Below are positions 1 to 64,000 of a stretch of 64,000 nucleotides of DNA, piece by piece. The stretch spans positions 1 through 64,000 of the forward strand of contig NZ_JAQNCY010000017.1 in the NCBI RefSeq assembly GCF_028368855.1, given 5' to 3'. Position numbers and translations under genes: made by a program. The DNA comes from Leisingera sp. SS27. GTDB taxonomy: Bacteria; Pseudomonadota; Alphaproteobacteria; Rhodobacterales; Rhodobacteraceae. Each line of letters begins with the position of its first letter. Position 1 is the first letter of the stretch. The notes beneath the pieces were generated by a model, which saw only the letters and a list, made by a program, of their open reading frames with translations, was not told where the DNA came from and searched no databases.

Positions 1-1
1 C

Positions 2-163
2 GGGTTCGGCGAGGCGGAGTTCCGCCAGATCGCCGACCTGATCATCGAGGTGATCGACGGGCTGGCAGCCAACGGTGAAGAGGGCAACGCGGATGTGGAA
101 GCGGCGGTGCGCGCCAAGGTCGCCGGCCTCTGCGCCAGGTTCCCGCTCTATCCGAACCTGTAA
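2..163 (+). CDS. glyA: Serine hydroxymethyltransferase, C-terminal end (partial)
   Basis: Only the last 53 residues are in the window; the frame is open from base 2 to a TAA at 161-163. The translation begins [14 protein letters not shown] and ends FPLYPNL, which I recognise as the C-terminus of alphaproteobacterial GlyA. That PLP enzyme interconverts serine and glycine and loads tetrahydrofolate with a one-carbon unit in the cytoplasm. The active-site lysine lies outside the window, so the call rests on the tail sequence alone. A strong hairpin terminator follows 24 bases downstream, so this is the last gene of its transcript. Confidence 0.82.
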
Positions 164-187
164 GCCCTTCCGGGACTGAACACATTA

Positions 188-219
188 AACCGCCGCGGCC
201 CAAAAGCCGCGGCGGTTTT
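188..219 (+). terminator. Intrinsic terminator of glyA
   Basis: A 10-bp perfect GC stem (190-199 with 206-215), extended by two A-T pairs, closes a CCAAAA-type loop and runs into TTTT. It sits just after the glyA stop. Confidence 0.9.
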
Positions 220-286
220 CTGTTGCCCGGCAGGCTCCCGCGCCCCGCCTGTGCATCAAGGATGCCCCGGCATGGGCCTTGGGCCC

Positions 287-335
287 GGCAGTGCACCTGG
301 CGGGGCACTGCCCGCGCCGTGCACCTGCACGGCGC
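287..335. repeat. Two adjacent GC-rich inverted repeats before kptA
   Basis: GGCAGTGC at 287-294 pairs with GCACTGCC at 305-312. Immediately after, GCGCCGTGCA at 314-323 pairs perfectly with TGCACGGCGC at 326-335 across a 2-base centre. No T-tract follows, so these do not look like terminators. They lie in the 267-bp glyA-kptA gap and could be an operator or a structured leader for kptA. Confidence 0.55.
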
Positions 336-432
336 CCCGCCCAACGCTTGCAGGCCGGACGAAGGCAGGCCGGAAAGGGGCGGGAGAACTGCCTGTCTGG
401 ACCGCTCCGGGTAAAGCTGCGATAGTGCGGTG

Positions 433-966
433 ATGCCAGACAATGATTTGAAACAGCTCAGCAAATTTCTCAGCTATATTCTGCGGCACAACCCCGGTGC
501 CCTGGCATTGGACATGGACCCTCAGGGCTGGGTCAGGGTGGAGAGCATCCTGGCCAAGGCCGAAGCACCCGTGACCCGCCATCAGATTGAAGAGGTTGTA
601 CGCACAAGCAGCAAGCAGAGGTTTTCGTTTTCCCCTGACGGCCTGAAAATCCGGGCGAACCAGGGCCATTCCTTTGCCGTGGATCTCGGGCTGACCCCCT
701 GCCGCCCGCCAGCAACGCTGTTTCATGGTACTGCGGAGCGCGCCCTGCCTGCGATCCTGTCTGAGGGGCTGAAACCGATGCAGCGCCAGCATGTTCATCT
801 GTCGCCTGACGCCGCAACAGCCCGGACTGTGGGAATGCGGCACGGCAAGCCGGTCATTCTGAGCGTTGATGCAGAACGCATGGCGGCAGAGGGCCATGTA
901 TTCTTTCTGTCTGAGAATGGTGTCTGGCTGTGCTCTGCGGTACCGGCGCAGTACCTGATGCACTAG
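433..966 (+). CDS. kptA: RNA 2'-phosphotransferase (Tpt1/KptA family)
   Basis: The 177-residue product matches the KptA/Tpt1 family in length and motifs. It has an N-terminal winged-helix-like part with LSYILRHNP near residue 15 and GWVRVESIL near 35. The C-terminal ADP-ribosyltransferase-like part has LFHGT near 97, HVHLSPD near 118 and FFLSENGVWL near the end. Family members transfer an internal RNA 2'-phosphate to NAD, giving ADP-ribose 1'',2''-cyclic phosphate. The natural bacterial substrate is unclear because bacteria lack the tRNA-splicing step that yeast Tpt1 serves. I use ATG at 433; a GTG lies just before it at 430, and neither has a strong ribosome site. The gene stands alone between terminators. 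Confidence 0.88.
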   Translation: MPDNDLKQLSKFLSYILRHNPGALALDMDPQGWVRVESILAKAEAPVTRHQIEEVVRTSSKQRFSFSPDGLKIRANQGHSFAVDLGLTPCRPPATLFHGTAERALPAILSEGLKPMQRQHVHLSPDAATARTVGMRHGKPVILSVDAERMAAEGHVFFLSENGVWLCSAVPAQYLMH

Positions 967-969
967 AAC

Positions 970-998
970 AGCCGCCCGCATCATTCAGCGGGCGGCTT
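970..998. terminator. Hairpin between convergent kptA and yiaA/B-like genes
   Basis: A perfect 9-bp GC stem (971-979 with 988-996) has an 8-base loop and a short TT tail. It starts 4 bases after the kptA stop and probably terminates kptA. Confidence 0.6.
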
Positions 999-1033
999 GC
1001 GGCCAGGGGTGGCCTGGGGCGGACAGGCTGAAC

Positions 1034-1321
1034 TCAGAAGTCCTTCTTGGTGTCCATCAGCGCATCTTCCAGCAGTTTTTCATTGCGCGCATCCTCGATC
1101 TTGCGGATGCGGTCCTCGCTGGAGCGGTGGTCGAACCGGTATTTCACCACGTTGATGAGGCTCAGCGTCAGCAGCAGAACAGCCATGCCCCAGTAGCCCT
1201 TGGTCGCCAGCGGCACGTCAGTCGAGAGCCACAGGGAAATTCCCAGCATGCCATAGGCGATTGCGACGCCGGCAGTGTTCAGGAAAATGATGAGCTTGTT
1301 GTCGGTGTTGTCGGTATACAT
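1034..1321 (-). CDS. YiaA/YiaB-like two-helix inner membrane protein
   Basis: This 95-residue protein has two hydrophobic segments at about residues 9-30 and 42-60. A charged cytoplasmic tail follows, rich in R, E, D and K and ending DTKKDF. Size and layout match the YiaA/YiaB (YiaAB two-helix) family of inner membrane proteins, whose function is unknown. A good ribosome site (CCGGAG) precedes the ATG. It lies 68 bases downstream of the PspA-like gene on the same strand, so the two are likely co-transcribed as a membrane-stress unit. I do not assign a biochemical activity. Confidence 0.7.
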   Translation of the reverse strand: MYTDNTDNKLIIFLNTAGVAIAYGMLGISLWLSTDVPLATKGYWGMAVLLLTLSLINVVKYRFDHRSSEDRIRKIEDARNEKLLEDALMDTKKDF

Positions 1322-1389
1322 TTGTTTTCTCCGGTAAATTCCATGAAGTCAGTGCGGCACGGCAGGCCGCGTAGAATGAGAAGGACGGG

Positions 1390-2067
1390 TCAGTCCTTGG
1401 GTTTGAGGCGGCTCAGCACATCTGCTGCGGTGCTGCGGCTGCGGGGTCCGAAACCCGCGTCGGCCAGATCGTCGGCAATCGAGGTGTTGTTCAGCTCGCC
1501 GTCGATCTCCCGCAGGATTTCGCCCTGCTCGAAAGGGTCGTCGCGCTGCAGCACGTCGCGGATCAGCGCTTCGGCCTCCTCTGCCGGGCTGTCGCCGCCG
1601 GTGTGGCGGCGCAGGCGGCGCTGGATGTCCTGCTCGTGCCGGGTGGCGCGGGCGGCAATAGCGCCCTGCTTGAGATCGGCAATGCGGCGGCTGGCGGTTT
1701 CCACCGACTGGCGCAGCTGCAGGATGCGGGTGTCGAGCCGGTCCAGGGTCTGGCGGCGCACCACCAGTTCGTTCTCCATGTCGGCCACTGCCTGGGCGGC
1801 GCTTCTGGCCAGATCCTCGCGCCCCGCCTCCAGCGCCTCGCCTGCCCGGGCCATCAGGTCGCGGACGCGCTCCTCCAGTGTTTCCACCTGGCGCTGCTCT
1901 GCCCGCTGGCGCTGGATCAGGCTGGCCAGCGTTAGCTTTGCCGCCTTCAGATTGGCGTCCGCCTCGCGGATCTTCTGGGTGATCAGCTCAATCGAATAGG
2001 TCTCGCGCAGCTGCTCTTCTGCCCGGGCATTGGCGCCGGTGATCAGGGTCTTCAGAGTGTTGAACAT
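1390..2067 (-). CDS. pspA: PspA/IM30 family membrane-stress protein
   Basis: The product is 225 residues, starts MFNTLKTLITGANARAEEQL and is almost entirely predicted coiled coil (long runs of A, E, R, Q and L), as in PspA/IM30/Vipp1. Family members bind inner membranes at a short N-terminal amphipathic helix and form oligomers that limit proton leakage under envelope stress. I use the ATG at 2067 because GGAGGA sits 5 bases before it. The longer frame, beginning MFMFAEEA, would start inside an operator repeat. No pspF, pspB or pspC is next to it; a TetR gene lies directly upstream, suggesting TetR rather than PspF control. Confidence 0.87.
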   Translation of the reverse strand: MFNTLKTLITGANARAEEQLRETYSIELITQKIREADANLKAAKLTLASLIQRQRAEQRQVETLEERVRDLMARAGEALEAGREDLARSAAQAVADMENELVVRRQTLDRLDTRILQLRQSVETASRRIADLKQGAIAARATRHEQDIQRRLRRHTGGDSPAEEAEALIRDVLQRDDPFEQGEILREIDGELNNTSIADDLADAGFGPRSRSTAADVLSRLKPKD

Positions 2068-2084
2068 TGCTTCCTCCGCAAACA

Positions 2085-2156
2085 TGAACATCGTTCACAG
2101 GGAATCATTTAACAATATCCTGAACGTCGTTCAAGTATTTTCTTGAACGCTGTTCA
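2085..2156. promoter_or_regulatory. Three TGAAC-N3-GTTCA operators before pspA
   Basis: Three copies of the same palindrome lie here: TGAACATCGTTCA at 2085-2097, TGAACGTCGTTCA at 2121-2133 and TGAACGCTGTTCA at 2144-2156. The arms are identical and only the 3-base centre varies. On the minus strand a candidate promoter (TTGAAC at 2129-2134, 16-bp spacer, TTAAAT at 2107-2112) overlaps the middle copy. The fourth copy lies before the tetR gene, so the TetR product is the obvious ligand. Confidence 0.8.
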
Positions 2157-2160
2157 AAAA

Positions 2161-2757
2161 CTATTTGCCGCCGATTTGCTCCAGCACCTGGGCGATCATC
2201 TGCTCGATCCGTTCCGGCGGCACGCCGGAGATACGCTGCTCCAGCCCCAGGAGCACAATGCCGTGGACGGCAGAGAAAAGCGCCCGCACCATGAGGGAGG
2301 CTTCGCCTGCGTCCTTGTCCGGGAACAGTTCACCCACGGGCCGGGCGATATTGGCAAACAGGTCATCCAGCGCGGTCAGGTACCACTCCGGTGTCTTGTC
2401 CTCAGCCGTCATTCGCAGGTCGAACATCGCCCGCCAGAGGTTGGTGTTTTCCACCGCGAAATGCAGGTAGGCGTTGCTCATCAGGATCAGGCGGCGGGTG
2501 GGCGGTTCCGCCTCGCGGCCCGCTACCGAGGCCTCAACCGCGGCGCCGAGTTTCTGGAACGTGCGGCCGTTCACCGCCATGATGATGGCGGTCAGATCGT
2601 CGAAAGCGTTGTAGATCGCCCCGACCGCGCAGCCTGCATCCTGCGCCAGGTCGCGGGCGCGCAGCGCCCCTGCCCCGTCGCGCGCGATGCGGATCTCTGC
2701 CGCTTCCACCAGTTTCTGCCGCAGCGCTGTCTTGCGCGCTTCCACCTTGCCTGCCAT
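2161..2757 (-). CDS. TetR/AcrR family transcriptional regulator
   Basis: This 198-residue protein has an N-terminal TetR helix-turn-helix (about residues 10-55; the motif region reads RARDLAQDAGCAVGAIYNAF). A helical ligand-binding domain with no recognisable ligand follows. GGCAGGA lies a few bases before the ATG. Downstream on the same strand are the PspA-like and YiaA/B-like genes. A TGAAC-N3-GTTCA palindrome 19 bases upstream and three more just after its stop imply autorepression and repression of pspA. The inducer cannot be read from sequence; membrane-active compounds are a guess from the target genes. Confidence 0.88.
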   Translation of the reverse strand: MAGKVEARKTALRQKLVEAAEIRIARDGAGALRARDLAQDAGCAVGAIYNAFDDLTAIIMAVNGRTFQKLGAAVEASVAGREAEPPTRRLILMSNAYLHFAVENTNLWRAMFDLRMTAEDKTPEWYLTALDDLFANIARPVGELFPDKDAGEASLMVRALFSAVHGIVLLGLEQRISGVPPERIEQMIAQVLEQIGGK

Positions 2758-2774
2758 GGCGTCCTGCCTTTGTC

Positions 2775-2789
2775 TTGAACTGCGTTCAA
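2775..2789. promoter_or_regulatory. TGAAC-N3-GTTCA operator before tetR
   Basis: TTGAACTGCGTTCAA is the fourth copy of the operator palindrome. It begins 18 bases upstream of the tetR start and next to a minus-strand TATTTT that could be the -10 element, a good place for autorepression. Confidence 0.75.
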
Positions 2790-2823
2790 AATACCGCCGG
2801 CAGACGCGGCGTAAAGCAGGAAT

Positions 2824-3189
2824 TCAGATCAGGCCGCGCCAGCGCAGCACCACCACCAATAGGATCAGCACGCAAAGGATGGAAAATGCCATGCTGCCAA
2901 GCACGCCGAGCCAGAAGCCCTTGCGGCGGTCGGCAAGGTCGATTTTCTGAAGATGCGCCTTTACCTCGCGGGCGGCGCCCTGCAGCGGCTTTTCGTCCAC
3001 CGTCATCCGCAGCTTGGGGTGCGCCAGCAGCGGCAGCGCAGCTGCCAGCCGCATGCCCTGCTTGTAGACCCGCCGCGGAATGCGGCGGCGGACATGTTTC
3101 AGTGCGGCTTCGAGGTCGCCCGATGCGTGCTCGCGCTCCTTCAGAAGGGTGCGGATGTCTTCAATATCCTGATCCAGGCTGGCGGCCAT
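2824..3189 (-). CDS. Hypothetical protein with one C-terminal membrane helix
   Basis: The product is 121 residues and I do not recognise its family. The first 85 or so residues are polar and helical (IEDIRTLLKEREH, LEAALKHVRRRIPRRV). A single hydrophobic segment near the C-terminus (FWLGVLGSMAFSILCVLILLVVVL) makes it a likely tail-anchored protein. I use the ATG at 3189 because AGGAG lies 8 bases before it; the longer frame adds a Q-rich run. It has its own promoter region and the tetR operator lies beyond its 3' end. Confidence 0.6.
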   Translation of the reverse strand: MAASLDQDIEDIRTLLKEREHASGDLEAALKHVRRRIPRRVYKQGMRLAAALPLLAHPKLRMTVDEKPLQGAAREVKAHLQKIDLADRRKGFWLGVLGSMAFSILCVLILLVVVLRWRGLI

Positions 3190-3292
3190 TGCGGCACTCT
3201 CCTGTTGCTGCACTGTGGCGCTACCCTAGCCTGCCCCTGCGGTTGCCTCAATGGGGGTGGCAAGCCTCCGCCTGCGCGGCTATCAAGTGCGC

Positions 3293-4051
3293 ATGCTGAA
3301 CACGATCATTCATGGCTCTGCCACTGCAAACACCCCGCTTCTGATTGCCCACGGCCTTTATGGCTCTGCCCGCAACTGGGGCGTCATCGCCAAGCGCCTG
3401 TCGGATGAACGGCAGGTGGTGGCCGTGGACATGCGCAACCACGGCGACAGCCCGCGCGCGGACAGCCATACCTATCCGGAGCTGGCGGATGATCTGGCAG
3501 GGGTGATTGCGGCCCAAGGCGGCCAGATGGATGTGATCGGCCATTCGATGGGCGGCAAGGCTGCGATGATGCTGGCGCTGAACCACCCTGAGGCGGTGCG
3601 CAGGCTAGTTGTCGCCGACATCGCGCCGGTTGCTTATGGCCACACGCAAATTCAGTATATCCATGCGATGAAGTCGCTGGATCTCGAGAGTATTGAGCGC
3701 CGCCCGGAGGCCGCCGCACAGTTGGGTGAGGCCGGGGTGGAGCCTGCGCTGCAGAGCTTCTTCACCCAGTCGCTGGACCTGCCGAACAAGCGATGGAAGC
3801 TGAACCTGGACACGCTGGCGGATCAGATGCCGAATATCATGTCGTTCCCGCCAGCGGACGCCGTTTGGGACGGGCCTGCCCTGTTCCTGTCAGGATCAGA
3901 GTCGAACTACGTTCTGCCGGAGCACCGCGAGGAGATCCGCGGGCGTTTCCCCAATGCGCGCTTTGCCAAGCTGCCCGGCGCGGGTCACTGGCTGCACGCC
4001 GAGAAACCGCGGGAGTTTGAAGCCGCCGCGCGGGTGTTCCTGAACGCCTGA
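3293..4051 (+). CDS. Alpha/beta hydrolase (YbfF-like esterase)
   Basis: The 252-residue product reads as a YbfF/ABHD11-type esterase. It has an oxyanion-region HGLYGSARNW near residue 20, a nucleophile elbow GHSMGG near 84, and the C-terminal GHWLHAEKP carrying the catalytic histidine. Such enzymes hydrolyse short acyl or thioester bonds in the cytoplasm; the substrate is not predictable. The frame is open from an ATG at 3251, but the fold starts at MLNTIIHG, so I prefer 3293. It diverges from the tail-anchored protein at 3189. Confidence 0.8.
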   Translation: MLNTIIHGSATANTPLLIAHGLYGSARNWGVIAKRLSDERQVVAVDMRNHGDSPRADSHTYPELADDLAGVIAAQGGQMDVIGHSMGGKAAMMLALNHPEAVRRLVVADIAPVAYGHTQIQYIHAMKSLDLESIERRPEAAAQLGEAGVEPALQSFFTQSLDLPNKRWKLNLDTLADQMPNIMSFPPADAVWDGPALFLSGSESNYVLPEHREEIRGRFPNARFAKLPGAGHWLHAEKPREFEAAARVFLNA

Positions 4052-4057
4052 ACCGGT

Positions 4058-4246
4058 TCAGGCGCCGCGGGTGTAGAGCTGTTTCGCCACCAGCCAGGCC
4101 ACTGGCAGTGCCAGGACCGCCCCCGCTGCGGCGGCGCCTATGATCGCCTGTGTGGTGACCAGCCCGGCCGCCAGAACCGCAATCACCCCGGCTCCGGCCA
4201 GGCTGCTGCCGATCAGCGAATAAAGGATGGATGCAAGGCGCAACAT
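4058..4246 (-). CDS. Small two-helix membrane protein
   Basis: This 62-residue protein is mostly hydrophobic, with two predicted helices at about 5-30 and 34-55 and a short basic tail ending KQLYTRGA. AGGAGAAAG lies just before the ATG. Similar short roseobacter proteins sometimes carry the database name CTP synthetase, which cannot be right: nothing here resembles the roughly 540-residue amidotransferase. I assign no function. It is convergent with the hydrolase, 6 bases away. Confidence 0.6.
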   Translation of the reverse strand: MLRLASILYSLIGSSLAGAGVIAVLAAGLVTTQAIIGAAAAGAVLALPVAWLVAKQLYTRGA

Positions 4247-4342
4247 GGGCTTTCTCCTATGCCTTTGACTGTCCTGCGGTCAGGCATAGGGATTCGCGAA
4301 TATATACGCCTTGATCCTGATCAGTTTCCGGAAACCTCAATC

Positions 4343-5347
4343 CTAGCGGGTGTACATCTGCTTCTTGAAAGCCCGGGTCCGCTCTGTCGCGGCGGCGGAG
4401 CCGTCGTGGTAGGTGCCGAACCACTTGTCAAAGGGGATCTCCGAGGTGCCGTAGTTGCATTCGAAATAGCGGTGATGCAGCTGGTGGAAGAAATCGCCGG
4501 CCTTGGCGGCCTCGGTTTCCTTGGCAATCAACCGCTCAAAGCCGGAGTGCGACAGAACCGGGCTCACCTGCTGGAACATCGCGTGAAAGGCCAGGTGCAG
4601 CGGGTGCGAGGGCACGACCAGGTGGATGAAGTAGGTGGTGAAGTAAAGCAGGTTTTCATACCAGTGGTTGGAGATCCCCGACCAAGGCCCGGTGTTGACG
4701 TTGCGGTGGTGCACCGCGTGGACGTGCCTGTAGAGCCGCGGGTGATGCTCCAGCCGGTGCACCCAGTAGAAATGCAGGCCGGACCACATCGGGATGAACA
4801 GCATCCAGACCACGCACCACACAGGCGCCTCTGCGAAGGTCACGACCGGCACCCAGCCGTTGGCCATCAGCCAGTAAATGCCCCATTGATAGACGGTGGC
4901 CACGGTGATGGCGCTGCCGAGCGTCCACCAGATGTTGTCCCAGACCTGGTTCTTGAAGGTGAAGGTGCCGTTTCCGCGTGAGAGGTCGCGTTTGTCGAAC
5001 TTCTTTTGCATGCCCTGGCCCTTGCGCATGTAGAACCACCAGTGCAGGCCCCCGGCCACCACGGCCTGCGGCAGCAGGTTAGCCAGCCAGACCCGCAGCA
5101 TCCATCCGGGACGGAATTCAACCATTTCTGCCAGCGGCGGCAGCATCCAGGCGTAAACCGCCAGCGCCAGCAGGAAACAAAGCGTCAGGGCGGTGATCTC
5201 CATCCAGGCGCCGCGGTACCAGCTGAGGACCGCCGCCGGGCGCGGCGGCCAGCTGAACAGCGGGTTGAGCGGCACCGGCCCCTTGGGGTGGTAATGCCAG
5301 CGCTCGGCCTCGCGGTCGCGTTCGGCGGTGTGCAAAGTTCCGTCCAT
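4343..5347 (-). CDS. Sterol desaturase / fatty acid hydroxylase family membrane protein
   Basis: The product is 334 residues with four or so membrane segments in its N-terminal two thirds. It has the histidine clusters of the di-iron fatty acid hydroxylase superfamily: HFYWVHRLEHH, HAVHHRNVNTGPWSG and FFHQLHHRYFECNYGT. These bind two irons and use O2 to hydroxylate or desaturate a lipid; the substrate here is unknown. A clear GGGGAGG precedes the ATG. It is 23 bases downstream of the class II aldolase on the same strand, so they form an operon. A close paralogue lies at 28981-29982. Confidence 0.86.
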   Translation of the reverse strand: MDGTLHTAERDREAERWHYHPKGPVPLNPLFSWPPRPAAVLSWYRGAWMEITALTLCFLLALAVYAWMLPPLAEMVEFRPGWMLRVWLANLLPQAVVAGGLHWWFYMRKGQGMQKKFDKRDLSRGNGTFTFKNQVWDNIWWTLGSAITVATVYQWGIYWLMANGWVPVVTFAEAPVWCVVWMLFIPMWSGLHFYWVHRLEHHPRLYRHVHAVHHRNVNTGPWSGISNHWYENLLYFTTYFIHLVVPSHPLHLAFHAMFQQVSPVLSHSGFERLIAKETEAAKAGDFFHQLHHRYFECNYGTSEIPFDKWFGTYHDGSAAATERTRAFKKQMYTR

Positions 5348-5370
5348 TGTGCTGCCTCCCCTGCTGGCGC

Positions 5371-6129
5371 TCAGCTTGCGTAGCTGGAACCTTCGTCGTC
5401 GAGGATCGCCTTCAGCTCCGCCAGATGGCGCTCGGCCTGATCCGGGTAATCCTCCAGCTCCTGCGCGGTTTTCTCGGCGATTTCGTCGCTCAGCACCCGC
5501 AGCTTCTGGCCGGTTTGCAGCGCGCGGATATAGGTCTCCGCCGCGCGTTCAAAGTAATAGAGCCGGTTGAAAGTGTCCGCGACGCTGTCACCGATAACCA
5601 GCACCCCGTGGTTGCCCATGATCATGGTCTTGACCTTGGGGTCGGTCAGCATCGAGGCGCATCGGGCGCCCTCATCCTCAAACGCCAGCCCGCCGAAATC
5701 GCCATCCACCACATAGCGGTTGTAGAAGGTGGCTGTGTTCTGGTCGATCGGCGGCAGGGTACTGTCAGCGAGGCAGGCCAGGACGGTGGCGTGAATCGAA
5801 TGCACATGCATCACGCAGCGCGCGTGCGGGCACAGCCGGTGAATGGAGCCGTGCAGCCCCCAGGCGGTGGGGTCCGGCGCGTCGGGGCGGTCCATGGTCT
5901 TGGGGTCGTTGGCGTCCAGGAACAAAAGATCCGAGGCCTTGATGCGCCGGAAATGCGCCTGGTTGGGATTCATCAGGAACTGGGTTCCATCGTCGTTCAC
6001 CGCCAGGCTGAAATGGTTGGCCACGCCCTCGTGCATATCCAGCCGTTCGGTCCAGCGGAACGCCGCGGCCATGTCCACGCGCTCCTGCCAATGGGTGAGG
6101 TTCGGGCTGAGGTCCGCTTGTTTGTTCAT
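5371..6129 (-). CDS. Class II aldolase/adducin family protein
   Basis: This 252-residue protein has the class II aldolase/adducin fold signature. Zinc ligands are in HVHSIHATVLACL near residue 110, and MIMGNHGVLVIGDS near 170 supplies the third histidine. Family members include fuculose- and ribulose-phosphate aldolases and epimerases, but many alphaproteobacterial members have no known substrate. The ATG is preceded by GGAG. It is the first gene of a two-gene unit with the sterol-desaturase-like enzyme and is transcribed away from the LysR gene at 6240, its likely regulator. Confidence 0.84.
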   Translation of the reverse strand: MNKQADLSPNLTHWQERVDMAAAFRWTERLDMHEGVANHFSLAVNDDGTQFLMNPNQAHFRRIKASDLLFLDANDPKTMDRPDAPDPTAWGLHGSIHRLCPHARCVMHVHSIHATVLACLADSTLPPIDQNTATFYNRYVVDGDFGGLAFEDEGARCASMLTDPKVKTMIMGNHGVLVIGDSVADTFNRLYYFERAAETYIRALQTGQKLRVLSDEIAEKTAQELEDYPDQAERHLAELKAILDDEGSSYAS

Positions 6130-6202
6130 CTTGGGTCTCCAAATCCGCTTTCCCTAGTGGTGACAGCCGCAATTCCTGCTGACAAACGATTGATTCAGCC
6201 GC

Positions 6203-6227
6203 TATGCATTAATTGAACTAATGCATA
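6203..6227. promoter_or_regulatory. Perfect inverted repeat before the LysR gene
   Basis: TATGCATTA (6203-6211) and TAATGCATA (6219-6227) are exact reverse complements separated by 7 bases. The site ends 12 bases before the LysR start codon, in the divergent aldolase/LysR intergenic space. It is well placed as the LysR operator. Confidence 0.65.
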
Positions 6228-6239
6228 GGTCATACATCG

Positions 6240-7130
6240 ATGCTGACACCCGGACCGCCCCCCTCCTCCCTGCCTCCGCTCACCTGGCTGCGCGCCTTTG
6301 AGGCCAGCGCCCGGCACCTGTCGTTCACCCGCGCCGCGGCGGAGCTGAACCTGACCCAATCGGCAATCAGCCAGCATGTGCGCAGCCTGGAGAATTTTCT
6401 GGGACGCGAGCTGTTCATCCGCAAAACCCGGGCGCTGGAACTCAGCGAGGCCGGGGCGAATTACATGCCGATCGTACGCGAGGCATTTGAGCTGATTGCA
6501 GCTGGCACCCAAGCGTTTACCGGCGGCGATCAGGGGCGGCATCTGGTCCTGCAGTGCAACATGGCGTTCTCAGTCTTCTGGCTGTCACCGCGGCTGCCGC
6601 GGCTGTATGAGAAGTTCCCCTGGCTGGTGCTGAACATCGTGACGCCGATCTGGGACCCGGAACGCCATGCCAGTTCCGCCGGGACCGAAATCCGCTTTGG
6701 CCGTCCCAATGACATGTCAGCAGCGGCGGTGCGGCTGACCTATGACCGGTTCTACCCGGTCTGCGCACCAGGCTATCAGAACGGCAAGGTGGACTTCAGC
6801 ATCGCAACGCTGCTGGATTGTGCTGGCGTAACAGGGTCCTGGGGGGCCTGGTTCAAGTCGCAGGATCTGCCGTTTGACCGCAACCACGAGATCAACCTGG
6901 CCTCCACCTACGTGATATCCATGACGGCCGCAGTAAACGGGGCTGGGATTTCAATGTCGCATGACACGCTGGCGGGCGGACTCTTGGAGAGCGGCCAGCT
7001 GGTCCGGGCCAGCGAACACTCGGCGGAACTGCTGGAGAACTATTTTCTGATGCCGCCGCCCAGCCATGCCAGCACCCCGGCGTCGCGTGCGTTTCTGGAG
7101 TGGCTTGAGGCGGAGTTGCCGCCAGTTTAG
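6240..7130 (+). CDS. LysR family transcriptional regulator (GcvA-like)
   Basis: The product is 296 residues. It has a winged helix-turn-helix at about 12-70 (LRAFEASARHLSFTRAAAELNLTQSAISQHVRSLE) and a periplasmic-binding-type effector domain after residue 95. The opening PPLTWLRAFEASAR resembles the GcvA subgroup. There is no ribosome site before the ATG, and the operator palindrome lies 12 bases upstream. Either the message is nearly leaderless or the true start is slightly later. Divergence from the aldolase-desaturase pair suggests it controls those genes. Confidence 0.88.
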   Translation: MLTPGPPPSSLPPLTWLRAFEASARHLSFTRAAAELNLTQSAISQHVRSLENFLGRELFIRKTRALELSEAGANYMPIVREAFELIAAGTQAFTGGDQGRHLVLQCNMAFSVFWLSPRLPRLYEKFPWLVLNIVTPIWDPERHASSAGTEIRFGRPNDMSAAAVRLTYDRFYPVCAPGYQNGKVDFSIATLLDCAGVTGSWGAWFKSQDLPFDRNHEINLASTYVISMTAAVNGAGISMSHDTLAGGLLESGQLVRASEHSAELLENYFLMPPPSHASTPASRAFLEWLEAELPPV

Positions 7131-7240
7131 GAAGCCCGCCCGGCTGATAGCCACTTTCAAGTTTTTCAAACAAGTCCTGAAGAATGTGCGCAATCCGCCC
7201 AGCTCTTGCGCGTTAAGCCATGCGCAGCTATACGCGCGGC

Positions 7241-7276
7241 ACCGGTCGCAGCCTACCCGGTCACCAAAACAAGGGT
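7241..7276 (+). promoter_or_regulatory. preQ1-I riboswitch controlling queC
   Basis: ACCGG (7241-7245) pairs with CCGGT (7257-7261), closing a loop that begins TCGCAG. An A-rich tail CACCAAAACAAGGG follows. This matches the preQ1-I (type 1) aptamer pattern, in which the 3' GG pairs with loop C residues when preQ1 binds. Here AAGGG at 7271-7275 is also the ribosome site, 7 bases before the queC ATG, so ligand would block translation. Its place before preQ1 biosynthesis genes fits end-product control. Confidence 0.87.
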
Positions 7277-7282
7277 TCAAAA

Positions 7283-7984
7283 ATGAAAACTATCGTTATC
7301 TGCTCAGGCGGGCTGGATTCCGTTTCGCTTGCCCATATGGTCGCTGAGGAGCATCAGCTGACTCGTCTTGTCTCCTTCGATTACGGCCAGCGCCACAAGA
7401 AGGAACTCGACTATGCCGCTGCCGCCGCCAAGCGGCTGGGCGTGCCGCATGACATCATCGACATGAGGGGCATCGGTGCCGTGCTTTCGGGCTCTGCCCT
7501 GACCGATGACATCGACGTGCCGGACGGCCACTACGAGGAAGAGACCATGAAGGTCACCGTGGTGCCGAACCGCAACGCAATCATGCTGACCATTGCTTAT
7601 GGCATCGCTGCCGCAAACGGCGATGACGCTGTGGCGACCGCAGTGCATGGCGGCGATCACTTTATCTATCCGGACTGCCGCCCGGCCTTTACCGAAGCGT
7701 TTGACGCCATGCAGCGGGCGGCGTTGGACGGCTATGCGGACGTGCGGCTGTACACTCCGTTTGTGCACCGCACCAAGGGCGACATCGTGACTGCCGGCGC
7801 CAGGCACGACACCCCCTTCGCCGAGACCTGGTCCTGCTACAAGGGCGGCGACAAGCATTGCGGGCGCTGCGGCACCTGTGTGGAGCGGCGCGAGGCCTTC
7901 CATCTGGCCGGCGTTGAAGATCCGACGGAGTACGCAGACCCGGATTTCTGGAAAGCGGCGATTGCCGCCAAGGATAGCGCCTGA
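7283..7984 (+). CDS. queC: 7-cyano-7-deazaguanine synthase
   Basis: QueC converts 7-carboxy-7-deazaguanine to preQ0 with ATP and ammonia. The 233-residue product has the ATP-pyrophosphatase motif SGGLDS at residues 8-13 and a zinc site of four cysteines near the C-terminus ([15 protein letters not shown]). I start at ATG 7283, just after the riboswitch ribosome site; the upstream in-frame ATG at 7220 would place coding sequence across the aptamer. It is the first gene of queC-queD-queE-queF, and its TGA overlaps the queD ATG by one base. Confidence 0.95.
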
Positions 7985-8337
7985 TGTTCCGGATAACCAA
8001 GGAGTTCCATTTCTCCGCCTCCCACCAGCTGACCCATCTGCCGCCGGACCATCAATGCGCCCGGCTGCACGGCCACAACTATGTCGTGGTGGTGGAACTT
8101 GCGGCCAAGGAACTGAACAGCGATGGGTTCGTGCGCGACTATCACGAACTGAAGCCGCTGAAGGACTACATCGACGAGACCTTCGACCACCGGCACCTGA
8201 ACGATGTGCTGGAGGGGTATTCGACGGCAGAGAACATGGCCAGGCATTTCTACGACTGGTGCCATGCGCGCTGGCCGGAAGTGACGGCAGTGAAAGTCTC
8301 GGAGACCCCCAAGACCTGGGCGGAGTACCGGCCATGA
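7984..8337 (+). CDS. queD: 6-carboxy-5,6,7,8-tetrahydropterin synthase
   Basis: QueD turns dihydroneopterin triphosphate into 6-carboxytetrahydropterin, the step before QueE. The 117-residue protein has the zinc-binding histidines of the PTPS/QueD family: HFSASHQL near residue 9 and RLHGHNY near 28. It also has catalytic-region FDHRHLND near 64 and the end motif [13 protein letters not shown]. Start and stop overlap both neighbours (TGATG with queC, ATGA with queE), indicating translational coupling. Confidence 0.94.
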
Positions 8338-9041
8338 GCTTGCGCATCGCCGAAATCTTTGGCCCCACCATCCAGGGCGAAGGCGCCCTGATCGGGGAAC
8401 CCACGGTGTTTGTGCGCGCGGGCGGCTGCGATTACCGCTGCAGCTGGTGCGACAGCATGCATGCTGTCGACAGCGCCTACCGCCACGACTGGGCGGTGAT
8501 GACGCCCGAGGATGTAATGAGCGAAGTGCGCCGCATGTCAGGTGGCAAGCCGCTGACCGTCTCGATCTCGGGCGGCAACCCGGCGATCCAGGATTTTGGC
8601 CCGGTGATCGCGATTGGCAAGGAAGAAGGCTACCGCTTTGCCTGCGAAACCCAGGGCTCAGTCTCGCAGCCATGGTTCGGCGCTTTGGACACGCTGGTGC
8701 TGAGCCCCAAGCCGCCTTCAAGCGGTGAAAAAACCGACTGGCACAAGTTCACCCGCTGCCTGAATCAGGCCCGGGGCTGCGGCCAGAAGGTGATGAAGAT
8801 CGTGGTGTTTGACGACACCGATTATGCCTGGGCCAAGACTGCCGCAGAGCGCCACCCCGACCTGCCGCTGTATCTGCAACCCGGCAACCCGGAGGTCGAT
8901 CCGGAGCTGCCGGTTGATCTGAACCAAGCCACCGACCGCCTTTTGTGGCTGATTGAAAAAGTGACCGGCGACAGCTGGTTCACTCCCCGCGTCCTGCCCC
9001 AGCTGCATGTGCTGGTCTGGGGCAACAAGCGCGGCGTCTGA
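8334..9041 (+). CDS. queE: 7-carboxy-7-deazaguanine synthase (radical SAM)
   Basis: QueE rearranges 6-carboxytetrahydropterin to 7-carboxy-7-deazaguanine by radical SAM chemistry. The 235-residue product begins [17 protein letters not shown], a typical QueE opening. It has the cluster motif C-x3-C-x2-C in CDYRCSWCD near residue 31, which differs from the longer-loop QueE subgroup, and SISGGNP near 78. The frame is open well upstream, but the ATG at 8334 overlapping the queD stop and the family N-terminus fix the start. Confidence 0.94.
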
Positions 9042-9057
9042 ACATAGGAACCCTGAC

Positions 9058-9522
9058 ATGTCTGACAGCATCTACAGCAATCTTAAGCAGCTGGGCGGCG
9101 ACACCATCGTGCCGCAAAGCCCGGAACAGGCGGAATTGGAGCGGGTTCAGAACCCGCAGGCCGACGTGGATTACAACGTGCGCTTCACCGCGCCGGAGTT
9201 CACCTCGCTCTGCCCGATGACCGGCCAGCCGGATTTTGCCCATCTGGTGATCGACTATGTGCCGGGCGAATGGCTGGTGGAGAGCAAGTCGCTGAAGCTG
9301 TTCCTCACCTCCTTCCGCAACCACGGCGCCTTCCACGAAGATTGCACAGTCTCCATTGCCCGCCGCCTGGCCGATTTCCTGGAACCGAAATGGCTGCGCA
9401 TCGGCGGCTACTGGTACCCGCGAGGCGGCATCCCGATTGATGTGTTCTGGCAGACCGGCCCGATGCCCGAGGGCGTCTGGATCCCGGATCAGGGGGTTCC
9501 GCCCTACCGCGGCCGCGGCTGA
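9058..9522 (+). CDS. queF: NADPH-dependent 7-cyano-7-deazaguanine reductase
   Basis: QueF reduces the preQ0 nitrile to the preQ1 amine, which is then inserted into tRNA. The 154-residue length marks the short, single-domain (type I) form. The catalytic cysteine is in [13 protein letters not shown] near residue 50, and the QueF motif is [15 protein letters not shown] near 76-90. The ATG at 9058 lies 16 bases after queE. A terminator follows, so the operon supplies preQ1, the ligand of its own riboswitch. Confidence 0.94.
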
Positions 9523-9551
9523 CACAACTTAGAGCCCGCATCACACGGATC

Positions 9552-9580
9552 AGCCCGGCAGCAGCGCTGCCGGGCTTTTT
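9552..9580 (+). terminator. Intrinsic terminator of queCDEF
   Basis: A perfect 11-bp stem (9552-9562 with 9566-9576), a 3-base loop and a T5 tract lie 30 bases after the queF stop. Confidence 0.92.
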
Positions 9581-9757
9581 CTTTGCAAAACCGCGTCCTG
9601 CTGCCGTCATACCCCTGTTGCGGCTTGGCGCGGTGCAACCTCAAACAAACTAACAATTTACCGCAAAAGTAGTTTTGAGTTTAGTGGTCCTGTCCCGGCT
9701 GGCGACGCCATCCGGGGATCCGGCAAGCCCGGGCAAATAACAAAATGACGGGGGACC

Positions 9758-10447
9758 ATGATGAACTCTTTGGACTTGGGGAAAACGCTTTCGGGCTATC
9801 TGCAAGCGCTTTCGCAGGCAGGTCTGCAGGTCGAAATGCTCACCGATTTCGAGAAAGTGCCCGAAACCGCCCTGGCGTCAGGACGTCAGTTCCAGATGCC
9901 AGGGTTTGCCATCGAACGGGCCGACCACACCGAAAACTCCGCCTTCTGGCTGTTCCTGAAAGACGGTGACAGCTATATCGGCGGCGCTGCTTCGATGCTG
10001 CAGGATCTCGGCCGGGAAACGCTGGCGGAGTATCTGCTGCGCACATCGCGCCACCAGTTCCCCAATGAAGCAGGCGGCGGGGTGGAAAGCGTGGCGGAAC
10101 CGCTGGCGCGCGAGGTGCGCGGGCGGCTGGCCTATGTGGGCGAGCTGACCTTTCTGCCCGGCCACCGCGGACGGCGGGCGGAACGGCTGGCGCCGTTCAT
10201 GCGGATCTTCCAGATCCTGGCAATTCAGAAATGGGATGTGGACTGGATCTATGCCTTCATCCCCGACCGCCACATGCAGGCGCGGCTGGATCTGGTCTAT
10301 GGCTTCACCCGTGCTATCCCCAGGGCGCAGAAATGGCGCGACCCGGAACCGGAGGTGCGCAGCAGCACCGAATGGTTCGTCGGCGCGCCCCGGCTGGAGA
10401 TGGAGCACATGCTGCAGAGCGATCTAGCCGGTTTTGATGTCCTGTGA
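9758..10447 (+). CDS. Uncharacterised protein, GNAT-like
   Basis: I do not recognise this 229-residue protein with certainty. Residues about 125-185 (VGELTFLPGHRGRRAERLAP and IYAFIPDRHMQARLDLVYGF) have the spacing of a GNAT fold: a beta strand, a basic pyrophosphate-binding-like loop, a helix and another strand. No signal peptide or membrane segment is seen. An ATG and a second ATG lie together (MM). It is convergent with the HTH/PAS-like regulator and their 3' ends overlap by 24 bases, so the two may be functionally linked. An acyltransferase is a guess. Confidence 0.6.
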   Translation: MMNSLDLGKTLSGYLQALSQAGLQVEMLTDFEKVPETALASGRQFQMPGFAIERADHTENSAFWLFLKDGDSYIGGAASMLQDLGRETLAEYLLRTSRHQFPNEAGGGVESVAEPLAREVRGRLAYVGELTFLPGHRGRRAERLAPFMRIFQILAIQKWDVDWIYAFIPDRHMQARLDLVYGFTRAIPRAQKWRDPEPEVRSSTEWFVGAPRLEMEHMLQSDLAGFDVL

Positions 10448-11155
10448 GAAGTTGACCACCAGCAGCTTACCGTCAGGCAGATAGACCGGTGCCAGCACGC
10501 GGCGGTACTGGCGGGTGAAACGGCGCCCGTTCAGCAGTTTCACGTCCAGCGAGGGATGGGTGATCACCGGTTCGCCCCGGCTGATGGCTTCGCTGTGGGC
10601 CATCACCAGTTCGGCGTTTACCGTGTCGCTGAATCCGTTCAGAGTGCTGCGCAGCTGGCTGCTGTCCGAAACCTCAAAGCAGATGGAGGCGAGGCTGGCC
10701 GGACCAGAGCGGATCGGCTGGATGCGGTTGTTCTCCGCATCAGGAGGGTTGAACATATCAACTGCATGCTGCAGCCGGTCAAATCCTTCCAGGCGGCCGC
10801 TGTTGGTGAACCACCAGTCCAGAAAATCCTGCAGCGACACGTCACAACCGCTGTACTGGCGGGTTCTGGCAGCGGCCTGCAGGCGGGAATTGAGAATCTC
10901 GAATGCTTTTGCCGCTGCCGCGTCAGCACGGATATCCGGCAGCAGCTCCAGCCCGGCCATGTCCGAGGAAAAATACTGGAACGACACCCCAAGCCCGCGC
11001 GCCAGCGCGTCCAGCGTGCTCCAGCCGATCTCGCGCTCATGCTTGAGCGCGCTGTTGAAGGTGCCATAGGGAATGCCGCACTTCAGCGCCGCCTGCCGGT
11101 TGGACAGGTTCATATCCTCCAGAAGAGCTGAAATCTTTTCGTGGATGAGCGCCAT
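10424..11155 (-). CDS. HTH regulator with C-terminal PAS-like domain
   Basis: The product is 243 residues. The N-terminal 65 residues look like an XRE/lambda-repressor-type helix-turn-helix (LSNRQAALKCGIPYGTFNSA, then TLDALARGLGVSFQYF). Residues about 115-243 read as a PAS-like sensor: a helix-rich start, then PSLDVKLLNGRRFTRQYRRV and a final strand VYLPDGKLLVVNFSQD. I start at MALIHEK (11155); the longer frame runs toward the tRNA gene. It overlaps the GNAT-like gene tail to tail. Ligand and targets are unknown. Confidence 0.68.
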   Translation of the reverse strand: MALIHEKISALLEDMNLSNRQAALKCGIPYGTFNSALKHEREIGWSTLDALARGLGVSFQYFSSDMAGLELLPDIRADAAAAKAFEILNSRLQAAARTRQYSGCDVSLQDFLDWWFTNSGRLEGFDRLQHAVDMFNPPDAENNRIQPIRSGPASLASICFEVSDSSQLRSTLNGFSDTVNAELVMAHSEAISRGEPVITHPSLDVKLLNGRRFTRQYRRVLAPVYLPDGKLLVVNFSQDIKTG

Positions 11156-11333
11156 GTTTGCCGGATCTTTCACATTCCGCGAAATATCTTGCACAAAATC
11201 ATCGTCACAGCAACGCAATCCCACCGCGAGCGTGTGAGAGGTCAGCAAAAAAAGATGCGGTCCCTGACCGGCGCGGCGCCCCAGTTCCCACAAAAACTGC
11301 CTTAAAACAGCGCTGCAAGTCATTCGAGAAAGC

Positions 11334-11419
11334 TGGTGCCCGCGGCCGGACTCGAACCGGCACGGCCATACGGCCAGGAGATTTTAAGTCTCCGGTGTCT
11401 ACCATTCCACCACGCGGGC
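11334..11419 (-). tRNA. tRNA-Leu (anticodon UAA)
   Basis: On the minus strand GCCCGCG (5') pairs with CGCGGGC (3'), followed by A and an encoded CCA. The anticodon stem GGAGA/TCTCC closes the loop CTTAAAA, giving anticodon TAA. A long variable arm (TGGCCGTATGGCCG) and the T-loop GGTTCGAGTCC complete a class II leucine tRNA of 86 bases. Confidence 0.95.
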
Positions 11420-11527
11420 ACAGGACGCCGTCAGACGCCGCCCTAGCCGCAGGTCTAGCCTCCTGATTTCACGCGGACAATCTGTTTTCGGCGAGAACAG
11501 AGAAATTTTCCCCCAGCACGGGCAGTG

Positions 11528-12118
11528 CTACAACTCCACATCCCCGGCGCCGGGTGGCGCCAGCGGCCCGCCGGGGTCCGCCAGATAGCGTTCGGGCAGC
11601 CAGGGATTGAGCTTCAGCGCCGCGGCAAGGGCCTCTCGCGCTTCTTCCAGCCGGGACAGGCCATAAAGCGACAATGCCCGCCCACTCATCGCGGCGATGT
11701 GGCGGGGCGACAGTTCCAAAGCCCGGTCCAGGTCCGTCAGGGCAGATTCGAAATCCCGGCGCAGGTAATGCACAAAGGCGCGCTGATTGTAGCCCTCGGC
11801 ATACTCCGGGCAATAGGCAATCAGCTGGTCAAAATCTGCCAGCGCACCCAGGAAATCGAAGGCAGAGCGTTTGGTCATGCCACGGTCCAGAATGGCCTGC
11901 GCCTGCGCGTTGGGTGCATCGGCCCAGTATTCCCACATCCGGTTGGCGATTTCCCGCGCTTGGGTTTCACTTTCTGCGTCCTGCACCTCCCCCATCAGCG
12001 CCTCCAGCGGGGTGCTGTGGTCGGGCGCTTCCGGGCATTCCATTGCGTGCGCCGGAATAGCCGATGCGGTGACAGCCACGGCTAAAACAAAAGGGGGACG
12101 GAACAGAGTAAAAAACAT
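11528..12118 (-). CDS. Exported tetratricopeptide repeat protein
   Basis: This 196-residue protein opens with a signal peptide (MFFTLFRPPFVLAVAVTASA, cleavage likely after AHA). Two to three TPR-type helical repeats follow in residues about 60-160 (ALADFDQLIAYCPEYAEGYN, ALTDLDRALELSPRHIAAMS, ALAAALKLNPWLPERY). It is probably periplasmic and binds protein partners; none can be named. I chose the ATG at 12118 so that the signal peptide starts the protein; a longer frame begins at 12151. It stands alone next to tRNA-Leu. Confidence 0.72.
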   Translation of the reverse strand: MFFTLFRPPFVLAVAVTASAIPAHAMECPEAPDHSTPLEALMGEVQDAESETQAREIANRMWEYWADAPNAQAQAILDRGMTKRSAFDFLGALADFDQLIAYCPEYAEGYNQRAFVHYLRRDFESALTDLDRALELSPRHIAAMSGRALSLYGLSRLEEAREALAAALKLNPWLPERYLADPGGPLAPPGAGDVEL

Positions 12119-12181
12119 ACCCCATGGTCGCACAAATGCGGTTTCAATCAAATCAACTGGCCGTGTTTTCCTGCCCGCCCC

Positions 12182-12652
12182 TTAAAGCGGTCCCAGCGCG
12201 CCATCTTCCTTGACCGCCTGCATCGCAACATAAGTCGACGTTGAGGCCACATGCGGCAGCGAGGAGATCTTCTCGCCCAGCACCGCGCGGTAATCGGTCA
12301 TCGAGTGGGTCCGCACCTTCAGCAGGTAGTCAAAATGCGATGCCATCATATGCGCCTGCTCGATCTCCGGCAGCCGCGCCACCGCGGCGTTGAACTTGGC
12401 CAGTGCCGCCTCGCGGGTGTCGTCCAGCTTCACCTCGACAAAGGCCACGTGGTCGAGTCCAAGCCGGATCGGGTCGACCAGAGCGCGGTAGCCGGTGATG
12501 ATCCCTTCCGCCTCCAGCCGTTTGAGCCGGGTCTGGGTCGGGGTTTTCGACAGCCCGATCCGCCGTGCCAAATCAGCGATTGAGATGCGGCCGTCCACGC
12601 TCAGCACATTCAGAATCGCCCGGTCGAAACGGTCAAGGTCGGTGGAGTTCAT
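12182..12652 (-). CDS. putR: Lrp/AsnC family regulator of proline catabolism
   Basis: The 156-residue product has an N-terminal helix-turn-helix (DRAILNVLSVDGRISIADLA, then GLSKTPTQTRLKRLE). A C-terminal RAM/AsnC effector domain begins near residue 70. It starts at MNSTDLDRFDRA (12652), not the longer upstream ATG. It diverges from putA with about 125 bases between them. In Rhodobacter and related bacteria an Lrp-type activator, PutR, is encoded divergently from putA and responds to proline, so that role is inferred from context. Confidence 0.88.
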   Translation of the reverse strand: MNSTDLDRFDRAILNVLSVDGRISIADLARRIGLSKTPTQTRLKRLEAEGIITGYRALVDPIRLGLDHVAFVEVKLDDTREAALAKFNAAVARLPEIEQAHMMASHFDYLLKVRTHSMTDYRAVLGEKISSLPHVASTSTYVAMQAVKEDGALGPL

Positions 12653-12717
12653 TTGGACTTTCCCAGGCTCACATTTCACTCATTCGACCTGCGTCTACCA
12701 CATCTTCAGGCGATTGT

Positions 12718-12730
12718 CCTTTTCGAAAGG
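12718..12730. promoter_or_regulatory. Candidate PutR operator
   Basis: CCTTTTCGAAAGG is an inverted repeat with 5-bp arms around TCG, 47 bases before the putA ATG in the divergent putR-putA space. Position and symmetry suit an Lrp-type site; this is inference. Confidence 0.4.
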
Positions 12731-12777
12731 GTGTATTCTTAACAAAAGCCCTGCACACCTTTTGTGGAGTTCCCCGC

Positions 12778-15700
12778 ATGACCGCTCAAACCAAGCTGCG
12801 CTACCGGATCGACGCCGGCACCTATGCCGATCAAACCGCGATGCGCGACCAGCTGGTGGCCCAGGCCGCCCTCACCGATGCTGACCGTAAGACAATCTGC
12901 GCCAACGCCGCAGCGCTGGTGCGGGATATCCGCGGCCATTCGGCGCCGGGGCTGATGGAGGTGTTCCTGGCCGAATACGGCCTCTCCACCGATGAAGGCG
13001 TTGCGCTGATGTGCTTGGCCGAAGCGCTGCTGCGGGTGCCGGATGCAGACACCATCGACGCGCTGATCGAAGACAAGATCGCACCGTCGGACTGGGGCAA
13101 GCACCTGGGCAAATCGACCTCATCCCTGGTCAACGCCTCCACTTGGGCCCTGATGCTGACCGGCAAGGTGCTGGACGAGGAGCGCAGCCCGATCGGTGCG
13201 CTGCGCGGCGCCATCAAGCGCCTGGGCGAGCCGGTGATCCGCACCGCCGTCAGCCGCGCGATGAAGGAGATGGGCCGCCAGTTCGTGCTGGGCGAAACCA
13301 TCGAAGGCGCGATGAACCGCGCCGCCGGAATGGAGGCCAAGGGCTACACCTATTCCTACGACATGCTGGGAGAGGCCGCCCGCACCGAGGCTGACGCGTC
13401 GCGCTATCACCTGGCCTATTCCAAGGCGATTTCCGCCATTGCAGCCGCCTGCAACAGCGACGATATCCGCAGGAACCCCGGCATTTCGGTCAAGCTGTCG
13501 GCGCTGCATCCGCGCTATGAGCTGGCGCATGAGCACAGTGTGATGGAAGCGCTGGTGCCGCGCCTGAAGGCGCTGGCACTGCTGGCGAAAGCGGCCAATA
13601 TGGGCCTGAACGTCGATGCCGAAGAAGCAGACCGCCTGTCGCTGTCGCTGGAAGTGATCGAGGCCGTGGTCTCTGACCCGGCGCTGGCCGGCTGGGACGG
13701 TTTCGGCGTGGTGGTGCAGGCCTATGGCCCCCGCACCGGCCTGGCAATTGATGCCCTGCATGAAATGGCCGAAAAATATGACCGCCGCTTCATGGTGCGG
13801 CTGGTCAAGGGCGCCTATTGGGACACCGAGATCAAGCGCGCCCAGGTCGAGGGTGTGGACGGCTTCCCGGTCTTCACCTCCAAGCCGCTGACCGATGTGT
13901 CCTACATCTCCAACGCACGCAAGCTGCTGGGGATGACCGACCGGATCTATCCGCAGTTCGCCACCCATAACGCCCACACCGTCGCCGCCATCCTGCATAT
14001 GGCCGAGGGCATCGGCAATGAGAGGTATGAATTCCAGCGCCTGCATGGCATGGGTGAGACCCTGCACCAGATGGTGCTGGAGCAGAACAAGACCAACTGC
14101 CGGATCTACGCGCCCGTCGGCGCCCACCGCGACCTGCTGGCCTATCTGGTGCGCCGGCTGCTTGAAAACGGCGCCAACTCCTCCTTTGTGAACCAGATCG
14201 TAGATGACAATGTGCCGCCCGAAGTTGTCGCCGCGGACCCGTTTGAGGCCATCGCAGATGTGTCCCGCAAGATCCCGACCGGGCCGGAACTCTACGCGCC
14301 GGAGCGCCCTAACTCCAATGGGTTCGATCTGGGCCACGCGCCGACCCTGGCCAGGATCGAAGAGGCCCGCGCGCCCTGGCGCAGCCACCAGTGGCAGGCC
14401 GCACCGCTGCTGGCGGGCGTTGCCGATCGGGAAGACGCCAAGGACGTGACCAGCCCCACCGACCAGAGCGTCGTGGGCACCGTCGCCCAGTGCAGCCCCG
14501 AGGATATCGAACTGGCGCTGGCGCTGGCAGACCCTTGGGATGCGCCGGCAGCGGAGCGCGCCGCGATCCTGAACAAGGCCGCCGACCTCTATGAGGAAAA
14601 CTTCGGCGAGCTGTTTGCCATTCTGGCCCGCGAGGCCGGCAAGACCATTCCCGATGCAGTGGCTGAACTGCGCGAGGCGGTGGACTTCCTGCGCTACTAT
14701 GCGGCGCGCATTCCCGATGCGCTCCCCGCGGGCATCTTCTCCTGCATCTCGCCGTGGAACTTCCCGCTGGCGATCTTCACCGGCCAGGTCTCAGCCGCGC
14801 TGGCCGCGGGCAACGCCGTGCTGGCGAAACCCGCCGACCAGACGCCACTGATTGCTCACCGTGCCGTGCAGCTGATGCATGAGGCAGGTGTGCCGCGCAG
14901 CGCCCTGCAGCTGGTGCCTGGCCGCGGCAGCGTGGTTGGCGCCGCTATCACCTCAGATCCGCGCGTCAATGGCGTGGCCTTCACCGGCTCCACCGCCACC
15001 GCCCTGCGCATCCGCAAGGCAATGGCCGGCAACCTGCAGCCGGGGGCGCCGCTGATTGCGGAAACCGGCGGGCTGAACGCGATGATCGTCGACTCCACCG
15101 CGCTGCCGGAGCAGGCAGTGCAGGCGGTGATCGAAAGCGCGTTCCAATCGGCCGGCCAGCGCTGCTCGGCGCTGCGCTGCCTTTATCTGCAGGACGACAT
15201 TGCCGACAACGTGCTGAAAATGCTGAAAGGCGCGATGGACTGCCTGCAGCTGGATGACCCATGGAACCTGTCGACAGACAGCGGTCCGGTGATCGACGAA
15301 GGCGCTCGCGCCGGCATTCTGGCCCATGTCGGCAAGGCCCGAGCCGAGGGCCGGGTGCTGAAGGAAATGCGCGCGCCGCAGGGCGGCACTTTTGTTGCGC
15401 CCACTATGATCGAAGTATCCGGCATCAGCGATCTGAAAGAAGAGATCTTCGGCCCGGTCCTGCATGTGGCACGGTTCAAGTCTCAGCAGCTGGATCAGGT
15501 GATTTCCGACATCAATGCGACCGGCTATGGCCTCACCTTCGGGCTGCACACCCGGATCGACGACCGGGTGCAGCATGTCTGCGACCGGGTGCATGCGGGC
15601 AACATCTATGTGAACCGCAACCAGATCGGCGCCATCGTCGGCAGCCAGCCGTTCGGCGGCGAGGGCCTGTCGGGCACCGGCCCCAAGGCTGGCGGCCCGC

Positions 15701-16191
15701 TCTACCTCAGCCGGTTCTGCGCACCGGACCGCCAGTCCAGCGCCAGCGACTGGGACAGCGGTATCACAGAGCTGCAGGCCCCCAGCGGCGTGCCCAGCCA
15801 GCCTGTCACCACCTCCCTGCCCGGCCCGACCGGTGAATCGAACCGCCTGACCGTCTCTGCCCGCCCGCCGCTCTTGTGCATGGGGCCCGGTGCCGAGGCC
15901 GCTGCTGCGCAAGCGAGGGAGGTGATCAGCCTCGGCGGCACCGCGATTGAGGCACATGGCCTGCTGGACCTCAGCCAGCTGGAGAGCATCCAGGGCATTG
16001 CCGGTGTGCTGTGGTGGGGCGAAGAGGAGACGGGGCGCGAGATCGAACAGGCTCTTGCCAATCGCGACGGCGCGATCGTACCGCTGATCCCAGGCAAGCC
16101 CGACCGCGCCCGCGTGCTGGCCGAACGCCATGTCTGCGTCGATACGACTGCTTCGGGCGGCAACGCGCAGCTGTTGGGCGGCATGGCCTGA
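12778..16191 (+). CDS. putA: Bifunctional proline dehydrogenase / P5C dehydrogenase
   Basis: PutA oxidises proline to glutamate in two steps: FAD-dependent proline dehydrogenase, then NAD-dependent 1-pyrroline-5-carboxylate dehydrogenase. The 1137-residue product has the PRODH barrel at about 90-480 (MVRLVKGAYWDTEIK, then FATHNAHTV). The aldehyde dehydrogenase domain lies at about 520-990, with SPWNFPLAIF, FTGSTAT and the catalytic cysteine 796 in SAGQRCSALR. A further C-terminal domain runs to the end. It lacks the N-terminal ribbon-helix-helix of the E. coli form, so it is the non-DNA-binding type and needs a separate regulator, matching the divergent Lrp gene. The ATG at 12778 is chosen over a longer frame that crosses the promoter. 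Confidence 0.96.
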   Translation: MTAQTKLRYRIDAGTYADQTAMRDQLVAQAALTDADRKTICANAAALVRDIRGHSAPGLMEVFLAEYGLSTDEGVALMCLAEALLRVPDADTIDALIEDKIAPSDWGKHLGKSTSSLVNASTWALMLTGKVLDEERSPIGALRGAIKRLGEPVIRTAVSRAMKEMGRQFVLGETIEGAMNRAAGMEAKGYTYSYDMLGEAARTEADASRYHLAYSKAISAIAAACNSDDIRRNPGISVKLSALHPRYELAHEHSVMEALVPRLKALALLAKAANMGLNVDAEEADRLSLSLEVIEAVVSDPALAGWDGFGVVVQAYGPRTGLAIDALHEMAEKYDRRFMVRLVKGAYWDTEIKRAQVEGVDGFPVFTSKPLTDVSYISNARKLLGMTDRIYPQFATHNAHTVAAILHMAEGIGNERYEFQRLHGMGETLHQMVLEQNKTNCRIYAPVGAHRDLLAYLVRRLLENGANSSFVNQIVDDNVPPEVVAADPFEAIADVSRKIPTGPELYAPERPNSNGFDLGHAPTLARIEEARAPWRSHQWQAAPLLAGVADREDAKDVTSPTDQSVVGTVAQCSPEDIELALALADPWDAPAAERAAILNKAADLYEENFGELFAILAREAGKTIPDAVAELREAVDFLRYYAARIPDALPAGIFSCISPWNFPLAIFTGQVSAALAAGNAVLAKPADQTPLIAHRAVQLMHEAGVPRSALQLVPGRGSVVGAAITSDPRVNGVAFTGSTATALRIRKAMAGNLQPGAPLIAETGGLNAMIVDSTALPEQAVQAVIESAFQSAGQRCSALRCLYLQDDIADNVLKMLKGAMDCLQLDDPWNLSTDSGPVIDEGARAGILAHVGKARAEGRVLKEMRAPQGGTFVAPTMIEVSGISDLKEEIFGPVLHVARFKSQQLDQVISDINATGYGLTFGLHTRIDDRVQHVCDRVHAGNIYVNRNQIGAIVGSQPFGGEGLSGTGPKAGGPLYLSRFCAPDRQSSASDWDSGITELQAPSGVPSQPVTTSLPGPTGESNRLTVSARPPLLCMGPGAEAAAAQAREVISLGGTAIEAHGLLDLSQLESIQGIAGVLWWGEEETGREIEQALANRDGAIVPLIPGKPDRARVLAERHVCVDTTASGGNAQLLGGMA

Positions 16192-16212
16192 GCTTTGCGT
16201 GCTAAGCACTTG

Positions 16213-16240
16213 ACGCTGGGCCGTTTCCGGCCCAGCGTTC
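16213..16240 (+). terminator. Hairpin between putA and the rhomboid gene
   Basis: A perfect 10-bp stem (16213-16222 with 16229-16238) has a GTTTCC loop and TTC after it. It lies 21 bases beyond the putA stop and only 6 bases before the rhomboid start codon. Confidence 0.65.
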
Positions 16241-16244
16241 CCCC

Positions 16245-17015
16245 ATGTTTCCGATCCGCGACCACAATCCGTCCGGCCGCAGGCCCTATGTCGTCTATGC
16301 GCTGATAGCCGCGAATATCCTGGCCTATATTTACTATTCTGCCAGCTACGTCTCGCCCCGCGCCCTGCAGTATTTCTACGACGCCTATGCCGTTGTCCCG
16401 GCCGAGATAAGTCACGGCTACGGGTATGAGACGCTGTTCACCTCCCTGTTCATCCACGGCGGGCTGATGCATCTGGGCGGCAACATGCTGTTCCTGTGGA
16501 TCTTCGGCGACAACCTGGAGGAGGAGATGGGCCACCTGCCCTTCCTTCTGTTCTACCTCCTCAGCGGCTTTGGCGCCGGGCTGATCCATGTGCTGTCCGC
16601 ACCAGGCTCGATGGTGCCCACAATCGGTGCCTCCGGCGCAATCGCGGGTGTGATGGGCGGTTACCTGCTGATGTATCCAAAGGCACGGGTCGACATCCTG
16701 CTGGTGCTGATCATCTATTTCCGCATCTTCACCATTCCCGCCTTCGTGATGCTGGGAGCATGGCTGGCGATGCAATTCTTCGGCGGGCTAGGCTCTGATC
16801 CCGATCAGGGCGGCGTCGCCTACTGGGCCCATGCGGGCGGCTTTGCGGTCGGTCTGGTCCTGTGCCTGCCGCTGTGGCTGCGCCGCGGCGGCCCGGCGTT
16901 CTGGGACCGAACACATGGCACCCCGCCGCATCCTGAAAATGAGTACGAATACTCCGCAAGCCGCATCCCCAAACTGCCGCGCAAGAAGCGCAATCCTGGA
17001 CCGTGGGGGAAATGA
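16245..17015 (+). CDS. Rhomboid family intramembrane serine protease
   Basis: The 256-residue protein has six or more membrane helices and the rhomboid catalytic dyad. Ser130 is in GASGAIAG and His196 in WAHAGGF; the L1-loop and helix-2 region contains GGLMHLGGNMLFLWIFGDN near residues 72-90. Such proteases cut membrane proteins within or near a helix. The opening MFPIRDHNPSGR is typical of alphaproteobacterial members, which supports this start although no ribosome site is visible and a hairpin ends 6 bases before it. The cytoplasmic tail is basic (PKLPRKKRNPGPWGK). Confidence 0.9.
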   Translation: MFPIRDHNPSGRRPYVVYALIAANILAYIYYSASYVSPRALQYFYDAYAVVPAEISHGYGYETLFTSLFIHGGLMHLGGNMLFLWIFGDNLEEEMGHLPFLLFYLLSGFGAGLIHVLSAPGSMVPTIGASGAIAGVMGGYLLMYPKARVDILLVLIIYFRIFTIPAFVMLGAWLAMQFFGGLGSDPDQGGVAYWAHAGGFAVGLVLCLPLWLRRGGPAFWDRTHGTPPHPENEYEYSASRIPKLPRKKRNPGPWGK

Positions 17016-17062
17016 AGCACCGATCCCTCCGGTATTTGTTTCCAGAAAGGAAGTATCAAGAC

Positions 17063-17130
17063 GGCCTGCGGAACCATGGGAACAGGCTACTGATTAACAC
17101 GCAGGCCGCCACCCCGACGGGCATCGGGGT
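17063..17130. repeat. Inverted repeats downstream of the rhomboid gene
   Basis: GGCCTGCG (17063-17070) pairs with CGCAGGCC (17100-17107). Next to it ACCCCGA (17111-17117) pairs with TCGGGGT (17124-17130). There is no clear T-tract. They lie in the 200-bp gap before the GFA gene and may end the rhomboid message. Confidence 0.4.
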
Positions 17131-17215
17131 CAGGTAATGGTAGATTTGCTCCGGAGAAAATTACGGGGAATTATCGAAGGTTTTACTCAAAACTTGCCAA
17201 GCAAGGAGAATAGCC

Positions 17216-17593
17216 GTGACACATTTGAAAGCCACCTGCCACTGCGGCGCCGTTGAGATTGAGGCGGAGTTTCCCGAGGGTCTCGCCTCCGCTGCGCGCT
17301 GCGACTGTTCCTTCTGCCGCCGCCGTGGAGCGGCTGCCGTGACCGCCCTGACCGCCAGCCTCAAGGTGCTGAAAGGACGGGAGAGCCTCAGCCTCTACAC
17401 TTGGGGCAGCCACACCGCGAAGCACTACTTCTGCAAGACTTGCGGCATCTACACCCACCACCAGCGCCGCTCTGATCCAAACGAATGCGGCGTCAATCTG
17501 GGGTGCATTAAGGGCGCCAATCCGCGGAGGCACCCTGATACCTATGGGGAGATCCCCTGGAATGACGGGGTGAACCATCCGTCAGATCAGTGA
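17216..17593 (+). CDS. GFA family zinc-binding protein
   Basis: The 125-residue product has the cysteine pattern of the GFA (glutathione-dependent formaldehyde-activating-like) family. CHCG is near residue 8, CDCSFCRRR near 31 and FCKTCGIYTHH near 75. These residues bind two zincs in family members; most have no proven reaction, so I do not assign formaldehyde metabolism. Translation starts at a GTG (17216) with AAGGAG 8 bases before it. It is a single-gene unit ending at a bidirectional terminator shared with the inositol phosphatase gene. Confidence 0.84.
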   Translation: MTHLKATCHCGAVEIEAEFPEGLASAARCDCSFCRRRGAAAVTALTASLKVLKGRESLSLYTWGSHTAKHYFCKTCGIYTHHQRRSDPNECGVNLGCIKGANPRRHPDTYGEIPWNDGVNHPSDQ

Positions 17594-17622
17594 TCCTGCC
17601 CGCAGGCCGGGCAGCACCGCCG

Positions 17623-17655
17623 ACAAAAAAACGCGGCTCAATAGCCGCGTTTCCA
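17623..17655. terminator. Bidirectional intrinsic terminator
   Basis: A 10-bp stem (17629-17638 with 17643-17652) is flanked by an A-run on the left and Ts on the right. It can therefore end the GFA gene on the plus strand and the phosphatase gene on the minus strand. Confidence 0.8.
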
Positions 17656-17677
17656 ATGCTCATAGTTCCGGGCCAAT

Positions 17678-18463
17678 TCAGCCGCGGATCACCTTGGCGA
17701 AGTTCTCGAAGATCGGCTCGTTCGAGCAAACCACCGAGCCGCTGTCGATGATGCCCGCTTCCGGGTCGATCGCCTCGGCCAGGCCGCCGGCCTCTTTCAC
17801 GATGATGATGCCTGCGGCCAGGTCCCAAGCATTCAGGCGGCGCTCCCAGAAGCCCTCGTAGCGGCCGGCAGCCACATAGGCCATGTCGAGCGCGGCCGAG
17901 CCCCAGCGGCGCACGCCGGCGCAGGCAGGCATCAGGCGGGCCAGGTCCTGCAGCGTCAGCGGCAGGTCGGCGCGGCCGCCGAACGGCACACCGGTTGCAA
18001 AGATCGACTCGATCATCCGATGGCGGCCGGAGACGCGGATACGGGTGTCGTTCATCCAGGCGCCAGCGCCCTTCTCGGCAAAGAACATCTCGTCCTTAGC
18101 GGCGTCATAGACCACGCCGGCGACGATCTTGCCCTTGTGCTCCAGCGCGATGGAAATCGCCCAGTGCGGCAGCCCGTGCAGGAAGTTGGTGGTGCCGTCC
18201 AGCGGGTCGACGATCCAGCGGCGGGTCGGGTCTTCACCTTCGATCTCGCCGCCCTCTTCGGCGATCCAGCCATAGGTCGGGCGGGCGTTGCGCAGCTCTT
18301 CCTTGATGATCTTCTCGGCGGCGATGTCGGCCTTGGAGACAAAGTCGCCCGCGCCTTTCATCGACACCTGCAGGTTCTCCACCTCGCGGAAGTCCTTCAC
18401 CAGGGAACGGCCTGCCTTGCGGGCGGCCTTGATCATCACATTGAGGTTTGCGCTGCCAATCAT
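17678..18463 (-). CDS. suhB: Inositol monophosphatase family protein (SuhB-like)
   Basis: The 261-residue product has the IMPase metal-site motifs. AEEGGE is near residue 68, WIVDPLDGTTNF near 83 and WDLAAGIIIVKEAGG near 211. The family hydrolyses inositol-1-phosphate and related sugar phosphates using three magnesium ions. SuhB also acts in ribosomal RNA transcription in E. coli, which cannot be judged here. It is a stand-alone gene, transcribed away from the MDR oxidoreductase. Confidence 0.9.
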   Translation of the reverse strand: MIGSANLNVMIKAARKAGRSLVKDFREVENLQVSMKGAGDFVSKADIAAEKIIKEELRNARPTYGWIAEEGGEIEGEDPTRRWIVDPLDGTTNFLHGLPHWAISIALEHKGKIVAGVVYDAAKDEMFFAEKGAGAWMNDTRIRVSGRHRMIESIFATGVPFGGRADLPLTLQDLARLMPACAGVRRWGSAALDMAYVAAGRYEGFWERRLNAWDLAAGIIIVKEAGGLAEAIDPEAGIIDSGSVVCSNEPIFENFAKVIRG

Positions 18464-18654
18464 GTCTGCAGAATCCTGTCACGTCGGGGAGATGCCGGGT
18501 CAAGCCGTGCCTATACGCGCCCAGCCCGCCGTTGCCAAGGGGTTATGCCCCAAAGCGGCCAACAGCCGTGACGCCTGGTTACTGCGGCTGGCCCGGTTGA
18601 ATTCCGCCGCTTGGACGCTCACACTTCTGTGCAAACAGAACAAGGAGTGCCCCC

Positions 18655-19674
18655 ATGCCCGACCAGATGCAGCGTATCGTGCTGGCCAGCCGCCCCGAAG
18701 GAGAGGCCCGCGAGGAAAACTTCCGATTTGAGAGTGTGGACCTGCCCCAGCCCGGTGATGGAGAAGTGCTTGTAAAAGTTCACTATATGTCGCTGGATCC
18801 TTATATGCGCGGGCGCATGAACGCCGGCAAATCCTATGCCCCTCCGGTAGAGATCGGGGAGACCATGACGGCGGGCGGCGTTGGTGAGGTGATCGCCTCG
18901 GGCAGCCCCGGCTTCCAGCCCGGCGACTTTGCCCTGGGCATGTTCGGCTGGGCCAGCCACGCCTGCGCCAAGGCCTCTGAATTGCGCAAGCTGGATCCGG
19001 ATCTGGCTCCGCTCACCACCGCGCTTGGCGTTCTCGGCATGCCGGGGTTTACCGCATGGCATGGCTTGGATGCCTATGGCCGCCCGCAGGCAGGCGAAAC
19101 CCTGGTGGTTGCCGCCGCAACTGGCCCGGTCGGCTCCATGGTCGGCCAGCTTGCCAAGCAGAAGGGCCTGCGGGTTGTCGGCATCGCGGGCGGCGCGGAC
19201 AAATGCAAGCTGGCGGTGGAGACCTTTGGCTTTGACGCCTGCCTCGACCACCGCGCCTATGACAGTGGCGAAGCGCTGAGTGAGGCACTGGCCGCGGAAT
19301 GTCCGGACGGTATCGACATTTATTATGAAAACGTCGGCGGAAAGGTTCTGGAGGCGGTGCTGCCCCTGATGAACAACTTTGGCCGCATCCCGGTCTGCGG
19401 CATGATCGCCTGGTACAACAGCGCCGAGACCGATCTGACGGCCCCCGCCATCTGGCGTTCAGTGCTGACCAAGTTTCTATCCGTGAACGGCTTCATCATT
19501 TTCAACCACTACAACCGTTATGGCGAGTTCCTGCGTGACGTAGCCCCGAAAATTGCCAGCGGGGACATCAAGTATCTGGAGGATATTGCCGAGGGGCTGG
19601 AGAACGCCCCCAAGACCTTCCTGGCGATGATGCAGGGCGGCAATACCGGCAAGCAGATCGTCAAACTGGTCTGA
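18655..19674 (+). CDS. NADP-dependent MDR-family oxidoreductase (CurA/LTB4DH-like)
   Basis: This 339-residue protein matches the leukotriene B4 dehydrogenase/CurA branch of medium-chain reductases. It has MSLDPYMRGRMN near residue 44, the Rossmann segment VVAAATGPVGSMVGQLAK near 150, and YYENVGGKVLEAVLP near 222. The family reduces activated C=C double bonds of enals or enones with NADPH and lacks the catalytic zinc of alcohol dehydrogenases. AAGGAG lies before the ATG. It is followed by a strong hairpin and a convergent LysR gene. Confidence 0.88.
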   Translation: MPDQMQRIVLASRPEGEAREENFRFESVDLPQPGDGEVLVKVHYMSLDPYMRGRMNAGKSYAPPVEIGETMTAGGVGEVIASGSPGFQPGDFALGMFGWASHACAKASELRKLDPDLAPLTTALGVLGMPGFTAWHGLDAYGRPQAGETLVVAAATGPVGSMVGQLAKQKGLRVVGIAGGADKCKLAVETFGFDACLDHRAYDSGEALSEALAAECPDGIDIYYENVGGKVLEAVLPLMNNFGRIPVCGMIAWYNSAETDLTAPAIWRSVLTKFLSVNGFIIFNHYNRYGEFLRDVAPKIASGDIKYLEDIAEGLENAPKTFLAMMQGGNTGKQIVKLV

Positions 19675-19707
19675 ACCAGGGACCGGCCTATGCCGGATCA
19701 CGCAACC

Positions 19708-19753
19708 GCGCGGAGCGGGCACCGGCGCCGGAACGGCGCAGGCCGCTCCGCGC
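19708..19753. terminator. Long GC hairpin between convergent genes
   Basis: GCGCGGAGCGG (19708-19718) pairs with CCGCTCCGCGC (19743-19753), with a further GC-rich pairing in the loop, followed by CTTTCCC. It lies between the oxidoreductase and the metR-like gene and probably terminates the former. Confidence 0.6.
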
Positions 19754-19771
19754 CTTTCCCGGCTGGAGGAT

Positions 19772-20677
19772 CTACTGATGCTGCAGCTTGCGCGCCTCGA
19801 CCTTGGCCAGGCGGATCAGCTCCTGCATAAAGGGTTTCCCGCGGTCCTCCGTGCGGATCGCCGCATAGAGGCTGCGGGTTATACCGGACTTGGTCAGCGG
19901 CCGGGTCACATAGTCAGAGGAATACTTCACCTCCCGCACCACCCAGTCCGGCAGCACCGACACCCCGCGGTTGGAGGCGACCAGCAACAGGATCACCGCC
20001 GTCAGCTCCACCTGCCGGATCGAGGCAGGCTCCACCCCGGCTGGGATCAGCAGCTGGCTGAAAACATCCAGCCGGACCTTGTCCACCGGATAGGTGATCA
20101 GGTTCTGGCCGATGAAATCCTCGGCTTCCACATAAGGTTTCTCTGCCAGAGGATGCTGCGCTGAAGCGACAAAAACAGGTTTGTAATCAAACAATTCGAT
20201 GAATTCGATGCCGCTGATGTCCTCCGGGTCGGAAGAGACCACCAGATCCACCTCCTCCTTCAGCAGTGCTGGCAGCGCGTCGAAGGCAAGACCCGGGCGG
20301 ATATCCACATCCACATCGCCCCAGTTCTTACGGAAGCCTTCCAGAACCGGGAACAGCCATTCGAAACAGGCATGGCATTCAATGGCGATGTGCATCCGGC
20401 CGGTGTTGCCGTCGCGCAAAGAGGAGAATTCCGCTTGCGCCGCTTCCACTTGCGGCAGGACCTGATCCGCCAGACGCAGCAGCCGCAAACCTGCAGGCGA
20501 CAGTTTCATCGGCTTCGAACGGCGGATGAACAGCTCAACGCCTGCCTGATCCTCCAACCCCTTCACCTGATGGCTCAGCGCGCTTTGGGTGATGTTTAGC
20601 TGCTCGGCAGCGCGGGCCAGACCGCCGGCCTCATGGATGGCCTTAATGGTGCGGAGATGGCGGAATTCAATATGCAT
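19772..20677 (-). CDS. metR: LysR family regulator, MetR-like
   Basis: The 301-residue product has a LysR helix-turn-helix (AIHEAGGLARAAEQLNITQS, then ALSHQVKGLE) at about 15-60. The effector domain includes IAIECHACFEWLFPVLEGF, a segment I associate with MetR. It diverges from metF with 100 bases between, the standard metR/metF or metR/metE arrangement. MetR activates methionine genes with homocysteine as co-regulator. The role is inferred from sequence and position. Confidence 0.86.
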   Translation of the reverse strand: MHIEFRHLRTIKAIHEAGGLARAAEQLNITQSALSHQVKGLEDQAGVELFIRRSKPMKLSPAGLRLLRLADQVLPQVEAAQAEFSSLRDGNTGRMHIAIECHACFEWLFPVLEGFRKNWGDVDVDIRPGLAFDALPALLKEEVDLVVSSDPEDISGIEFIELFDYKPVFVASAQHPLAEKPYVEAEDFIGQNLITYPVDKVRLDVFSQLLIPAGVEPASIRQVELTAVILLLVASNRGVSVLPDWVVREVKYSSDYVTRPLTKSGITRSLYAAIRTEDRGKPFMQELIRLAKVEARKLQHQ

Positions 20678-20711
20678 CCTATAAGATCGCTCATGTTAAT
20701 CTTGAGTATTA

Positions 20712-20724
20712 TGAAATTGTCTCA
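20712..20724. promoter_or_regulatory. Candidate MetR box
   Basis: TGAAATTGTCTCA fits the known TGAA-N5-TTCA MetR recognition pattern with one mismatch, in the middle of the divergent metR-metF space. Confidence 0.45.
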
Positions 20725-20777
20725 CATTGCTGCGCATGCAACAAGAGGTGACATCAACCTAGCGAGAGACCCCGAGC

Positions 20778-21647
20778 ATGACGACGCCCAAGATTTCCTT
20801 TGAATTCTTTCCGCCGCAAAATCTCGAAGCCTCCTTCCGGCTTTGGGACACCGTGCAGGTCCTCGCTCCGATGGGTCCGCGCTTTGTATCCGTCACCTAT
20901 GGCGCCGGCGGCACCACCCGCACCCTGACCCGCGACGCGGTGGCCACGCTGCACAATTCCTCTGGTCTGAATGTGGCGGCGCATCTGACCTGCGTGAATG
21001 CCTCCAAGGCGGAAACGCTTGAGATCGCGGACCAGTTTGCCGAGGCAGGCGTGACCGAGATTGTGGCCCTGCGCGGCGACCCGCCCAAGGGAGAAGGCAA
21101 GTTCACCCCGCACCCCGAAGGTTTTGCCAATTCGGTTGAGCTGATTGAAGGGCTGAAGGCGCGCGGCAATTTCAGCATCAAGGTCGGCGCCTACCCGGAC
21201 CGCCACCCGGACGCAGCCGATCAGGCAGCAGATGTGGAATGGCTGAAGCGCAAGCTGGATGCCGGTGCGGATGAGGCGCTGACCCAGTTCTTCTTCGAGG
21301 CTGAAACCTTCTTCCGCTTCCGCGACGCCTGCGAGAAGGCCGGGATCGACGGGGACAAACTGACCCCCGGCATCCTGCCGATTGAGAACTGGAAAGGCGC
21401 CCGGAATTTTGCCAAGCGCTGCGGCACCGTCATTCCCGGTTGGGTCGAGAATGCCTTTGACAAGGCCCTGCGGGACGGCCGCGAGGAACTGCTGGCGACA
21501 GCCATCTGCACTGAACTCTGCTCCGACCTCCTGGAGGGCGGTGTTGACAAGCTGCATTTCTACACGCTGAACCGGCCGGAGCTGACCCGCGACGTTTGCT
21601 TTGCCCTGGGTGTCACCCCCAAAGTGTCGCTCCAGAACGTGGCGTAA
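20778..21647 (+). CDS. metF: Methylenetetrahydrofolate reductase
   Basis: MetF reduces 5,10-methylene- to 5-methyltetrahydrofolate with FAD, supplying methyl groups for methionine. The 289-residue product starts with ISFEFFPPQN, has VSVTYGAGGTTR near residue 38 and the conserved IVALRGDPP near 94. A stretch around PGILPIENWKGARNFAKRCG near 195-215 matches family spacing. The length is normal for the bacterial single-domain form. It diverges from the MetR-like gene. Confidence 0.95.
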   Translation: MTTPKISFEFFPPQNLEASFRLWDTVQVLAPMGPRFVSVTYGAGGTTRTLTRDAVATLHNSSGLNVAAHLTCVNASKAETLEIADQFAEAGVTEIVALRGDPPKGEGKFTPHPEGFANSVELIEGLKARGNFSIKVGAYPDRHPDAADQAADVEWLKRKLDAGADEALTQFFFEAETFFRFRDACEKAGIDGDKLTPGILPIENWKGARNFAKRCGTVIPGWVENAFDKALRDGREELLATAICTELCSDLLEGGVDKLHFYTLNRPELTRDVCFALGVTPKVSLQNVA

Positions 21648-21710
21648 GCGTTGCGCCGGAAGGCGCGCGGTTTCTAATGGCGGCATCTGACCGCCAAGGA
21701 CCCGCGCGCC

Positions 21711-22196
21711 ATGTTCTATGCCAAACACCCCTCTGACCTGCTGACAATCGATCAGATCGCCCGGATATCCGGGCTCGATTTCATGCGGGGGATCCTGGAA
21801 GGCCGCCTGCCCGGCCCGCCGATTGCCGAAACCCTGGGCTATTATCTGCACAGTGTCGAGGACGGCCAGGTGGTGTTCCGAGGCACGCCGGAATTTCATG
21901 TTTGCAATCCGATGGGCACCGTGCATGGCGGCTGGTACGGAACACTGCTGGACAGCGCAATGGCCTGCGCAGTGATGACCAAGGTGCCGCTGGGCGCCGT
22001 CTACACAACGCTGGAATACAAGATCAATATTCTGCGGCCGATCCCGCTGGGCACCGCCATCAACTGCACTGGCAGCATCGACCATGTGGGCCGTTCCACC
22101 GGCGTGGCGCATGGCGAAATCCGCGGGCTGGAGGACGGCAAGCTCTACGCAACCGGCTCCACCACCTGCATTGTGATGCAAATCGCCCCGCGCTGA
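21711..22196 (+). CDS. PaaI family thioesterase (hotdog fold)
   Basis: This 161-residue protein has the hotdog thioesterase core. NPMGTVHGGWYGTLLDSAM at about 66-84 is the catalytic segment, in which a helix-capping acidic residue polarises water, followed by LEYKINILRPIPLG near 104. Such enzymes hydrolyse acyl-CoA or aryl-CoA thioesters. No phenylacetate genes lie nearby, so the PaaI label describes the fold only. It is 63 bases after metF, possibly in the same transcript. Confidence 0.82.
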   Translation: MFYAKHPSDLLTIDQIARISGLDFMRGILEGRLPGPPIAETLGYYLHSVEDGQVVFRGTPEFHVCNPMGTVHGGWYGTLLDSAMACAVMTKVPLGAVYTTLEYKINILRPIPLGTAINCTGSIDHVGRSTGVAHGEIRGLEDGKLYATGSTTCIVMQIAPR

Positions 22197-22284
22197 GCAC
22201 TTGGGCCGTTCCCGTCCCCTTGCCTGCGGCGGCTTTCTGCCTAAGTAACTGCAAGAATATCAAAAACCCGCAGAAAGGCAGGTT

Positions 22285-22803
22285 ATGCCGCCAAACAGCC
22301 TCGCCCGCGCAGCGACCGCCCGCATCCAGGTTCTCGCCCCGGCCAGGGAGCTGGATTTCCTGGACACCCAGTCGCTGGTTCTGCCGGCCCCGGTCACTCC
22401 GCTTGAAGCCTGGAACATCATGCACCAGCAGCCACTGCCCGGCATGAAACTGGCCTTCCGGCTGCGCGACGCTATCTCAGCCCTGTTCGGGGTCAGACGG
22501 ATCGGCGGGTTTTCCGGGCGGCAGCGTCAGAATGTTTCGGCCGGCGACAAGCTGGATTTCTTTCTGGTGGAAGCGATCTCGGATCAGATCCTGACTCTTA
22601 CGGTACGGGACCGGCATCTGGATGTCATGACCTGCGTCACCAGCAACAGCGGCGTGCTGAGCATCACCTCATCAGTGAAAACTCACAACCTGTTCGGCCG
22701 CATCTACATGCTGCCCGTCCGCCCGGCGCACAAACTGATTGTGTCGCATTCCCTGAAGCGGCTGGGACGAGAACTGACGCAGCGCCAAGCTGCCGTCCGG
22801 TAG
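22285..22803 (+). CDS. DUF2867 family protein
   Basis: The 172-residue product resembles DUF2867 proteins. It has a central segment DKLDFFLVEAISDQILTLTV, VRDRHLDVMTCV, then an IYMLPVRPAHKLIVSHSLKRL-like ending that is typical of the family. The role is unknown; the fold may relate to START-like proteins. It has no signal peptide, and an AGG-type ribosome site precedes the ATG. It is convergent with the DUF2235 gene. Confidence 0.7.
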   Translation: MPPNSLARAATARIQVLAPARELDFLDTQSLVLPAPVTPLEAWNIMHQQPLPGMKLAFRLRDAISALFGVRRIGGFSGRQRQNVSAGDKLDFFLVEAISDQILTLTVRDRHLDVMTCVTSNSGVLSITSSVKTHNLFGRIYMLPVRPAHKLIVSHSLKRLGRELTQRQAAVR

Positions 22804-22864
22804 CGCCACAGCCTCACCGGGCTTGCCAGATCTGCCGTTGCTGTCCGGCCGCGGCCCGCCGCCT

Positions 22865-23941
22865 TCAAGTCTTGGAAAACCTGGCCAGCCAACCGCCCGC
22901 GGCGGACGCTTTCTGCTTGCCTGCACCGACGCTGCTGTGCAAACGTTCGCTGGCGTCCAGACCAACCCGGCGGCGGCTGCGCAGGAGGAAGATCTTGCCC
23001 CAGCCCTGCCAGGTGCCGACAGAGGGCGCCTTAGGATCAACCGGGAACCGCATACGCCAGTCCAGCGGCAGCGGCAGACCGCGTTCCTCGGCTTTCTCCA
23101 GCATCCAGATCAGTGACACATTGGCCAGCGGCCGCGCGTCTTCATAGCCGCCCAGCTGACCACCGACATCGCCATGGGCACCGCGGAACCAGACCTGTTC
23201 CACATGGCCGTTCCAGCCCTTTGGGCAATCCCAAAGCACCGGCCTGAACACATCGCGTGTCTCATCCAGCGCCAAAGCGTGATAACCGCTTTTGATATGC
23301 GGACCCAGGGTGTGGTTGTGAAAGTTGTGCTGCCGTTCCGCCCAGCGCCACAGCAGCGGAAGCCGCAGGCCCAGCGCCTTGACCGTATCCCAGACGCCCA
23401 CCATCTCGATCTCGACCGCGTCGTGGCAATGGGCGGCGGTAAAGGCAGCCCCGGAATTGGAGCGCCCGTTCAGCCGGTAGTGACGGTAGGCCGTGCGGAT
23501 GTGGCGGACGGTGGCATGTTCGGGTTTCAACAGGCCGATCCGGTCAATAACACCGGCCAGAGAGCGCACGGCATAGGCACCGCGGGAATAGCCGAACAGA
23601 TAGATCCGGTCGCCGGGACGGTAACGGGAGGCAAGATAGCCGTAGGCGCGGCGGATCTGCCGGTTGATGCCGCGCCCCATCATCACGTCGGGGGCGCTGC
23701 CCCATCCCTTCCACTGGACACCGGATTCATAGAAGACCGACACCTGGCCGCCCATTTCCTGGCACAGCCGGTACAGCTGCCCCGCATGGGTTTCATGGCC
23801 CGCCTCCAGCGTCGACATGGTGCCATCCAGGATGATCACATGGGCATGCGGCCCGCGCAGCTTGGTTTCGCCGGAATGCTCCGAGCGCAGCGGCCGTCCA
23901 AGCCACCCTAAAACCCTCTTACTCAGCTGCTTCAGAAACAT
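22865..23941 (-). CDS. DUF2235 family alpha/beta hydrolase
   Basis: The 358-residue protein carries the DUF2235 core. It has a start strand HVIILDGTMSTL near 34, FYESGVQW near 70 and the nucleophile elbow FGYSRGAYAVRSL with Ser119. Related hydrolases include phospholipase effectors of type VI secretion, but no VgrG, Hcp or immunity gene is nearby, so I do not call it an effector. Its start overlaps the 3' end of the CoxL-like gene by 23 bases, so the two are translated from one message. Confidence 0.8.
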   Translation of the reverse strand: MFLKQLSKRVLGWLGRPLRSEHSGETKLRGPHAHVIILDGTMSTLEAGHETHAGQLYRLCQEMGGQVSVFYESGVQWKGWGSAPDVMMGRGINRQIRRAYGYLASRYRPGDRIYLFGYSRGAYAVRSLAGVIDRIGLLKPEHATVRHIRTAYRHYRLNGRSNSGAAFTAAHCHDAVEIEMVGVWDTVKALGLRLPLLWRWAERQHNFHNHTLGPHIKSGYHALALDETRDVFRPVLWDCPKGWNGHVEQVWFRGAHGDVGGQLGGYEDARPLANVSLIWMLEKAEERGLPLPLDWRMRFPVDPKAPSVGTWQGWGKIFLLRSRRRVGLDASERLHSSVGAGKQKASAAGGWLARFSKT

Positions 23942-26216
23942 CCCTAAGCACTTCCCAAATCCTCAGCGGGGTGAACGGCATGTCCACTTGCCGCACGCCG
24001 CGGTCCCAGACCGCGTCCTGCACCGCATTTGCAACTGCTGCCAGCGCACCGACGGTGCCCGCCTCGCCGCAGCCCTTCATCCCCATCGGGTTCTGTGTCG
24101 AAGGCACCGGCTCGGAGGTAAAACCAATCATGGGGACGCCGCTGGCCCGCGGCAAGGCATAGTCCATGAACGAAGCCGTGAGCAGTTGCCCGTCCTCATC
24201 GTAGACAACCCGCTCCAGCATGGCCTGTCCCAGCCCCTGCGCCACCCCGCCATGCACTTGGCCTTCGGCCAGCATCGGGTTGATCAGATTACCGAAATCG
24301 TCAACTACAGTGTAGCGCTCCACGTCTGCTTGCCCAGTCTCCGGATCGATAACAATTTCGGCAATATGTACGCCATTCGGAAACGAGCGCCCCGGCAGCC
24401 GGGCCCGCGCCGCGTGACGCTGCAGATCGGTGCGGCCTTGCGCGCGGGCCATCTCTGCCGCTTCCAGCATGGATGGGGTCAAGTTGGATCCCGGTGCGCG
24501 GAAGGTATCACCGTCAAACTCGACGGTATCCTCTTCCACCCCCATCTCTTCCGCAAGGAACGGGGTAAAGGCGGAAATCATCGTTTCCACTGCAGCCAGC
24601 GTCGCGTTGGCCTGGGTGGTGACAGAACGCGAACCGCCGGTGCCGCCGCCCTGGGCAATACGGTCGCTGTCGCCCTGGATCACCTGGATCATTTCCGCCG
24701 GGATACCGCTCTGGTCGGCAAGGAACTGGGCATAGACGGTCTCATGCCCCTGCCCGTTGCTTTGCGTGCCGACATAGATGTTCACCCGGCCATCCTCCAG
24801 AAACTCCACTTCCGCGCCTTCTGAAGGATCGCCCAAAATGCTTTCGATATAGTAACAGACCCCAACGCCCCGGTACTTGCCGCGTTTACCATTTTCGGCG
24901 CGGCGCTCTGCGAATCCCTTCAGATCCGCCTCTTCTGCCGCACGGCTCAGAATCTTATCGAAGTCGCCGACGTCATAGGTCTCCCCGGTCACGGTCCCAT
25001 AGGGAAAGGCTGCCGGCTTGATAAAGTTCCGCCGCCGCAGCTCCAGCGGGTCAACGCCCAATTCGCGCGCCGCGCGGTCCATCACCCGTTCCAGCACATA
25101 GATCGCCTCAGGCCGCCCGGCGCCGCGGTAGGCGTCCACTTGGGTCGTGTTGGTATAGATCCCCTCCACCTGGAGCCAAGCGGTCTGGATGTCATAGACA
25201 CCGGCCAGCACCCGGCTGAACAGCTGGGTCTGGATCGGCTGCCCGAAATGGGAGTTGTAAGCGCCGAGATTGCAGCGGGTGCTGACCCGGTATGCGGTGA
25301 TCTTAAGGTCTTCGTCAAAAGCCAGCTCTGCCAGCGACGTCAGATCGCGTCCGCCATTGTCGCTCAGCATCGCCTCTGTGCGGTCGGCAATCCAGAACAC
25401 CGGCCGGTTCAGCATCCGTGCGGCATGGGCAACGGCAAAATATTCCGGATAGGGAAAAGCTTTCATTCCGAAACCTCCGCCCACATCGGGAATGACAACT
25501 TGGACGTCCTTTTCCTCCAGTCCCAGTTTGGCTGCCAGCTGGGACTTCATCATCCATACGCCCTGCCCGCCAAAGCTGAAAAACAGCCGTCCGTCCTGCC
25601 ATTCCGCGAAACAGCCGCGCGGCTCCATTGAGTTCACGATAACCCTGTTGTCCTCAACCTGCAGGGCGGCAGTATGGGCGGCGGTGCGGAAGGCCTCAGC
25701 CGTAGCCGCCTCATCCCCCATGCCCCAGTCAAAGGCCTTATTGTCCGGCACGCTGCGGTGCAGCGGTTCGCCGCCGGGCATCAGGTCCAGCTTAATCGGC
25801 AGGTCGTCGATCTCCAGCTCAATCAGCTCACCGGCGTCACGGGCCATATCCAGTGTCTCGGCGACAACCACAGCCACCGGCTCCCCGACGTAACGCACCC
25901 GGTCGCGGGCCAGCATGGGGCGTTCGGGCGAGGCGCCGTCTGAGCCGTCCCGGTTCTTGACCGTGGTGCCGTCCATGGAGACGTTGACGCCCGCGGCCTC
26001 AAGATCCGCCAGGGTGATCACTGCATGGACGCCTTCCGCTTCCAGCGCATCCTCGGTGTTCAGCGCCGTGATCACCCCATGCGCCACCGGGCTGCGCAGC
26101 ACCCAGGCGCGTAAGGCACCCGCCGGGGCGGCATCTTCGATGTAGTTGCCCTGCCCGGTCAGGAACCTGACGTCCTCGACCCGTTTTACCGGCTGGCTTT
26201 TCCCGAATTTGTCCAT
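23919..26216 (-). CDS. CoxL-like molybdopterin-binding subunit (xanthine dehydrogenase family)
   Basis: This 765-residue protein is the large molybdopterin-binding subunit of a molybdenum hydroxylase. It has GGGFGMKAFPYPE near 246, AYRGAGRPE at 362-370, and a C-terminal KGCGEAGTVGA with the catalytic glutamate. The AYRGAGR motif marks the so-called form II CoxL group and lacks the cysteine of true CO dehydrogenase (AYXCSFR), so CO oxidation is not implied. Partner FAD and iron-sulfur subunits are not adjacent, which is unusual. The substrate is unknown. Confidence 0.88.
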   Translation of the reverse strand: MDKFGKSQPVKRVEDVRFLTGQGNYIEDAAPAGALRAWVLRSPVAHGVITALNTEDALEAEGVHAVITLADLEAAGVNVSMDGTTVKNRDGSDGASPERPMLARDRVRYVGEPVAVVVAETLDMARDAGELIELEIDDLPIKLDLMPGGEPLHRSVPDNKAFDWGMGDEAATAEAFRTAAHTAALQVEDNRVIVNSMEPRGCFAEWQDGRLFFSFGGQGVWMMKSQLAAKLGLEEKDVQVVIPDVGGGFGMKAFPYPEYFAVAHAARMLNRPVFWIADRTEAMLSDNGGRDLTSLAELAFDEDLKITAYRVSTRCNLGAYNSHFGQPIQTQLFSRVLAGVYDIQTAWLQVEGIYTNTTQVDAYRGAGRPEAIYVLERVMDRAARELGVDPLELRRRNFIKPAAFPYGTVTGETYDVGDFDKILSRAAEEADLKGFAERRAENGKRGKYRGVGVCYYIESILGDPSEGAEVEFLEDGRVNIYVGTQSNGQGHETVYAQFLADQSGIPAEMIQVIQGDSDRIAQGGGTGGSRSVTTQANATLAAVETMISAFTPFLAEEMGVEEDTVEFDGDTFRAPGSNLTPSMLEAAEMARAQGRTDLQRHAARARLPGRSFPNGVHIAEIVIDPETGQADVERYTVVDDFGNLINPMLAEGQVHGGVAQGLGQAMLERVVYDEDGQLLTASFMDYALPRASGVPMIGFTSEPVPSTQNPMGMKGCGEAGTVGALAAVANAVQDAVWDRGVRQVDMPFTPLRIWEVLRDVSEAAE

Positions 26217-26264
26217 GCTCGCCCCCTGTCCGCGCTGACTGGCTGTCCGGGGGCGAGAGTACCC

Positions 26265-27416
26265 TTAGCTGGCCGGTTGTCCAGCCAGCTCAATCACCGT
26301 CGCCACGTCACTGAGCCCATAGCCGTTGAACTGCGTGCTCATGGCAGAGGAATAGGCGCCCAGTCCCGGAAACAGGACATAATCGCCGGTGGCGGCATCG
26401 CAGGGCAGCGGCAGCCCGTCCGGCAGCCGGTCGAGGCTGTCGCAGGTGGGGCCGAACACCACCCGCGGCTTGCGTTCTCCAGCACGGCGTTTGCCATCCG
26501 AGCCGACAACCTCAACCCGGCCTGGCAGGCCCATGTCGCGGATATCGACAAGCCCGCCATAAATTCCGTCATTGAGGAACACCACCTCGCCCGCCTTGCG
26601 CATCCCCTTGATGCGCGCCGCAAGGGTGAAGCTTTCGGAAACCATTGCCCGGCCCGGCTCGCAGATCAGCCTGGGCTTTTCGTCGCCAAAGGCTGCATCC
26701 GTCGCCGCGCCGATGGCGGCAAAGACCTTCTCCAGATCCGGCGCCACGCCATCGCGGTTGGCGGCAAATCCGCCGCCGACGTTCAGACGGGCGATTTTCA
26801 CGCCGGCCTGATCGATGATCCGCTTGGCCGCGTGGACATACTCGACCCAGGCGCTTTCGTCTTCACACTGGGTGCCGGGGTGGAAACACAGCGCCGGTGT
26901 CCAGCCCCGGGCGGCGACCTGCTTCAGGAGCGCAACCGCTTCTTCAGGTTCAGCGCCGAACTTGCTGCCGAAATCATAGGCCGCGCCTGCGATCGGCAGC
27001 GCGAAGCGCACCGCGATTTCACAGGCGCGCGGCACCGCGTCCAGTTTCTCCAGCTCGCTCAGTTCATCCACCGACCAGCTGGCAACGCCATGTTCGATGC
27101 CAGCAGCGATCTCCGCCTCTGAACGCATCGGGTTGTTGTAATGCATCACCGCATCCGGGCTGGCGGCGCGCACCGCCTCCATCTCCGCGGGCGAGGCAAC
27201 GTCAAATGCGGTGATCCCTGCCGCTACCAGATTGGACAAAACCGCCGGATGCGGGTTTGCCTTGACAGCATAGGTCACCAGACCCGGGAAGCCCGCCCGG
27301 AACCGCCGCGCCACCTCATGCAGGACACGCGGCGAGAAATACAGGATCGGGTGATCCGGCGCGCTGCGGGAAAGGTGGGATTCAGGCGAAAGCCAGAGCG
27401 GAGGAATCTGCTGCAT
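26265..27416 (-). CDS. Ornithine/lysine decarboxylase, PLP type III fold
   Basis: The 383-residue product is a fold-type III decarboxylase of the eukaryotic-type ODC group. The PLP lysine is in YAVKANPHP near residue 50, the glycine loop is LNVGGGFAANRDG near 215, EPGRAMV is near 250, and the catalytic cysteine is in GPTCDSLDRLP near 323. It removes CO2 from ornithine (or lysine) to make putrescine (or cadaverine). The length suits ODC rather than the longer arginine or diaminopimelate enzymes. It diverges from an Lrp-type gene, its probable regulator. Confidence 0.9.
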   Translation of the reverse strand: MQQIPPLWLSPESHLSRSAPDHPILYFSPRVLHEVARRFRAGFPGLVTYAVKANPHPAVLSNLVAAGITAFDVASPAEMEAVRAASPDAVMHYNNPMRSEAEIAAGIEHGVASWSVDELSELEKLDAVPRACEIAVRFALPIAGAAYDFGSKFGAEPEEAVALLKQVAARGWTPALCFHPGTQCEDESAWVEYVHAAKRIIDQAGVKIARLNVGGGFAANRDGVAPDLEKVFAAIGAATDAAFGDEKPRLICEPGRAMVSESFTLAARIKGMRKAGEVVFLNDGIYGGLVDIRDMGLPGRVEVVGSDGKRRAGERKPRVVFGPTCDSLDRLPDGLPLPCDAATGDYVLFPGLGAYSSAMSTQFNGYGLSDVATVIELAGQPAS

Positions 27417-27462
27417 CGGGTAACCCTCATTCGTTTTACATATTTTCCGCGAATTCTTCGTC

Positions 27463-27498
27463 GATTTCGGTCGGCATATTTACTATAGTGCCGAAATC
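27463..27498. promoter_or_regulatory. Inverted repeat between ODC and Lrp-type genes
   Basis: GATTTCGG (27463-27470) and CCGAAATC (27491-27498) are perfect arms 20 bases apart. They enclose TATAGT, a plausible -10 element for the Lrp-type gene starting at 27522. Likely an autoregulatory operator. Confidence 0.55.
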
Positions 27499-27521
27499 AA
27501 CCGTCACATCGCAGGCATCCT

Positions 27522-27959
27522 ATGCAATCCGACGAAACAGATCAGCGCCTTGTCACCCTTCTGCGCGAGAATGCCCGCCGCCCGGTGGCGGAGCTTGCCC
27601 GCCAGCTTGGCCTTGCCCGCACCACAGTTCAGGCGAGGATCGAGCGGCTGGAAACCACAGGTGTAATCACCGGCTACACGCTCAAGACCTCTTCAGCTGC
27701 CCGCCCGCCGCTGCAGGCCACAGTGCTGATGTCGATTGAGCCGCGATCGGGGCCGGAAGTCCTGGCACGCCTGCGCAGCCTGCCTGGGGTGGAGGTGGTG
27801 CACACAACTTCTGGACGCTTTGACCTGCTGGCGCAGGTAGTGGCGCAAAGCACCGCAGAACTGGACGACACAATCGACAGAATTGCGGAGGCCCGTGGTG
27901 TGCGCTCCTCCGAAAGCCTGATCCACCTGGCCACCAAACTGGACCGCACCGGGCAGTAA
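27522..27959 (+). CDS. Lrp/AsnC family regulator
   Basis: The 145-residue protein has a helix-turn-helix at about 8-52 (LRENARRPVAELARQLGLAR, then TTVQARIERLE). A RAM-type ligand domain begins near residue 65 (ATVLMSIEPRSGPEVLARLR). It is transcribed away from the ornithine decarboxylase gene, so it probably controls polyamine synthesis in response to an amino acid. Ligand and direction of control are not visible. Its stop lies 3 bases from the end of the convergent LysR gene. Confidence 0.87.
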   Translation: MQSDETDQRLVTLLRENARRPVAELARQLGLARTTVQARIERLETTGVITGYTLKTSSAARPPLQATVLMSIEPRSGPEVLARLRSLPGVEVVHTTSGRFDLLAQVVAQSTAELDDTIDRIAEARGVRSSESLIHLATKLDRTGQ

Positions 27960-27962
27960 GGC

Positions 27963-28844
27963 TCAGACGGCTGCCACGTAATCCAGCAGCCAGTCCCGGA
28001 ACAGTTTTGCAGCGGGACGCAGAGCGCCACCATCCGGGTAGATCAGGTGATAGGCCTCCTGCCCCTGCACTTCCACCTCCGGCAGGCAGCGCACCAGCCC
28101 GCTGGCCTTCACCACAGCATCCGAAGCCGGGGCGCGTGCCAGCGCAATCCCCATCCCCTGTGCCGACAGCTCTGCCGCCATCAGCGAATTATCTGCAAAG
28201 AAATAACGTGCCTGACCGTGCGGCAGACGCAGGCTTTCGAACAGCTGCACCCAACTGGCCCGATGCGTGGACACCTCGATCAAGGGAAAACGGAAGAGAT
28301 CCTGCGGAGAAGGGATTTGCGCAGCAATTTCTGGCGGGGCCACCGGATAGAGCACCTCGCGCAGCAGTTCGTCACCCTCGGTCCCGAACAGTGACGGGTT
28401 GCCGAAGACGATCTGCAAGTCAGTAAACTGGTTGGCAAAATCCGCCGCCATATTGCCGGTGCTAAGCGCCAGGCTGACCTGCGGATGCGCGGCCTGGAAT
28501 TCCGGCAGCCGGCGTGCCAGCACCCCGTGTGCAAACAGCAGCACCGACTGCACAAACAGCCGCTGCTCGCGGCTTTCCCCGAACAGGCCGGTGGTGGCGG
28601 TTTCCAGCATCAGCAGCGACTGCTGGACCGAGGGAAGATAGGCCCGCCCGGCCTCTGTCAGCGTCACCGCATGGGCATGCCGGTGAAACAGCGGCGTGCC
28701 CAGCTGCGTCTCCAGCGCCTTTACCTGCTGGCTGACGGCAGCAGCCGACATGTTCAGCTGCGCCGCCGCACGGGCAAAGCTTTCAGTGCGCGCTGCGGCC
28801 TCGAACACACGCAGCCAGTTCAGGGAGGGAATCCGGGTCGCCAT
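27963..28844 (-). CDS. LysR family transcriptional regulator
   Basis: The 293-residue product has the LysR helix-turn-helix at about 7-66 (LRVFEAAARTESFARAAAQL, then VSQQVKALE) and an effector domain after residue 90. Its opening IPSLNWLRVFEAAAR resembles the GcvA subgroup and the LysR at 6240. It diverges from the sterol-desaturase-like gene at 28981, mirroring the arrangement at 4.3-7.1 kb, and probably regulates it. Confidence 0.87.
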   Translation of the reverse strand: MATRIPSLNWLRVFEAAARTESFARAAAQLNMSAAAVSQQVKALETQLGTPLFHRHAHAVTLTEAGRAYLPSVQQSLLMLETATTGLFGESREQRLFVQSVLLFAHGVLARRLPEFQAAHPQVSLALSTGNMAADFANQFTDLQIVFGNPSLFGTEGDELLREVLYPVAPPEIAAQIPSPQDLFRFPLIEVSTHRASWVQLFESLRLPHGQARYFFADNSLMAAELSAQGMGIALARAPASDAVVKASGLVRCLPEVEVQGQEAYHLIYPDGGALRPAAKLFRDWLLDYVAAV

Positions 28845-28847
28845 GCA

Positions 28848-28868
28848 GTAAGGCTAAGCAAAACTTAC
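28848..28868. promoter_or_regulatory. Candidate LysR site
   Basis: GTAAG and CTTAC form a 5-bp inverted repeat across 11 bases, just upstream of the LysR start in the divergent space before the desaturase gene. The arms are short, so this is tentative. Confidence 0.35.
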
Positions 28869-28980
28869 CCTCACCGGCAAGACATACCGTGCTGGGATTT
28901 TCCACCCCTCCCCTAGGGTTCATGGCAGCGAACAGCCCCCACGGCAGCAGCCGCACCACCAGCCAGACGAGAGACGAGAC

Positions 28981-29982
28981 ATGACCAGTCCCGCCAATGC
29001 GCCGCGCCCCAAGCGCAAGATTTGGAACTTCACCCCCGCGCTTCCGATCCAGACCTCCCCCTATTGGGATTGGCCTTTAAGGCCGCTGGCCTCGATCAAG
29101 TACCTGCTGCAGAGCTGGAACCCTTTGGCGCTGCGGGCACTGTTGCTGGGTTTCGCCATCGTTACCTGGGCTTTCTTCACCCCGCCGCTTGACCGCATCG
29201 CCACCTTCAGCTGGGACTGGGTGGCTGAAATCTGGTTCCGCAATTTCTGCATCCTGATGGTGGTGGCCGGCGGGCTGCATCTGGCGCTTTGGAAGTACCG
29301 GACGCAAGCGGATGAATACCGCTATGACATGCGCCCGATGATGAAAGGCGCCAAGGTCTTCACCTTCAAGAACCAGGTCTGGGACAACATGTTCTGGACC
29401 CTTGGCCCGGCACTCACCTTCTGGACCTTCTGGGAGAGCCTGATCCTTTACGCCTATGCCAACGGCTGGGTCACCATGATCACGCTTGAGGAAGATCCCG
29501 TCACTTTCGTTCTGATGACCATCTTCATCCCCATATGGGCGGGCTTTCACTTCTACTGGCTGCACCGGCTGCTGCATGTGGGTGTGCTCTATACCAAGGT
29601 GCATGCCTGGCATCACCGCAACATCAACACCGGCCCCTGGTCCGGCCTGGCGATGCATCCAGTGGAGAGCTTTTTCCTGATGTTCGACACGATGATCTTC
29701 TTCCTGCTGCCGGGGCATCCGGTGCTGGCGATCTTCCTACTGTTCCACCACGGCATCGGCGCCCCGACCTCGCACGCAGGGTTCGAGCATCTGAAACTCG
29801 GCAACAAGGCCAAATTCCTGGTCGGCGATTTCTTCCACCAATTGCACCACCGGTTCTTTGACTGCAATTACGGCACCTGGGAGACACCCTGGGATGAGTG
29901 GTTCAACACCTTTCATGACGGCACCGAAGAGGGCAATGAAATGGTCAAGGAACGCCGGCGCAAGATTTGGAACACGGGCTGA
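28981..29982 (+). CDS. Sterol desaturase / fatty acid hydroxylase family membrane protein
   Basis: The 333-residue product is a paralogue of the protein at 4343-5347. It shares FTFKNQVWDN, FHFYWLHRLLH, HRNINTGPWSG and FFHQLHHRFFDCNYGT, with matched spacing. The histidine clusters should bind a di-iron centre for O2-dependent hydroxylation or desaturation of a membrane lipid. Several hydrophobic helices precede and follow the first cluster. It is the only gene in its unit, under a divergent LysR gene rather than next to an aldolase. Confidence 0.86.
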   Translation: MTSPANAPRPKRKIWNFTPALPIQTSPYWDWPLRPLASIKYLLQSWNPLALRALLLGFAIVTWAFFTPPLDRIATFSWDWVAEIWFRNFCILMVVAGGLHLALWKYRTQADEYRYDMRPMMKGAKVFTFKNQVWDNMFWTLGPALTFWTFWESLILYAYANGWVTMITLEEDPVTFVLMTIFIPIWAGFHFYWLHRLLHVGVLYTKVHAWHHRNINTGPWSGLAMHPVESFFLMFDTMIFFLLPGHPVLAIFLLFHHGIGAPTSHAGFEHLKLGNKAKFLVGDFFHQLHHRFFDCNYGTWETPWDEWFNTFHDGTEEGNEMVKERRRKIWNTG

Positions 29983-30296
29983 AGGCCCCTAAATTCCGTG
30001 CGGAGAGTGAAAATCGTGCGCCCGGCCCATACCGCGGAATGCGCGTCAGCAGGGGCCGGGCGGCTTTGGGTGCGGCGCCCGCCGCGGGCGCCTGAAATCC
30101 AGCACACCCAGCGGTACAGCGGGGTGCATAGTGGAAGTTCAACGCCGCAGCCTGCCTTTGGTTCCCGGAAAACCGCATCTTCCGGCACACGAAAGCTTTG
30201 CCTGCCAGCTGCCGCGCCACAGGGCACTTTCCCTTTGCCGCCCCTTTCGGTAAGGGATAGCCCGACCCGAAATGACACGCACGCAGGACCTAGCGC
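29983..30296. other. Intergenic region before valS
   Basis: This 314-base stretch holds no gene I can support. It contains one GC hairpin (GGCGCCCGC at 30074-30082 with GCGGGCGCC at 30084-30092) with no T-tract, and AGGA just before valS. I see no T-box or other riboswitch pattern. A plus-strand open frame from 29998 runs out of phase into valS and looks like a shadow. Confidence 0.5.
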
Positions 30297-33200
30297 ATGG
30301 CGATGGAAAAGACATTTAACGCGGCCGAAGCCGAAAGCCGCCTTTACAAGGCCTGGGAAGAGGCTGGCTGCTTCAAGGCAGGCGCCAACGCCAAGCCTGA
30401 AGCCTCCACCTTTTGCATCATGATCCCGCCGCCGAACGTCACCGGCGTCTTGCACATGGGCCATGCTTTCAACAACACACTGCAGGACATCCTGATCCGG
30501 TGGAAACGCATGCAGGGATACGACACCCTTTGGCAGCCGGGCACAGACCACGCAGGCATCGCAACGCAAATGGTGGTGGAGCGCGAGCTGGCTAAGAACC
30601 AGCAGCCGTCCCGCCGGGAACTCGGCCGCGAAAAGTTCCTGGAAAAGGTCTGGGAATGGAAGGAAAAATCCGGCGGCACCATTGTTGAACAGCTGAAACG
30701 CCTCGGTGCTTCCTGCGATTTCTCCCGCACCGCCTTTACCATGGCAGGTGCTGCGGGCGACACCCGAACGGGCCACGAAAACTCTCCCAACTTCCACGAT
30801 GCCGTGATCAAGGTCTTTGTGGAAATGTACAACAAGGGGCTGATCTACCGCGGCAAGCGGCTGGTGAACTGGGACCCGCATTTCGAGACCGCGATTTCCG
30901 ACCTTGAGGTCGAGAACATTGAGGTTGCGGGCCACATGTGGCACTTCAAATACCCGCTCGCGAACGGTGCCACCTACACCTATGTGGAAAAGGACGAAGA
31001 CGGCAACGTGACCCTCGAGGAGGAGCGCGACTATATCTCCATCGCCACCACCCGGCCCGAGACCATGCTGGGCGACGGTGCGGTGGCCGTGCACCCCTCG
31101 GACGAGCGGTATGCGCCCATCGTCGGCAAACTGTGCGAAATCCCGGTCGGCCCCAAGGAGCACCGCCGTCTGATCCCGATCATCACTGACGAGTACCCGG
31201 ATAAGGACTTTGGCTCCGGCGCGGTGAAGATCACCGGCGCGCATGATTTCAATGACTATCAGGTCGCCCGTCGCGCAGGCATTCCGATGTACCGCCTGAT
31301 GGACATGAAGGGTGCAATGCGGACAGACGGCGCGCCTTATGCCGAGGCGGCGGGCATAGCCATGGCGGTGGCCAAGGGCGAGCAGACCCTGTCCGCAAAC
31401 GAGGCCGACACCGTCAACCTGGTGCCGGACGACCTGCGCGGCCGGGACCGTTTTGAAGCGCGCAAGCGGGTGGTGGAGCAGATCACCAGCGAGGGGCTGG
31501 CGGTGATGAAGACGGTCACCAAAACCGATCCCGAGACCGGCGAAGACGTCGAAGTCCGGGAGCCCTTCGTCGAGAACAAGCCGATCATGCAGCCCTTTGG
31601 CGACCGCTCCAAGGTTGTGATTGAGCCGATGCTGACCGACCAGTGGTTCGTGGACGCCGAAAAGGTTGTCGGCCCGGCGCTGGACGCCGTCCGCAACGGC
31701 GATGTGAAGATCCTGCCGGAAAGCGGCGAGAAAACCTATTACCACTGGCTTGAAAACATCGAGCCCTGGTGCATTTCGCGCCAGCTGTGGTGGGGCCACC
31801 AGATCCCCGTCTGGTACGGGCCAAGCAAGGACCAGATTGCCGCCTTCAAGGAACACGACGGAGCGACCCCGTTTGTGGTTCAGGACCAGGTAACTTTCTG
31901 CGCCGCGTCCGCCGAAGAAGCAGAGCGGATGGCTGCTGACTACTACGGGGCGGATTGGAAGATCGAGTTTCTGAGCCATGCCTACCAGCGCGAAACAGAT
32001 GCGTCTCCGATCTCGCGCACGCTGGACGGTGTTATCGCGCTCCAGCGCGATCCCGATGTACTGGACACCTGGTTCTCCTCCGGTCTCTGGCCGATCGGTA
32101 CGCTGGGCTGGCCGGAGTGGACAGCGGAAACCCAAAAATATTTCCCGACTTCGACCCTGGTCACCGGTCAGGACATTTTGTTCTTCTGGGTCGCCCGGAT
32201 GATGATGATGCAGCTGGCGGTGCTGGACGACAGCCTGCCGGTCAAGGAACGCATCCCCTTCGATACCGTCTACCTGCATGGCCTTGTGCGGGACGCCAAG
32301 GGCAAGAAGATGTCGAAATCCACCGGCAACGTGGTCGACCCGCTCGAGATCATTGACGAATTCGGCGCCGACGCGCTGCGCTTCTCTTCCGCTGCTATGG
32401 CCGCGCTTGGCGGTGTGCTGAAACTGGATATGGAGCGGCTCAAGGGCTACCGGAACTTCGGCACCAAACTGTGGAATGCGGTGAACTTTGCCCATTTCAA
32501 CAACGTCTACGACGAGACCGTCCCGGCCTATGCCTGCCCGGACGCCAAGGCGGCCGTGAACCAATGGATCGTAGGCGAGACCGCCAAGGTGCGGGTTGAG
32601 GTCGACGCCGCACTGGAAGCCTACCGTTTCAACGACGCGGCCAATGCGCTTTATGCCTTTGTCTGGGGCAAGGTCTGCGATTGGTACATCGAGCTGTCGA
32701 AGCCTCTGTTCGGCTCCGAGGATGAGGCGGTGATCGCCGAGACCCGCCAAACGCTGGGTTGGGTGCTGGACCAGTGCATGATCCTGCTGCACCCGATCAT
32801 GCCCTTCATCACTGAGGAGCTGTGGGGCAACACCGCCAAGCGCGAGAAGATGCTGGTGCACGCGGATTGGCCCGCCTACGGCCCTGAACTGATCAACGCC
32901 GAGGCTGACGCCGAGATGAACTGGGTGATCACCGCGATTGAAAACATCCGCTCCACCCGCGCGCAGATGCATGTGCCTGCAGGAGCCAAGATACCAATGG
33001 TGGTCACTGAGTTCTCCGATCAGGCCCGCTCGGCCTGGGAGAAGAACGAGGCGATGATCCAGAAACTGGCCCGCATCACCGCCCTGGAACAGGTGGAGAG
33101 TTTCCCCAAAGGCTGCGCAAGCGTGGCCGCACCGGGTGCATCCTTTGGCTTGCCTCTGGCTGACGTGATCGACGTGGACTCCGAAAAGGCCCGGCTGGAG

Positions 33201-33380
33201 AAAACCCTGGGCAAGCTCACCAAAGAGCTGGGCGGCCTGCGCGGACGGCTGAACAACCCGAAATTCGCGGCCTCCGCGCCCGAAGACGTGGTTGCGGAAG
33301 CCAAGGCGAACCTGGCCGCGCGCGAGGAAGAGGAAGCCAAGGTCAAGGAGGCGCTGGCGCGCCTGGCCGAGATCGGCTGA
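30297..33380 (+). CDS. valS: Valyl-tRNA synthetase
   Basis: ValS charges tRNA-Val in the cytoplasm and edits mischarged threonine. The 1027-residue product has the class I HIGH motif as HMGH in [12 protein letters not shown] near residue 50. The editing (CP1) insert is at about 200-420 and KMSKS is in [14 protein letters not shown] near residue 668. A C-terminal coiled-coil arm ([19 protein letters not shown]) follows. It is somewhat longer than the E. coli enzyme (951). AGGA precedes the first ATG; a second ATG lies two codons later. Confidence 0.96.
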
Positions 33381-33400
33381 TCCTGTTGTAAAGCTACACT

Positions 33401-33429
33401 GAAACGCCCGCCTGTCCGGTGGGCGTTTC
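33401..33429 (+). terminator. Terminator of valS
   Basis: GAAACGCCC (33401-33409) pairs perfectly with GGGCGTTTC (33421-33429), with additional inner pairs; it is followed by ACTTCTT. It lies 20 bases after the valS stop. Confidence 0.72.
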
Positions 33430-33564
33430 ACTTCTTGCCGCATTTTATTGAAACCAAACGCATTTCCAGAAATACGGGGAATTTCCTGACAACCACCCCA
33501 TTGTCTTTGCAGAAGATTTGTATCAGCCTGCCCGCAACCATAAGAACAAGGGAGGCTGCAGCCC

Positions 33565-33873
33565 ATGCCCGACGAAACAGCACCTAAGGGATATTGGGTG
33601 GCCCATGTGGATGTGCGCGACATGGAGCGCTATCAGGCCTATATCAACGCTGCCCGTCCTGTTCTGGCAGAATACGATGCAAAATTTCTGATCCGCGGCG
33701 GCGAGCGGGAAGTCCGCGAAGGCGCCTTCCGGGCCCGCACTGTTGTCCTTGAATTCAAGGATTTCGAAACCGCCAAAGCCTGCTATGATTCCGTGGCTTA
33801 TCAAGACGCCAAGGCCTTTCGCGATCTGGTCTCGACGGGTGATATGCACATCATCGAAGGGTATGCGGGCTGA
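33565..33873 (+). CDS. DUF1330 family protein
   Basis: The 102-residue protein reads as a DUF1330 member (dimeric alpha-beta barrel fold): GYWVAHVDVRDMERYQAY near the start, then LEFKDFETAKACYDSVAYQ near residue 66. Function in the family is not established. GGGAGG lies 9 bases before the ATG. It is 37 bases upstream of the TerB pair and could be part of that transcript. Confidence 0.82.
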   Translation: MPDETAPKGYWVAHVDVRDMERYQAYINAARPVLAEYDAKFLIRGGEREVREGAFRARTVVLEFKDFETAKACYDSVAYQDAKAFRDLVSTGDMHIIEGYAG

Positions 33874-33909
33874 CCCCGTTTTCCCTGCCGCTCTGCCTGA
33901 GGTCTGCCG

Positions 33910-34377
33910 ATGCCTATGCTCAAGAAGCTTTTTCAAGCGTTCCGCCCCTCTGAACCGCCTGCCCTGCCTGATCCGGACGCAGAACTGGCGCTGGGGGCGC
34001 TTCTGGTTCGGGTGGCGCAGTCTGACCGGGACTACAAGCTGGAGGAAATAAGCCTGATCGACCGCATTCTGGCGCGGCTCTATCAGCACAACGCGATCGA
34101 AGCCGCCAAGGTCCGCGCCACCTGCGAGAAACTGCACGCCGCTGCGCCCGAAACAGACACTTTCGGCCGGCTGATCCGCGAGACAACCGGGCTTGAGGAA
34201 CGGCTGGCGGCACTGGATGCGCTGTGGGAGGTCGTATTGGCTGACGGCAATGAGCATGAGGGCGAAATCACCATCATCGAAGACGCCCGCAAGGCGATGG
34301 GACTGTCCTATGCCGACAGCGAAAAAGCCCGCGCCCGCGCGGTGGCGAAATTCAGCCCCACAGCGGAGGACAGCTGA
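33910..34377 (+). CDS. TerB-family protein (first of two)
   Basis: The 155-residue protein has the helical TerB-like fold signature: ALGALLVRVAQSDRDYKLEE near 28 and ALDALWEVVLADGNEHEGE near 100. The acidic D/E residues of family members bind metal. TerB proteins are named for tellurite resistance, but no terC, terD, terE or terZ gene is here, so I assign only the fold. Its TGA overlaps the ATG of a second TerB paralogue by one base, implying coupled translation of two related subunits. Confidence 0.8.
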   Translation: MPMLKKLFQAFRPSEPPALPDPDAELALGALLVRVAQSDRDYKLEEISLIDRILARLYQHNAIEAAKVRATCEKLHAAAPETDTFGRLIRETTGLEERLAALDALWEVVLADGNEHEGEITIIEDARKAMGLSYADSEKARARAVAKFSPTAEDS

Positions 34378-34817
34378 TGTTCAAGGAATTGCTGAACCGG
34401 CTGCTGGAGCCTGCGCCTGCACAGCTGGACGACGAAGGCGCAAAACTGGCCCTGACGGCACTGCTGGTGCGGATTGCCCGCTCTGACCACAATTATTCCG
34501 AGGTGGAGAAGGACCGCATCGACCGTATTCTGACCACCCGCTACGGACTGGACACCGGCGGCGCGCTGATCCTGCGCGAACAGGCGGAGGCCATGGAGGC
34601 TGAGGCGCCTGACACTGTCCGCTTCACCCGCGCCATCAAGGACGCGGTGGCTTATGAGGACCGCACCGGCGTCATTGAGGCGCTGTGGCAAGTGGCCCTG
34701 GCCGACGGCCACAGGGATGAAAACGAGGACGCGCTGCTGCGGCTGTCCGCCAGCCTGCTGGGTGTCTCCGATGTGGACAGCGCCTTGGCGCGCAAACGGG
34801 CGGAGGCCGCGAAATGA
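34377..34817 (+). CDS. TerB-family protein (second of two)
   Basis: The 146-residue product is a paralogue of its neighbour, with matching ALTALLVRIARSDHNYSEVE near 24 and IEALWQVALADGHRDENED near 98. Both repeats of acidic residues are retained. The gene overlaps genes on both sides (ATGA with the next). Two TerB proteins translated together suggest a heteromeric complex; this is inference. Confidence 0.8.
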   Translation: MFKELLNRLLEPAPAQLDDEGAKLALTALLVRIARSDHNYSEVEKDRIDRILTTRYGLDTGGALILREQAEAMEAEAPDTVRFTRAIKDAVAYEDRTGVIEALWQVALADGHRDENEDALLRLSASLLGVSDVDSALARKRAEAAK

Positions 34818-35587
34818 TTGCCCATCTTGGCATGTATGACCGCCCGGAAACCGCTGTGGCCAACGACAGGTTCTGGGCCGGGATCCGTAAGCATCTGGGC
34901 AGCGGCCCGGACCAGCTGACCCGTGATGCAGATTTCTGGCGGGTGTGGAAATCCCCGGACCTGCTGCTGTCGCAAACCTGCGGCTGCCCCTACCGCACCC
35001 GGCTGTACGGCGAAGTGGAGCTTGTGGGCACCCCGGACTACGGCCTGCCAGGCTGCGAGCCTGGCTATTACAACAGCGTCTTTGTGGCCCGTCAGGAGGA
35101 CGCAAGCCAGCCGATCGCCGCCTTTGGCGGTCGCCGGTTTGCCTACAACGAATCCCTGTCGCAATCAGGCTGGGCCGCGCCGATGGTGCATCTGCACGAC
35201 CGCAGCATCCTGCCCGGCTCGCTGGTTGAAACCGGCGGCCACCGGCGGTCTGCCGAGGCTGTTGCCGAAGGCCGCGCCGACTTTGCCGCGCTTGATGCCC
35301 TGTCCTGGGAGTTGATCCGCGAATATGATGATTTTGCGGCGGGCCTTTGTGAGATTGAGCGAACAGCGCCCACGCCCACCCTGCCTTTTATCACCGCCCT
35401 TGGCCGGGACACGGGTGAGCTATTCACCGCGATAGAGGCCGCTATCCAGGAATTGGATGCGGACACCAAGGCGTGTTTGCACCTGAACGGTCTGGTGCGG
35501 TTTACTCCCAGCGACTATTTGGCGGTGCCGACGCCCCCCGGCCCGGCGCTGACCGAACAGCGCATCCGCGCAGCAGAGTTGACGTAG
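34814..35587 (+). CDS. PhnD-like solute-binding-fold protein without signal peptide
   Basis: The 257-residue protein resembles the phosphate/phosphite/phosphonate-binding (PhnD) family. It has GCPYRTRL near 57, VFVARQEDASQPIAAFGGRRFAYNESLSQSGW around 90-120, then FAALDALSWELIREY near 157. It starts MIAHLGMYDRPE and has no signal peptide or lipobox, so it is probably cytoplasmic and not a transporter subunit. No permease or ATPase of that family adjoins it. It overlaps the second TerB gene by 4 bases, so a shared role is likely. Confidence 0.76.
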   Translation: MIAHLGMYDRPETAVANDRFWAGIRKHLGSGPDQLTRDADFWRVWKSPDLLLSQTCGCPYRTRLYGEVELVGTPDYGLPGCEPGYYNSVFVARQEDASQPIAAFGGRRFAYNESLSQSGWAAPMVHLHDRSILPGSLVETGGHRRSAEAVAEGRADFAALDALSWELIREYDDFAAGLCEIERTAPTPTLPFITALGRDTGELFTAIEAAIQELDADTKACLHLNGLVRFTPSDYLAVPTPPGPALTEQRIRAAELT

Positions 35588-35721
35588 CGCCCCTTCCGAA
35601 ATGGGCCGCCGGACCCGCCATTTTGACACCTGAGGTGCCAGCTTGTGCGGTTTGAACGTTGCATTCGGTCTTTTTTTCGGTCCAATAAGAACGAATTTCC
35701 ACGCACAGGGACAACGACACC

Positions 35722-36501
35722 TTGACCGATACAACGCCCGTTCTGCAAATCCGCGGCCTGCATAAATCCTATGGCGAGCTGGAAGTGATCAAAGGCGTCG
35801 ACATCACCGCCAAAAAGGGCGACGTGGTGTCGCTGATCGGATCTTCGGGGTCTGGCAAGTCCACTTTGCTGCGCTGCTGCAACCTGCTGGAGGACAGCCA
35901 GCAGGGGGAAATCCTGTTTAAGGGCGAGCCAATCACCTGGTCCGGTCAGGGGCTGGCGCGCCGCCCCGCTGACGCCAAGCAGGTGCTGCGCATCCGAACC
36001 AACCTGTCGATGGTGTTCCAGCAGTTCAACCTGTGGGCCCATATGACCATTCTGCAAAACGTGATGGAGGCCCCGGTCACAGTGCTGGGCCGCGACAAGG
36101 CTGAGGTCGAGGAAAAGGCCCGCCACTATCTGGCGAAGGTCGGCATCGGTGATAAATGCGACGTCTACCCGGCGCAGCTGTCCGGCGGCCAGCAGCAGCG
36201 CGCGGCGATTGCCCGGGGCCTGTGCATGGAACCGGAGGCGCTGCTGTTCGACGAGCCCACTTCGGCGCTGGACCCTGAGCTGGAGCAGGAAGTGGTCAAG
36301 GTGATCAAGGATCTGGCCGCCGAGGGCCGTACCATGCTGATCGTGACCCACGACATGAAAATGGCGGCTGATGTGTCCAGCCATGTTGTGTTCCTGCACC
36401 AGGGCCTGATCGAGGAAGAGGGCACGCCGGATGACGTCTTTGGCGGCACCCGCTCTGAGCGGCTGCGGGCGTTCTTGTCATCGACCCGCCACGAGCAATA
36501 A
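35722..36501 (+). CDS. ABC transporter ATP-binding protein, polar amino acid type
   Basis: The 259-residue ATPase has Walker A GSSGSGKST near 39, the Q-loop in SMVFQQFNLWAH, the signature LSGGQQQR near 154, Walker B ALLFDEPTSALD near 175, and a switch histidine in VTHDM. It is closest in pattern to HisP/GlnQ-type ATPases. Translation appears to start at TTG (35722). It opens an ATPase, binding protein, permease, permease order. The substrate is likely an amine or basic amino acid given the downstream genes. Confidence 0.92.
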   Translation: MTDTTPVLQIRGLHKSYGELEVIKGVDITAKKGDVVSLIGSSGSGKSTLLRCCNLLEDSQQGEILFKGEPITWSGQGLARRPADAKQVLRIRTNLSMVFQQFNLWAHMTILQNVMEAPVTVLGRDKAEVEEKARHYLAKVGIGDKCDVYPAQLSGGQQQRAAIARGLCMEPEALLFDEPTSALDPELEQEVVKVIKDLAAEGRTMLIVTHDMKMAADVSSHVVFLHQGLIEEEGTPDDVFGGTRSERLRAFLSSTRHEQ

Positions 36502-36540
36502 CAACCAAATCAAAAACCAACCAAAAATGGGAGTAACTTT

Positions 36541-37248
36541 ATGAAATCACTGATCCTTGGCACCGCCGCCCTGGCGCTGACCGCGGGCATGGGCCTGGCG
36601 GACACCGTACGCCTGGGCACTGAGGGCGCCTATGCGCCGTGGAACTTCGTCAATGACGCCGGCGAGATCGACGGCTTTGAGCGCGAGCTGGGCGATGAGC
36701 TGTGCAAGCGCGCCGAATTGACCTGCGAGTGGGTCAAGAACGACTGGGATTCGATCATTCCGAACCTGGTTTCCGGCAACTACGACACCATCATCGCCGG
36801 CATGTCGATCACCGACGAGCGCGACGAAGTCATCGACTTCACCCAGCCCTACACGCCGCCGGATCCGTCCGCATATGTGGCGCAGTCGGCTGACGTCGAC
36901 CTGGCAGGCGGCGTGATCGCAGCCCAGGCCACCACCATTCAGGCGGCCTTCATCGCTGAACAGGGCTGGACCCTGGTCGAATTCGCCACCCCGGAAGAAA
37001 CCGTCGCAGCCGTGCGCAACGGCGAAGCTGACGCGGTTCTGGCCGACAAGAGCTTCCTCGACACCGTTCTCGGTGACGATCTGGTGATGCTGGAGAAATC
37101 CGAATCCCTGGGCGGCGGCGTTGGCATGGGCTTCCGCGAGTCGGATGCAGACCTGCGCGGCAAGTTCGACGCGGCAATCCAGTCGATGAAAGATGACGGT
37201 TCGCTCAATGAACTGATCGCCAAGTGGGAAGTGTCCTCCCAGTGGTAA
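36541..37248 (+). CDS. Periplasmic binding protein of the ABC transporter
   Basis: The 235-residue protein has a signal peptide (MKSLILGTAALALTAGMGLA). A family 3 solute-binding fold follows: VRLGTEGAYAPWNFVNDAGE, GFERELGDELCKRAEL, then GMSITDERDEVIDFTQPY. It captures the ligand in the periplasm for the two permeases. GGGAG precedes the ATG. A hairpin lies between it and the permease genes and may allow higher expression of this subunit. The ligand cannot be read from sequence. Confidence 0.92.
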   Translation: MKSLILGTAALALTAGMGLADTVRLGTEGAYAPWNFVNDAGEIDGFERELGDELCKRAELTCEWVKNDWDSIIPNLVSGNYDTIIAGMSITDERDEVIDFTQPYTPPDPSAYVAQSADVDLAGGVIAAQATTIQAAFIAEQGWTLVEFATPEETVAAVRNGEADAVLADKSFLDTVLGDDLVMLEKSESLGGGVGMGFRESDADLRGKFDAAIQSMKDDGSLNELIAKWEVSSQW

Positions 37249-37272
37249 TCTGATCCTGTTTCGGGATCTTGC

Positions 37273-37300
37273 AGGCCCGCGAGCCGCAGCGCGCGGGCCT
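37273..37300 (+). terminator. Intra-operon stem-loop after the binding-protein gene
   Basis: AGGCCCGCG (37273-37281) pairs with CGCGGGCCT (37292-37300) across a 10-base loop, with no T-tract. Such loops after binding-protein genes often stabilise or partly end the message. Confidence 0.55.
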
Positions 37301-37359
37301 CATTCATTCACTTCCGGTACCTTCTGCCCCGGGCGTGAGCACAGAAAGACAGGGTACAT

Positions 37360-38244
37360 ATGTTTTCCTATTGCACGGACCCATCCACGCTTGAGGGGCT
37401 GAGCTGGCTCAGCTGCTATCTAACCACCGGCAAGCATGTGAACCTCTACATCTCGGTCTTCGTGGTGCTGACCCTGCTGGCGATCACCGCGCCGGTTGCA
37501 CTGCTGTTCGGTTTCGGCGCGGCCAGCGCCGCCCGCTCCAAATTCCTGCCGCTGCGCTGGTTCGGCAAGGGCTACACCAGCATCGTGCGCGGCGTGCCAG
37601 ACATTGCCTTCTTCCTGTTCTTCGTCATCGCACTCGATCAGGCGTTCGAATGGATGCGTCATAAGGTGAAATGCCCGGACTGGGACCAGCCGATCCGCCA
37701 GGGCATCGACTTTGTCGTTTGCGACGCGGCCAAGCTGCCGCTCTCCACCTCGCCGCAGTGGGTGCATGAAACCTATGGCTTTTTCCTGGCTGTCCTGACC
37801 TTCTCCATCGTCTTTGGCGCTTTTGCCGCCAACGTCCTTTACGGCGCAATGCGCGCCGTGCCGCGCGCCCAGATCGAAACGGCTGAGGCCTATGGCATGA
37901 CACACCGCCAGGCGTTCTGGCGCATCCTGGTGCCGCAGATGTGGGTCTATGCCCTGCCCGGCCTGTCAAACCTGTGGATGGTACTGATCAAGTCCACACC
38001 GCTTCTGTTCCTGCTGGGGGTTGAAGACATCGTCTATTGGGCGCGGGAACTGGGCGGCACCAAGACCGCGCGCTTCACCGACTACCCGCACCCGAATTGG
38101 CACGTCTGGTACTTTGCCGCTCTGCTGGTGTTCTACCTCTGCTTCACCAAAGTGTCCGAAGTTGTTCTGGACCGCATCATGACCCGCCTGACCAAGGGCC
38201 AAGCCACAGCAGCAGGTGAAGCACAAAGAAAGGCAGCGGCATGA
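37360..38244 (+). CDS. ABC transporter permease (HisQ/ArtQ-like)
   Basis: The 294-residue inner membrane protein has the BPD-transport motif: EAYGMTHRQAFWRILVPQMWVYALPGLSN near 190-220, with several hydrophobic helices before and after. An inserted soluble segment of about 45 residues (around HKVKCPDWDQPIR to PQWVHETYG) makes it longer than typical HisQ-type permeases (about 230). It overlaps the next permease gene by 4 bases. Confidence 0.9.
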   Translation: MFSYCTDPSTLEGLSWLSCYLTTGKHVNLYISVFVVLTLLAITAPVALLFGFGAASAARSKFLPLRWFGKGYTSIVRGVPDIAFFLFFVIALDQAFEWMRHKVKCPDWDQPIRQGIDFVVCDAAKLPLSTSPQWVHETYGFFLAVLTFSIVFGAFAANVLYGAMRAVPRAQIETAEAYGMTHRQAFWRILVPQMWVYALPGLSNLWMVLIKSTPLLFLLGVEDIVYWARELGGTKTARFTDYPHPNWHVWYFAALLVFYLCFTKVSEVVLDRIMTRLTKGQATAAGEAQRKAAA

Positions 38245-39047
38245 GTTGCGTTGAAACGATCCAGGCCTATGCCTTCCGCTCCCTGGGATTTGGCGAACGG
38301 CTGCTGCCGCGCGGCGAGTACACCCTGTGCGAGCATTTCACCCTGATCGGCTCCGGCCTGATCTGGAATGTCTATTTCGGCGCGCTGGCGCTGATGACCG
38401 GCTTCTTCCTGGCGGTGGCGCTGGCGGTTGGCAAATTCAGCCCCAACCCGCTCTTCCGCAAGCCCGCGGAGTGGTTCATCTTCGTGTTCCGCGGCAGCCC
38501 GCTGTTCATTCAGTTCTTCTTTGCCTACGCCTGTTTCCTTAGCCTCAAGGGCGTCTCGGGCTTCTTTGACCCGTTCACTTCAGCCTGGCTCGGCGCGCTG
38601 GTCGTGCTGTTCTGCAATACCGCGGCTTACTCGGGCGAGATCTTCTACGGCGCCCTCCTGTCGATCCCCAAGGGCGATATCGAGGCCGCCGATGCCTATG
38701 GCATGACCGGCTGGAACCGCTTCCGCCGCATCACTTTCCCGACCATGCTGCGGCTGGCCTGGCCGGCCTATACCAACGAGGCGATCTTCCTGTTCCACGC
38801 CACCACACTGGTGTTCTTCTCCGGCTTCCCGGCCTGGCGGCAGCAAGGCGACGCACTCTATTACGCCAGCTATTTCGCCGACAAGACCTTCAACCCCTTT
38901 GTCCCCTACCCGATCCTGGCCTTCTACTTCATCCTGCTGACGCTGGTAATTATCAGCCTGTTCGGCTTTGTGAACCGGCGGCTGAACCGGCATCTGCCGC
39001 AGGAACGGCGCGCTAAGCCCAGGCTGAGGATAAGCCTGATCCGCTAA
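38241..39047 (+). CDS. ABC transporter permease (HisM-like)
   Basis: The 268-residue membrane protein carries FRGSPLFIQFFFAYACF near 87 and the EAA loop EAADAYGMTGWNRFRRITFP near 148. It pairs with the preceding permease to form the channel. It has an unusual polar N-terminal segment before the first helix. A UUCG-loop terminator follows, closing the transporter operon. Confidence 0.9.
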   Translation: MSCVETIQAYAFRSLGFGERLLPRGEYTLCEHFTLIGSGLIWNVYFGALALMTGFFLAVALAVGKFSPNPLFRKPAEWFIFVFRGSPLFIQFFFAYACFLSLKGVSGFFDPFTSAWLGALVVLFCNTAAYSGEIFYGALLSIPKGDIEAADAYGMTGWNRFRRITFPTMLRLAWPAYTNEAIFLFHATTLVFFSGFPAWRQQGDALYYASYFADKTFNPFVPYPILAFYFILLTLVIISLFGFVNRRLNRHLPQERRAKPRLRISLIR

Positions 39048-39053
39048 AAGCAG

Positions 39054-39080
39054 AATGGCTCCTTCGGGAGCCATTTTCTT
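39054..39080 (+). terminator. Intrinsic terminator of the ABC operon
   Basis: AATGGCTCC (39054-39062) and GGAGCCATT (39067-39075) close a UUCG tetraloop and run into TTTTCTTT, 6 bases after the permease stop. Confidence 0.92.
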
Positions 39081-39160
39081 TGGATGCAGGCAAATTTGCT
39101 GAGCATCAAGCAGCCGGGCAGCAACCGCTGCAACACGCCCTTCCGCTGCCGCATCAATCT

Positions 39161-39170
39161 TTTGATCAAA
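39161..39170. promoter_or_regulatory. TTTGATCAAA palindrome before the first GS-like gene
   Basis: A perfect 10-base palindrome about 60 bases before the start of the glutamine-synthetase-like gene. The same core recurs at 40616-40625 before the amidotransferase gene, suggesting a common regulator. Confidence 0.5.
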
Positions 39171-39231
39171 TTATCTTGGCGAATGGATTTCCTTAGGCTA
39201 GGGTTGGCGCAACGCACTTATGGAGCCCCAA

Positions 39232-40551
39232 ATGGACCTGCCCGGACTGAAGACAATCCGCATTGCCGCCTGTGACATGAACGGCCAGATGCGCGGCAAG
39301 CGGCTGCCCGCGAGCCAGGCCGGCAAGCTTGAGAGCGGCGGTGCCCGGATGCCGGTTTCTGCCCTCAATGTCGACCTTTGGGGCCGCGACGTGGAAGACA
39401 GCCCGCTGGTGTTTGAAACCGGCGATGCAGATGGCGTAATGCTGCCCACAGAACGCGGCCCGGTGCCGATGCCCTGGCTCAAGACCGCCTCTGCGCTGGT
39501 GCCGATGGCGATGTACTGGGAGGATGGCTCCCCCTTCCTAGGCGACCCCCGCCATGTGCTGGCAGATGTGCTCTCACGCTATACCGCGCACGGCTGGACC
39601 GTTGTTGCCGCCACTGAGATGGAGTTCAGCCTGCTGGACGACAGCGGCGCCCGCCCGGCACCGCCGATTGACCCGTTGACTGGCCGTGAACTGGATCAGC
39701 AATCGGTGCTGTCGATTGCCGAACTGGACGCCTTTGACGAGTTCTTCTCTGACCTCTACGAAGGTGCCGAGGCAATGGGCATTCCCGCCCAGGACGCCAT
39801 CTCAGAGGCCGGCCTTGGCCAGTTCGAAATCAACCTCCTCCACCAGGAAGCCATGCGGGCGGCGGATGATGCCTGGCTGTTTAAAGCGCTTGTAAAAGGG
39901 CTTGCGCGCAAACACGGTTTTGCCGCGACCTTCATGGCCAAGCCCTATGCCGAAGAGGCCGGCAACGGCATGCATGTGCATTTCTCGGTCGAAGATCAGG
40001 ACGGCAACAACATCTTTAACGACGGCAGCGATAAGGGGTCTGACCAACTGATGCATGCCGTCGCGGGCTGCCTGGCGGCGATGCCCGCCAGCTCGCTGAT
40101 CTTTGCACCGCACGGCAATTCCTATGACCGGCTGGTGCCGGGCGCACATGCACCCGTCAGCGCCGCCTGGGCCTATGAAAACCGCACCGCCGCCATCCGT
40201 ATCCCCGGCGGCAGCCCCAAGGCGCGCCGGATCGAACACCGGGTCGCAGGCGGTGACATCAACCCCTACCTGATGCTGGCCACAGTGCTGGGTGCAGCTT
40301 TGGCCGGGATCGAGGACAAGATGCAGCCGCCTGCACCGTCCGAGGGCAACATCTACGAGATCGAGGGGCTGCCGCAGCTGGCCGCCGACTGGGAGACCGC
40401 AATCAACTGGTTCGACACCGACCCGCTGATTGCCCGCATTCTGCCGGAACTCGCCATCCGCAACCTGGTGATGACCAAGCGGCAGGAGCTCAAGGGCTTT
40501 GCGGAACGCCCAAGGGAGAGCCATTGGCTGTCCTGGCTGGAAGCGGTATAA
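39232..40551 (+). CDS. Glutamine synthetase family ligase (PuuA-like)
   Basis: The 439-residue product has the GS catalytic pattern: ATEMEFSLLD near 125, GQFEINLLHQEA near 199, GNGMHVHFS near 243 and ENRTAAIRIPGG near 321. In the PuuA/GlnA-III branch such ligases attach glutamate to an amine such as putrescine rather than to ammonia. I start at ATG 39232, since GGAG lies 6 bases before it; an ATG at 39220 has none. It is separated from the next gene by a palindrome-bearing gap and has a partner paralogue at 41317. Confidence 0.85.
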   Translation: MDLPGLKTIRIAACDMNGQMRGKRLPASQAGKLESGGARMPVSALNVDLWGRDVEDSPLVFETGDADGVMLPTERGPVPMPWLKTASALVPMAMYWEDGSPFLGDPRHVLADVLSRYTAHGWTVVAATEMEFSLLDDSGARPAPPIDPLTGRELDQQSVLSIAELDAFDEFFSDLYEGAEAMGIPAQDAISEAGLGQFEINLLHQEAMRAADDAWLFKALVKGLARKHGFAATFMAKPYAEEAGNGMHVHFSVEDQDGNNIFNDGSDKGSDQLMHAVAGCLAAMPASSLIFAPHGNSYDRLVPGAHAPVSAAWAYENRTAAIRIPGGSPKARRIEHRVAGGDINPYLMLATVLGAALAGIEDKMQPPAPSEGNIYEIEGLPQLAADWETAINWFDTDPLIARILPELAIRNLVMTKRQELKGFAERPRESHWLSWLEAV

Positions 40552-40613
40552 ACCCGCTTTGCCCGCGGCGTCCGGCAAGGCTCTTGCCCGCCCCTGCATC
40601 CTCGGCTAGGCTC

Positions 40614-40627
40614 AATTTGATCAAATT
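40614..40627. promoter_or_regulatory. AATTTGATCAAATT palindrome before the amidotransferase gene
   Basis: A perfect 14-base palindrome 10 bases upstream of the amidotransferase start, containing the same TTTGATCAAA core as the site at 39161. Its closeness to the start fits a repressor site. Confidence 0.55.
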
Positions 40628-40636
40628 TGGTGACTT

Positions 40637-41317
40637 ATGAAAATCGGCATCCTGCAAACCGGCCACTCCCCCGAAGACCTGTTCGGCAGTTTCGGGGACT
40701 ACGACGCCATGTTCCGCGACATGCTGGACGGCAACGGCTTTGAGTTTCAGACTTGGGCGGTGGTGGACGGCATCCTGCCTGACGGGCCTCAGGACGCCGA
40801 CGCCTGGCTGATCACCGGCTCCAAGCACGGCGCCTACGAGGACCATGCCTGGATCCCGCCGCTGGAGGATCTGATCCGTGCCATCCACACCCGCAAGCAG
40901 CCGCTGGCCGGCATCTGCTTCGGCCATCAGATCATCGCCCAGGCACTCGGCGGCAAGGTCGAAAAGTTCGAGGGCGGCTGGGCCGTGGGCCGTGTCACCT
41001 ATAAGGTCGACGGCAAGGACCTCACCCTCAACGCCTGGCATCAGGACCAGGTGGTGGATCTGCCCGAGGGCGCGCGGGTGCTGGGCGGCAATGATTTCTG
41101 CCGCAATGGCATCCTCGCCTATGGCGACCACATCATCTCCTGGCAGCCCCATCCGGAATTCCCCAATGCCTTCGTCGGCGGCCTGATCGAAAAACGCGGC
41201 CGCGGCGTAGTGCCCGACGACCTGCTGGACCGTGCAGCCGCTGAGCTGGACGCCCCCGTGGACAACCAAGATATCGCAACCTTCCTCGCAGAGTTTTACC
41301 GGAAAGAGAGGACCTGA
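40637..41317 (+). CDS. Class I glutamine amidotransferase-like hydrolase (PuuD-like)
   Basis: The 226-residue protein has a class I amidotransferase fold: the nucleophile cysteine in LAGICFGHQIIAQALGG near 95 and the histidine-glutamate of SWQPHPEFP near 172. It stands without a synthase domain, next to GS-like genes. That suggests a gamma-glutamyl hydrolase like PuuD, which frees 4-aminobutyrate from its gamma-glutamyl form; this is inference from context. Its TGA overlaps the next ATG by one base. Confidence 0.84.
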   Translation: MKIGILQTGHSPEDLFGSFGDYDAMFRDMLDGNGFEFQTWAVVDGILPDGPQDADAWLITGSKHGAYEDHAWIPPLEDLIRAIHTRKQPLAGICFGHQIIAQALGGKVEKFEGGWAVGRVTYKVDGKDLTLNAWHQDQVVDLPEGARVLGGNDFCRNGILAYGDHIISWQPHPEFPNAFVGGLIEKRGRGVVPDDLLDRAAAELDAPVDNQDIATFLAEFYRKERT

Positions 41318-42675
41318 TGTCAGCCTGGCTCGACACCCTTCCCGAAGCAGCACAAGCCTATCTGGAGGGGCGTCGTCTCGACGAAGTCGAATGCGTTATC
41401 TCGGACCTTCCCGGTATCGCCCGAGGCAAGGCGGTACCGGCATCGAAATTCGCAAAGACCGACTATTTTCATCTGCCCGACAGCATCTTCTACCAGACCA
41501 TAACCGGGGACTGGGCGGATGCCGCGGATGACGACGGCTGGATCGAAAAGGACATGACCCTGAAACCGGACATGTCCACTGCAACAGCTGCCCCCTGGAC
41601 TGGCGACTGGACGCTGCAAGTGATCCACGATGCCTACGACCGCGATGACAAGCCGATCCCCTTTTCTCCGCGCAACGTGCTGAAGCGCGTGGTGCAGCTG
41701 TACCATGACAAGGGCTGGAAGCCGGTTGTGGCGCCGGAGATGGAGTTCTTTCTGGTTGCCCGCAACATCGACCCGGCCAAGGAAATCGAACCGATGATGG
41801 GCCGCTCCGGCCGCCCGGCGGCGGCGCGGCAGGCCTATTCGATGACCGCAGTGGACGAATTCGGACCTGTCATCGACGACATTTATGACTTTGCCGAGGC
41901 GCAGGGGTTCGAGATCGACGGCATCACGCAGGAAGGCGGCGCAGGTCAGCTGGAGATCAACCTGCTGCACGGCGACCCGGTCAAGCTGGCGGATGAAGTG
42001 TTCTATTTCAAACGTCTGATCCGCGAGGCGGCGCTTCGGCATGACTGCTTTGCCACTTTCATGGCCAAGCCGATCGAGGATGAGCCCGGCTCTGCCATGC
42101 ACATCCACCATTCGATCCTTGATATGGAGACCGGGCAGAACATCTTCTCCGGCCCGCAGGGCGGCGAGACGGATGCGTTCTACAACTTCATCGCAGGTTT
42201 GCAGAACCACCTGCCCGCCGGGCTCGCGGTGATGGCACCCTATGTGAACTCCTACCGCCGCTACGTGAAGGATCACGCCGCGCCGATCAATCTGGAATGG
42301 GCGCGCGACAACCGCACCACCGGCATCCGCGTGCCGCTGTCCGGTCCCGAGGCCCGGCGGGTGGAAAACCGCATCGCCGGCATGGACTGCAACCCGTATC
42401 TGGGCATCGCCCTGTCGCTGGCCTGCGGCTATCTCGGCCTGGTCAACGAAGAACGCCCGCGCAAGCAGTTCAAGGGCGACGCCTATGAGGGCGAAGGCGA
42501 TATCCCGCAGGTGATGGGCCAGGCGCTGGATCTGTTCGACGAGGCCACGGAGCTGCACGAGGTGTTGGGGCCGGACTTCGCCCGCGTCTACTCCATCGTG
42601 AAGCGCGCGGAGTATGAGGAGTTCCTGCAGGTGATCTCCCCCTGGGAGCGCGAGCATCTGCTGATGAACGTCTGA
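41317..42675 (+). CDS. puuA: Glutamine synthetase family ligase (PuuA-like)
   Basis: The 452-residue product has the GS motifs VAPEMEFFLVA near 140, GQLEINLLHGD near 210, GSAMHIHHS near 260, DNRTTGIRVPLSGPEARRVENR near 330 and NPYLGIA near 360. It is likely a gamma-glutamylputrescine synthetase or close relative: it ligates glutamate to an amine using ATP. It is coupled to the amidotransferase gene by an ATGA overlap and followed by an amine oxidoreductase, matching the Puu order. The true amine could be putrescine, spermidine or another. Confidence 0.85.
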   Translation: MSAWLDTLPEAAQAYLEGRRLDEVECVISDLPGIARGKAVPASKFAKTDYFHLPDSIFYQTITGDWADAADDDGWIEKDMTLKPDMSTATAAPWTGDWTLQVIHDAYDRDDKPIPFSPRNVLKRVVQLYHDKGWKPVVAPEMEFFLVARNIDPAKEIEPMMGRSGRPAAARQAYSMTAVDEFGPVIDDIYDFAEAQGFEIDGITQEGGAGQLEINLLHGDPVKLADEVFYFKRLIREAALRHDCFATFMAKPIEDEPGSAMHIHHSILDMETGQNIFSGPQGGETDAFYNFIAGLQNHLPAGLAVMAPYVNSYRRYVKDHAAPINLEWARDNRTTGIRVPLSGPEARRVENRIAGMDCNPYLGIALSLACGYLGLVNEERPRKQFKGDAYEGEGDIPQVMGQALDLFDEATELHEVLGPDFARVYSIVKRAEYEEFLQVISPWEREHLLMNV

Positions 42676-42680
42676 CTCCG

Positions 42681-42708
42681 CAGGCGCTGCGCCCCGGTGC
42701 AGCGCCTG
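42681..42708. repeat. Stem-loop between GS-like and oxidoreductase genes
   Basis: CAGGCGCTGC (42681-42690) pairs perfectly with GCAGCGCCTG (42699-42708) across 8 bases. There is no T-tract, so it is likely an RNA-stability or attenuating loop. Confidence 0.5.
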
Positions 42709-42782
42709 TGCAATTGAGAATTTGGGCAAAGAAGAACAGCGGGATCCCTTCCGGGAATTGCCGCCAACAGGTGAGGTGCGGG

Positions 42783-44093
42783 ATGGCGATGAACCTGCTC
42801 TATTCCAATGACCGCAAGGGTGAATATCCTGACAGCTGGTATGCGGCCACCGCCGCGCCGCTGGAGCTATTTCCGGCGCTGGATGGCGATGCAAAGGCGG
42901 ACGTGTGCATCGTCGGCGGCGGCTATACGGGCCTGTCTGCTGCGCTGCATCTGGCGGAGGCCGGGATGTCCGTTGTGCTGCTGGAAGCGCAGCGGGTCGG
43001 TTTTGGCGCATCGGGCCGCAACGGCGGCCAGCTGGGCAGCGGCCAGAGGATGGAACAGGACGGGCTGGAAAAGCTGGTCGGTTTGGATGATGCCCGCAAG
43101 CTGTGGGAACTGGCCGAAGATGCCAAGGACCTGGTCAAGGATCTGGTGGCCCGCCACGGCATCGACTGCCATCTGAAGCCTGGCGTCGCGCATGCCTGTT
43201 TCTCCAAGGGCGAGACCGCGCACGAACACGCCTATGCCGAACATCTGCAAACCCGCTACGCTTATGATCAGATCGAGCTGCTGGACCGGGACGCGATGCA
43301 GGCGCTCTGCCCCTCGCCTGCCTACGCCGGTGGCTCCCTCGACATGGGCGCGGGCCATCTTCACCCGCTCGCCTATGTGCTTGGCCTTGCCCGCGCAGCC
43401 GCCGCTGCCGGGACCGTCATCCACGAGGGCAGCGAGGTTCTGGATGTCCAGGAAGGCAGCCAGCTGCGCATCCGCACCGCGGGCGGCACTGTGACAGCGG
43501 ATCACCTGATCCTGGCCTGCAATGGCTACCTCGGCGGGCTAAACGGCCAGGTCGCCGCGCGGGTGATGCCGATCAACAATTTCGTGGTGGCCACTGAACC
43601 GCTGGGCGATGACGCCGCCCGGGTGCTGACCCGTGACGTGGCCGTCGCCGACACCAAGTTTGTGGTCAACTACTTCCGCCTCAGCCATGACAAGCGGCTG
43701 CTGTTCGGCGGCGGCGAGAGCTATGGCTACCGCTTCCCCTCCGACATCCAGGCTACCGTGCGCAAGCCTATGGCCGAGATCTTCCCGCATCTGAAGGATG
43801 TGAAGATCGACTATGCCTGGGGCGGAACGCTGGGCATCACCATGAAGCGGATGCCGTACCTGGCTCGGCTGGCACCCAACGTGCTGACCGCCTCCGGCTA
43901 CTCCGGCCACGGTGTCGGCACTGCCACCCATGCGGGCCAGCTGATGGCGCAGGTCATTCAGGGCCAGGCCGAGGGGTTTGATACCCTGGCCCGCGTCCCC
44001 GCCCCGCGCTTCCCCGGCGGGCCGCGGATGCGCTCGCCACTGCTGGTGCTGGCGATGACCTGGTTTGCCATGCGCGACCGTCTGGGTGTCTAA
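42783..44093 (+). CDS. puuB: FAD-dependent amine oxidoreductase (PuuB-like)
   Basis: The 436-residue protein has a DAO-family FAD fold: VCIVGGGYTGLSAALHLAEAG near 40 (dinucleotide site), FGASGRNGGQLGSGQ near 75, and the closing YSGHGVGTATHAGQL near 375. In the Puu pathway the homologue oxidises gamma-glutamylputrescine to the aldehyde with release of ammonia and peroxide. I start at the ATG at 42783 because the longer frame has no support. It is the last pathway gene here; no aldehyde dehydrogenase (PuuC) follows. Confidence 0.88.
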   Translation: MAMNLLYSNDRKGEYPDSWYAATAAPLELFPALDGDAKADVCIVGGGYTGLSAALHLAEAGMSVVLLEAQRVGFGASGRNGGQLGSGQRMEQDGLEKLVGLDDARKLWELAEDAKDLVKDLVARHGIDCHLKPGVAHACFSKGETAHEHAYAEHLQTRYAYDQIELLDRDAMQALCPSPAYAGGSLDMGAGHLHPLAYVLGLARAAAAAGTVIHEGSEVLDVQEGSQLRIRTAGGTVTADHLILACNGYLGGLNGQVAARVMPINNFVVATEPLGDDAARVLTRDVAVADTKFVVNYFRLSHDKRLLFGGGESYGYRFPSDIQATVRKPMAEIFPHLKDVKIDYAWGGTLGITMKRMPYLARLAPNVLTASGYSGHGVGTATHAGQLMAQVIQGQAEGFDTLARVPAPRFPGGPRMRSPLLVLAMTWFAMRDRLGV

Positions 44094-44146
44094 GTAGTGG
44101 CCTGAGCCGGATTCCGCGCAACTCCGCAACAATTCTGTGAAATTTC

Positions 44147-44228
44147 GCCGGATGCTGGAGTTTCCTTCGTATCCGGCCTTGGAATCTCCACATTCCAGTT
44201 TTACATTTCCTGAAACAACAATTCAGGA
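44147..44228. promoter_or_regulatory. Three inverted repeats in the DegT gene leader
   Basis: GCCGGAT/ATCCGGC (44147-44153 with 44171-44177), TGGAAT/ATTCCA (44180-44185 with 44192-44197) and TCCTGAA/TTCAGGA (44208-44214 with 44222-44228) follow one another. The last ends 9 bases before the ATG. The first may end the upstream message; the others look like operator or leader structures. Confidence 0.5.
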
Positions 44229-44237
44229 TATTGAAAT

Positions 44238-45443
44238 ATGGCTCTGCCGCCCAACGTTCATGACGCTGAACCCATTCCCGCAGCCGCCCGCGACGCCATC
44301 GACGCCCTGATGCAATCGGGCGACCTGTTCCGCTACACCGCGTCGGAGAATGCGCCGGTCACGTTGCTGGAACAGGAATATGCAGAGCTTCTGGGCAGCA
44401 AATATGCACTGGCGGTGTCTTCCTGTTCGGCGGCTCTGTTCCTGTCGCTGAAGGCGCTTGGCCTGCCGCGGGACGCCCGCGTGCTAATCCCGGCCTTTAC
44501 TTTTGCCGCTGTGCCTTCCTCCGTCGTGCATGCCGATTGTGTGCCGGTGCTGTGCGAGGTGGCGGACAACTACCGTATCGACATGGCTGATTTCGAGGCC
44601 AAGCTGGACAGCGTGCAGGCGGTGATCATCAGCCATATGCGCGGCCATACCTCCGACATGGATGCGATTATGGCGCTGTGCGATGCCCGCGGCATCCCGG
44701 TGGTCGAGGACGCGGCCCATTCGCTTGGCACCACCTGGAACGGCAAGAACATCGGCACCATCGGCATGGTCGGCTGCTTCTCCTTCCAGTCCTACAAGAT
44801 GGTCAACGCCGGCGAAGGCGGCATCCTGATCACCGACGACGCCGACCTGATTGCCCGCGCCGTGATCATGTCCGGCGCTTATGAACATAACTGGAAAAAA
44901 CACAAAGGCCCGCACGGCGAAAACACCCCGGACCTGGAACAGGCCTTTGGCAAGTGGCAGAACCAGCTGCCGCTTTATAACCTGCGGATGAGCAACCTTT
45001 CCGCCGCTGTGATCCGCCCGCAGCTGCCGGAACTGGCGCGCCGGGTGCGCGACGGGCTGGCCAACCACGATTATGTTGCGGAGCGGCTGAACACCTCCTC
45101 CTTCTTCGACGTGCCCGCACCGCTTGGGCCGGAACGCCGCGCACCGGATTCGATCCAGTTCAACCTGACCGGCCTCACCGAGGCGCAGACCCGCGCCTTC
45201 GCCGCCGCGGCGGAAGCAAAGGGCGTCAAGGTGCAGGTCTTCGGCCTGTCCAGCGACAACGCCCGCGCCTTCTGGAACTGGCAGTTTCTGGGCGACCAGC
45301 CCGATCTGCCGCAGACCCGTGCCATGCTGATGAAAGCCTGTGACGTGCGCCTGCCCGTCCGTCTGACCCGGGCGGAGCTGGACGTGATTGCTGATATCCT
45401 GCTGGCGGCCGCAGAAGAGACCGCGGGCAAAGCTGCCGCCTGA
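44238..45443 (+). CDS. DegT/DnrJ/EryC1/StrS family aminotransferase
   Basis: The 401-residue PLP enzyme has the family motifs: SSCSAALFLSLKALG near 61, PAFTFAAVPS near 85, VVEDAAHSLG near 155 and the PLP lysine Lys187 in FQSYKMVNAGEGG. Members usually aminate keto-sugars, but no sugar-nucleotide genes adjoin it. Its position after the Puu-like genes suggests it could act on an amine-pathway product instead; that is a guess. A strong terminator follows. Confidence 0.88.
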   Translation: MALPPNVHDAEPIPAAARDAIDALMQSGDLFRYTASENAPVTLLEQEYAELLGSKYALAVSSCSAALFLSLKALGLPRDARVLIPAFTFAAVPSSVVHADCVPVLCEVADNYRIDMADFEAKLDSVQAVIISHMRGHTSDMDAIMALCDARGIPVVEDAAHSLGTTWNGKNIGTIGMVGCFSFQSYKMVNAGEGGILITDDADLIARAVIMSGAYEHNWKKHKGPHGENTPDLEQAFGKWQNQLPLYNLRMSNLSAAVIRPQLPELARRVRDGLANHDYVAERLNTSSFFDVPAPLGPERRAPDSIQFNLTGLTEAQTRAFAAAAEAKGVKVQVFGLSSDNARAFWNWQFLGDQPDLPQTRAMLMKACDVRLPVRLTRAELDVIADILLAAAEETAGKAAA

Positions 45444-45469
45444 GAACGAGAGTGCTTTAGCGAGTTCCC

Positions 45470-45496
45470 GCCCCGGCACACGTGCCGGGGCTTTTT
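45470..45496 (+). terminator. Intrinsic terminator of the DegT gene
   Basis: A perfect 10-bp GC stem (45470-45479 with 45482-45491) is followed by TTTTT. Confidence 0.92.
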
Positions 45497-45537
45497 CGCG
45501 ATTGCAATCCAGGCTTGTGCCCTCCACGGTGCCGCTC

Positions 45538-46059
45538 ATGAAAGGCCCATTGAAATTCAAACGGCGCCCGGCCACCGCGCTGGTGGCCATGGCAAACTCC
45601 TTGAGCATGGGGGATGCCGTCCCCGGGGGGGAGCTGCGCCAGATCATCACCGCAGTTGTGTCCGACCGCGCGGAACGCGCCGCACTGCTGGCGGCCATCC
45701 GAACCGCCAACGATCCGGACTGCGGTCTGGCTGTTGCAGACTTGCTGACTGCCTATGCCTCTGAGGCGGCGGAAGCTGAGGCCCAGGCCCGTGACGCCGA
45801 TCAGGTAATCGGCCAGTGGGCGCAGCGTCTGGCCGCCGGCGCACTGCTTGCAAGCTTTGGTGCAGCAATTGCCGGCACAGTGACCGGCGGGCTGGCCTTC
45901 GGCCTCACACTGCTGTCATTTTCGGGCTTTGTTTTCGCAACCGCCTCCCGCATCGGCGGGCGGGGAAAGATGCGACGCCGCGCGCAAGACCGGGACAGCG
46001 CCGACTCGCTGGCCCGCCATGTGCTGGAAGCAGGCAAACTGAAGAAGGAGGGGAAGTGA
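45538..46059 (+). CDS. Hypothetical membrane-associated protein
   Basis: The 173-residue product is not recognised. It starts MKGPLKFKRRPATAL, has an alanine-rich helical segment rich in E and D (residues about 35-95), one hydrophobic hairpin or pair of helices (LAAGALLASFGAAIAGTVTG, then LAFGLTLLSFSGFVFATAS) and a basic tail. I chose the ATG at 45538, after the terminator of the previous gene; a longer frame would run through that hairpin. It is followed by a small membrane protein, likely in one unit. Confidence 0.55.
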   Translation: MKGPLKFKRRPATALVAMANSLSMGDAVPGGELRQIITAVVSDRAERAALLAAIRTANDPDCGLAVADLLTAYASEAAEAEAQARDADQVIGQWAQRLAAGALLASFGAAIAGTVTGGLAFGLTLLSFSGFVFATASRIGGRGKMRRRAQDRDSADSLARHVLEAGKLKKEGK

Positions 46060-46112
46060 TATGGAATTTTCAGCTTTCTTCCCCTATATTGGCAGTGCAA
46101 CCGGAGAAACGC

Positions 46113-46307
46113 ATGTTTGAAGCCATGGGACTTGAGACTGTCATCGTCAGCACGATCATCGGCGCCTGCGCCCTGTCTTTTGGCGCCAGTGCCTATCTTT
46201 TCATGCGTGCGCGTCCGCAGCCAGCGGCAAAAGATCTGGACAAGATCGTGAAGAACGCCCCCTATCACCGCCTGCACAATGTGCTGAAGGTAGAGGCAGG
46301 CTCCTGA
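46113..46307 (+). CDS. Small single-helix membrane protein
   Basis: The 64-residue product starts MFEAMGLETVIVSTIIGACA, crosses the membrane once (about residues 8-30) and has a polar tail ending NVLKVEAGS. GGAGAAACGC precedes the ATG, a good ribosome site. No family is recognised. It begins 53 bases after the previous gene and may share its transcript. Confidence 0.55.
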   Translation: MFEAMGLETVIVSTIIGACALSFGASAYLFMRARPQPAAKDLDKIVKNAPYHRLHNVLKVEAGS

Positions 46308-46334
46308 TCCGCACCCGTAAGTAACCGCGCATCA

Positions 46335-46364
46335 AAAAGCCCCCGCCGAACCGGACAGGGGCTT
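46335..46364 (-). terminator. Terminator of phaR
   Basis: On the minus strand AAGCCCC pairs with GGGGCTT (46358-46364 with 46338-46344) and runs into TTTTTG, 38 bases after the phaR stop. Confidence 0.72.
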
Positions 46365-46401
46365 GTCTGAAACTTTGGATCTCAGCGCCGGGCGCTGCGC
46401 G

Positions 46402-46956
46402 TCATTTCATCTTCGACAGTTTTTCCTGCAGCGCTGCCAGCTGTTTCTTGATGTCATCCAGATCTTCGCCACTGCTGTCGGATTTTTCTTCCTCAGCACC
46501 GCCAGTCCAGCCCGCAGCACCGAAACCGCCGGTCATCGCCTTCAGGAATGCCTCCTGCTGCGCCTTCATCGCTTCGAACCCCGGCATCTGTGCCATCGGA
46601 TTCATTGCATTCATGTTTTCCATCATCTTCGACTGGCTTTCGCGCAGCATGTCAAATGACGTCTGCAGGAACTGCGGCATCACCCCGCCGCCCGGCACCA
46701 TGTAGCTGCGCACCAGATCGTTCAGCACATTGACAGGCAGCACGTTCTCACCGCGGCTCTCATGCTCCGCAATGATCTGCAGCAGGTACTGACGGGTCAG
46801 GTCGTCGCCGGTCTTCAGGTCGACGATCTGCACCTCGCGGCCTTCCCGGATGAACCCCGCGATATCTTCCAGCGTAACATAATCGCTGGTCTCGGTGTTA
46901 TAGAGCCGCCGGCTCGCATACCGTTTGATCAGCAAGGGTTTGTCCTGATCTGCCAT
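46402..46956 (-). CDS. phaR: Polyhydroxyalkanoate synthesis repressor PhaR
   Basis: PhaR senses polyhydroxyalkanoate granules and represses phasin and its own gene when no polymer is present. The 184-residue protein has the PHB/PHA accumulation regulator DNA-binding domain (LLIKRYASRRLYNTETSDYV and VTLEDIAGFIREG, residues 8-40). The PHB-binding part around 65-125 contains LVRSYMVPGGGVMPQFLQ, and a coiled-coil tail (LDDIKKQLAALQEKLSKMK) follows. It lies about 3 kb from phaP, with two unrelated plus-strand genes between. Confidence 0.93.
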   Translation of the reverse strand: MADQDKPLLIKRYASRRLYNTETSDYVTLEDIAGFIREGREVQIVDLKTGDDLTRQYLLQIIAEHESRGENVLPVNVLNDLVRSYMVPGGGVMPQFLQTSFDMLRESQSKMMENMNAMNPMAQMPGFEAMKAQQEAFLKAMTGGFGAAGWTGGAEEEKSDSSGEDLDDIKKQLAALQEKLSKMK

Positions 46957-47152
46957 GTGTTCCCTCCCCGGTCATGACGCATTGCAGCGAAGCCTATGCC
47001 AGCGCAGAACAAAAGGGAAGCCTTGGCGTGTTTTCCGCAACAATTGTTCTGTACACCCTTGCAGCATCTGCATCAAAAGCCGCTTGACCTGAACCGGGCT
47101 TGAGCTTTTACCAGTACCCCCGCAACAGGTTTTTGAGCGGGAGCACACAGCT

Positions 47153-48022
47153 ATGAACATCCTGATCCTTGGCAGCACCGGTTCCATCGGCACTGCCGTC
47201 ACACGGGAATTGGTCCGCCACGGCCACACTGTCACCGGCCTCAGCCGGTCCGAGGTCTCGGACCGGAAACTGGAGACCCTGGGTGCCCGCCCCCTGCGGG
47301 GCGATCTGCGCAGTCCCGGCGCCTGGGTGCGCGAAGCGGCCCTTACGGATGGCCTGATCCAGCTGGCCGCAACTTTTGAAGATGACATGGCTGAGGCCGA
47401 TACCGCAGCCATCAACGCAATCCTGCGGCAAGCCGCCCTGCGCCCGCAGCCGCTGCGGATGATCTACACCGGCGGATGCTGGCTCTATGGCGCCACTGGC
47501 AGCCGCGTTGCCGATGAGACCAGCCCGATGCGGCCGATCAAGCCGTTTGCCTGGATGCTACAGAACGCCCGCACGGTGCTGGACGCCCGGGGCGTCTCGG
47601 CGGCGGTGATCCACCCGGCATTGGTCTATCACGAAGACGGCGGCGCCTTCTCCCGCTATTTGGAGGCTGCCAGCGAAGCCAAACCGTTCGAGATCTGGGG
47701 TAGCATCTCCACCCGCTGGCCGCTGATCCAGCGCGAGGATCTGGCCCGTGCCTACCGGCTGCTGCTGGAAGACACGAACCTCACCGGCCACTTCAACGCC
47801 AGCGCCCAGGATGGCGTGCCGGTGGCTGAGATCACCCGCGAGATCGCCCGCCGCCGCAGCCATGACGGCGGCTACGTGGTGCGCAGCCTGAAACATGTGC
47901 TGATCAAATACGGCGACTGGGCCGAAGGCCCCACGCTGGACCAGCAGATGGGCTCCGGCAAGCTGCGCAATCTAACCGGCTGGCGACCGCAATTCGGCAG
48001 CTTCCGTGATGCGCAGTTTTAA
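47153..48022 (+). CDS. NAD-dependent epimerase/dehydratase family protein
   Basis: The 289-residue product is an extended short-chain dehydrogenase-like protein with a Rossmann start ILILGSTGSIGTAV near residue 3. TGGCWLYGATGS near 108 lies where the family active site is, but the classical YxxxK is not obvious: WMLQNART follows at the place of the lysine. It may therefore be an NmrA-like or atypical member without dehydrogenase chemistry. AGCACACAGC precedes the ATG. It lies between phaR and the cyclase gene on the opposite strand to the pha genes. Confidence 0.78.
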   Translation: MNILILGSTGSIGTAVTRELVRHGHTVTGLSRSEVSDRKLETLGARPLRGDLRSPGAWVREAALTDGLIQLAATFEDDMAEADTAAINAILRQAALRPQPLRMIYTGGCWLYGATGSRVADETSPMRPIKPFAWMLQNARTVLDARGVSAAVIHPALVYHEDGGAFSRYLEAASEAKPFEIWGSISTRWPLIQREDLARAYRLLLEDTNLTGHFNASAQDGVPVAEITREIARRRSHDGGYVVRSLKHVLIKYGDWAEGPTLDQQMGSGKLRNLTGWRPQFGSFRDAQF

Positions 48023-48095
48023 AACCCGTGCAGAACCCCTTGAACAAAGTATCATATTTTTTGCATCTAAATTTTCGAAAAGACTCTCAATATGA

Positions 48096-48101
48096 TATAA
48101 T
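48096..48101 (+). promoter_or_regulatory. Candidate -10 element (TATAAT) for the cyclase gene
   Basis: A consensus TATAAT sits in an AT-rich stretch 36 bases before the cyclase start. A palindrome TTTTCGAAAA (48072-48081) overlaps the -35 position; the -35 itself is weak. Confidence 0.45.
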
Positions 48102-48137
48102 AGTCATCAGGTCTTTGAGTCTGTGGTGGCAGGGAAT

Positions 48138-49886
48138 ATGGCTGACCAAGGGGACAGACAGAGACAAGCTGCCATTCTGATCGCTGACGTGGCCGGGTTT
48201 TCCGCGATGGTGGAAACCGGGGAAACCAAGGCCGTTGCGGCCGTGCGCAAACTGGCGGACGAGATCATCGTGCCCGCAGCGCGTCAGTATTCAGGCCAGC
48301 TTGTCAAAACACTGGGGGACGGGTTCCTGCTGGAATTCCCCTCCTCCCTTCAGGCTGTGAAAGCCGCCTTGCTGATAGCCCGAAAAGCTACAGGCCGGGC
48401 CGCCAGCCTTGGCCACATGCGTCTGGCACTGCGCATGGGGATCCACTCTGGGAATGTGATCTCATCCGGAGACGATCTGTTTGGCAACTGCGTCAACATC
48501 GCAGCAAGGCTCGAAAGCCTTGCCGGGCCCGGTGAAATCTGTGTCTCCGGCACCGTGCAGGAGCAGGTCCGCGGGCGGATCAATGCAGCCTTTGATGACC
48601 TGGGCCTTCAGGTTATCCGCAACATCTCCGATCCCGTGCGGATCTTCCGTATTGCTGAAAACACCATGCCGCAACTGGAGCCAGAAGGCCCAGCCTATGA
48701 AATATCGGTCGCGGTGCTGCCGTTTGACACCAAGCCCGCCGCTGCGGACGGCTCAGTCTCCCTAGCGGAATCGCTCACTGAAGACATCACAATCGGCCTC
48801 TCCCGCTTTCGCGAACTGCGCGTAATCTCCCGGACAACAGTGCTGCGCTATGCCAGCAGAGCCACTGAGACCTCTCTCGCTGCAGTCGAGCTGGGAGTGC
48901 GTTACCTTGCCGAAGGCATGGTACGGCAGTTGCCTGGGAAACTGAGAGTGGCGGTCTCACTGGCGGATGGGATCAGTGGCACGACGCTGCTGAGCGAACA
49001 ATACCATCTGGAGGCCGGCACCGGTATTGCTCAGCAGGATGCCCTGACCCGGCAGATCACGCAGACGCTGGCAGGACAGCTGCAAGCCACCGCAAAACGG
49101 AAATCGGCCGCGCTTGCGGCAAACGAAACCCCAATGACCGCCAGGGATCTTGTGCTGAAGGCAAAGGCGCTGATCCTGGATACCCGCGACGCGCTGCTGC
49201 AGTGCCGCGGCCTGTACCAGCAGGCCAGCGGCGCCGACCCCGGCAATGCCGCGGCCTGTTCCGGCCTCGCGCTGACTTATCTGGTGGAATGGATGAGCGG
49301 CTGGGGCAAGTCGCCTGCCGAAACCCTGGACCGGGCCTTCCCGCTGTTGCGCCGCGCCGCCCGGATTGACCCCCTGGACAGCGTGGTGCAGCGCCGCCTG
49401 GCCGTCATGCACCTGTTCAAGGGCGAATTTTCCCTGGCGGAAGATCATTTCCAGCGCGCTCTGGCGCTTAACCCGAATGATACCGACGCCATGGCCTTTC
49501 GCGGCCTCGCCATGGTCTATGAGGGCAAGCCGGAAAAAGCGCTTGCCGAGCTTGAGGAGGCCACCGCAAGCAACCCGTTCCATCCAACCTATTTCCATTG
49601 GTTCAAGGGACTGGCGCTGTACATGTGCCGGGAATATGAGCCCGGCATCTCAGAAGTCCACAAGGCCGTCGGGCTGTTTCCGGGCTTCCCGGCACCACGC
49701 CGCCACCTGGCGGCCTGCTACGGCCAGCTGGGCGACAAGGAATCTGCGGCTCAGGAATGCATCAATATCCTGCAGCTGGAGCCCGGTTTCTCCGTCAGCC
49801 GCATTCGCGAGACACTGCCCTTTGCCAGAACGGAAGATCTGGACCATTACTGCGACGGGCTGCGCCGTGCCGGGCTGCCCGAGTGA
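48138..49886 (+). CDS. Class III adenylate/guanylate cyclase with TolB-like and TPR domains
   Basis: The 582-residue protein begins with a class III cyclase domain (about 8-170). Metal aspartates are Asp17 in LIADVAGFS and Asp61 in LGDGFLLEF, and the transition-state pair is in NCVNIAARLE. A TolB N-terminal-like domain (VAVLPFDTKPAA to RFRELRVISRTTVLRYASR) follows, then TPR repeats to the end. It probably makes cyclic AMP and is regulated by its C-terminal parts; whether it is active needs an assay. There is no membrane segment. I start at the ATG at 48138, which has AGGG before it. Confidence 0.88.
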   Translation: MADQGDRQRQAAILIADVAGFSAMVETGETKAVAAVRKLADEIIVPAARQYSGQLVKTLGDGFLLEFPSSLQAVKAALLIARKATGRAASLGHMRLALRMGIHSGNVISSGDDLFGNCVNIAARLESLAGPGEICVSGTVQEQVRGRINAAFDDLGLQVIRNISDPVRIFRIAENTMPQLEPEGPAYEISVAVLPFDTKPAAADGSVSLAESLTEDITIGLSRFRELRVISRTTVLRYASRATETSLAAVELGVRYLAEGMVRQLPGKLRVAVSLADGISGTTLLSEQYHLEAGTGIAQQDALTRQITQTLAGQLQATAKRKSAALAANETPMTARDLVLKAKALILDTRDALLQCRGLYQQASGADPGNAAACSGLALTYLVEWMSGWGKSPAETLDRAFPLLRRAARIDPLDSVVQRRLAVMHLFKGEFSLAEDHFQRALALNPNDTDAMAFRGLAMVYEGKPEKALAELEEATASNPFHPTYFHWFKGLALYMCREYEPGISEVHKAVGLFPGFPAPRRHLAACYGQLGDKESAAQECINILQLEPGFSVSRIRETLPFARTEDLDHYCDGLRRAGLPE

Positions 49887-49916
49887 GAGATGAAGTCTGA
49901 GTGATCCCTGAAATGC

Positions 49917-49948
49917 AAAAGGACAGGCCTTGCGGCCTGCCCTTCTTC
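49917..49948. terminator. Terminator between cyclase and phaP
   Basis: GGACAGGCC (49921-49929) pairs with GGCCTGCCC (49934-49942) with one wobble around TTGC. An A-run on the left gives Ts for phaP on the minus strand, and TTCTT on the right serves the cyclase gene. Confidence 0.75.
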
Positions 49949-49998
49949 ACGGTCCGGCACCCTCAGGGAGGAGAGCGAGGGCCGGATCGTGGTCGTTC

Positions 49999-50448
49999 TT
50001 ACTTGGCTGCTGCCGAAGCTTTCTTCGCTGCGGTGGTCACCTCTTCGGTGGCCTTTTTCACGGCAGCGGTTGCTTCTTCGGTTGCGTCTTTGCCAGCAGC
50101 CATCAGCAGCTCAACGGTGTCCATCTGGACTTTCTTGGCGATCTCGGCAAATGCAGCCATGTTCTCGGCAGCCACTTCAGCGGAAGCGGAAGCGAAGTCG
50201 GTGGCGGCTTTGGCGTAATCGGCCGGCTCTGCCTTGACTTTGGAAACGTCGCCCAGCTTGGCGATGGTTTCTTTGGTCCACTTGCTGGAGATCTCGGCGG
50301 ATTTGCCGGCTGCGTCCAGTGCAACAGCGGACAGCTTCTCGTTCAGAGCTGCGGTGTTCTTGAATGCGTCTTCCATCGCTTTGGTGTCGACCGGGAAGGC
50401 GCCCATGAAGTCTTTCATCATCGCGGTGAAGTCTTGGGTCTTTGCCAT
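49999..50448 (-). CDS. phaP: Phasin family protein
   Basis: Phasins coat polyhydroxyalkanoate granules. This 149-residue product is almost all helix, begins MAKTQDFTAMMKDFMGAFPV and has the alanine- and lysine-rich ending of phasins (AVKKATEEVTTAAKKASAAAK). It is shorter than many phasins but normal for the group. It is the last gene of the phaC-phaP direction and has a CTGC-N3-GCAG site about 100 bases before its start, the pattern bound by PhaR in relatives. Confidence 0.9.
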   Translation of the reverse strand: MAKTQDFTAMMKDFMGAFPVDTKAMEDAFKNTAALNEKLSAVALDAAGKSAEISSKWTKETIAKLGDVSKVKAEPADYAKAATDFASASAEVAAENMAAFAEIAKKVQMDTVELLMAAGKDATEEATAAVKKATEEVTTAAKKASAAAK

Positions 50449-50544
50449 AGTTCTAATTCCTCAGAAAGCTGCAGCAGGACCATCCTGCGCTCTTAGCATG
50501 GGGGGAATATGCGTGCCGCACTGCAGCATTTCAAGATGTTTTTG

Positions 50545-50555
50545 CTGCAGTGCAG
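50545..50555. promoter_or_regulatory. PhaR-type operator before phaP
   Basis: CTGCAGTGCAG fits the CTGC-N3-GCAG PhaR recognition pattern known from Rhodobacter. It lies between phaC and phaP, 97 bases before the phaP start, with further CTGCAGCA copies nearby. Confidence 0.65.
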
Positions 50556-50580
50556 AAAAAAATTTACTGCACCCGCAAAA

Positions 50581-52383
50581 TCAACGGTTCGCCTTCACCT
50601 TCACATAGGATCCCGGGGCCGGCATCAAAGAGGGATACCCCGAATCCCCCACCTCGCGGGCGGGAACCTGCTTGCCGGAACGTTTCTTCAGCCAGTTGTT
50701 CCAGCGCGGCCACCATGACCCCTCGTGGAACTCGGCCCCCGCCATCCAGGCCTCCTGGTCGCCCTTCAAGTCTTCGTTCGTGTAATGGCCATACTTCTTC
50801 TTGCTAGGCGGATTGACGATGCCGGCGATATGGCCGGACTCCGACACGATGAAGCTCTTGCTGCGCGACCCCATCTGCTGCACGCCGGCATAGCAGTCCT
50901 TCCAGCGGGCGATATGGTCGGTTTCGCAGGTGATCGCCATCAGCGGCACATCCACGTCCTTGATATGCAGCTTGTGGCCCATCAACTCGAACCCCTCGCC
51001 GACAAACTCGTTGTTCTGGCAAAGGCCCCGCAGATACTGAACCGCCATCCGGCCCGGAAGATTGGCGCCATCACCGTTCCAGTAGAGAAGATCGAAAGCA
51101 GGCGGCGTTTCACCCATCATGTAGCTTTTGACCGCGGGACCATAGATCAGATCCTTGGAGCGCAGGAACGACATGGTGCGCGCAATCACCCAAGACCGCA
51201 GCAGCCCCTCCTCTTCCACCTGGGCCTCAATACCGTCGACGAAATCATTCTGCAGGAACGGCGTGAACTCGCCTTGATCGCCGAAATCGGTGAGGGTGGT
51301 AAAGAAGGTCGCCGATTTCACCGACTTGTCGCCGCGCTGTTTCAGCAGCGACAGGGTCAGGCTCAGCGTGGTGCCCGCGATGCAATAGCCCACCGCATTC
51401 ACTTGCTTGACCTTGCAGATCTCCTTGGCGGTCTCGATCGCAGTCAGGAAGCCTTCCTGGATGTAGTCCTCCATCCCGACATCCGCGTGGCTGGCATCCG
51501 CATTAACCCAGGACACAACAAACAGCGTATAGCCCTGCTCGGTCACCCATTTGATCAGGCTGTTCTGCGCCTTGAGGTCGAGGATGTAGAACTTGTTGAT
51601 CCACGGCGGGAACAGCACGATCGGTGTTTCATGCACGGTCTCTGTTGCAGGCTTGTACTGGATCAGCTCCATCATCCGGTTGCGGTAGACCACGTCTCCC
51701 GGTGTTGTGGCGATATTGCTGCCCAGCTCAAAGGCGCTCTCATCTGCCAGCCGAACCACCAGCTCGCCGTTGTTGGCCTCCAGATCGGTGACCAGATTCT
51801 CCAGACCGTCGATCAAAGACTGGCCTTCGGTCTCCACCGCCTTCTCCAGCGCATCCGGGTTGGTAGGCAGGAAATTGGTCGGCGCCATCATCTCTATGAT
51901 CTGATCGGCAAAGTAGGACAGCCGCTGCTTGTCCTTGCGGTCCAGATCCCCAGCGTCTTGCACCGCGTTGCGGATCGCATCGGCGTTGGTCATGTACTGT
52001 TGCTTCACGAAATTGAAGTAAGGACTGCTTTCCCACAACGGATTCGAGAAACGGCGGTCCTTGGGGCCGCCGTTGTCCGTATTTTCCAGTTTTCCAGCCA
52101 GGGCCTTCTGCGCTTCGGCGAAATTCAGCACAGACTTGCTCCAGTACTCGACCTGCTGCTCAAGGATCTTGGCAGGGTTTTGCATCGCTTCCGCCCAATA
52201 GGCGGTTGCTGCGCGTGCATAAAGCTCTTGATTCGGACCGTCCAAAGCCGGGTTGTGCGGCACCTTCCGGGACATGACATCGGCCAGGCGCTTGCTCAGC
52301 TCTTCCACACGGCTCATGTTTTCCTTCAGCTTTTCAATGCTTTCAGAATTGGCCGCTGCGGATAGTTCGTCACTAGTTGTCAT
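50581..52383 (-). CDS. phaC: Class I poly(3-hydroxyalkanoate) polymerase
   Basis: PhaC polymerises hydroxyacyl-CoA into storage polyester. The 600-residue product has the lipase-like box VGYCIAGTT with Cys334 as the nucleophile, an aspartate in CETDHIARW near 500 and the catalytic histidine in SESGHIAGIVNPP near 530. Length and the single subunit fit class I enzymes. The start is an ATG with AGGG upstream. It is divergent from phaZ and upstream of phaP. Confidence 0.96.
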   Translation of the reverse strand: MTTSDELSAAANSESIEKLKENMSRVEELSKRLADVMSRKVPHNPALDGPNQELYARAATAYWAEAMQNPAKILEQQVEYWSKSVLNFAEAQKALAGKLENTDNGGPKDRRFSNPLWESSPYFNFVKQQYMTNADAIRNAVQDAGDLDRKDKQRLSYFADQIIEMMAPTNFLPTNPDALEKAVETEGQSLIDGLENLVTDLEANNGELVVRLADESAFELGSNIATTPGDVVYRNRMMELIQYKPATETVHETPIVLFPPWINKFYILDLKAQNSLIKWVTEQGYTLFVVSWVNADASHADVGMEDYIQEGFLTAIETAKEICKVKQVNAVGYCIAGTTLSLTLSLLKQRGDKSVKSATFFTTLTDFGDQGEFTPFLQNDFVDGIEAQVEEEGLLRSWVIARTMSFLRSKDLIYGPAVKSYMMGETPPAFDLLYWNGDGANLPGRMAVQYLRGLCQNNEFVGEGFELMGHKLHIKDVDVPLMAITCETDHIARWKDCYAGVQQMGSRSKSFIVSESGHIAGIVNPPSKKKYGHYTNEDLKGDQEAWMAGAEFHEGSWWPRWNNWLKKRSGKQVPAREVGDSGYPSLMPAPGSYVKVKANR

Positions 52384-52405
52384 ATAAATGAATCCCTCAT
52401 AGGCT

Positions 52406-52420
52406 TTCTGCTATGCAGAA
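52406..52420. promoter_or_regulatory. PhaR-type operator between phaC and phaZ
   Basis: TTCTGCTATGCAGAA is a 15-base palindrome containing CTGC-N3-GCAG (52408-52418). It lies 23 bases before the phaC start and about 100 before phaZ, so one regulator could control both. Confidence 0.68.
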
Positions 52421-52516
52421 TACTGTTCTGCATTTTTCAGGGCAAAGCGGCGATTGGTCCGATGTGTCGGATTTATTGGTCCGATGACGCTGGGGCAAAG
52501 CCCGAAGGAGACGCGC

Positions 52517-53791
52517 ATGCGATACATGATGACCTACGACCTGATGGAGACCGTCCGGAACACCAACCAATGGTTGGGCGCCACCGCCCTCTCCATGGCA
52601 TCTTACCCGGTCTTTTCCGCCTTGCCAAACCCTGCCCTCAGCTGGATGGCCGCCTGGGGCGAAGTGACGGAACGTACTTATCAGCGCATGGTGGTGAAAC
52701 CCGATTGGGGCATCCCTTCCTTCACCTGCGAAGACGGCAAGGACCATGTCGTTGAAATCTCCAATGTACTGGAGCGCCCCTTCGGCGACCTCATCCATTT
52801 CAAGGTCAGCGGACGCGAGGAACAGCCGCGCAAGGTGCTGCTGGTTGCCCCGATGTCCGGCCATTACGCCACCCTCCTCCGCTCTACCGTGCAAAGTCTG
52901 ATCAGAAACTGTGAAGTCTATGTGACTGACTGGCACAACGCCCGCGACATCCCTGTTTCCGCAGGGAAATTCGACGTTGAGGACTACACGCTCTATCTCG
53001 TCGACTTCATGCGCGAGCTGGGCCCCGACATCCATGTGGTTGCCGTCTGCCAGCCGGTGCCGCTGACCCTGGCCGCCACCGCTTATCTGGCAGAGCAGGA
53101 TCCCAAGGCGCAACCGTCGTCGCTGACGCTGATCGGCGGCCCGGTGGACCCGGACGCAACCCCGACCGAAGTGACCGATTTCGGGCGCCGCGTCACCATG
53201 GGCCAGCTCGAGGAAACCATGATCCAGCGCGTCGGCTTCAAATACCCCGGCGTGGGCCGCAAGGTCTACCCGGGCCTCTTGCAGCTCGCGTCCTTCATGT
53301 CGATGAACGGCGAAAGGCATTCCAAGGCCTTCATGGACCAGATCCAGCGTGTGTCCCGCGGCGAAGCCTCCGACCACGACGCCCACAACCGCTTCTATGA
53401 CGAGTACCTGGCAGTGATGGACATGACGGCGGAGTTCTACCTGTCCACCGTCGAACGCATCTTCAAGAACCGAGAGATTGCCCGCAACGAGTTCGTCGTG
53501 AACGGCCATAAGATCGATTTCTCCAAGATCACCGATGTGGCAGTGAAAACCGTCGAAGGCGCCAAGGACGACATCTCCGCCCCTGGCCAGTGCATCGCCG
53601 CTCTGGATCTCTGCACCGGCTTGCCAGAAGAAAAAAAGGCGAGCCATGTGGAACCGGGTGCCGGCCATTACGGCATCTTTGCAGGCCGCAGCTGGCGCAA
53701 CAATATCCGCCCGCTGGTGATCGACTTCATGAACGCCAACAGCCGCAAGAAGCCGGCCCGCAAACCCGCCAACAAGAACACCGCGGCCTGA
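52517..53791 (+). CDS. phaZ: Intracellular polyhydroxyalkanoate depolymerase
   Basis: PhaZ degrades stored polyester inside the cell. The 424-residue product is a PhaZ1-type enzyme: MMTYDLMETVRNTNQW at the start, VLLVAPMSGHYATLLR near 113, and a cysteine in the lipase-box-like position (VAVCQPVPLTLAATAY near 178-193). The histidine motif VEPGAGHYGIF is near 380. AAGGAG lies 6 bases before the ATG at 52517; the frame continues further upstream. It is divergent from phaC, so synthesis and breakdown share a control region. Confidence 0.92.
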   Translation: MRYMMTYDLMETVRNTNQWLGATALSMASYPVFSALPNPALSWMAAWGEVTERTYQRMVVKPDWGIPSFTCEDGKDHVVEISNVLERPFGDLIHFKVSGREEQPRKVLLVAPMSGHYATLLRSTVQSLIRNCEVYVTDWHNARDIPVSAGKFDVEDYTLYLVDFMRELGPDIHVVAVCQPVPLTLAATAYLAEQDPKAQPSSLTLIGGPVDPDATPTEVTDFGRRVTMGQLEETMIQRVGFKYPGVGRKVYPGLLQLASFMSMNGERHSKAFMDQIQRVSRGEASDHDAHNRFYDEYLAVMDMTAEFYLSTVERIFKNREIARNEFVVNGHKIDFSKITDVAVKTVEGAKDDISAPGQCIAALDLCTGLPEEKKASHVEPGAGHYGIFAGRSWRNNIRPLVIDFMNANSRKKPARKPANKNTAA

Positions 53792-53795
53792 CCGC

Positions 53796-54368
53796 ATGGC
53801 AGACGGGCTGGCGTTTTCCTGCAATTGCGGGGCCTTGCGCGGTGAAGTCGCAGCGCAAGGCATCAAGACCGGCACCCGGGTTGTCTGCTATTGCGCAGAC
53901 TGCCGCGCCAATGAGCTGTACCACGGCCAACCCGATCCGGCCCCCGATCCTGTCGATCTTTTTCAGCTTGCCCCTGATACAATCTCCATCACGCAAGGTG
54001 CGGAGCATCTGAAGGCGCTCCGCCTAGGCCCCCGCGGGCCGTTGCGCTGGTATGCATCCTGCTGCGGCACACCCTTTGCCAATACTCTGGCCAAACCCGG
54101 ACTGCCCTTTGCGGGCATGCGCTCTGACTTGTTTCAGGACAAAGCCGACTTGGGCAAGATCCGCGCCAGGGCCTTCATCCCTGCGCCCGGCAAGCAAGCC
54201 CGCACCAAGGGTGGAGGCGCCATGGCCTGGGGCATCCTCAGCCGGATGATTACTGCGCGGCTGTCAGGCCGATGGAAGGATACGCCGTTCTTTGATGCGG
54301 AGACCGGCAAACCGGTGGCAGAGCCTCAGCTGATCAGCAAGGCAGAACGCGCAAAACTCTACCCCTGA
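53796..54368 (+). CDS. DUF6151/GFA-like cysteine-rich protein
   Basis: The 190-residue product has zinc-binding-like cysteines: SCNCGALRGE near 8, CYCADCRANE near 31 and ASCCGTPFANTL near 86. It is longer than GFA proteins and resembles DUF6151. It starts 4 bases after phaZ and so may be co-transcribed with it; its role is unknown. Its 3' end overlaps the convergent hydrolase by 10 bases. Confidence 0.7.
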   Translation: MADGLAFSCNCGALRGEVAAQGIKTGTRVVCYCADCRANELYHGQPDPAPDPVDLFQLAPDTISITQGAEHLKALRLGPRGPLRWYASCCGTPFANTLAKPGLPFAGMRSDLFQDKADLGKIRARAFIPAPGKQARTKGGGAMAWGILSRMITARLSGRWKDTPFFDAETGKPVAEPQLISKAERAKLYP

Positions 54369-55126
54369 GCACAGAGCGCTGGCGAAGTATCAGGCGCGGG
54401 TTCCGAAACCGGCTCTGCCAGCCAGTTCAACAGCGCCCGGTTCACGGCGTCCGGCTGCTCCAGCACCGGGAAGTGCCCGGCATCCGGCAGGATTTCCAGC
54501 CGTGCCTCCGGGATCAGCTGTGCCAGCAAATCCAGCTTGGCCGGCGGCACAATCGTGTCATGCTCACCGCCCAGAACCAGCGCCGGCACATGCACCCGCC
54601 GCATCGCGGCCTGCTGGTCCGGCCGCCGCTGCAGCGCACGTGCCTGCGCCACATACAATTCCGGTCCCAGCTCCATGCCCATCCGGCAAAACAGTTTGTG
54701 CACTTCCAGCCGCAGGGGGCCCGGGGCAAGCGCTTCTGCCGGCAGTGTTTCGCGCAGAACATCCTCCAGCCGTCCGGCGCGGGCCGCAACGATCTGCGGC
54801 TCCCGGCTGGCGGCCTGATCCGGCGTTTCGGCCAGCGGGCTGGCGCCAATGATGCACAACCGGCTGATCCGTTCCGGCGCCCGGCGCAGCAGTTCCATTG
54901 CCAGAATACCGCCCATCGAAAACCCCGCCAGGGCAAAGCGCGGCGGCAGATGGCTCAGCATCCGGGCAGCGATCTTTTCCACAGTGTCCCCGCCGGCCAG
55001 CGGCAGCACCATCACTGGCATGCTGCCGGAAAACGTCCTGACCTGAGCGTAAAATATCCGGCCGTCGCACATCATGCCCGGCAGCAGAACCAGGGGTTCA
55101 CGGCACGGTTGCTGATCATAAGGCAT
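54359..55126 (-). CDS. Alpha/beta hydrolase
   Basis: The 255-residue protein has an oxyanion-region LLPGMMCDGRIF near residue 13, the nucleophile elbow LAGFSMGGILAMELL near 66, an aspartate in GGEHDTIVPP near 194 and a histidine in DAGHFPVLEQP near 219. This is a typical small esterase set; the substrate is unknown. I start at MPYDQQPC (55126), since the frame upstream is arginine-rich and looks non-coding. It is a single gene. Confidence 0.8.
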   Translation of the reverse strand: MPYDQQPCREPLVLLPGMMCDGRIFYAQVRTFSGSMPVMVLPLAGGDTVEKIAARMLSHLPPRFALAGFSMGGILAMELLRRAPERISRLCIIGASPLAETPDQAASREPQIVAARAGRLEDVLRETLPAEALAPGPLRLEVHKLFCRMGMELGPELYVAQARALQRRPDQQAAMRRVHVPALVLGGEHDTIVPPAKLDLLAQLIPEARLEILPDAGHFPVLEQPDAVNRALLNWLAEPVSEPAPDTSPALCAQG

Positions 55127-55247
55127 GTCCTGCCCTCGCGGTTTGCCTCCCACCCGTTCATCAACTCTGCGAACGGCAAACCGTCGGATCAAGAAAAACC
55201 TCGGGGCGGCGGCATTTTACAAAGCAACTGCCGCCAACGCGCCACTC

Positions 55248-55676
55248 TCAATGGCCGTTCCAGCGGAACGCACCATCCTTTGCCAAGGGCGAAAACGGGT
55301 TGAAGGCAATTTCCCAGATATGCCCGTCCGGACTGCGGAAGTATCCATGATGACCGCCCCAGAACACATCCTGTGCCGGCTTCAGCACCTCAGCTCCGGC
55401 GTCCTCTGCCGCCGCCAGCAACTGCGCGACTTCTTCCTTGCTGCGGGTGTTGTGGCTCAGCGTCATGGCACCGGTTCCCGGCGCCTCTGCCGGCAGGCCG
55501 ATATCCTCCGCCAGCGCCGCCAGCGGATAGAGGCCCAGCGTTTGCGAAATCAGATCAAAGGCGATCACCCCATCCGGGCTTTCCGCCCGTTTCCAGCCCA
55601 GGGTCTCATAAAAGGCTGCGGCCTTCTCCATATCCGGAACGCCCAGCGTAATCAGGCTTACCCTTTGTTCCATCAC
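55248..55676 (-). CDS. VOC family (glyoxalase/dioxygenase-fold) protein
   Basis: The 142-residue protein has the VOC pattern: VSLITLGVPDMEKAAAFYET near residue 5, then GGHHGYFRSPDGHIWEIAFNPF near 107-128, the paired metal-ligand positions. Family members include glyoxalase I, fosfomycin-resistance enzymes and extradiol dioxygenases; the substrate here is not evident. It is the last of three overlapping genes on this strand; its ATG overlaps the previous stop by 4 bases. Confidence 0.83.
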   Translation of the reverse strand: MMEQRVSLITLGVPDMEKAAAFYETLGWKRAESPDGVIAFDLISQTLGLYPLAALAEDIGLPAEAPGTGAMTLSHNTRSKEEVAQLLAAAEDAGAEVLKPAQDVFWGGHHGYFRSPDGHIWEIAFNPFSPLAKDGAFRWNGH

Positions 55677-56662
55677 TCAATTCCTTGTGTTTTCAACCAC
55701 TTCAAAATGCCGTCCACCGTTGCCTGTGTCTGGCTGGGCGACACAATGTCCCCGGCCAGAATATGGCCGTGCGCATCATCCGCAGCCCCCGCCGGCACCA
55801 ATTTCACCTCGGCCGGGCCGCCCCATGCCGCGGCGATCCCAGCAGTGATATCCGGCCGCACCACCTTATCGCCATCCGAATACCAGAACAATACAGGAAC
55901 ATCAGTATCGCTGAGATCCATCTCCCGGACCGCATTCACCATTGCCGCCATCGGCAGCACCGCCTGAGACGGATACCGCGTGGTCCAGAACCGTTCATAG
56001 GCTTCGCTGCGCACCGGCAGTTCTATCTCGCGTCCGGCCAGCGGCGGCAGCCAATAACGTGCTGCAGGCCAGGTCAGCAGGGGCGCAAACACCGAGTTCA
56101 GCCCGTAATTCGGCGACATCAGCACCATCGCATCGATGTTCTGCGCCAGGTCCGCGTCCAGCGCTGCCACTGTGGCAAGGGTTGCACCTGTGGAATTGGC
56201 AATCACAACGACCCGGTCCCCGACGTGCGTTGCAGCCGCCAGCGCCTCGGCGGTGTCCTGCATCCAGGCCTTGGGCGTTCCTTCCAGCATAGCCATGCCA
56301 GTGCGTCCGTGGCCGGTCAGCCGGGTAAAGACCAGATTGGCGCCCAGAGCCTCAGCCACCCGGTCCGGCACCGGGCGGATTTCCTCGGAGGTGGCGGAAA
56401 ACCCGTGAATGTAGAGGACAGAGACCGGCATCCGCTTCTCTGCCTGCCCGGCCCAGACCACGCGCTTTTCCGCATCCGGGGTAATGTCATCAAACCGGCT
56501 CTCGACGGTTTCGAAGTAAACCTGAACACCGTCGCCGAACTTGCGCGCATCGAAACTGGCGGTCAGGTCTACCTCCTCATAAGGGCCAAAGACCGTCAGC
56601 GCCGCGACGGGCACCGCCAGGGCCAGCAGCCCCTGCCCCAAGGCACGCCCGAACCGGCGCAT
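55673..56662 (-). CDS. Alpha/beta hydrolase with N-terminal membrane anchor
   Basis: The 329-residue product starts with a basic stretch and a hydrophobic segment (FGRALGQGLLALAVPVAALT), so it is anchored in, or exported across, the inner membrane. The hydrolase domain has VLYIHGFSATSEEIRPV near 85, a nucleophile in VVIANSTGATLATV near 153 (Ser in NSTGA, unlike the usual GxSxG) and a C-terminal DDAHGHILAGD histidine. It overlaps the neighbouring genes and is probably co-translated with them. Possibly an acyl-lipid hydrolase; uncertain. Confidence 0.76.
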   Translation of the reverse strand: MRRFGRALGQGLLALAVPVAALTVFGPYEEVDLTASFDARKFGDGVQVYFETVESRFDDITPDAEKRVVWAGQAEKRMPVSVLYIHGFSATSEEIRPVPDRVAEALGANLVFTRLTGHGRTGMAMLEGTPKAWMQDTAEALAAATHVGDRVVVIANSTGATLATVAALDADLAQNIDAMVLMSPNYGLNSVFAPLLTWPAARYWLPPLAGREIELPVRSEAYERFWTTRYPSQAVLPMAAMVNAVREMDLSDTDVPVLFWYSDGDKVVRPDITAGIAAAWGGPAEVKLVPAGAADDAHGHILAGDIVSPSQTQATVDGILKWLKTQGIE

Positions 56663-57411
56663 CAAGCGGTTCCCAGCACGTCCAGTACCGCATCCTCGAT
56701 CATCTGCAGACAGGCCTCGTCCGAGAACCGGTGATCCGCATCTTTCACCAGGTTCAGCCGCATGTCGGGACAAGTCGCATGATCCATCAGCCGCAGCGCG
56801 GTCTCTGTCGAGACAGCGGTGTCCGCCGTTCCCTGCAGACAGCGCACCTTGAAGGGCAGGAACAACGGTGTGCGCAGAACCAGCCGCTTGCGCCCGTCCT
56901 CAATCATCCGTTTCGAGATATGGTAAGGTTCCATATAGTCGCTTGGCAGCTCCACATAGCCCTTGGTATCCAGCTCAGACTTCTGCGCGTCCGTGAAATT
57001 GGCCCAATAGCCGTCCTCGGTGAAATCCGGCGCTGCCGCGATGGTCACCAGGCCCTTGATCCGTTCCGGCATCTCCCGCGCCAGCAAAAGCGCCTGCCAG
57101 CCCCCCATCGACGATCCAACCGGAACGATCTCCCCTTCCGTCAGCTGCGCCACCGCCTCCAGCGTGTCCTCGTGCCAGTCGCCGATGCAGCCTTCCTCAA
57201 AGGTGCCGGAGCTCTCGCCATGGCCGGAATAGTCAAACCGCAGAAATGCTTGCCCGCGTGCCTTCGCCCAGGCCTCCAGATGCACCGCCTTGGTGCCTTC
57301 CATGTCCGATTTCAGCCCGCCCAGAAACACCACACAAGGCCCCTGCCCCTCGCTCTTGTGATAGGCAATCCGGCGGCCTTGGGCGGTCTCAAGGTAAGAT
57401 GCGGCTGACAT
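56662..57411 (-). CDS. Alpha/beta hydrolase
   Basis: The 249-residue cytoplasmic protein has VVFLGGLKSDMEGTKA near 29, FDYSGHGESSG near 56, the nucleophile elbow VPVGSSMGGWQALLLA near 94, an acid in LQGTADTAV near 194 and the histidine in DADHRFSD near 227. It resembles palmitoyl-thioesterase/ABHD10-like hydrolases. AGGAG is 8 bases before the ATG at 57411. Its last base overlaps the start of the membrane-anchored hydrolase. Confidence 0.8.
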   Translation of the reverse strand: MSAASYLETAQGRRIAYHKSEGQGPCVVFLGGLKSDMEGTKAVHLEAWAKARGQAFLRFDYSGHGESSGTFEEGCIGDWHEDTLEAVAQLTEGEIVPVGSSMGGWQALLLAREMPERIKGLVTIAAAPDFTEDGYWANFTDAQKSELDTKGYVELPSDYMEPYHISKRMIEDGRKRLVLRTPLFLPFKVRCLQGTADTAVSTETALRLMDHATCPDMRLNLVKDADHRFSDEACLQMIEDAVLDVLGTA

Positions 57412-57543
57412 GTCTTTGCTCTCCTGTGCTTTTCCCAAGATGTGGCATGGCTCCGCCCGCCCCGCAAGCGGCTGCACTGCCTGCTTGCAACTCCCCCGCC
57501 GCCTTCCTTATGGTCCGCGAAATTTTTTGAAGGACCCCGGGGC

Positions 57544-58548
57544 ATGTTCAGACTCATCAAGGGCATTTTCATCGGCGCCGCTATCTTTGCAGTGGCCCTG
57601 GCAACAGTTTGGGCTGCGCTTGCCTTATGGTACCGGCTGCCTTTTGAGACATTGGGCCGCGGGGTTTTGGCGGGCGGCTTTGGCCTGCTGGGTGTTGCCG
57701 TCATCGCCGGACTGTTCCGCCGCCGCGCTTTGCGCGCGCTCACCACTTTCGCGCTGGCGCTGGCTGCCGTGATCCTGTGGTGGTCAACCCTCACCCCGCC
57801 CGCGGACCGCAACTGGTCGCCCGATGTGGCCCGCCAGGTGACCGGCACGGTCGAGGGCGACATCCTCACCCTCGAAAACGTGCGCAACTTCGCATGGGAA
57901 ACGCCGGAAGACTTCGCCGAGGCCTGGGAGACCCGCAGCTACGATCTGGCAAAGCTGCAATCCACCGACCTCTTCATGTCCTATTGGGCCGGCCCGCAGA
58001 TGGCACATATGATTGTCAGCTTCGGCTTTGAGGGCGGCGACCACATCGCCTGGTCCGTCGAAGTGCGGCGTCAGCTGGGCGGCGGTTTCTCTCCCATTGC
58101 CGACCTGTTCAAATCCAACACCCTGGTTCTGATCGCCGCCGACGAGCGCGATCTGGTCGGCACCCGCACCAATGCCCGCGGCGAGGATGTGCAGCTGTTC
58201 CGCATCGGTGTCAGCCCCGACACCGGCCGGGACCTGCTGCTGAAATATGTCGAGGCCGCCAACAGCCTGGCGGCCCGGCCCCAGTGGTACAACTCCCTGA
58301 CCACCAATTGCACCACCGTGGTGATGGCTCTGATCCGCAGCTTTGCGGACGAGGTGCCGCTGGACTGGCGGGTGCTGGCCAATGGCTATCTGCCGGAGTT
58401 TGCCTGGGAGCAGGGCGTGCTTGACCAGAGCCGCAGCGTCGAAGACCTGCGCGCGCTTGGCAGCATCACACCGATCGCACAGGCGCATGGGGTCGGTCCC
58501 GACTACTCCGCGATGATCCGCGAAGGCGTGCCCTCACCAGCCCAATAA
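57544..58548 (+). CDS. DUF4105 family membrane protein
   Basis: The 334-residue protein has three hydrophobic helices in its first 80 residues and then a soluble domain. This domain has FAWETPEDFAEAWETRSYDL near 116, MAHMIVSFGFEGGDHIAWSVE near 153 and NSLTTNCTTVVMALIR near 250. The cysteine and histidine positions match the DUF4105 (Lnb-like) group, whose characterised relative acts in lipoprotein N-acylation; that link is distant and not proof of function. The start is the ATG at 57544. Confidence 0.8.
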   Translation: MFRLIKGIFIGAAIFAVALATVWAALALWYRLPFETLGRGVLAGGFGLLGVAVIAGLFRRRALRALTTFALALAAVILWWSTLTPPADRNWSPDVARQVTGTVEGDILTLENVRNFAWETPEDFAEAWETRSYDLAKLQSTDLFMSYWAGPQMAHMIVSFGFEGGDHIAWSVEVRRQLGGGFSPIADLFKSNTLVLIAADERDLVGTRTNARGEDVQLFRIGVSPDTGRDLLLKYVEAANSLAARPQWYNSLTTNCTTVVMALIRSFADEVPLDWRVLANGYLPEFAWEQGVLDQSRSVEDLRALGSITPIAQAHGVGPDYSAMIREGVPSPAQ

Positions 58549-58624
58549 ACCGGGATCGTCTTCATCTGGCTGAAAATATCCCGGGGAGCGCGAGGGGCTG
58601 GCCCCTCGCTTGCCTGGCGGAGGA

Positions 58625-58873
58625 TCAGGACAGTCCGGCGGCAGGTGTCCCGCGCACCTTTTGCATCTGCAAGCGGCCCAGCAGGTTCTGGATCCGGCTC
58701 AGGACCTCCCCGGTCTGCACTGCCTTCTCCGCGTTTGCTCCGCCTTCGATCTGCGCGCCATGCTCATAAGACAGATGGCGGTGCGACAGGATTTTCTGCG
58801 ATTGGCACAGTGCGGTTTCAATCAGGTCCACATCTTCAACCGTCAGGTCAAAGTTCGGGTTCGGGCGGGTCAT
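58625..58873 (-). CDS. Small hypothetical protein
   Basis: The 82-residue product is unrecognised. It begins [20 protein letters not shown], has a helical middle ([20 protein letters not shown], then [18 protein letters not shown]) and no membrane segment. AGGAG lies 8 bases before this ATG, while the longer frame is arginine- and cysteine-rich and not convincing. It stands alone between the DUF4105 gene and thrS. Confidence 0.5.
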
Positions 58874-59153
58874 CGGAACACTCCTGGTATGTCCATTGGG
58901 CCTAAGATTTTGGCCACCCTGCCCCGGATCGCCATTCATGGCAACAATTTTTTTGTTATTTTTCAATCGCTTAGCGGTATACATATTTGTACAATCGCAT
59001 GCACAGGCACACAAACGGAAATTCTTGCGCAATTACAATCACATGCAATGCCGCCTTGACTTGCCCTTGTATTGGCAGCAAAACGCGCAGACCAAACACA
59101 TACCCGCAACCGGGCGTTCTGTGGGCGCCAAACCGACGAGGAGCAGCCAGACT

Positions 59154-61100
59154 ATGGCCCAAATCTCTCTCACTTTCCCCGATGGCAATGCACGATCCTA
59201 CGACGCAGGTATAACCCCTGCGCAGGTGGCTGCCGGCATCTCGACCTCGCTGGCCAAGAAGGCCATCTCCGCCACCGTCAACGATCAGCACTGGGACCTG
59301 CAGTGGCCAATCGAAGGCGACGCCACCATCGCCATCCACACCATGAAGGATGAGGTCCAGGCCAATGAGCTGATCCGCCACGACCTGGCACACGTCATGG
59401 CGCGCGCGGTGCAGGAAATCTGGCCCGACACCAAGGTCACCATCGGCCCGGTGATCGAAAACGGCTGGTACTACGACTTCGACCGCGCAGAGCCCTTCAC
59501 CCCCGAAGACCTTGGCGCCATCGAGAAAAAGATGAAGGAAATCATCAACAAGCGTGATGAGGTCCGCACCGAGGTGTGGGAACGCGACCGCGCGATCCAG
59601 CATTACACCGACAACAATGAGCCCTATAAGGTCGAGCTGATCGAGAGCATCCCCGGTGATGAGCCGCTGCGGATGTACTGGCACGGCGACTGGCAGGACC
59701 TCTGCCGCGGCCCGCACCTGCAGCACACCGGCCAGCTGCCGGGTGATGCATTCAAGCTGATGAGCATCGCAGGCGCCTACTGGCGCGGCGACAGCTCCCG
59801 CGCGATGCTGCAGCGGGTTTACGGCGTTGCCTTCACCGGCAAGGAAAAGCTGAAAGCACATCTCCACATGCTGGAAGAGGCCGCCAAGCGCGACCACCGC
59901 AAACTGGGCCGCGAAATGGACCTGTTCCACATGCAGGAAGAGGCACCGGGCCAGATCTTCTGGCACTCGAACGGCTGGACCGTCTACACCCAGCTGCAGG
60001 ACTACATGCGCCGCCAGCAGCGCAAGGGCGGCTATGTCGAGGTGAACACCCCGCAGGTCGTCGACCGCAAACTGTGGGAGGCCTCGGGCCACTGGGACAA
60101 ATACCAGGAGAACATGTTCATCGTCGAAGTGGACGAGGAGCACGCCCGCGAAAAGGCGGTGAACGCGCTGAAGCCGATGAACTGCCCCTGCCACGTGCAG
60201 ATCTTCAACCAGGGCCTCAAATCCTACCGCGACCTGCCGCTGCGTATGGCCGAGTTCGGCTCCTGCAACCGGTATGAGCCCTCGGGCGCGCTGCACGGCA
60301 TCATGCGGGTGCGCGGCTTTACCCAGGACGACGGCCACATCTTCTGCGCCGAGGATCAGATCGAATCCGAGACCGCGGAGTTCATCGGCTTCCTGTCAAA
60401 GATCTACAAGGATCTGGGCTTTGAGAAGTTCTCGGTCAAATTCTCCGACCGTCCGGACACCCGCGCCGGTTCCGATGAGGTCTGGGACAAGGCAGAGGCC
60501 GCGCTTCTCTCCGCCACCCGCGCCGCCGGGATCGAGCCGGAACTGAACCCGGGCGAAGGCGCCTTTTACGGGCCCAAGCTGGAATTCGTTCTGACCGACG
60601 CCATCGGCCGCGACTGGCAGTGCGGCACCCACCAGGTGGACTTCGTGCTGCCGGAACGCCTGGACGCCACCTATATCGGCGCCGACGGTGCCAAGCACCG
60701 CCCGGTCATGCTGCACCGCGCCACCCTCGGCTCCTTTGAGCGTTTCATCGGCATCCTGATCGAGGAACACGCCGGCAAGCTGCCGTTCTGGCTGGCGCCG
60801 CGCCAGGTGGTGGTCGCCTCGATCACCTCCGACGCAGATGACTATGTGCAGGAGGTCGTGGCCGAGCTGAAGAAAGCAGGCGTGCGCGCCGAGGCCGACA
60901 TCCGCAACGAGAAGATCAACTACAAGGTCCGCGAACATTCCGTGGGCAAGGTTCCGGTCATTCTCGCCGTCGGCCACCGCGAGGTGGAGGAGCGTACCGT
61001 CTCTGTCCGCCGTCTTGGCGAAAAACAGACCAAGGTGGAGAGCCTCGAAAATGTTACAAAGGCACTGGCGGTGGAAGCCACCCCGCCGGACCTTCTGTAA
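59154..61100 (+). CDS. thrS: Threonyl-tRNA synthetase
   Basis: ThrS charges tRNA-Thr and edits serine. The 648-residue product has an N-terminal TGS domain (1-62), the second-additional editing domain with [11 protein letters not shown] near 75, the class II core ([18 protein letters not shown] near 260, then [10 protein letters not shown] near 342 with the zinc cysteine) and an anticodon-binding domain from about 545. The ATG at 59154 begins the TGS domain; a longer frame extends upstream but has no support. The 280-bp gap before it is AT-rich in part and holds no clear T-box. Confidence 0.96.
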
Positions 61101-61125
61101 CATTCCGTCCCGAAAACAGCATCAG

Positions 61126-61149
61126 CGGCCCCCATCCGGGGGCCGTTTT
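61126..61149 (+). terminator. Intrinsic terminator of thrS
   Basis: CGGCCCCC pairs with GGGGGCCG around ATCC and is followed by TTTT, 25 bases after the thrS stop. Confidence 0.92.
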
Positions 61150-61200
61150 GTTTCAAAATCCGGTAAAACCCCGCGATTTCAGCTCTTTGCGCTGCAATCC

Positions 61201-61232
61201 TGTCTCACATACGCTGACGCAGACGTGAGACA
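61201..61232. promoter_or_regulatory. Inverted repeat upstream of the bufferin operon
   Basis: TGTCTCAC (61201-61208) and GTGAGACA (61225-61232) form perfect 8-bp arms 16 bases apart, about 90 bases before bufA. It is the only strong symmetric site in the gap after the thrS terminator and may bind the operon's regulator. Confidence 0.5.
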
Positions 61233-61321
61233 CGGCCTCGTGACTTAAATTCCTGAAAACCTCGGGTTAGTGTTTTCCTGTCAACACGACACCGCACGTT
61301 AAACCGAAAGGAATTCACGAG

Positions 61322-61627
61322 ATGTCGACCACCGCAAAATCCCTGGCCGTTGCCAGCGCCGTTGCCGCCGCTCTGACCGCAGCTTCGACCATCCCCGCTG
61401 CTGCTGCCACCAAGGAAAAATGCTACGGCGTTTCGCTGGCAGGCCAGAACGACTGCGCCGCCGGCCCCGGCACCACCTGCGCAGGCACCTCGACCACCGA
61501 CTACCAGGGCAACGCCTGGACTCTGGTTGACGCAGGCACCTGCGAAGGCATGGAACTGCCGGCAATGGCAGACGGCACTGAGCGCAAGGGCTCGCTGGAG
61601 CCGCTGGAGCGCGACCTGCCGGCATAA
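61322..61627 (+). CDS. bufA: Bufferin-type RiPP precursor (DUF2282)
   Basis: The 101-residue protein has a Sec signal peptide (about residues 1-29, alanine-rich, cleavage near AAAA-TKEK). The mature part carries four cysteines (Cys34, 45, 53 and 74) in [24 protein letters not shown] and AGTCEGM. This matches DUF2282/BufA1 precursors, whose cysteines are oxidised by an MNIO enzyme so the peptide can bind copper in the periplasm. An AAAGGA site precedes the ATG. A terminator-like hairpin follows and would leave this gene more abundant than those downstream. Confidence 0.88.
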
Positions 61628-61643
61628 GACCGGCTTGATTTCC

Positions 61644-61673
61644 GGGGCGGGAGTGTCAATTCCCGCCCCTTTT
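61644..61673 (+). terminator. Hairpin with T-tract between bufA and bufB
   Basis: GGGGCGGGA (61644-61652) pairs perfectly with TCCCGCCCC (61661-61669) and is followed by TTTT. This is a full intrinsic-terminator pattern inside the operon, likely a partial terminator. Confidence 0.8.
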
Positions 61674-61696
61674 GCACCCGGACTACAGGATACGCC

Positions 61697-62551
61697 ATGC
61701 TTGACTCTGCTGCACGTGACAGGCTGCCCGCCGCCCCCGGGGTCGGATACAAGCCGCAGCATTTCGCCCAGATCACCGCCGATCCGGGCAGCGTCAAATG
61801 GCTGGAAATCCACGCCGAGAACTACATGGGCGACGGCGGACGTCCAATTGCACAGCTGCGCCATCTGTCTGAAAAATTCGCAATGTCGGTGCATGGCGTC
61901 GGCCTGTCGATCGGCGGCGAAGGTCCTCTGGATACGGATCACCTTGCCCGGCTCAAGCATCTGGTGGGCTGGCTGAACCCTGCCAGCTTCTCTGAACATC
62001 TGGCCTGGTCCACCCACGACAGTCATTTCTACAACGACCTGCTGCCGCTGCCGTACACGGACACCAGCCTGCAGCGGATCTGCGATCACATCAACGAAGT
62101 GCAGGACACCATCGGCCGCCGGATGCTGCTGGAAAACCCCTCCAGCTACCTCGCCTTCGCCGAGAGCACCTGGTCCGAGCCTGAGTTCCTGGCCGAAATC
62201 TCCCGCCGCACCGGCTGCGGGCTGCTGCTGGACGTGAACAACGTCTTTGTCTCCGCCACCAACCTCGACTTCTCGCCGCAGGGCTACATCGACGCTTTCC
62301 CGCTGGACAAGGTCGGCGAGATCCACCTTGGCGGCCACGACGAGGATGAGGACGACCACGGCCGCCCCTTGCTGATCGACAGCCACGGGCGCGAGGTGGT
62401 GGACCCGGTCTGGGCGCTCTTGGATTACACGCTGGCAAAATCCGGCCCCAAGCCGGTGCTGATCGAATGGGACAACGACGTGCCGGACTGGCCGGTGCTG
62501 GAGGCAGAGGCCGCCCGCGCCGCAACCGCGCTGGAGCGCGTCCCGGCATGA
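61697..62551 (+). CDS. bufB: MNIO (DUF692) enzyme, bufferin maturase
   Basis: MNIO enzymes use two or three irons and O2 to modify cysteines of a precursor peptide. The 284-residue product is a TIM-barrel protein with candidate iron ligands: E37, H39 and E41 in LEIHAENY, H66 in HGVGLSIGG, E100-H101 in SEHLAWS, E146 in LLENPSSYL, D179 in LLLDVNN, H210 and H214 in EIHLGGHDED, and E258 in VLIEWDN. The fit with the family is clear. It follows bufA by 69 bases and overlaps the BufC ATG by 4 bases. Confidence 0.9.
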   Translation: MLDSAARDRLPAAPGVGYKPQHFAQITADPGSVKWLEIHAENYMGDGGRPIAQLRHLSEKFAMSVHGVGLSIGGEGPLDTDHLARLKHLVGWLNPASFSEHLAWSTHDSHFYNDLLPLPYTDTSLQRICDHINEVQDTIGRRMLLENPSSYLAFAESTWSEPEFLAEISRRTGCGLLLDVNNVFVSATNLDFSPQGYIDAFPLDKVGEIHLGGHDEDEDDHGRPLLIDSHGREVVDPVWALLDYTLAKSGPKPVLIEWDNDVPDWPVLEAEAARAATALERVPA

Positions 62552-63303
62552 GCGTCAGCCAGACAGAGTTCACCCGCGCCATGATGGATGCGGGCCAGCC
62601 GGTGCCGGACGGTCTGATCGACCATCAGGACCAGCCCGCCGGGCGCCGTTTCAGTGTCTACCGAAACAATGTCGCCGTCTCCCTGACAGAGGCCATGCAC
62701 AGTGCATTTCCGGTGATTGCCAAGCTTCTGGGCAAACAGAACATGGATGGTCTGGCAGGCATCTACCTGCGCCAGCATCCACCCTCGTCACCGCTGATGA
62801 TGTTCTACGGCGAACACTTCCCCGCCTTCCTGGAAGGCATGGAGCAGCTCCAGCATCTGGGTTACCTCGGCGATGAGGCCCGACTGGAGCTGGCCCTGCG
62901 CCGCGCCTACCACGCTGCCGATGCCGCGCCAATTACGCCTGACGCGCTTGGCGCGCTGACGCCGGATCAGTTGATGAACACACGGCTGACGCTGGCGCCC
63001 GCAGTGCAGGTCATCTGTTCACCTTGGCCCATCCACGCCATCTGGCGCTTCAACACCAAAGACGGCGCGTCCAAGCCCGAGGCCCGGGCCGAGGATGTGC
63101 TGGTCACCCGCCCGGAATTCGACCCCATTCCCCAGATTCTGCCGCCCGGCGGTGCCATCTGGATCCGCGCCCTGATGCAGGGCGCCACCATCGGCGAAGC
63201 GCTGGAACAGGCCGCCGCCGCAGACGAAACTTTCGACCTGGGTGCCACGCTGGCCCTGCTGTTGCAGGGCGGCGCGATCACCGGATTGGACAGCAAAGGG
63301 TAA
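62548..63303 (+). CDS. bufC: BufC-type partner protein (DUF2063)
   Basis: The 251-residue protein has an N-terminal DUF2063 (HvfC/BufC) domain. RRFSVYRNNVAVSLTEAMHS lies near 33-52, followed by FPVIAKLLGKQNMDGLAGIY and the helix-rich core up to about 95; a second domain follows. In related operons it is thought to help the MNIO enzyme recognise the precursor. Its ATG overlaps the bufB stop (ATGA), so the two are translationally coupled. Confidence 0.87.
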   Translation: MSVSQTEFTRAMMDAGQPVPDGLIDHQDQPAGRRFSVYRNNVAVSLTEAMHSAFPVIAKLLGKQNMDGLAGIYLRQHPPSSPLMMFYGEHFPAFLEGMEQLQHLGYLGDEARLELALRRAYHAADAAPITPDALGALTPDQLMNTRLTLAPAVQVICSPWPIHAIWRFNTKDGASKPEARAEDVLVTRPEFDPIPQILPPGGAIWIRALMQGATIGEALEQAAAADETFDLGATLALLLQGGAITGLDSKG

Positions 63304-63307
63304 ATCC

Positions 63308-63871
63308 ATGCACGCACTTGTCTCCATTCACGACGCCGTCTTCCGCCAGGTGGAAAGGGCCGGCAACTGGCTGCTGCCTCTGGCCGCACGCTTTGTCTTT
63401 GCCTCCACCCTGCTTCTCTACTTCTGGAACTCCGGCCTGACCAAGCTGGGCGATGGCATTCTCGGCCTGTTCAGCCCCTCGATCGGCGCCTACAGCCAGA
63501 TCTTCCCGAAACAGCTGGAGGCGGTGGGCTATGACGTCTCCCAGTTCGGGCTGTTCCAGACACTGGTGGTTCTGGCCGGCACCTACGCCGAGTTCATCCT
63601 GCCGCTGCTGATCGTGATCGGCCTGTTGACCCGTCTCGCCTCGCTGGGCATGATCGGCTTTGTCATCGTGCAATCGCTGACCGACATCTACGGCCACGGT
63701 GCGACAGATGACAAAACCCTTGGCGCGCTGTTTGACCGCTTCCCCGACGCGGTGATCCTGGACCAGCGGCTGTTCTGGGTTTTCCTTCTGGCGGTTCTGG
63801 TGGTCAAAGGCGCAGGCGCGCTCTCCGTGGACGCCCTGCTGCGCAACCGGATGGAACCGGCCATCGCCTGA
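63308..63871 (+). CDS. DoxX family membrane protein
   Basis: The 187-residue protein has four hydrophobic helices (near 25-45, 75-105, 110-130 and 155-175) with LLPLAARFVFASTLLLYFWN at its start and FILPLLIVIGLLTRLASLGM in the middle, typical of DoxX proteins. DoxX genes often close bufferin-type operons, perhaps for electron or redox balance at the membrane; the function is not known. It starts 4 bases after bufC, at the ATG at 63308. Confidence 0.86.
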   Translation: MHALVSIHDAVFRQVERAGNWLLPLAARFVFASTLLLYFWNSGLTKLGDGILGLFSPSIGAYSQIFPKQLEAVGYDVSQFGLFQTLVVLAGTYAEFILPLLIVIGLLTRLASLGMIGFVIVQSLTDIYGHGATDDKTLGALFDRFPDAVILDQRLFWVFLLAVLVVKGAGALSVDALLRNRMEPAIA

Positions 63872-63891
63872 CACCGCCAATTGTCAAACGC

Positions 63892-63924
63892 AAAAGGCGC
63901 CCTGCCCGGCAGCGGCGCCTTTTT
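63892..63924. terminator. Terminator of the bufferin operon
   Basis: AAAAGGCGCC (63892-63901) pairs with GGCGCCTTTT (63914-63923), with an A-run on the left and T5 on the right. It works for the bufferin operon and, in reverse, for the convergent gene at the window end. Confidence 0.88.
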
Positions 63925-63943
63925 CATGTGGTTTTAAGATGGA

Positions 63944-64000
63944 TCAGAAATGCGCCTTGGGCTCATCCGGCTTACCCGCCGCCAGCGCCATCAGACCGCC
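63944..64000 (-). CDS. C-terminal end of an unidentified protein (partial)
   Basis: On the minus strand the last 18 codons read GGLMALAAGKPDEPKAHF and then TGA at 63946-63944. The frame runs to the window edge, and a bidirectional terminator follows its stop, which supports a real gene. The tail is too short to name. Confidence 0.5.
   Translation of the reverse strand, partial: GGLMALAAGKPDEPKAHF

Follow-up and report, generated by a model that had tools for sequence, protein, structure and literature searches.

A bufferin locus has as its core the genes for a precursor, an MNIO enzyme, a DUF2063 protein and a DoxX protein (PMC12452194). The Buf1 type is defined by a DUF2282 precursor with four cysteines, the central ones carrying the modification (thiooxazole) and the outer two forming a disulphide (PMC12452194). 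Among described systems, the Buf1 locus CC3254-CC3257 (CCNA_03363-03366) of Caulobacter vibrioides (crescentus) contains the same families in the same order as the locus reported here, namely DUF2282, DUF692/MNIO, DUF2063 and DoxX (PMC3511200). Expression of the Caulobacter operon is sigma F-dependent (PMC3511200) and copper-inducible, and a mutant in sigF shows poor growth in the presence of copper (PMC8224329). In Phaeobacter inhibens, the RiPP clusters from 18 strains were described as one family built on DUF692 enzymes (PMC11595833).

The window analysed here was a stretch of 64,000 nt from Leisingera sp. SS27 (contig NZ_JAQNCY010000017.1). A first-pass annotation of this DNA had proposed the four-gene order DUF2282-MNIO-DUF2063-DoxX, and this order was confirmed both by direct reading of the open reading frames and by Pfam matches over the cut-off for all four products (Table 1). 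The genes bufA, bufB, bufC and doxX all lie on the forward strand between window positions 61322 and 63871. The ATGA overlap also claimed for bufB and bufC was found at bases 62548-62551, common to the bufB stop and the bufC start, and the spacing between bufC and doxX is 4 nt. The 5' neighbour of the operon, thrS, ends at 61100, and as a terminator-like hairpin stands between it and bufA, the buf genes probably form a transcription unit of their own. At the other end, the GGCGCC inverted repeat and the TTTTT run that follow doxX are probably the operon terminator; this repeat was missing from the output of the terminator scan, which has a loop limit of 8. Two Rfam matches were obtained for the buf region, both under the gathering score, and were taken as chance.

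Table 1. Features of the buf locus, in window coordinates.
Feature	Position	Strand	Description
terminator-like hairpin 3' of thrS	about 61124-61149	+	10 pairs; terminator scan and sequence
conserved box TCACA-N4-CTGACG-N4-CGTGAGACACGGCCTCGTGACTTAA	61205-61248	+	aligned upstream regions, 25 loci
bufA	61322-61627	+	101 aa; bufferin precursor, DUF2282 (Buf1), PF10048
hairpin then TTTT, between bufA and bufB	61644-61673	+	11-pair stem
bufB	61697-62551	+	284 aa; MNIO-family bufferin maturase
bufC	62548-63303	+	251 aa; DUF2063 MNIO partner protein (PME-type 1, assigned from predicted fold and length)
doxX	63308-63871	+	187 aa; DoxX-family membrane protein, last in operon
GGCGCC inverted repeat then TTTTT, 3' of doxX	about 63896-63924	+	read from sequence

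The SS27 genome contains a single DUF2282 match and a single MNIO match, and a second gene of either kind was therefore rejected. Across the 61 genomes compared, DUF2282 was detected in 43, SS27 included; it was present in all 21 genomes of the genus that were examined and, among 16 genomes of the family (Rhodobacteraceae) outside that genus, in 13. A scan of named genomes gave at least 415 confirmed relatives, the best 80 of which were kept for locus counts and cover the nearest portion of the family, with Rhodobacteraceae predominating. Within these best 80 of at least 415, the nearest loci were those of Leisingera strains with an identical BufA. The order A-B-C was found in 79 of the best 80 loci (of at least 415); in the remaining one, L055, a contig end interrupts the locus. 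The full order A-B-C-DoxX was found in 76, with L055 and three Paracoccus loci making up the remainder. As the four-gene order was found again in 76 of these 80 loci, the operon was not regarded as a chance arrangement. In the same best 80 of at least 415, thrS was located within 700 nt upstream at 70 loci.

The bufferin-type reading of the first-pass annotation gained support from family membership, with BufB scoring over the NCBIfam cut-off for its subfamily and BufC having the predicted fold of MNIO partners. BufB matched Pfam MbnB_TglH_ChrH at 340.2 bits (cut-off 25) and NCBIfam MNIO_BufB (NF050167) at 372.2 bits, over the cut-off of 310 for bufferin maturases, and its score against the NCBIfam HvfB model (229.7 bits) was under the cut-off of 360; MNIO_BufB was the one NCBIfam model whose cut-off was exceeded by any of the four products. 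With phmmer, the PDB entries retrieved for BufB were 3bww (DUF692; 1.4e-45), 8hci_D (DUF692, TglHI complex; 1.2e-18) and MbnB 7tcr (2.3e-09). Residues 5-95 of BufC matched Pfam DUF2063 (PF09836) at 82.2 bits (cut-off 27.2), the protein scored 45.3 bits against NCBIfam HvfC, under the cut-off of 142, and a sequence search of the PDB with BufC returned nothing relevant. An AlphaFold model of BufC, for which the input was the window sequence and 38 of 79 relatives, had a mean pLDDT of 92.9. Foldseek comparison of this model with the PDB at E ≤ 0.001 retrieved only 8hci_A, 8hi7_A (TglHI complex) and 3dee (NGO1945), with modest TM-scores of 0.47-0.59. As TglH is the other, 304-residue chain, chain A of 8hci and 8hi7 was taken as TglI. 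TglI and NGO1945 are both MNIO partners, NGO1945 being composed of DUF2063 and an RRE, and PME-type 1 partners are usually 250-260 aa in length (PMC12452194). The 251 residues of BufC fall inside this range, and with the modelled fold the protein is assigned as a PME-type 1 partner, comprising DUF2063 and a predicted RRE-type domain. DoxX scored 31.6 bits against Pfam DoxX (PF07681; cut-off 23.6) and 27.5 bits against NCBIfam HvfX, under the cut-off of 80. In one strain of the genus DoxX was divergent.

The precursor, BufA, matched Pfam DUF2282 at 85.5 bits (cut-off 22.4) and reached the cut-off of none of the NCBIfam precursor models, BufA2 giving 19.5 against a cut-off of 60 and no other precursor model matching. 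By eye, residues about 8-29 are hydrophobic and Ala-rich and precede the motif TKEKC, and residues about 1-29 are a probable Sec signal peptide. An AlphaFold model of BufA, built from the window sequence and 35 relatives, contained a low-confidence helix at residues 4-22 and was weak overall (pLDDT 52.8), too poor for use, including for the pairing of Cys34 with Cys74; a sequence search of the PDB gave no relative at E ≤ 1. BufA has exactly four cysteines, at the positions named in the first-pass annotation (34, 45, 53 and 74). All four were retained in every one of the best 80 loci (of at least 415), 77 of these having exactly four cysteines and three having five, and the residues flanking them were conserved as well, so the central pair is not singled out by conservation. 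Such uniform conservation would suit a modification of all four cysteines, beyond the central two. This was nevertheless judged very improbable, as it departs from the published Buf1 arrangement of modified central cysteines and a disulphide between the first and the last (PMC12452194). A weak hint in the same direction is the alanine that directly follows both central cysteines (in 79 and in 80 of the best 80 of at least 415 loci), since in the window BufA the outer two cysteines are without it. The four residues named earlier were all present, but their grouping into one core differs from the division of labour described for Buf1 (PMC12452194).

The locus agrees with the published cluster (PMC12452194) in the genes present and their order, in the family of its precursor, the subfamily of its MNIO enzyme and the fold of its partner protein, and it was therefore regarded as an ordinary Buf1 member. 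It is considered highly probable, by analogy with that system, that the operon is a Buf1-type bufferin operon, with the central cysteines oxidised, the peptide exported and copper bound. Following published Buf1 work and the family membership of the proteins, BufA would be made with a Sec signal peptide, and in the cytoplasm a complex of BufB (MNIO) and BufC would oxidise Cys45 and Cys53 to 5-thiooxazoles. The modified peptide would then be exported to the periplasm, where a Cys34-Cys74 disulphide would form and the thiooxazoles would bind excess copper; DoxX would serve as an accessory membrane protein.

The same peptide chemistry could instead have a main role other than copper, directed at another metal (silver, gold, mercury or cadmium) or at oxidative or sulphur stress, for which DoxX would be a clue. 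Chromate and cadmium also elicit a response from the sigma F genes of Caulobacter, among them the CC3254-3257 operon (PMC3511200, PMC8224329), and bufferin clusters often contain a DoxX gene, with a DoxX elsewhere being protective against oxidative or sulphur stress (PMC12452194). Furthermore, in Cupriavidus metallidurans CH34 gold, silver and copper all induce the homologous cluster, which was reported to have no effect on copper resistance in that strain, perhaps being masked by other determinants (PMC8224329). This result lowered our confidence in the reading of the operon as a copper-buffering Buf1 system. However, Caulobacter Buf1 chelates copper and improves growth in copper excess (PMC12452194), and inactivation of sigF severely affected growth in copper while leaving chromate and cadmium sensitivity similar (PMC8224329). 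A main role outside copper was therefore considered rather unlikely, and copper buffering by the exported BufA product was retained as the preferred reading.

Alignment of about 200 nt 5' of bufA from 25 chosen loci revealed a block that was better kept than its surroundings. This conserved box sits 108 nt upstream of bufA and has the layout TNAC-N6-GTGA followed by CAC-N6-GTGA. A score of 17 or more out of 28 fixed positions was reached in 73 of the best 80 loci (of at least 415), whereas the reversed core reached it in none of the 80 and shuffled sequence in 24 of 1600 cases; the box core was drawn from 25 of these same 80 loci, and those 25 are thus not independent. When the 61 whole genomes were searched with the long box pattern at up to two mismatches, 27 matches in 25 genomes were obtained (four with the reversed pattern), and 25 of the 27, each in a different genome, lay no more than 300 nt upstream of a DUF2282 match. 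In all 21 genomes of the genus the box stood upstream of DUF2282 with no mismatch. A looser form of the box, at up to one mismatch and within 300 nt upstream, was present at 25 of the 36 loci for which the gene was located, and 25 of 840 random stretches from the same loci also matched with up to one mismatch, a weak control as these stretches may contain the box itself. From these alignments and pattern searches, the box is a probable operator or promoter element of the buf operon.

Within the SS27 genome, the long pattern at up to three mismatches gave two sites, the buf box with none and another with three, against one for the reversed pattern. A shorter pattern at up to two mismatches gave 94 sites against 47 reversed, an excess that is without explanation; neither the contexts of five of these 94 sites nor that of the weak site found with the long pattern offered a convincing other target. 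The exact single-box pattern matched five sites in the genome (four in the reversed control), and none of the other four was persuasive as a target. No description of the box was found in the titles and abstract openings of the first 8-10 papers listed out of 1,854, 100 and 863, a coverage that does not prove the box to be unpublished.

Known promoter types were also sought. A sigma-70 promoter scan of the window gave no promoter-like match upstream of bufA, and the sigma F promoter GTAACC-N16-CGAA, at up to two mismatches, was absent between thrS and bufA; over the whole window this pattern gave 35 sites against 29.7 expected by chance. A gene for the anti-sigma factor NrsF (PF06532) had no match in the SS27 genome or in any of the 21 genomes of the genus. 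An operon that had decayed or fallen silent might likewise present no sigma-70 promoter-like match before bufA in a genome without NrsF. That explanation was considered extremely improbable, as all four frames are open, the four cysteines persist throughout the best 80 of at least 415 loci, and the upstream box is without mismatch in all 21 genomes of the genus.

NrsF was detected in 7 of the 61 genomes. Five of them (G026, G030, G036, G040 and G055), all lacking the box at up to two mismatches, have NrsF no more than 1 kb away from a DUF2282 match. The other two were G046, in which NrsF and DUF2282 are on different contigs and there is no box, and G050, which has NrsF and no DUF2282. Several genomes with DUF2282 have neither box nor NrsF (for example G027, G028, G035, G037 and G045). 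An adjacent NrsF and the box thus seem to be alternatives to each other in these genomes, although the numbers are small.

The box was also compared with the site of the response regulator CopR, for which the P. aeruginosa consensus is CTGACAn5GTAAT (PMC11195947) and TGACA half-sites are given in PMC12428095. By hand count, of the 11 bases that the P. aeruginosa consensus specifies, 8 are present in the first box copy and 5 in the second, a partial likeness that should be read as resemblance only. One candidate regulator, the open reading frame C29:168857-169510, was the protein of the genome closest to the cztR/silR/copR family, the best of 38 matches, with 251.6 bits, below the cut-off of 279.2. 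By eye, it is flanked by a DegP-type protease-like and a histidine kinase-like open reading frame. The 12 kb around it contained one exact relaxed single-box site (TGACRN5GTNA), which lies within the protease frame, and the gap before the candidate had none, even with one mismatch. As the box is absent from that gap, the candidate was not accepted as the regulator.

A second feature concerns the gap between bufA and bufB (61628-61696, 69 nt), which folds with -29.4 kcal/mol (z -2.69; an equally good value in 2 of 200 shuffles). A strict perfect-stem hairpin with a T-rich tail was found in this gap at 37 of 79 loci (from the best 80 of at least 415) and was absent from 42, compared with 50 of 3950 simple shuffles, and the stems were often unlike in sequence between these loci. 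The bufA-bufB hairpin of the window was missing from the terminator-scan output. It is a possible leaky terminator or stabiliser of an mRNA 3' end; with either leaky termination or a protected 3' end, the bufA message would exceed the bufBC message. A tentative scheme, which we regard as possible although it falls short of being probable, would be that in this part of the Rhodobacteraceae the bufferin operon left SigF-NrsF control. A dedicated metal-sensing activator, perhaps a response regulator of CopR/CusR type, would bind the tandem box (TNAC-N6-GTGA-NN-CAC-N6-GTGA-N-T), found essentially only here in the genome, and the hairpin after bufA would ensure that more precursor than modifying enzyme is made.

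The operon is thus an ordinary and well-conserved example of a large known family, and the conserved box and the bufA-bufB hairpin are the additions made here to the known operon type. Of these, the candidate regulatory box most deserves follow-up: the genus has no NrsF and instead has this short candidate operator before the operon, which could help to identify a copper regulator in these marine bacteria. Loci with the same genes as the window, bufABC-doxX linked to thrS, occur in Rhodobacteraceae (Leisingera, Phaeobacter, Ruegeria, Roseovarius and others); the comparison with them covered identity and the non-coding stretches. Compared with Caulobacter, where sigF (CC3253) and the gene for its negative regulator (CC3252) are adjacent and the promoter is GTAACC-N16-CGAA (PMC3511200), the SS27 genome has no NrsF and, upstream of bufA, no such promoter within two mismatches and a different conserved box. 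Buf2 precursors (BufA2, NF050166) are served by an enzyme and a partner of the same kind and have a similar proposed role (PMC12452194). They contain 6 or 12 cysteines (PMC12452194), however, in place of the four of the window BufA, which at 19.5 bits stays under the Buf2 cut-off (Cu_RiPP_BufA2, 60). The EGKCG captophorins (oxazolin, gonophorin and fontiphorin) are likewise MNIO-made 5-thiooxazole peptides (PMC13097082), with a signal peptide and a PME-type 1 partner as in the Buf1 type (PMC12452194). The window BufA, in contrast, lacks the EGKCG motif, and its enzyme scores under the HvfB cut-off (229.7 against 360) and over that of BufB (372.2 against 310).

Within the operon of Leisingera sp. 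ANG-Vp (related locus L062), doxX was found to depart from its neighbours, as its product shared only 48-54% identity with the DoxX proteins of seven other loci of the same genus, unlike BufB of the same operon, for which identity to same-genus loci was 81-90%. The closest DoxX was that of Roseobacter sp. SK209-2-6 (90% identity). Judged from these sequence comparisons, it looks as if a single gene, doxX, was swapped within the operon.

Features of the operon region and of the related locus L062
Feature	Location	Context
Tandem box, conserved	window 61205-61248	upstream of bufA
Hairpin and T-run	window 61644-61673	between bufA and bufB
Divergent doxX	L062:6986-7519	Leisingera sp. ANG-Vp

Three Paracoccus loci (L088, L107 and L111) carried bufABC with no match to doxX or thrS, and the upstream box was absent from them. 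Neighbouring open reading frames in L088 resembled, by eye, CtaG-type and CcdA/DsbD-type proteins. In Shimia sagamensis (L094:5001-5732), two bufA matches lay in tandem ahead of bufB. The record of another relative, L037, is titled Nocardioides marinus and looks mislabelled; its bufA and bufB were 95% and 85% identical to those of the window, respectively.

Hairpins in the bufA-bufB gap of relatives had stems that often differed from one another. Ahead of bufA, the tandem box, a putative operator, and an adjacent gene for NrsF (negative regulator of sigma F) are apparently alternatives to each other.
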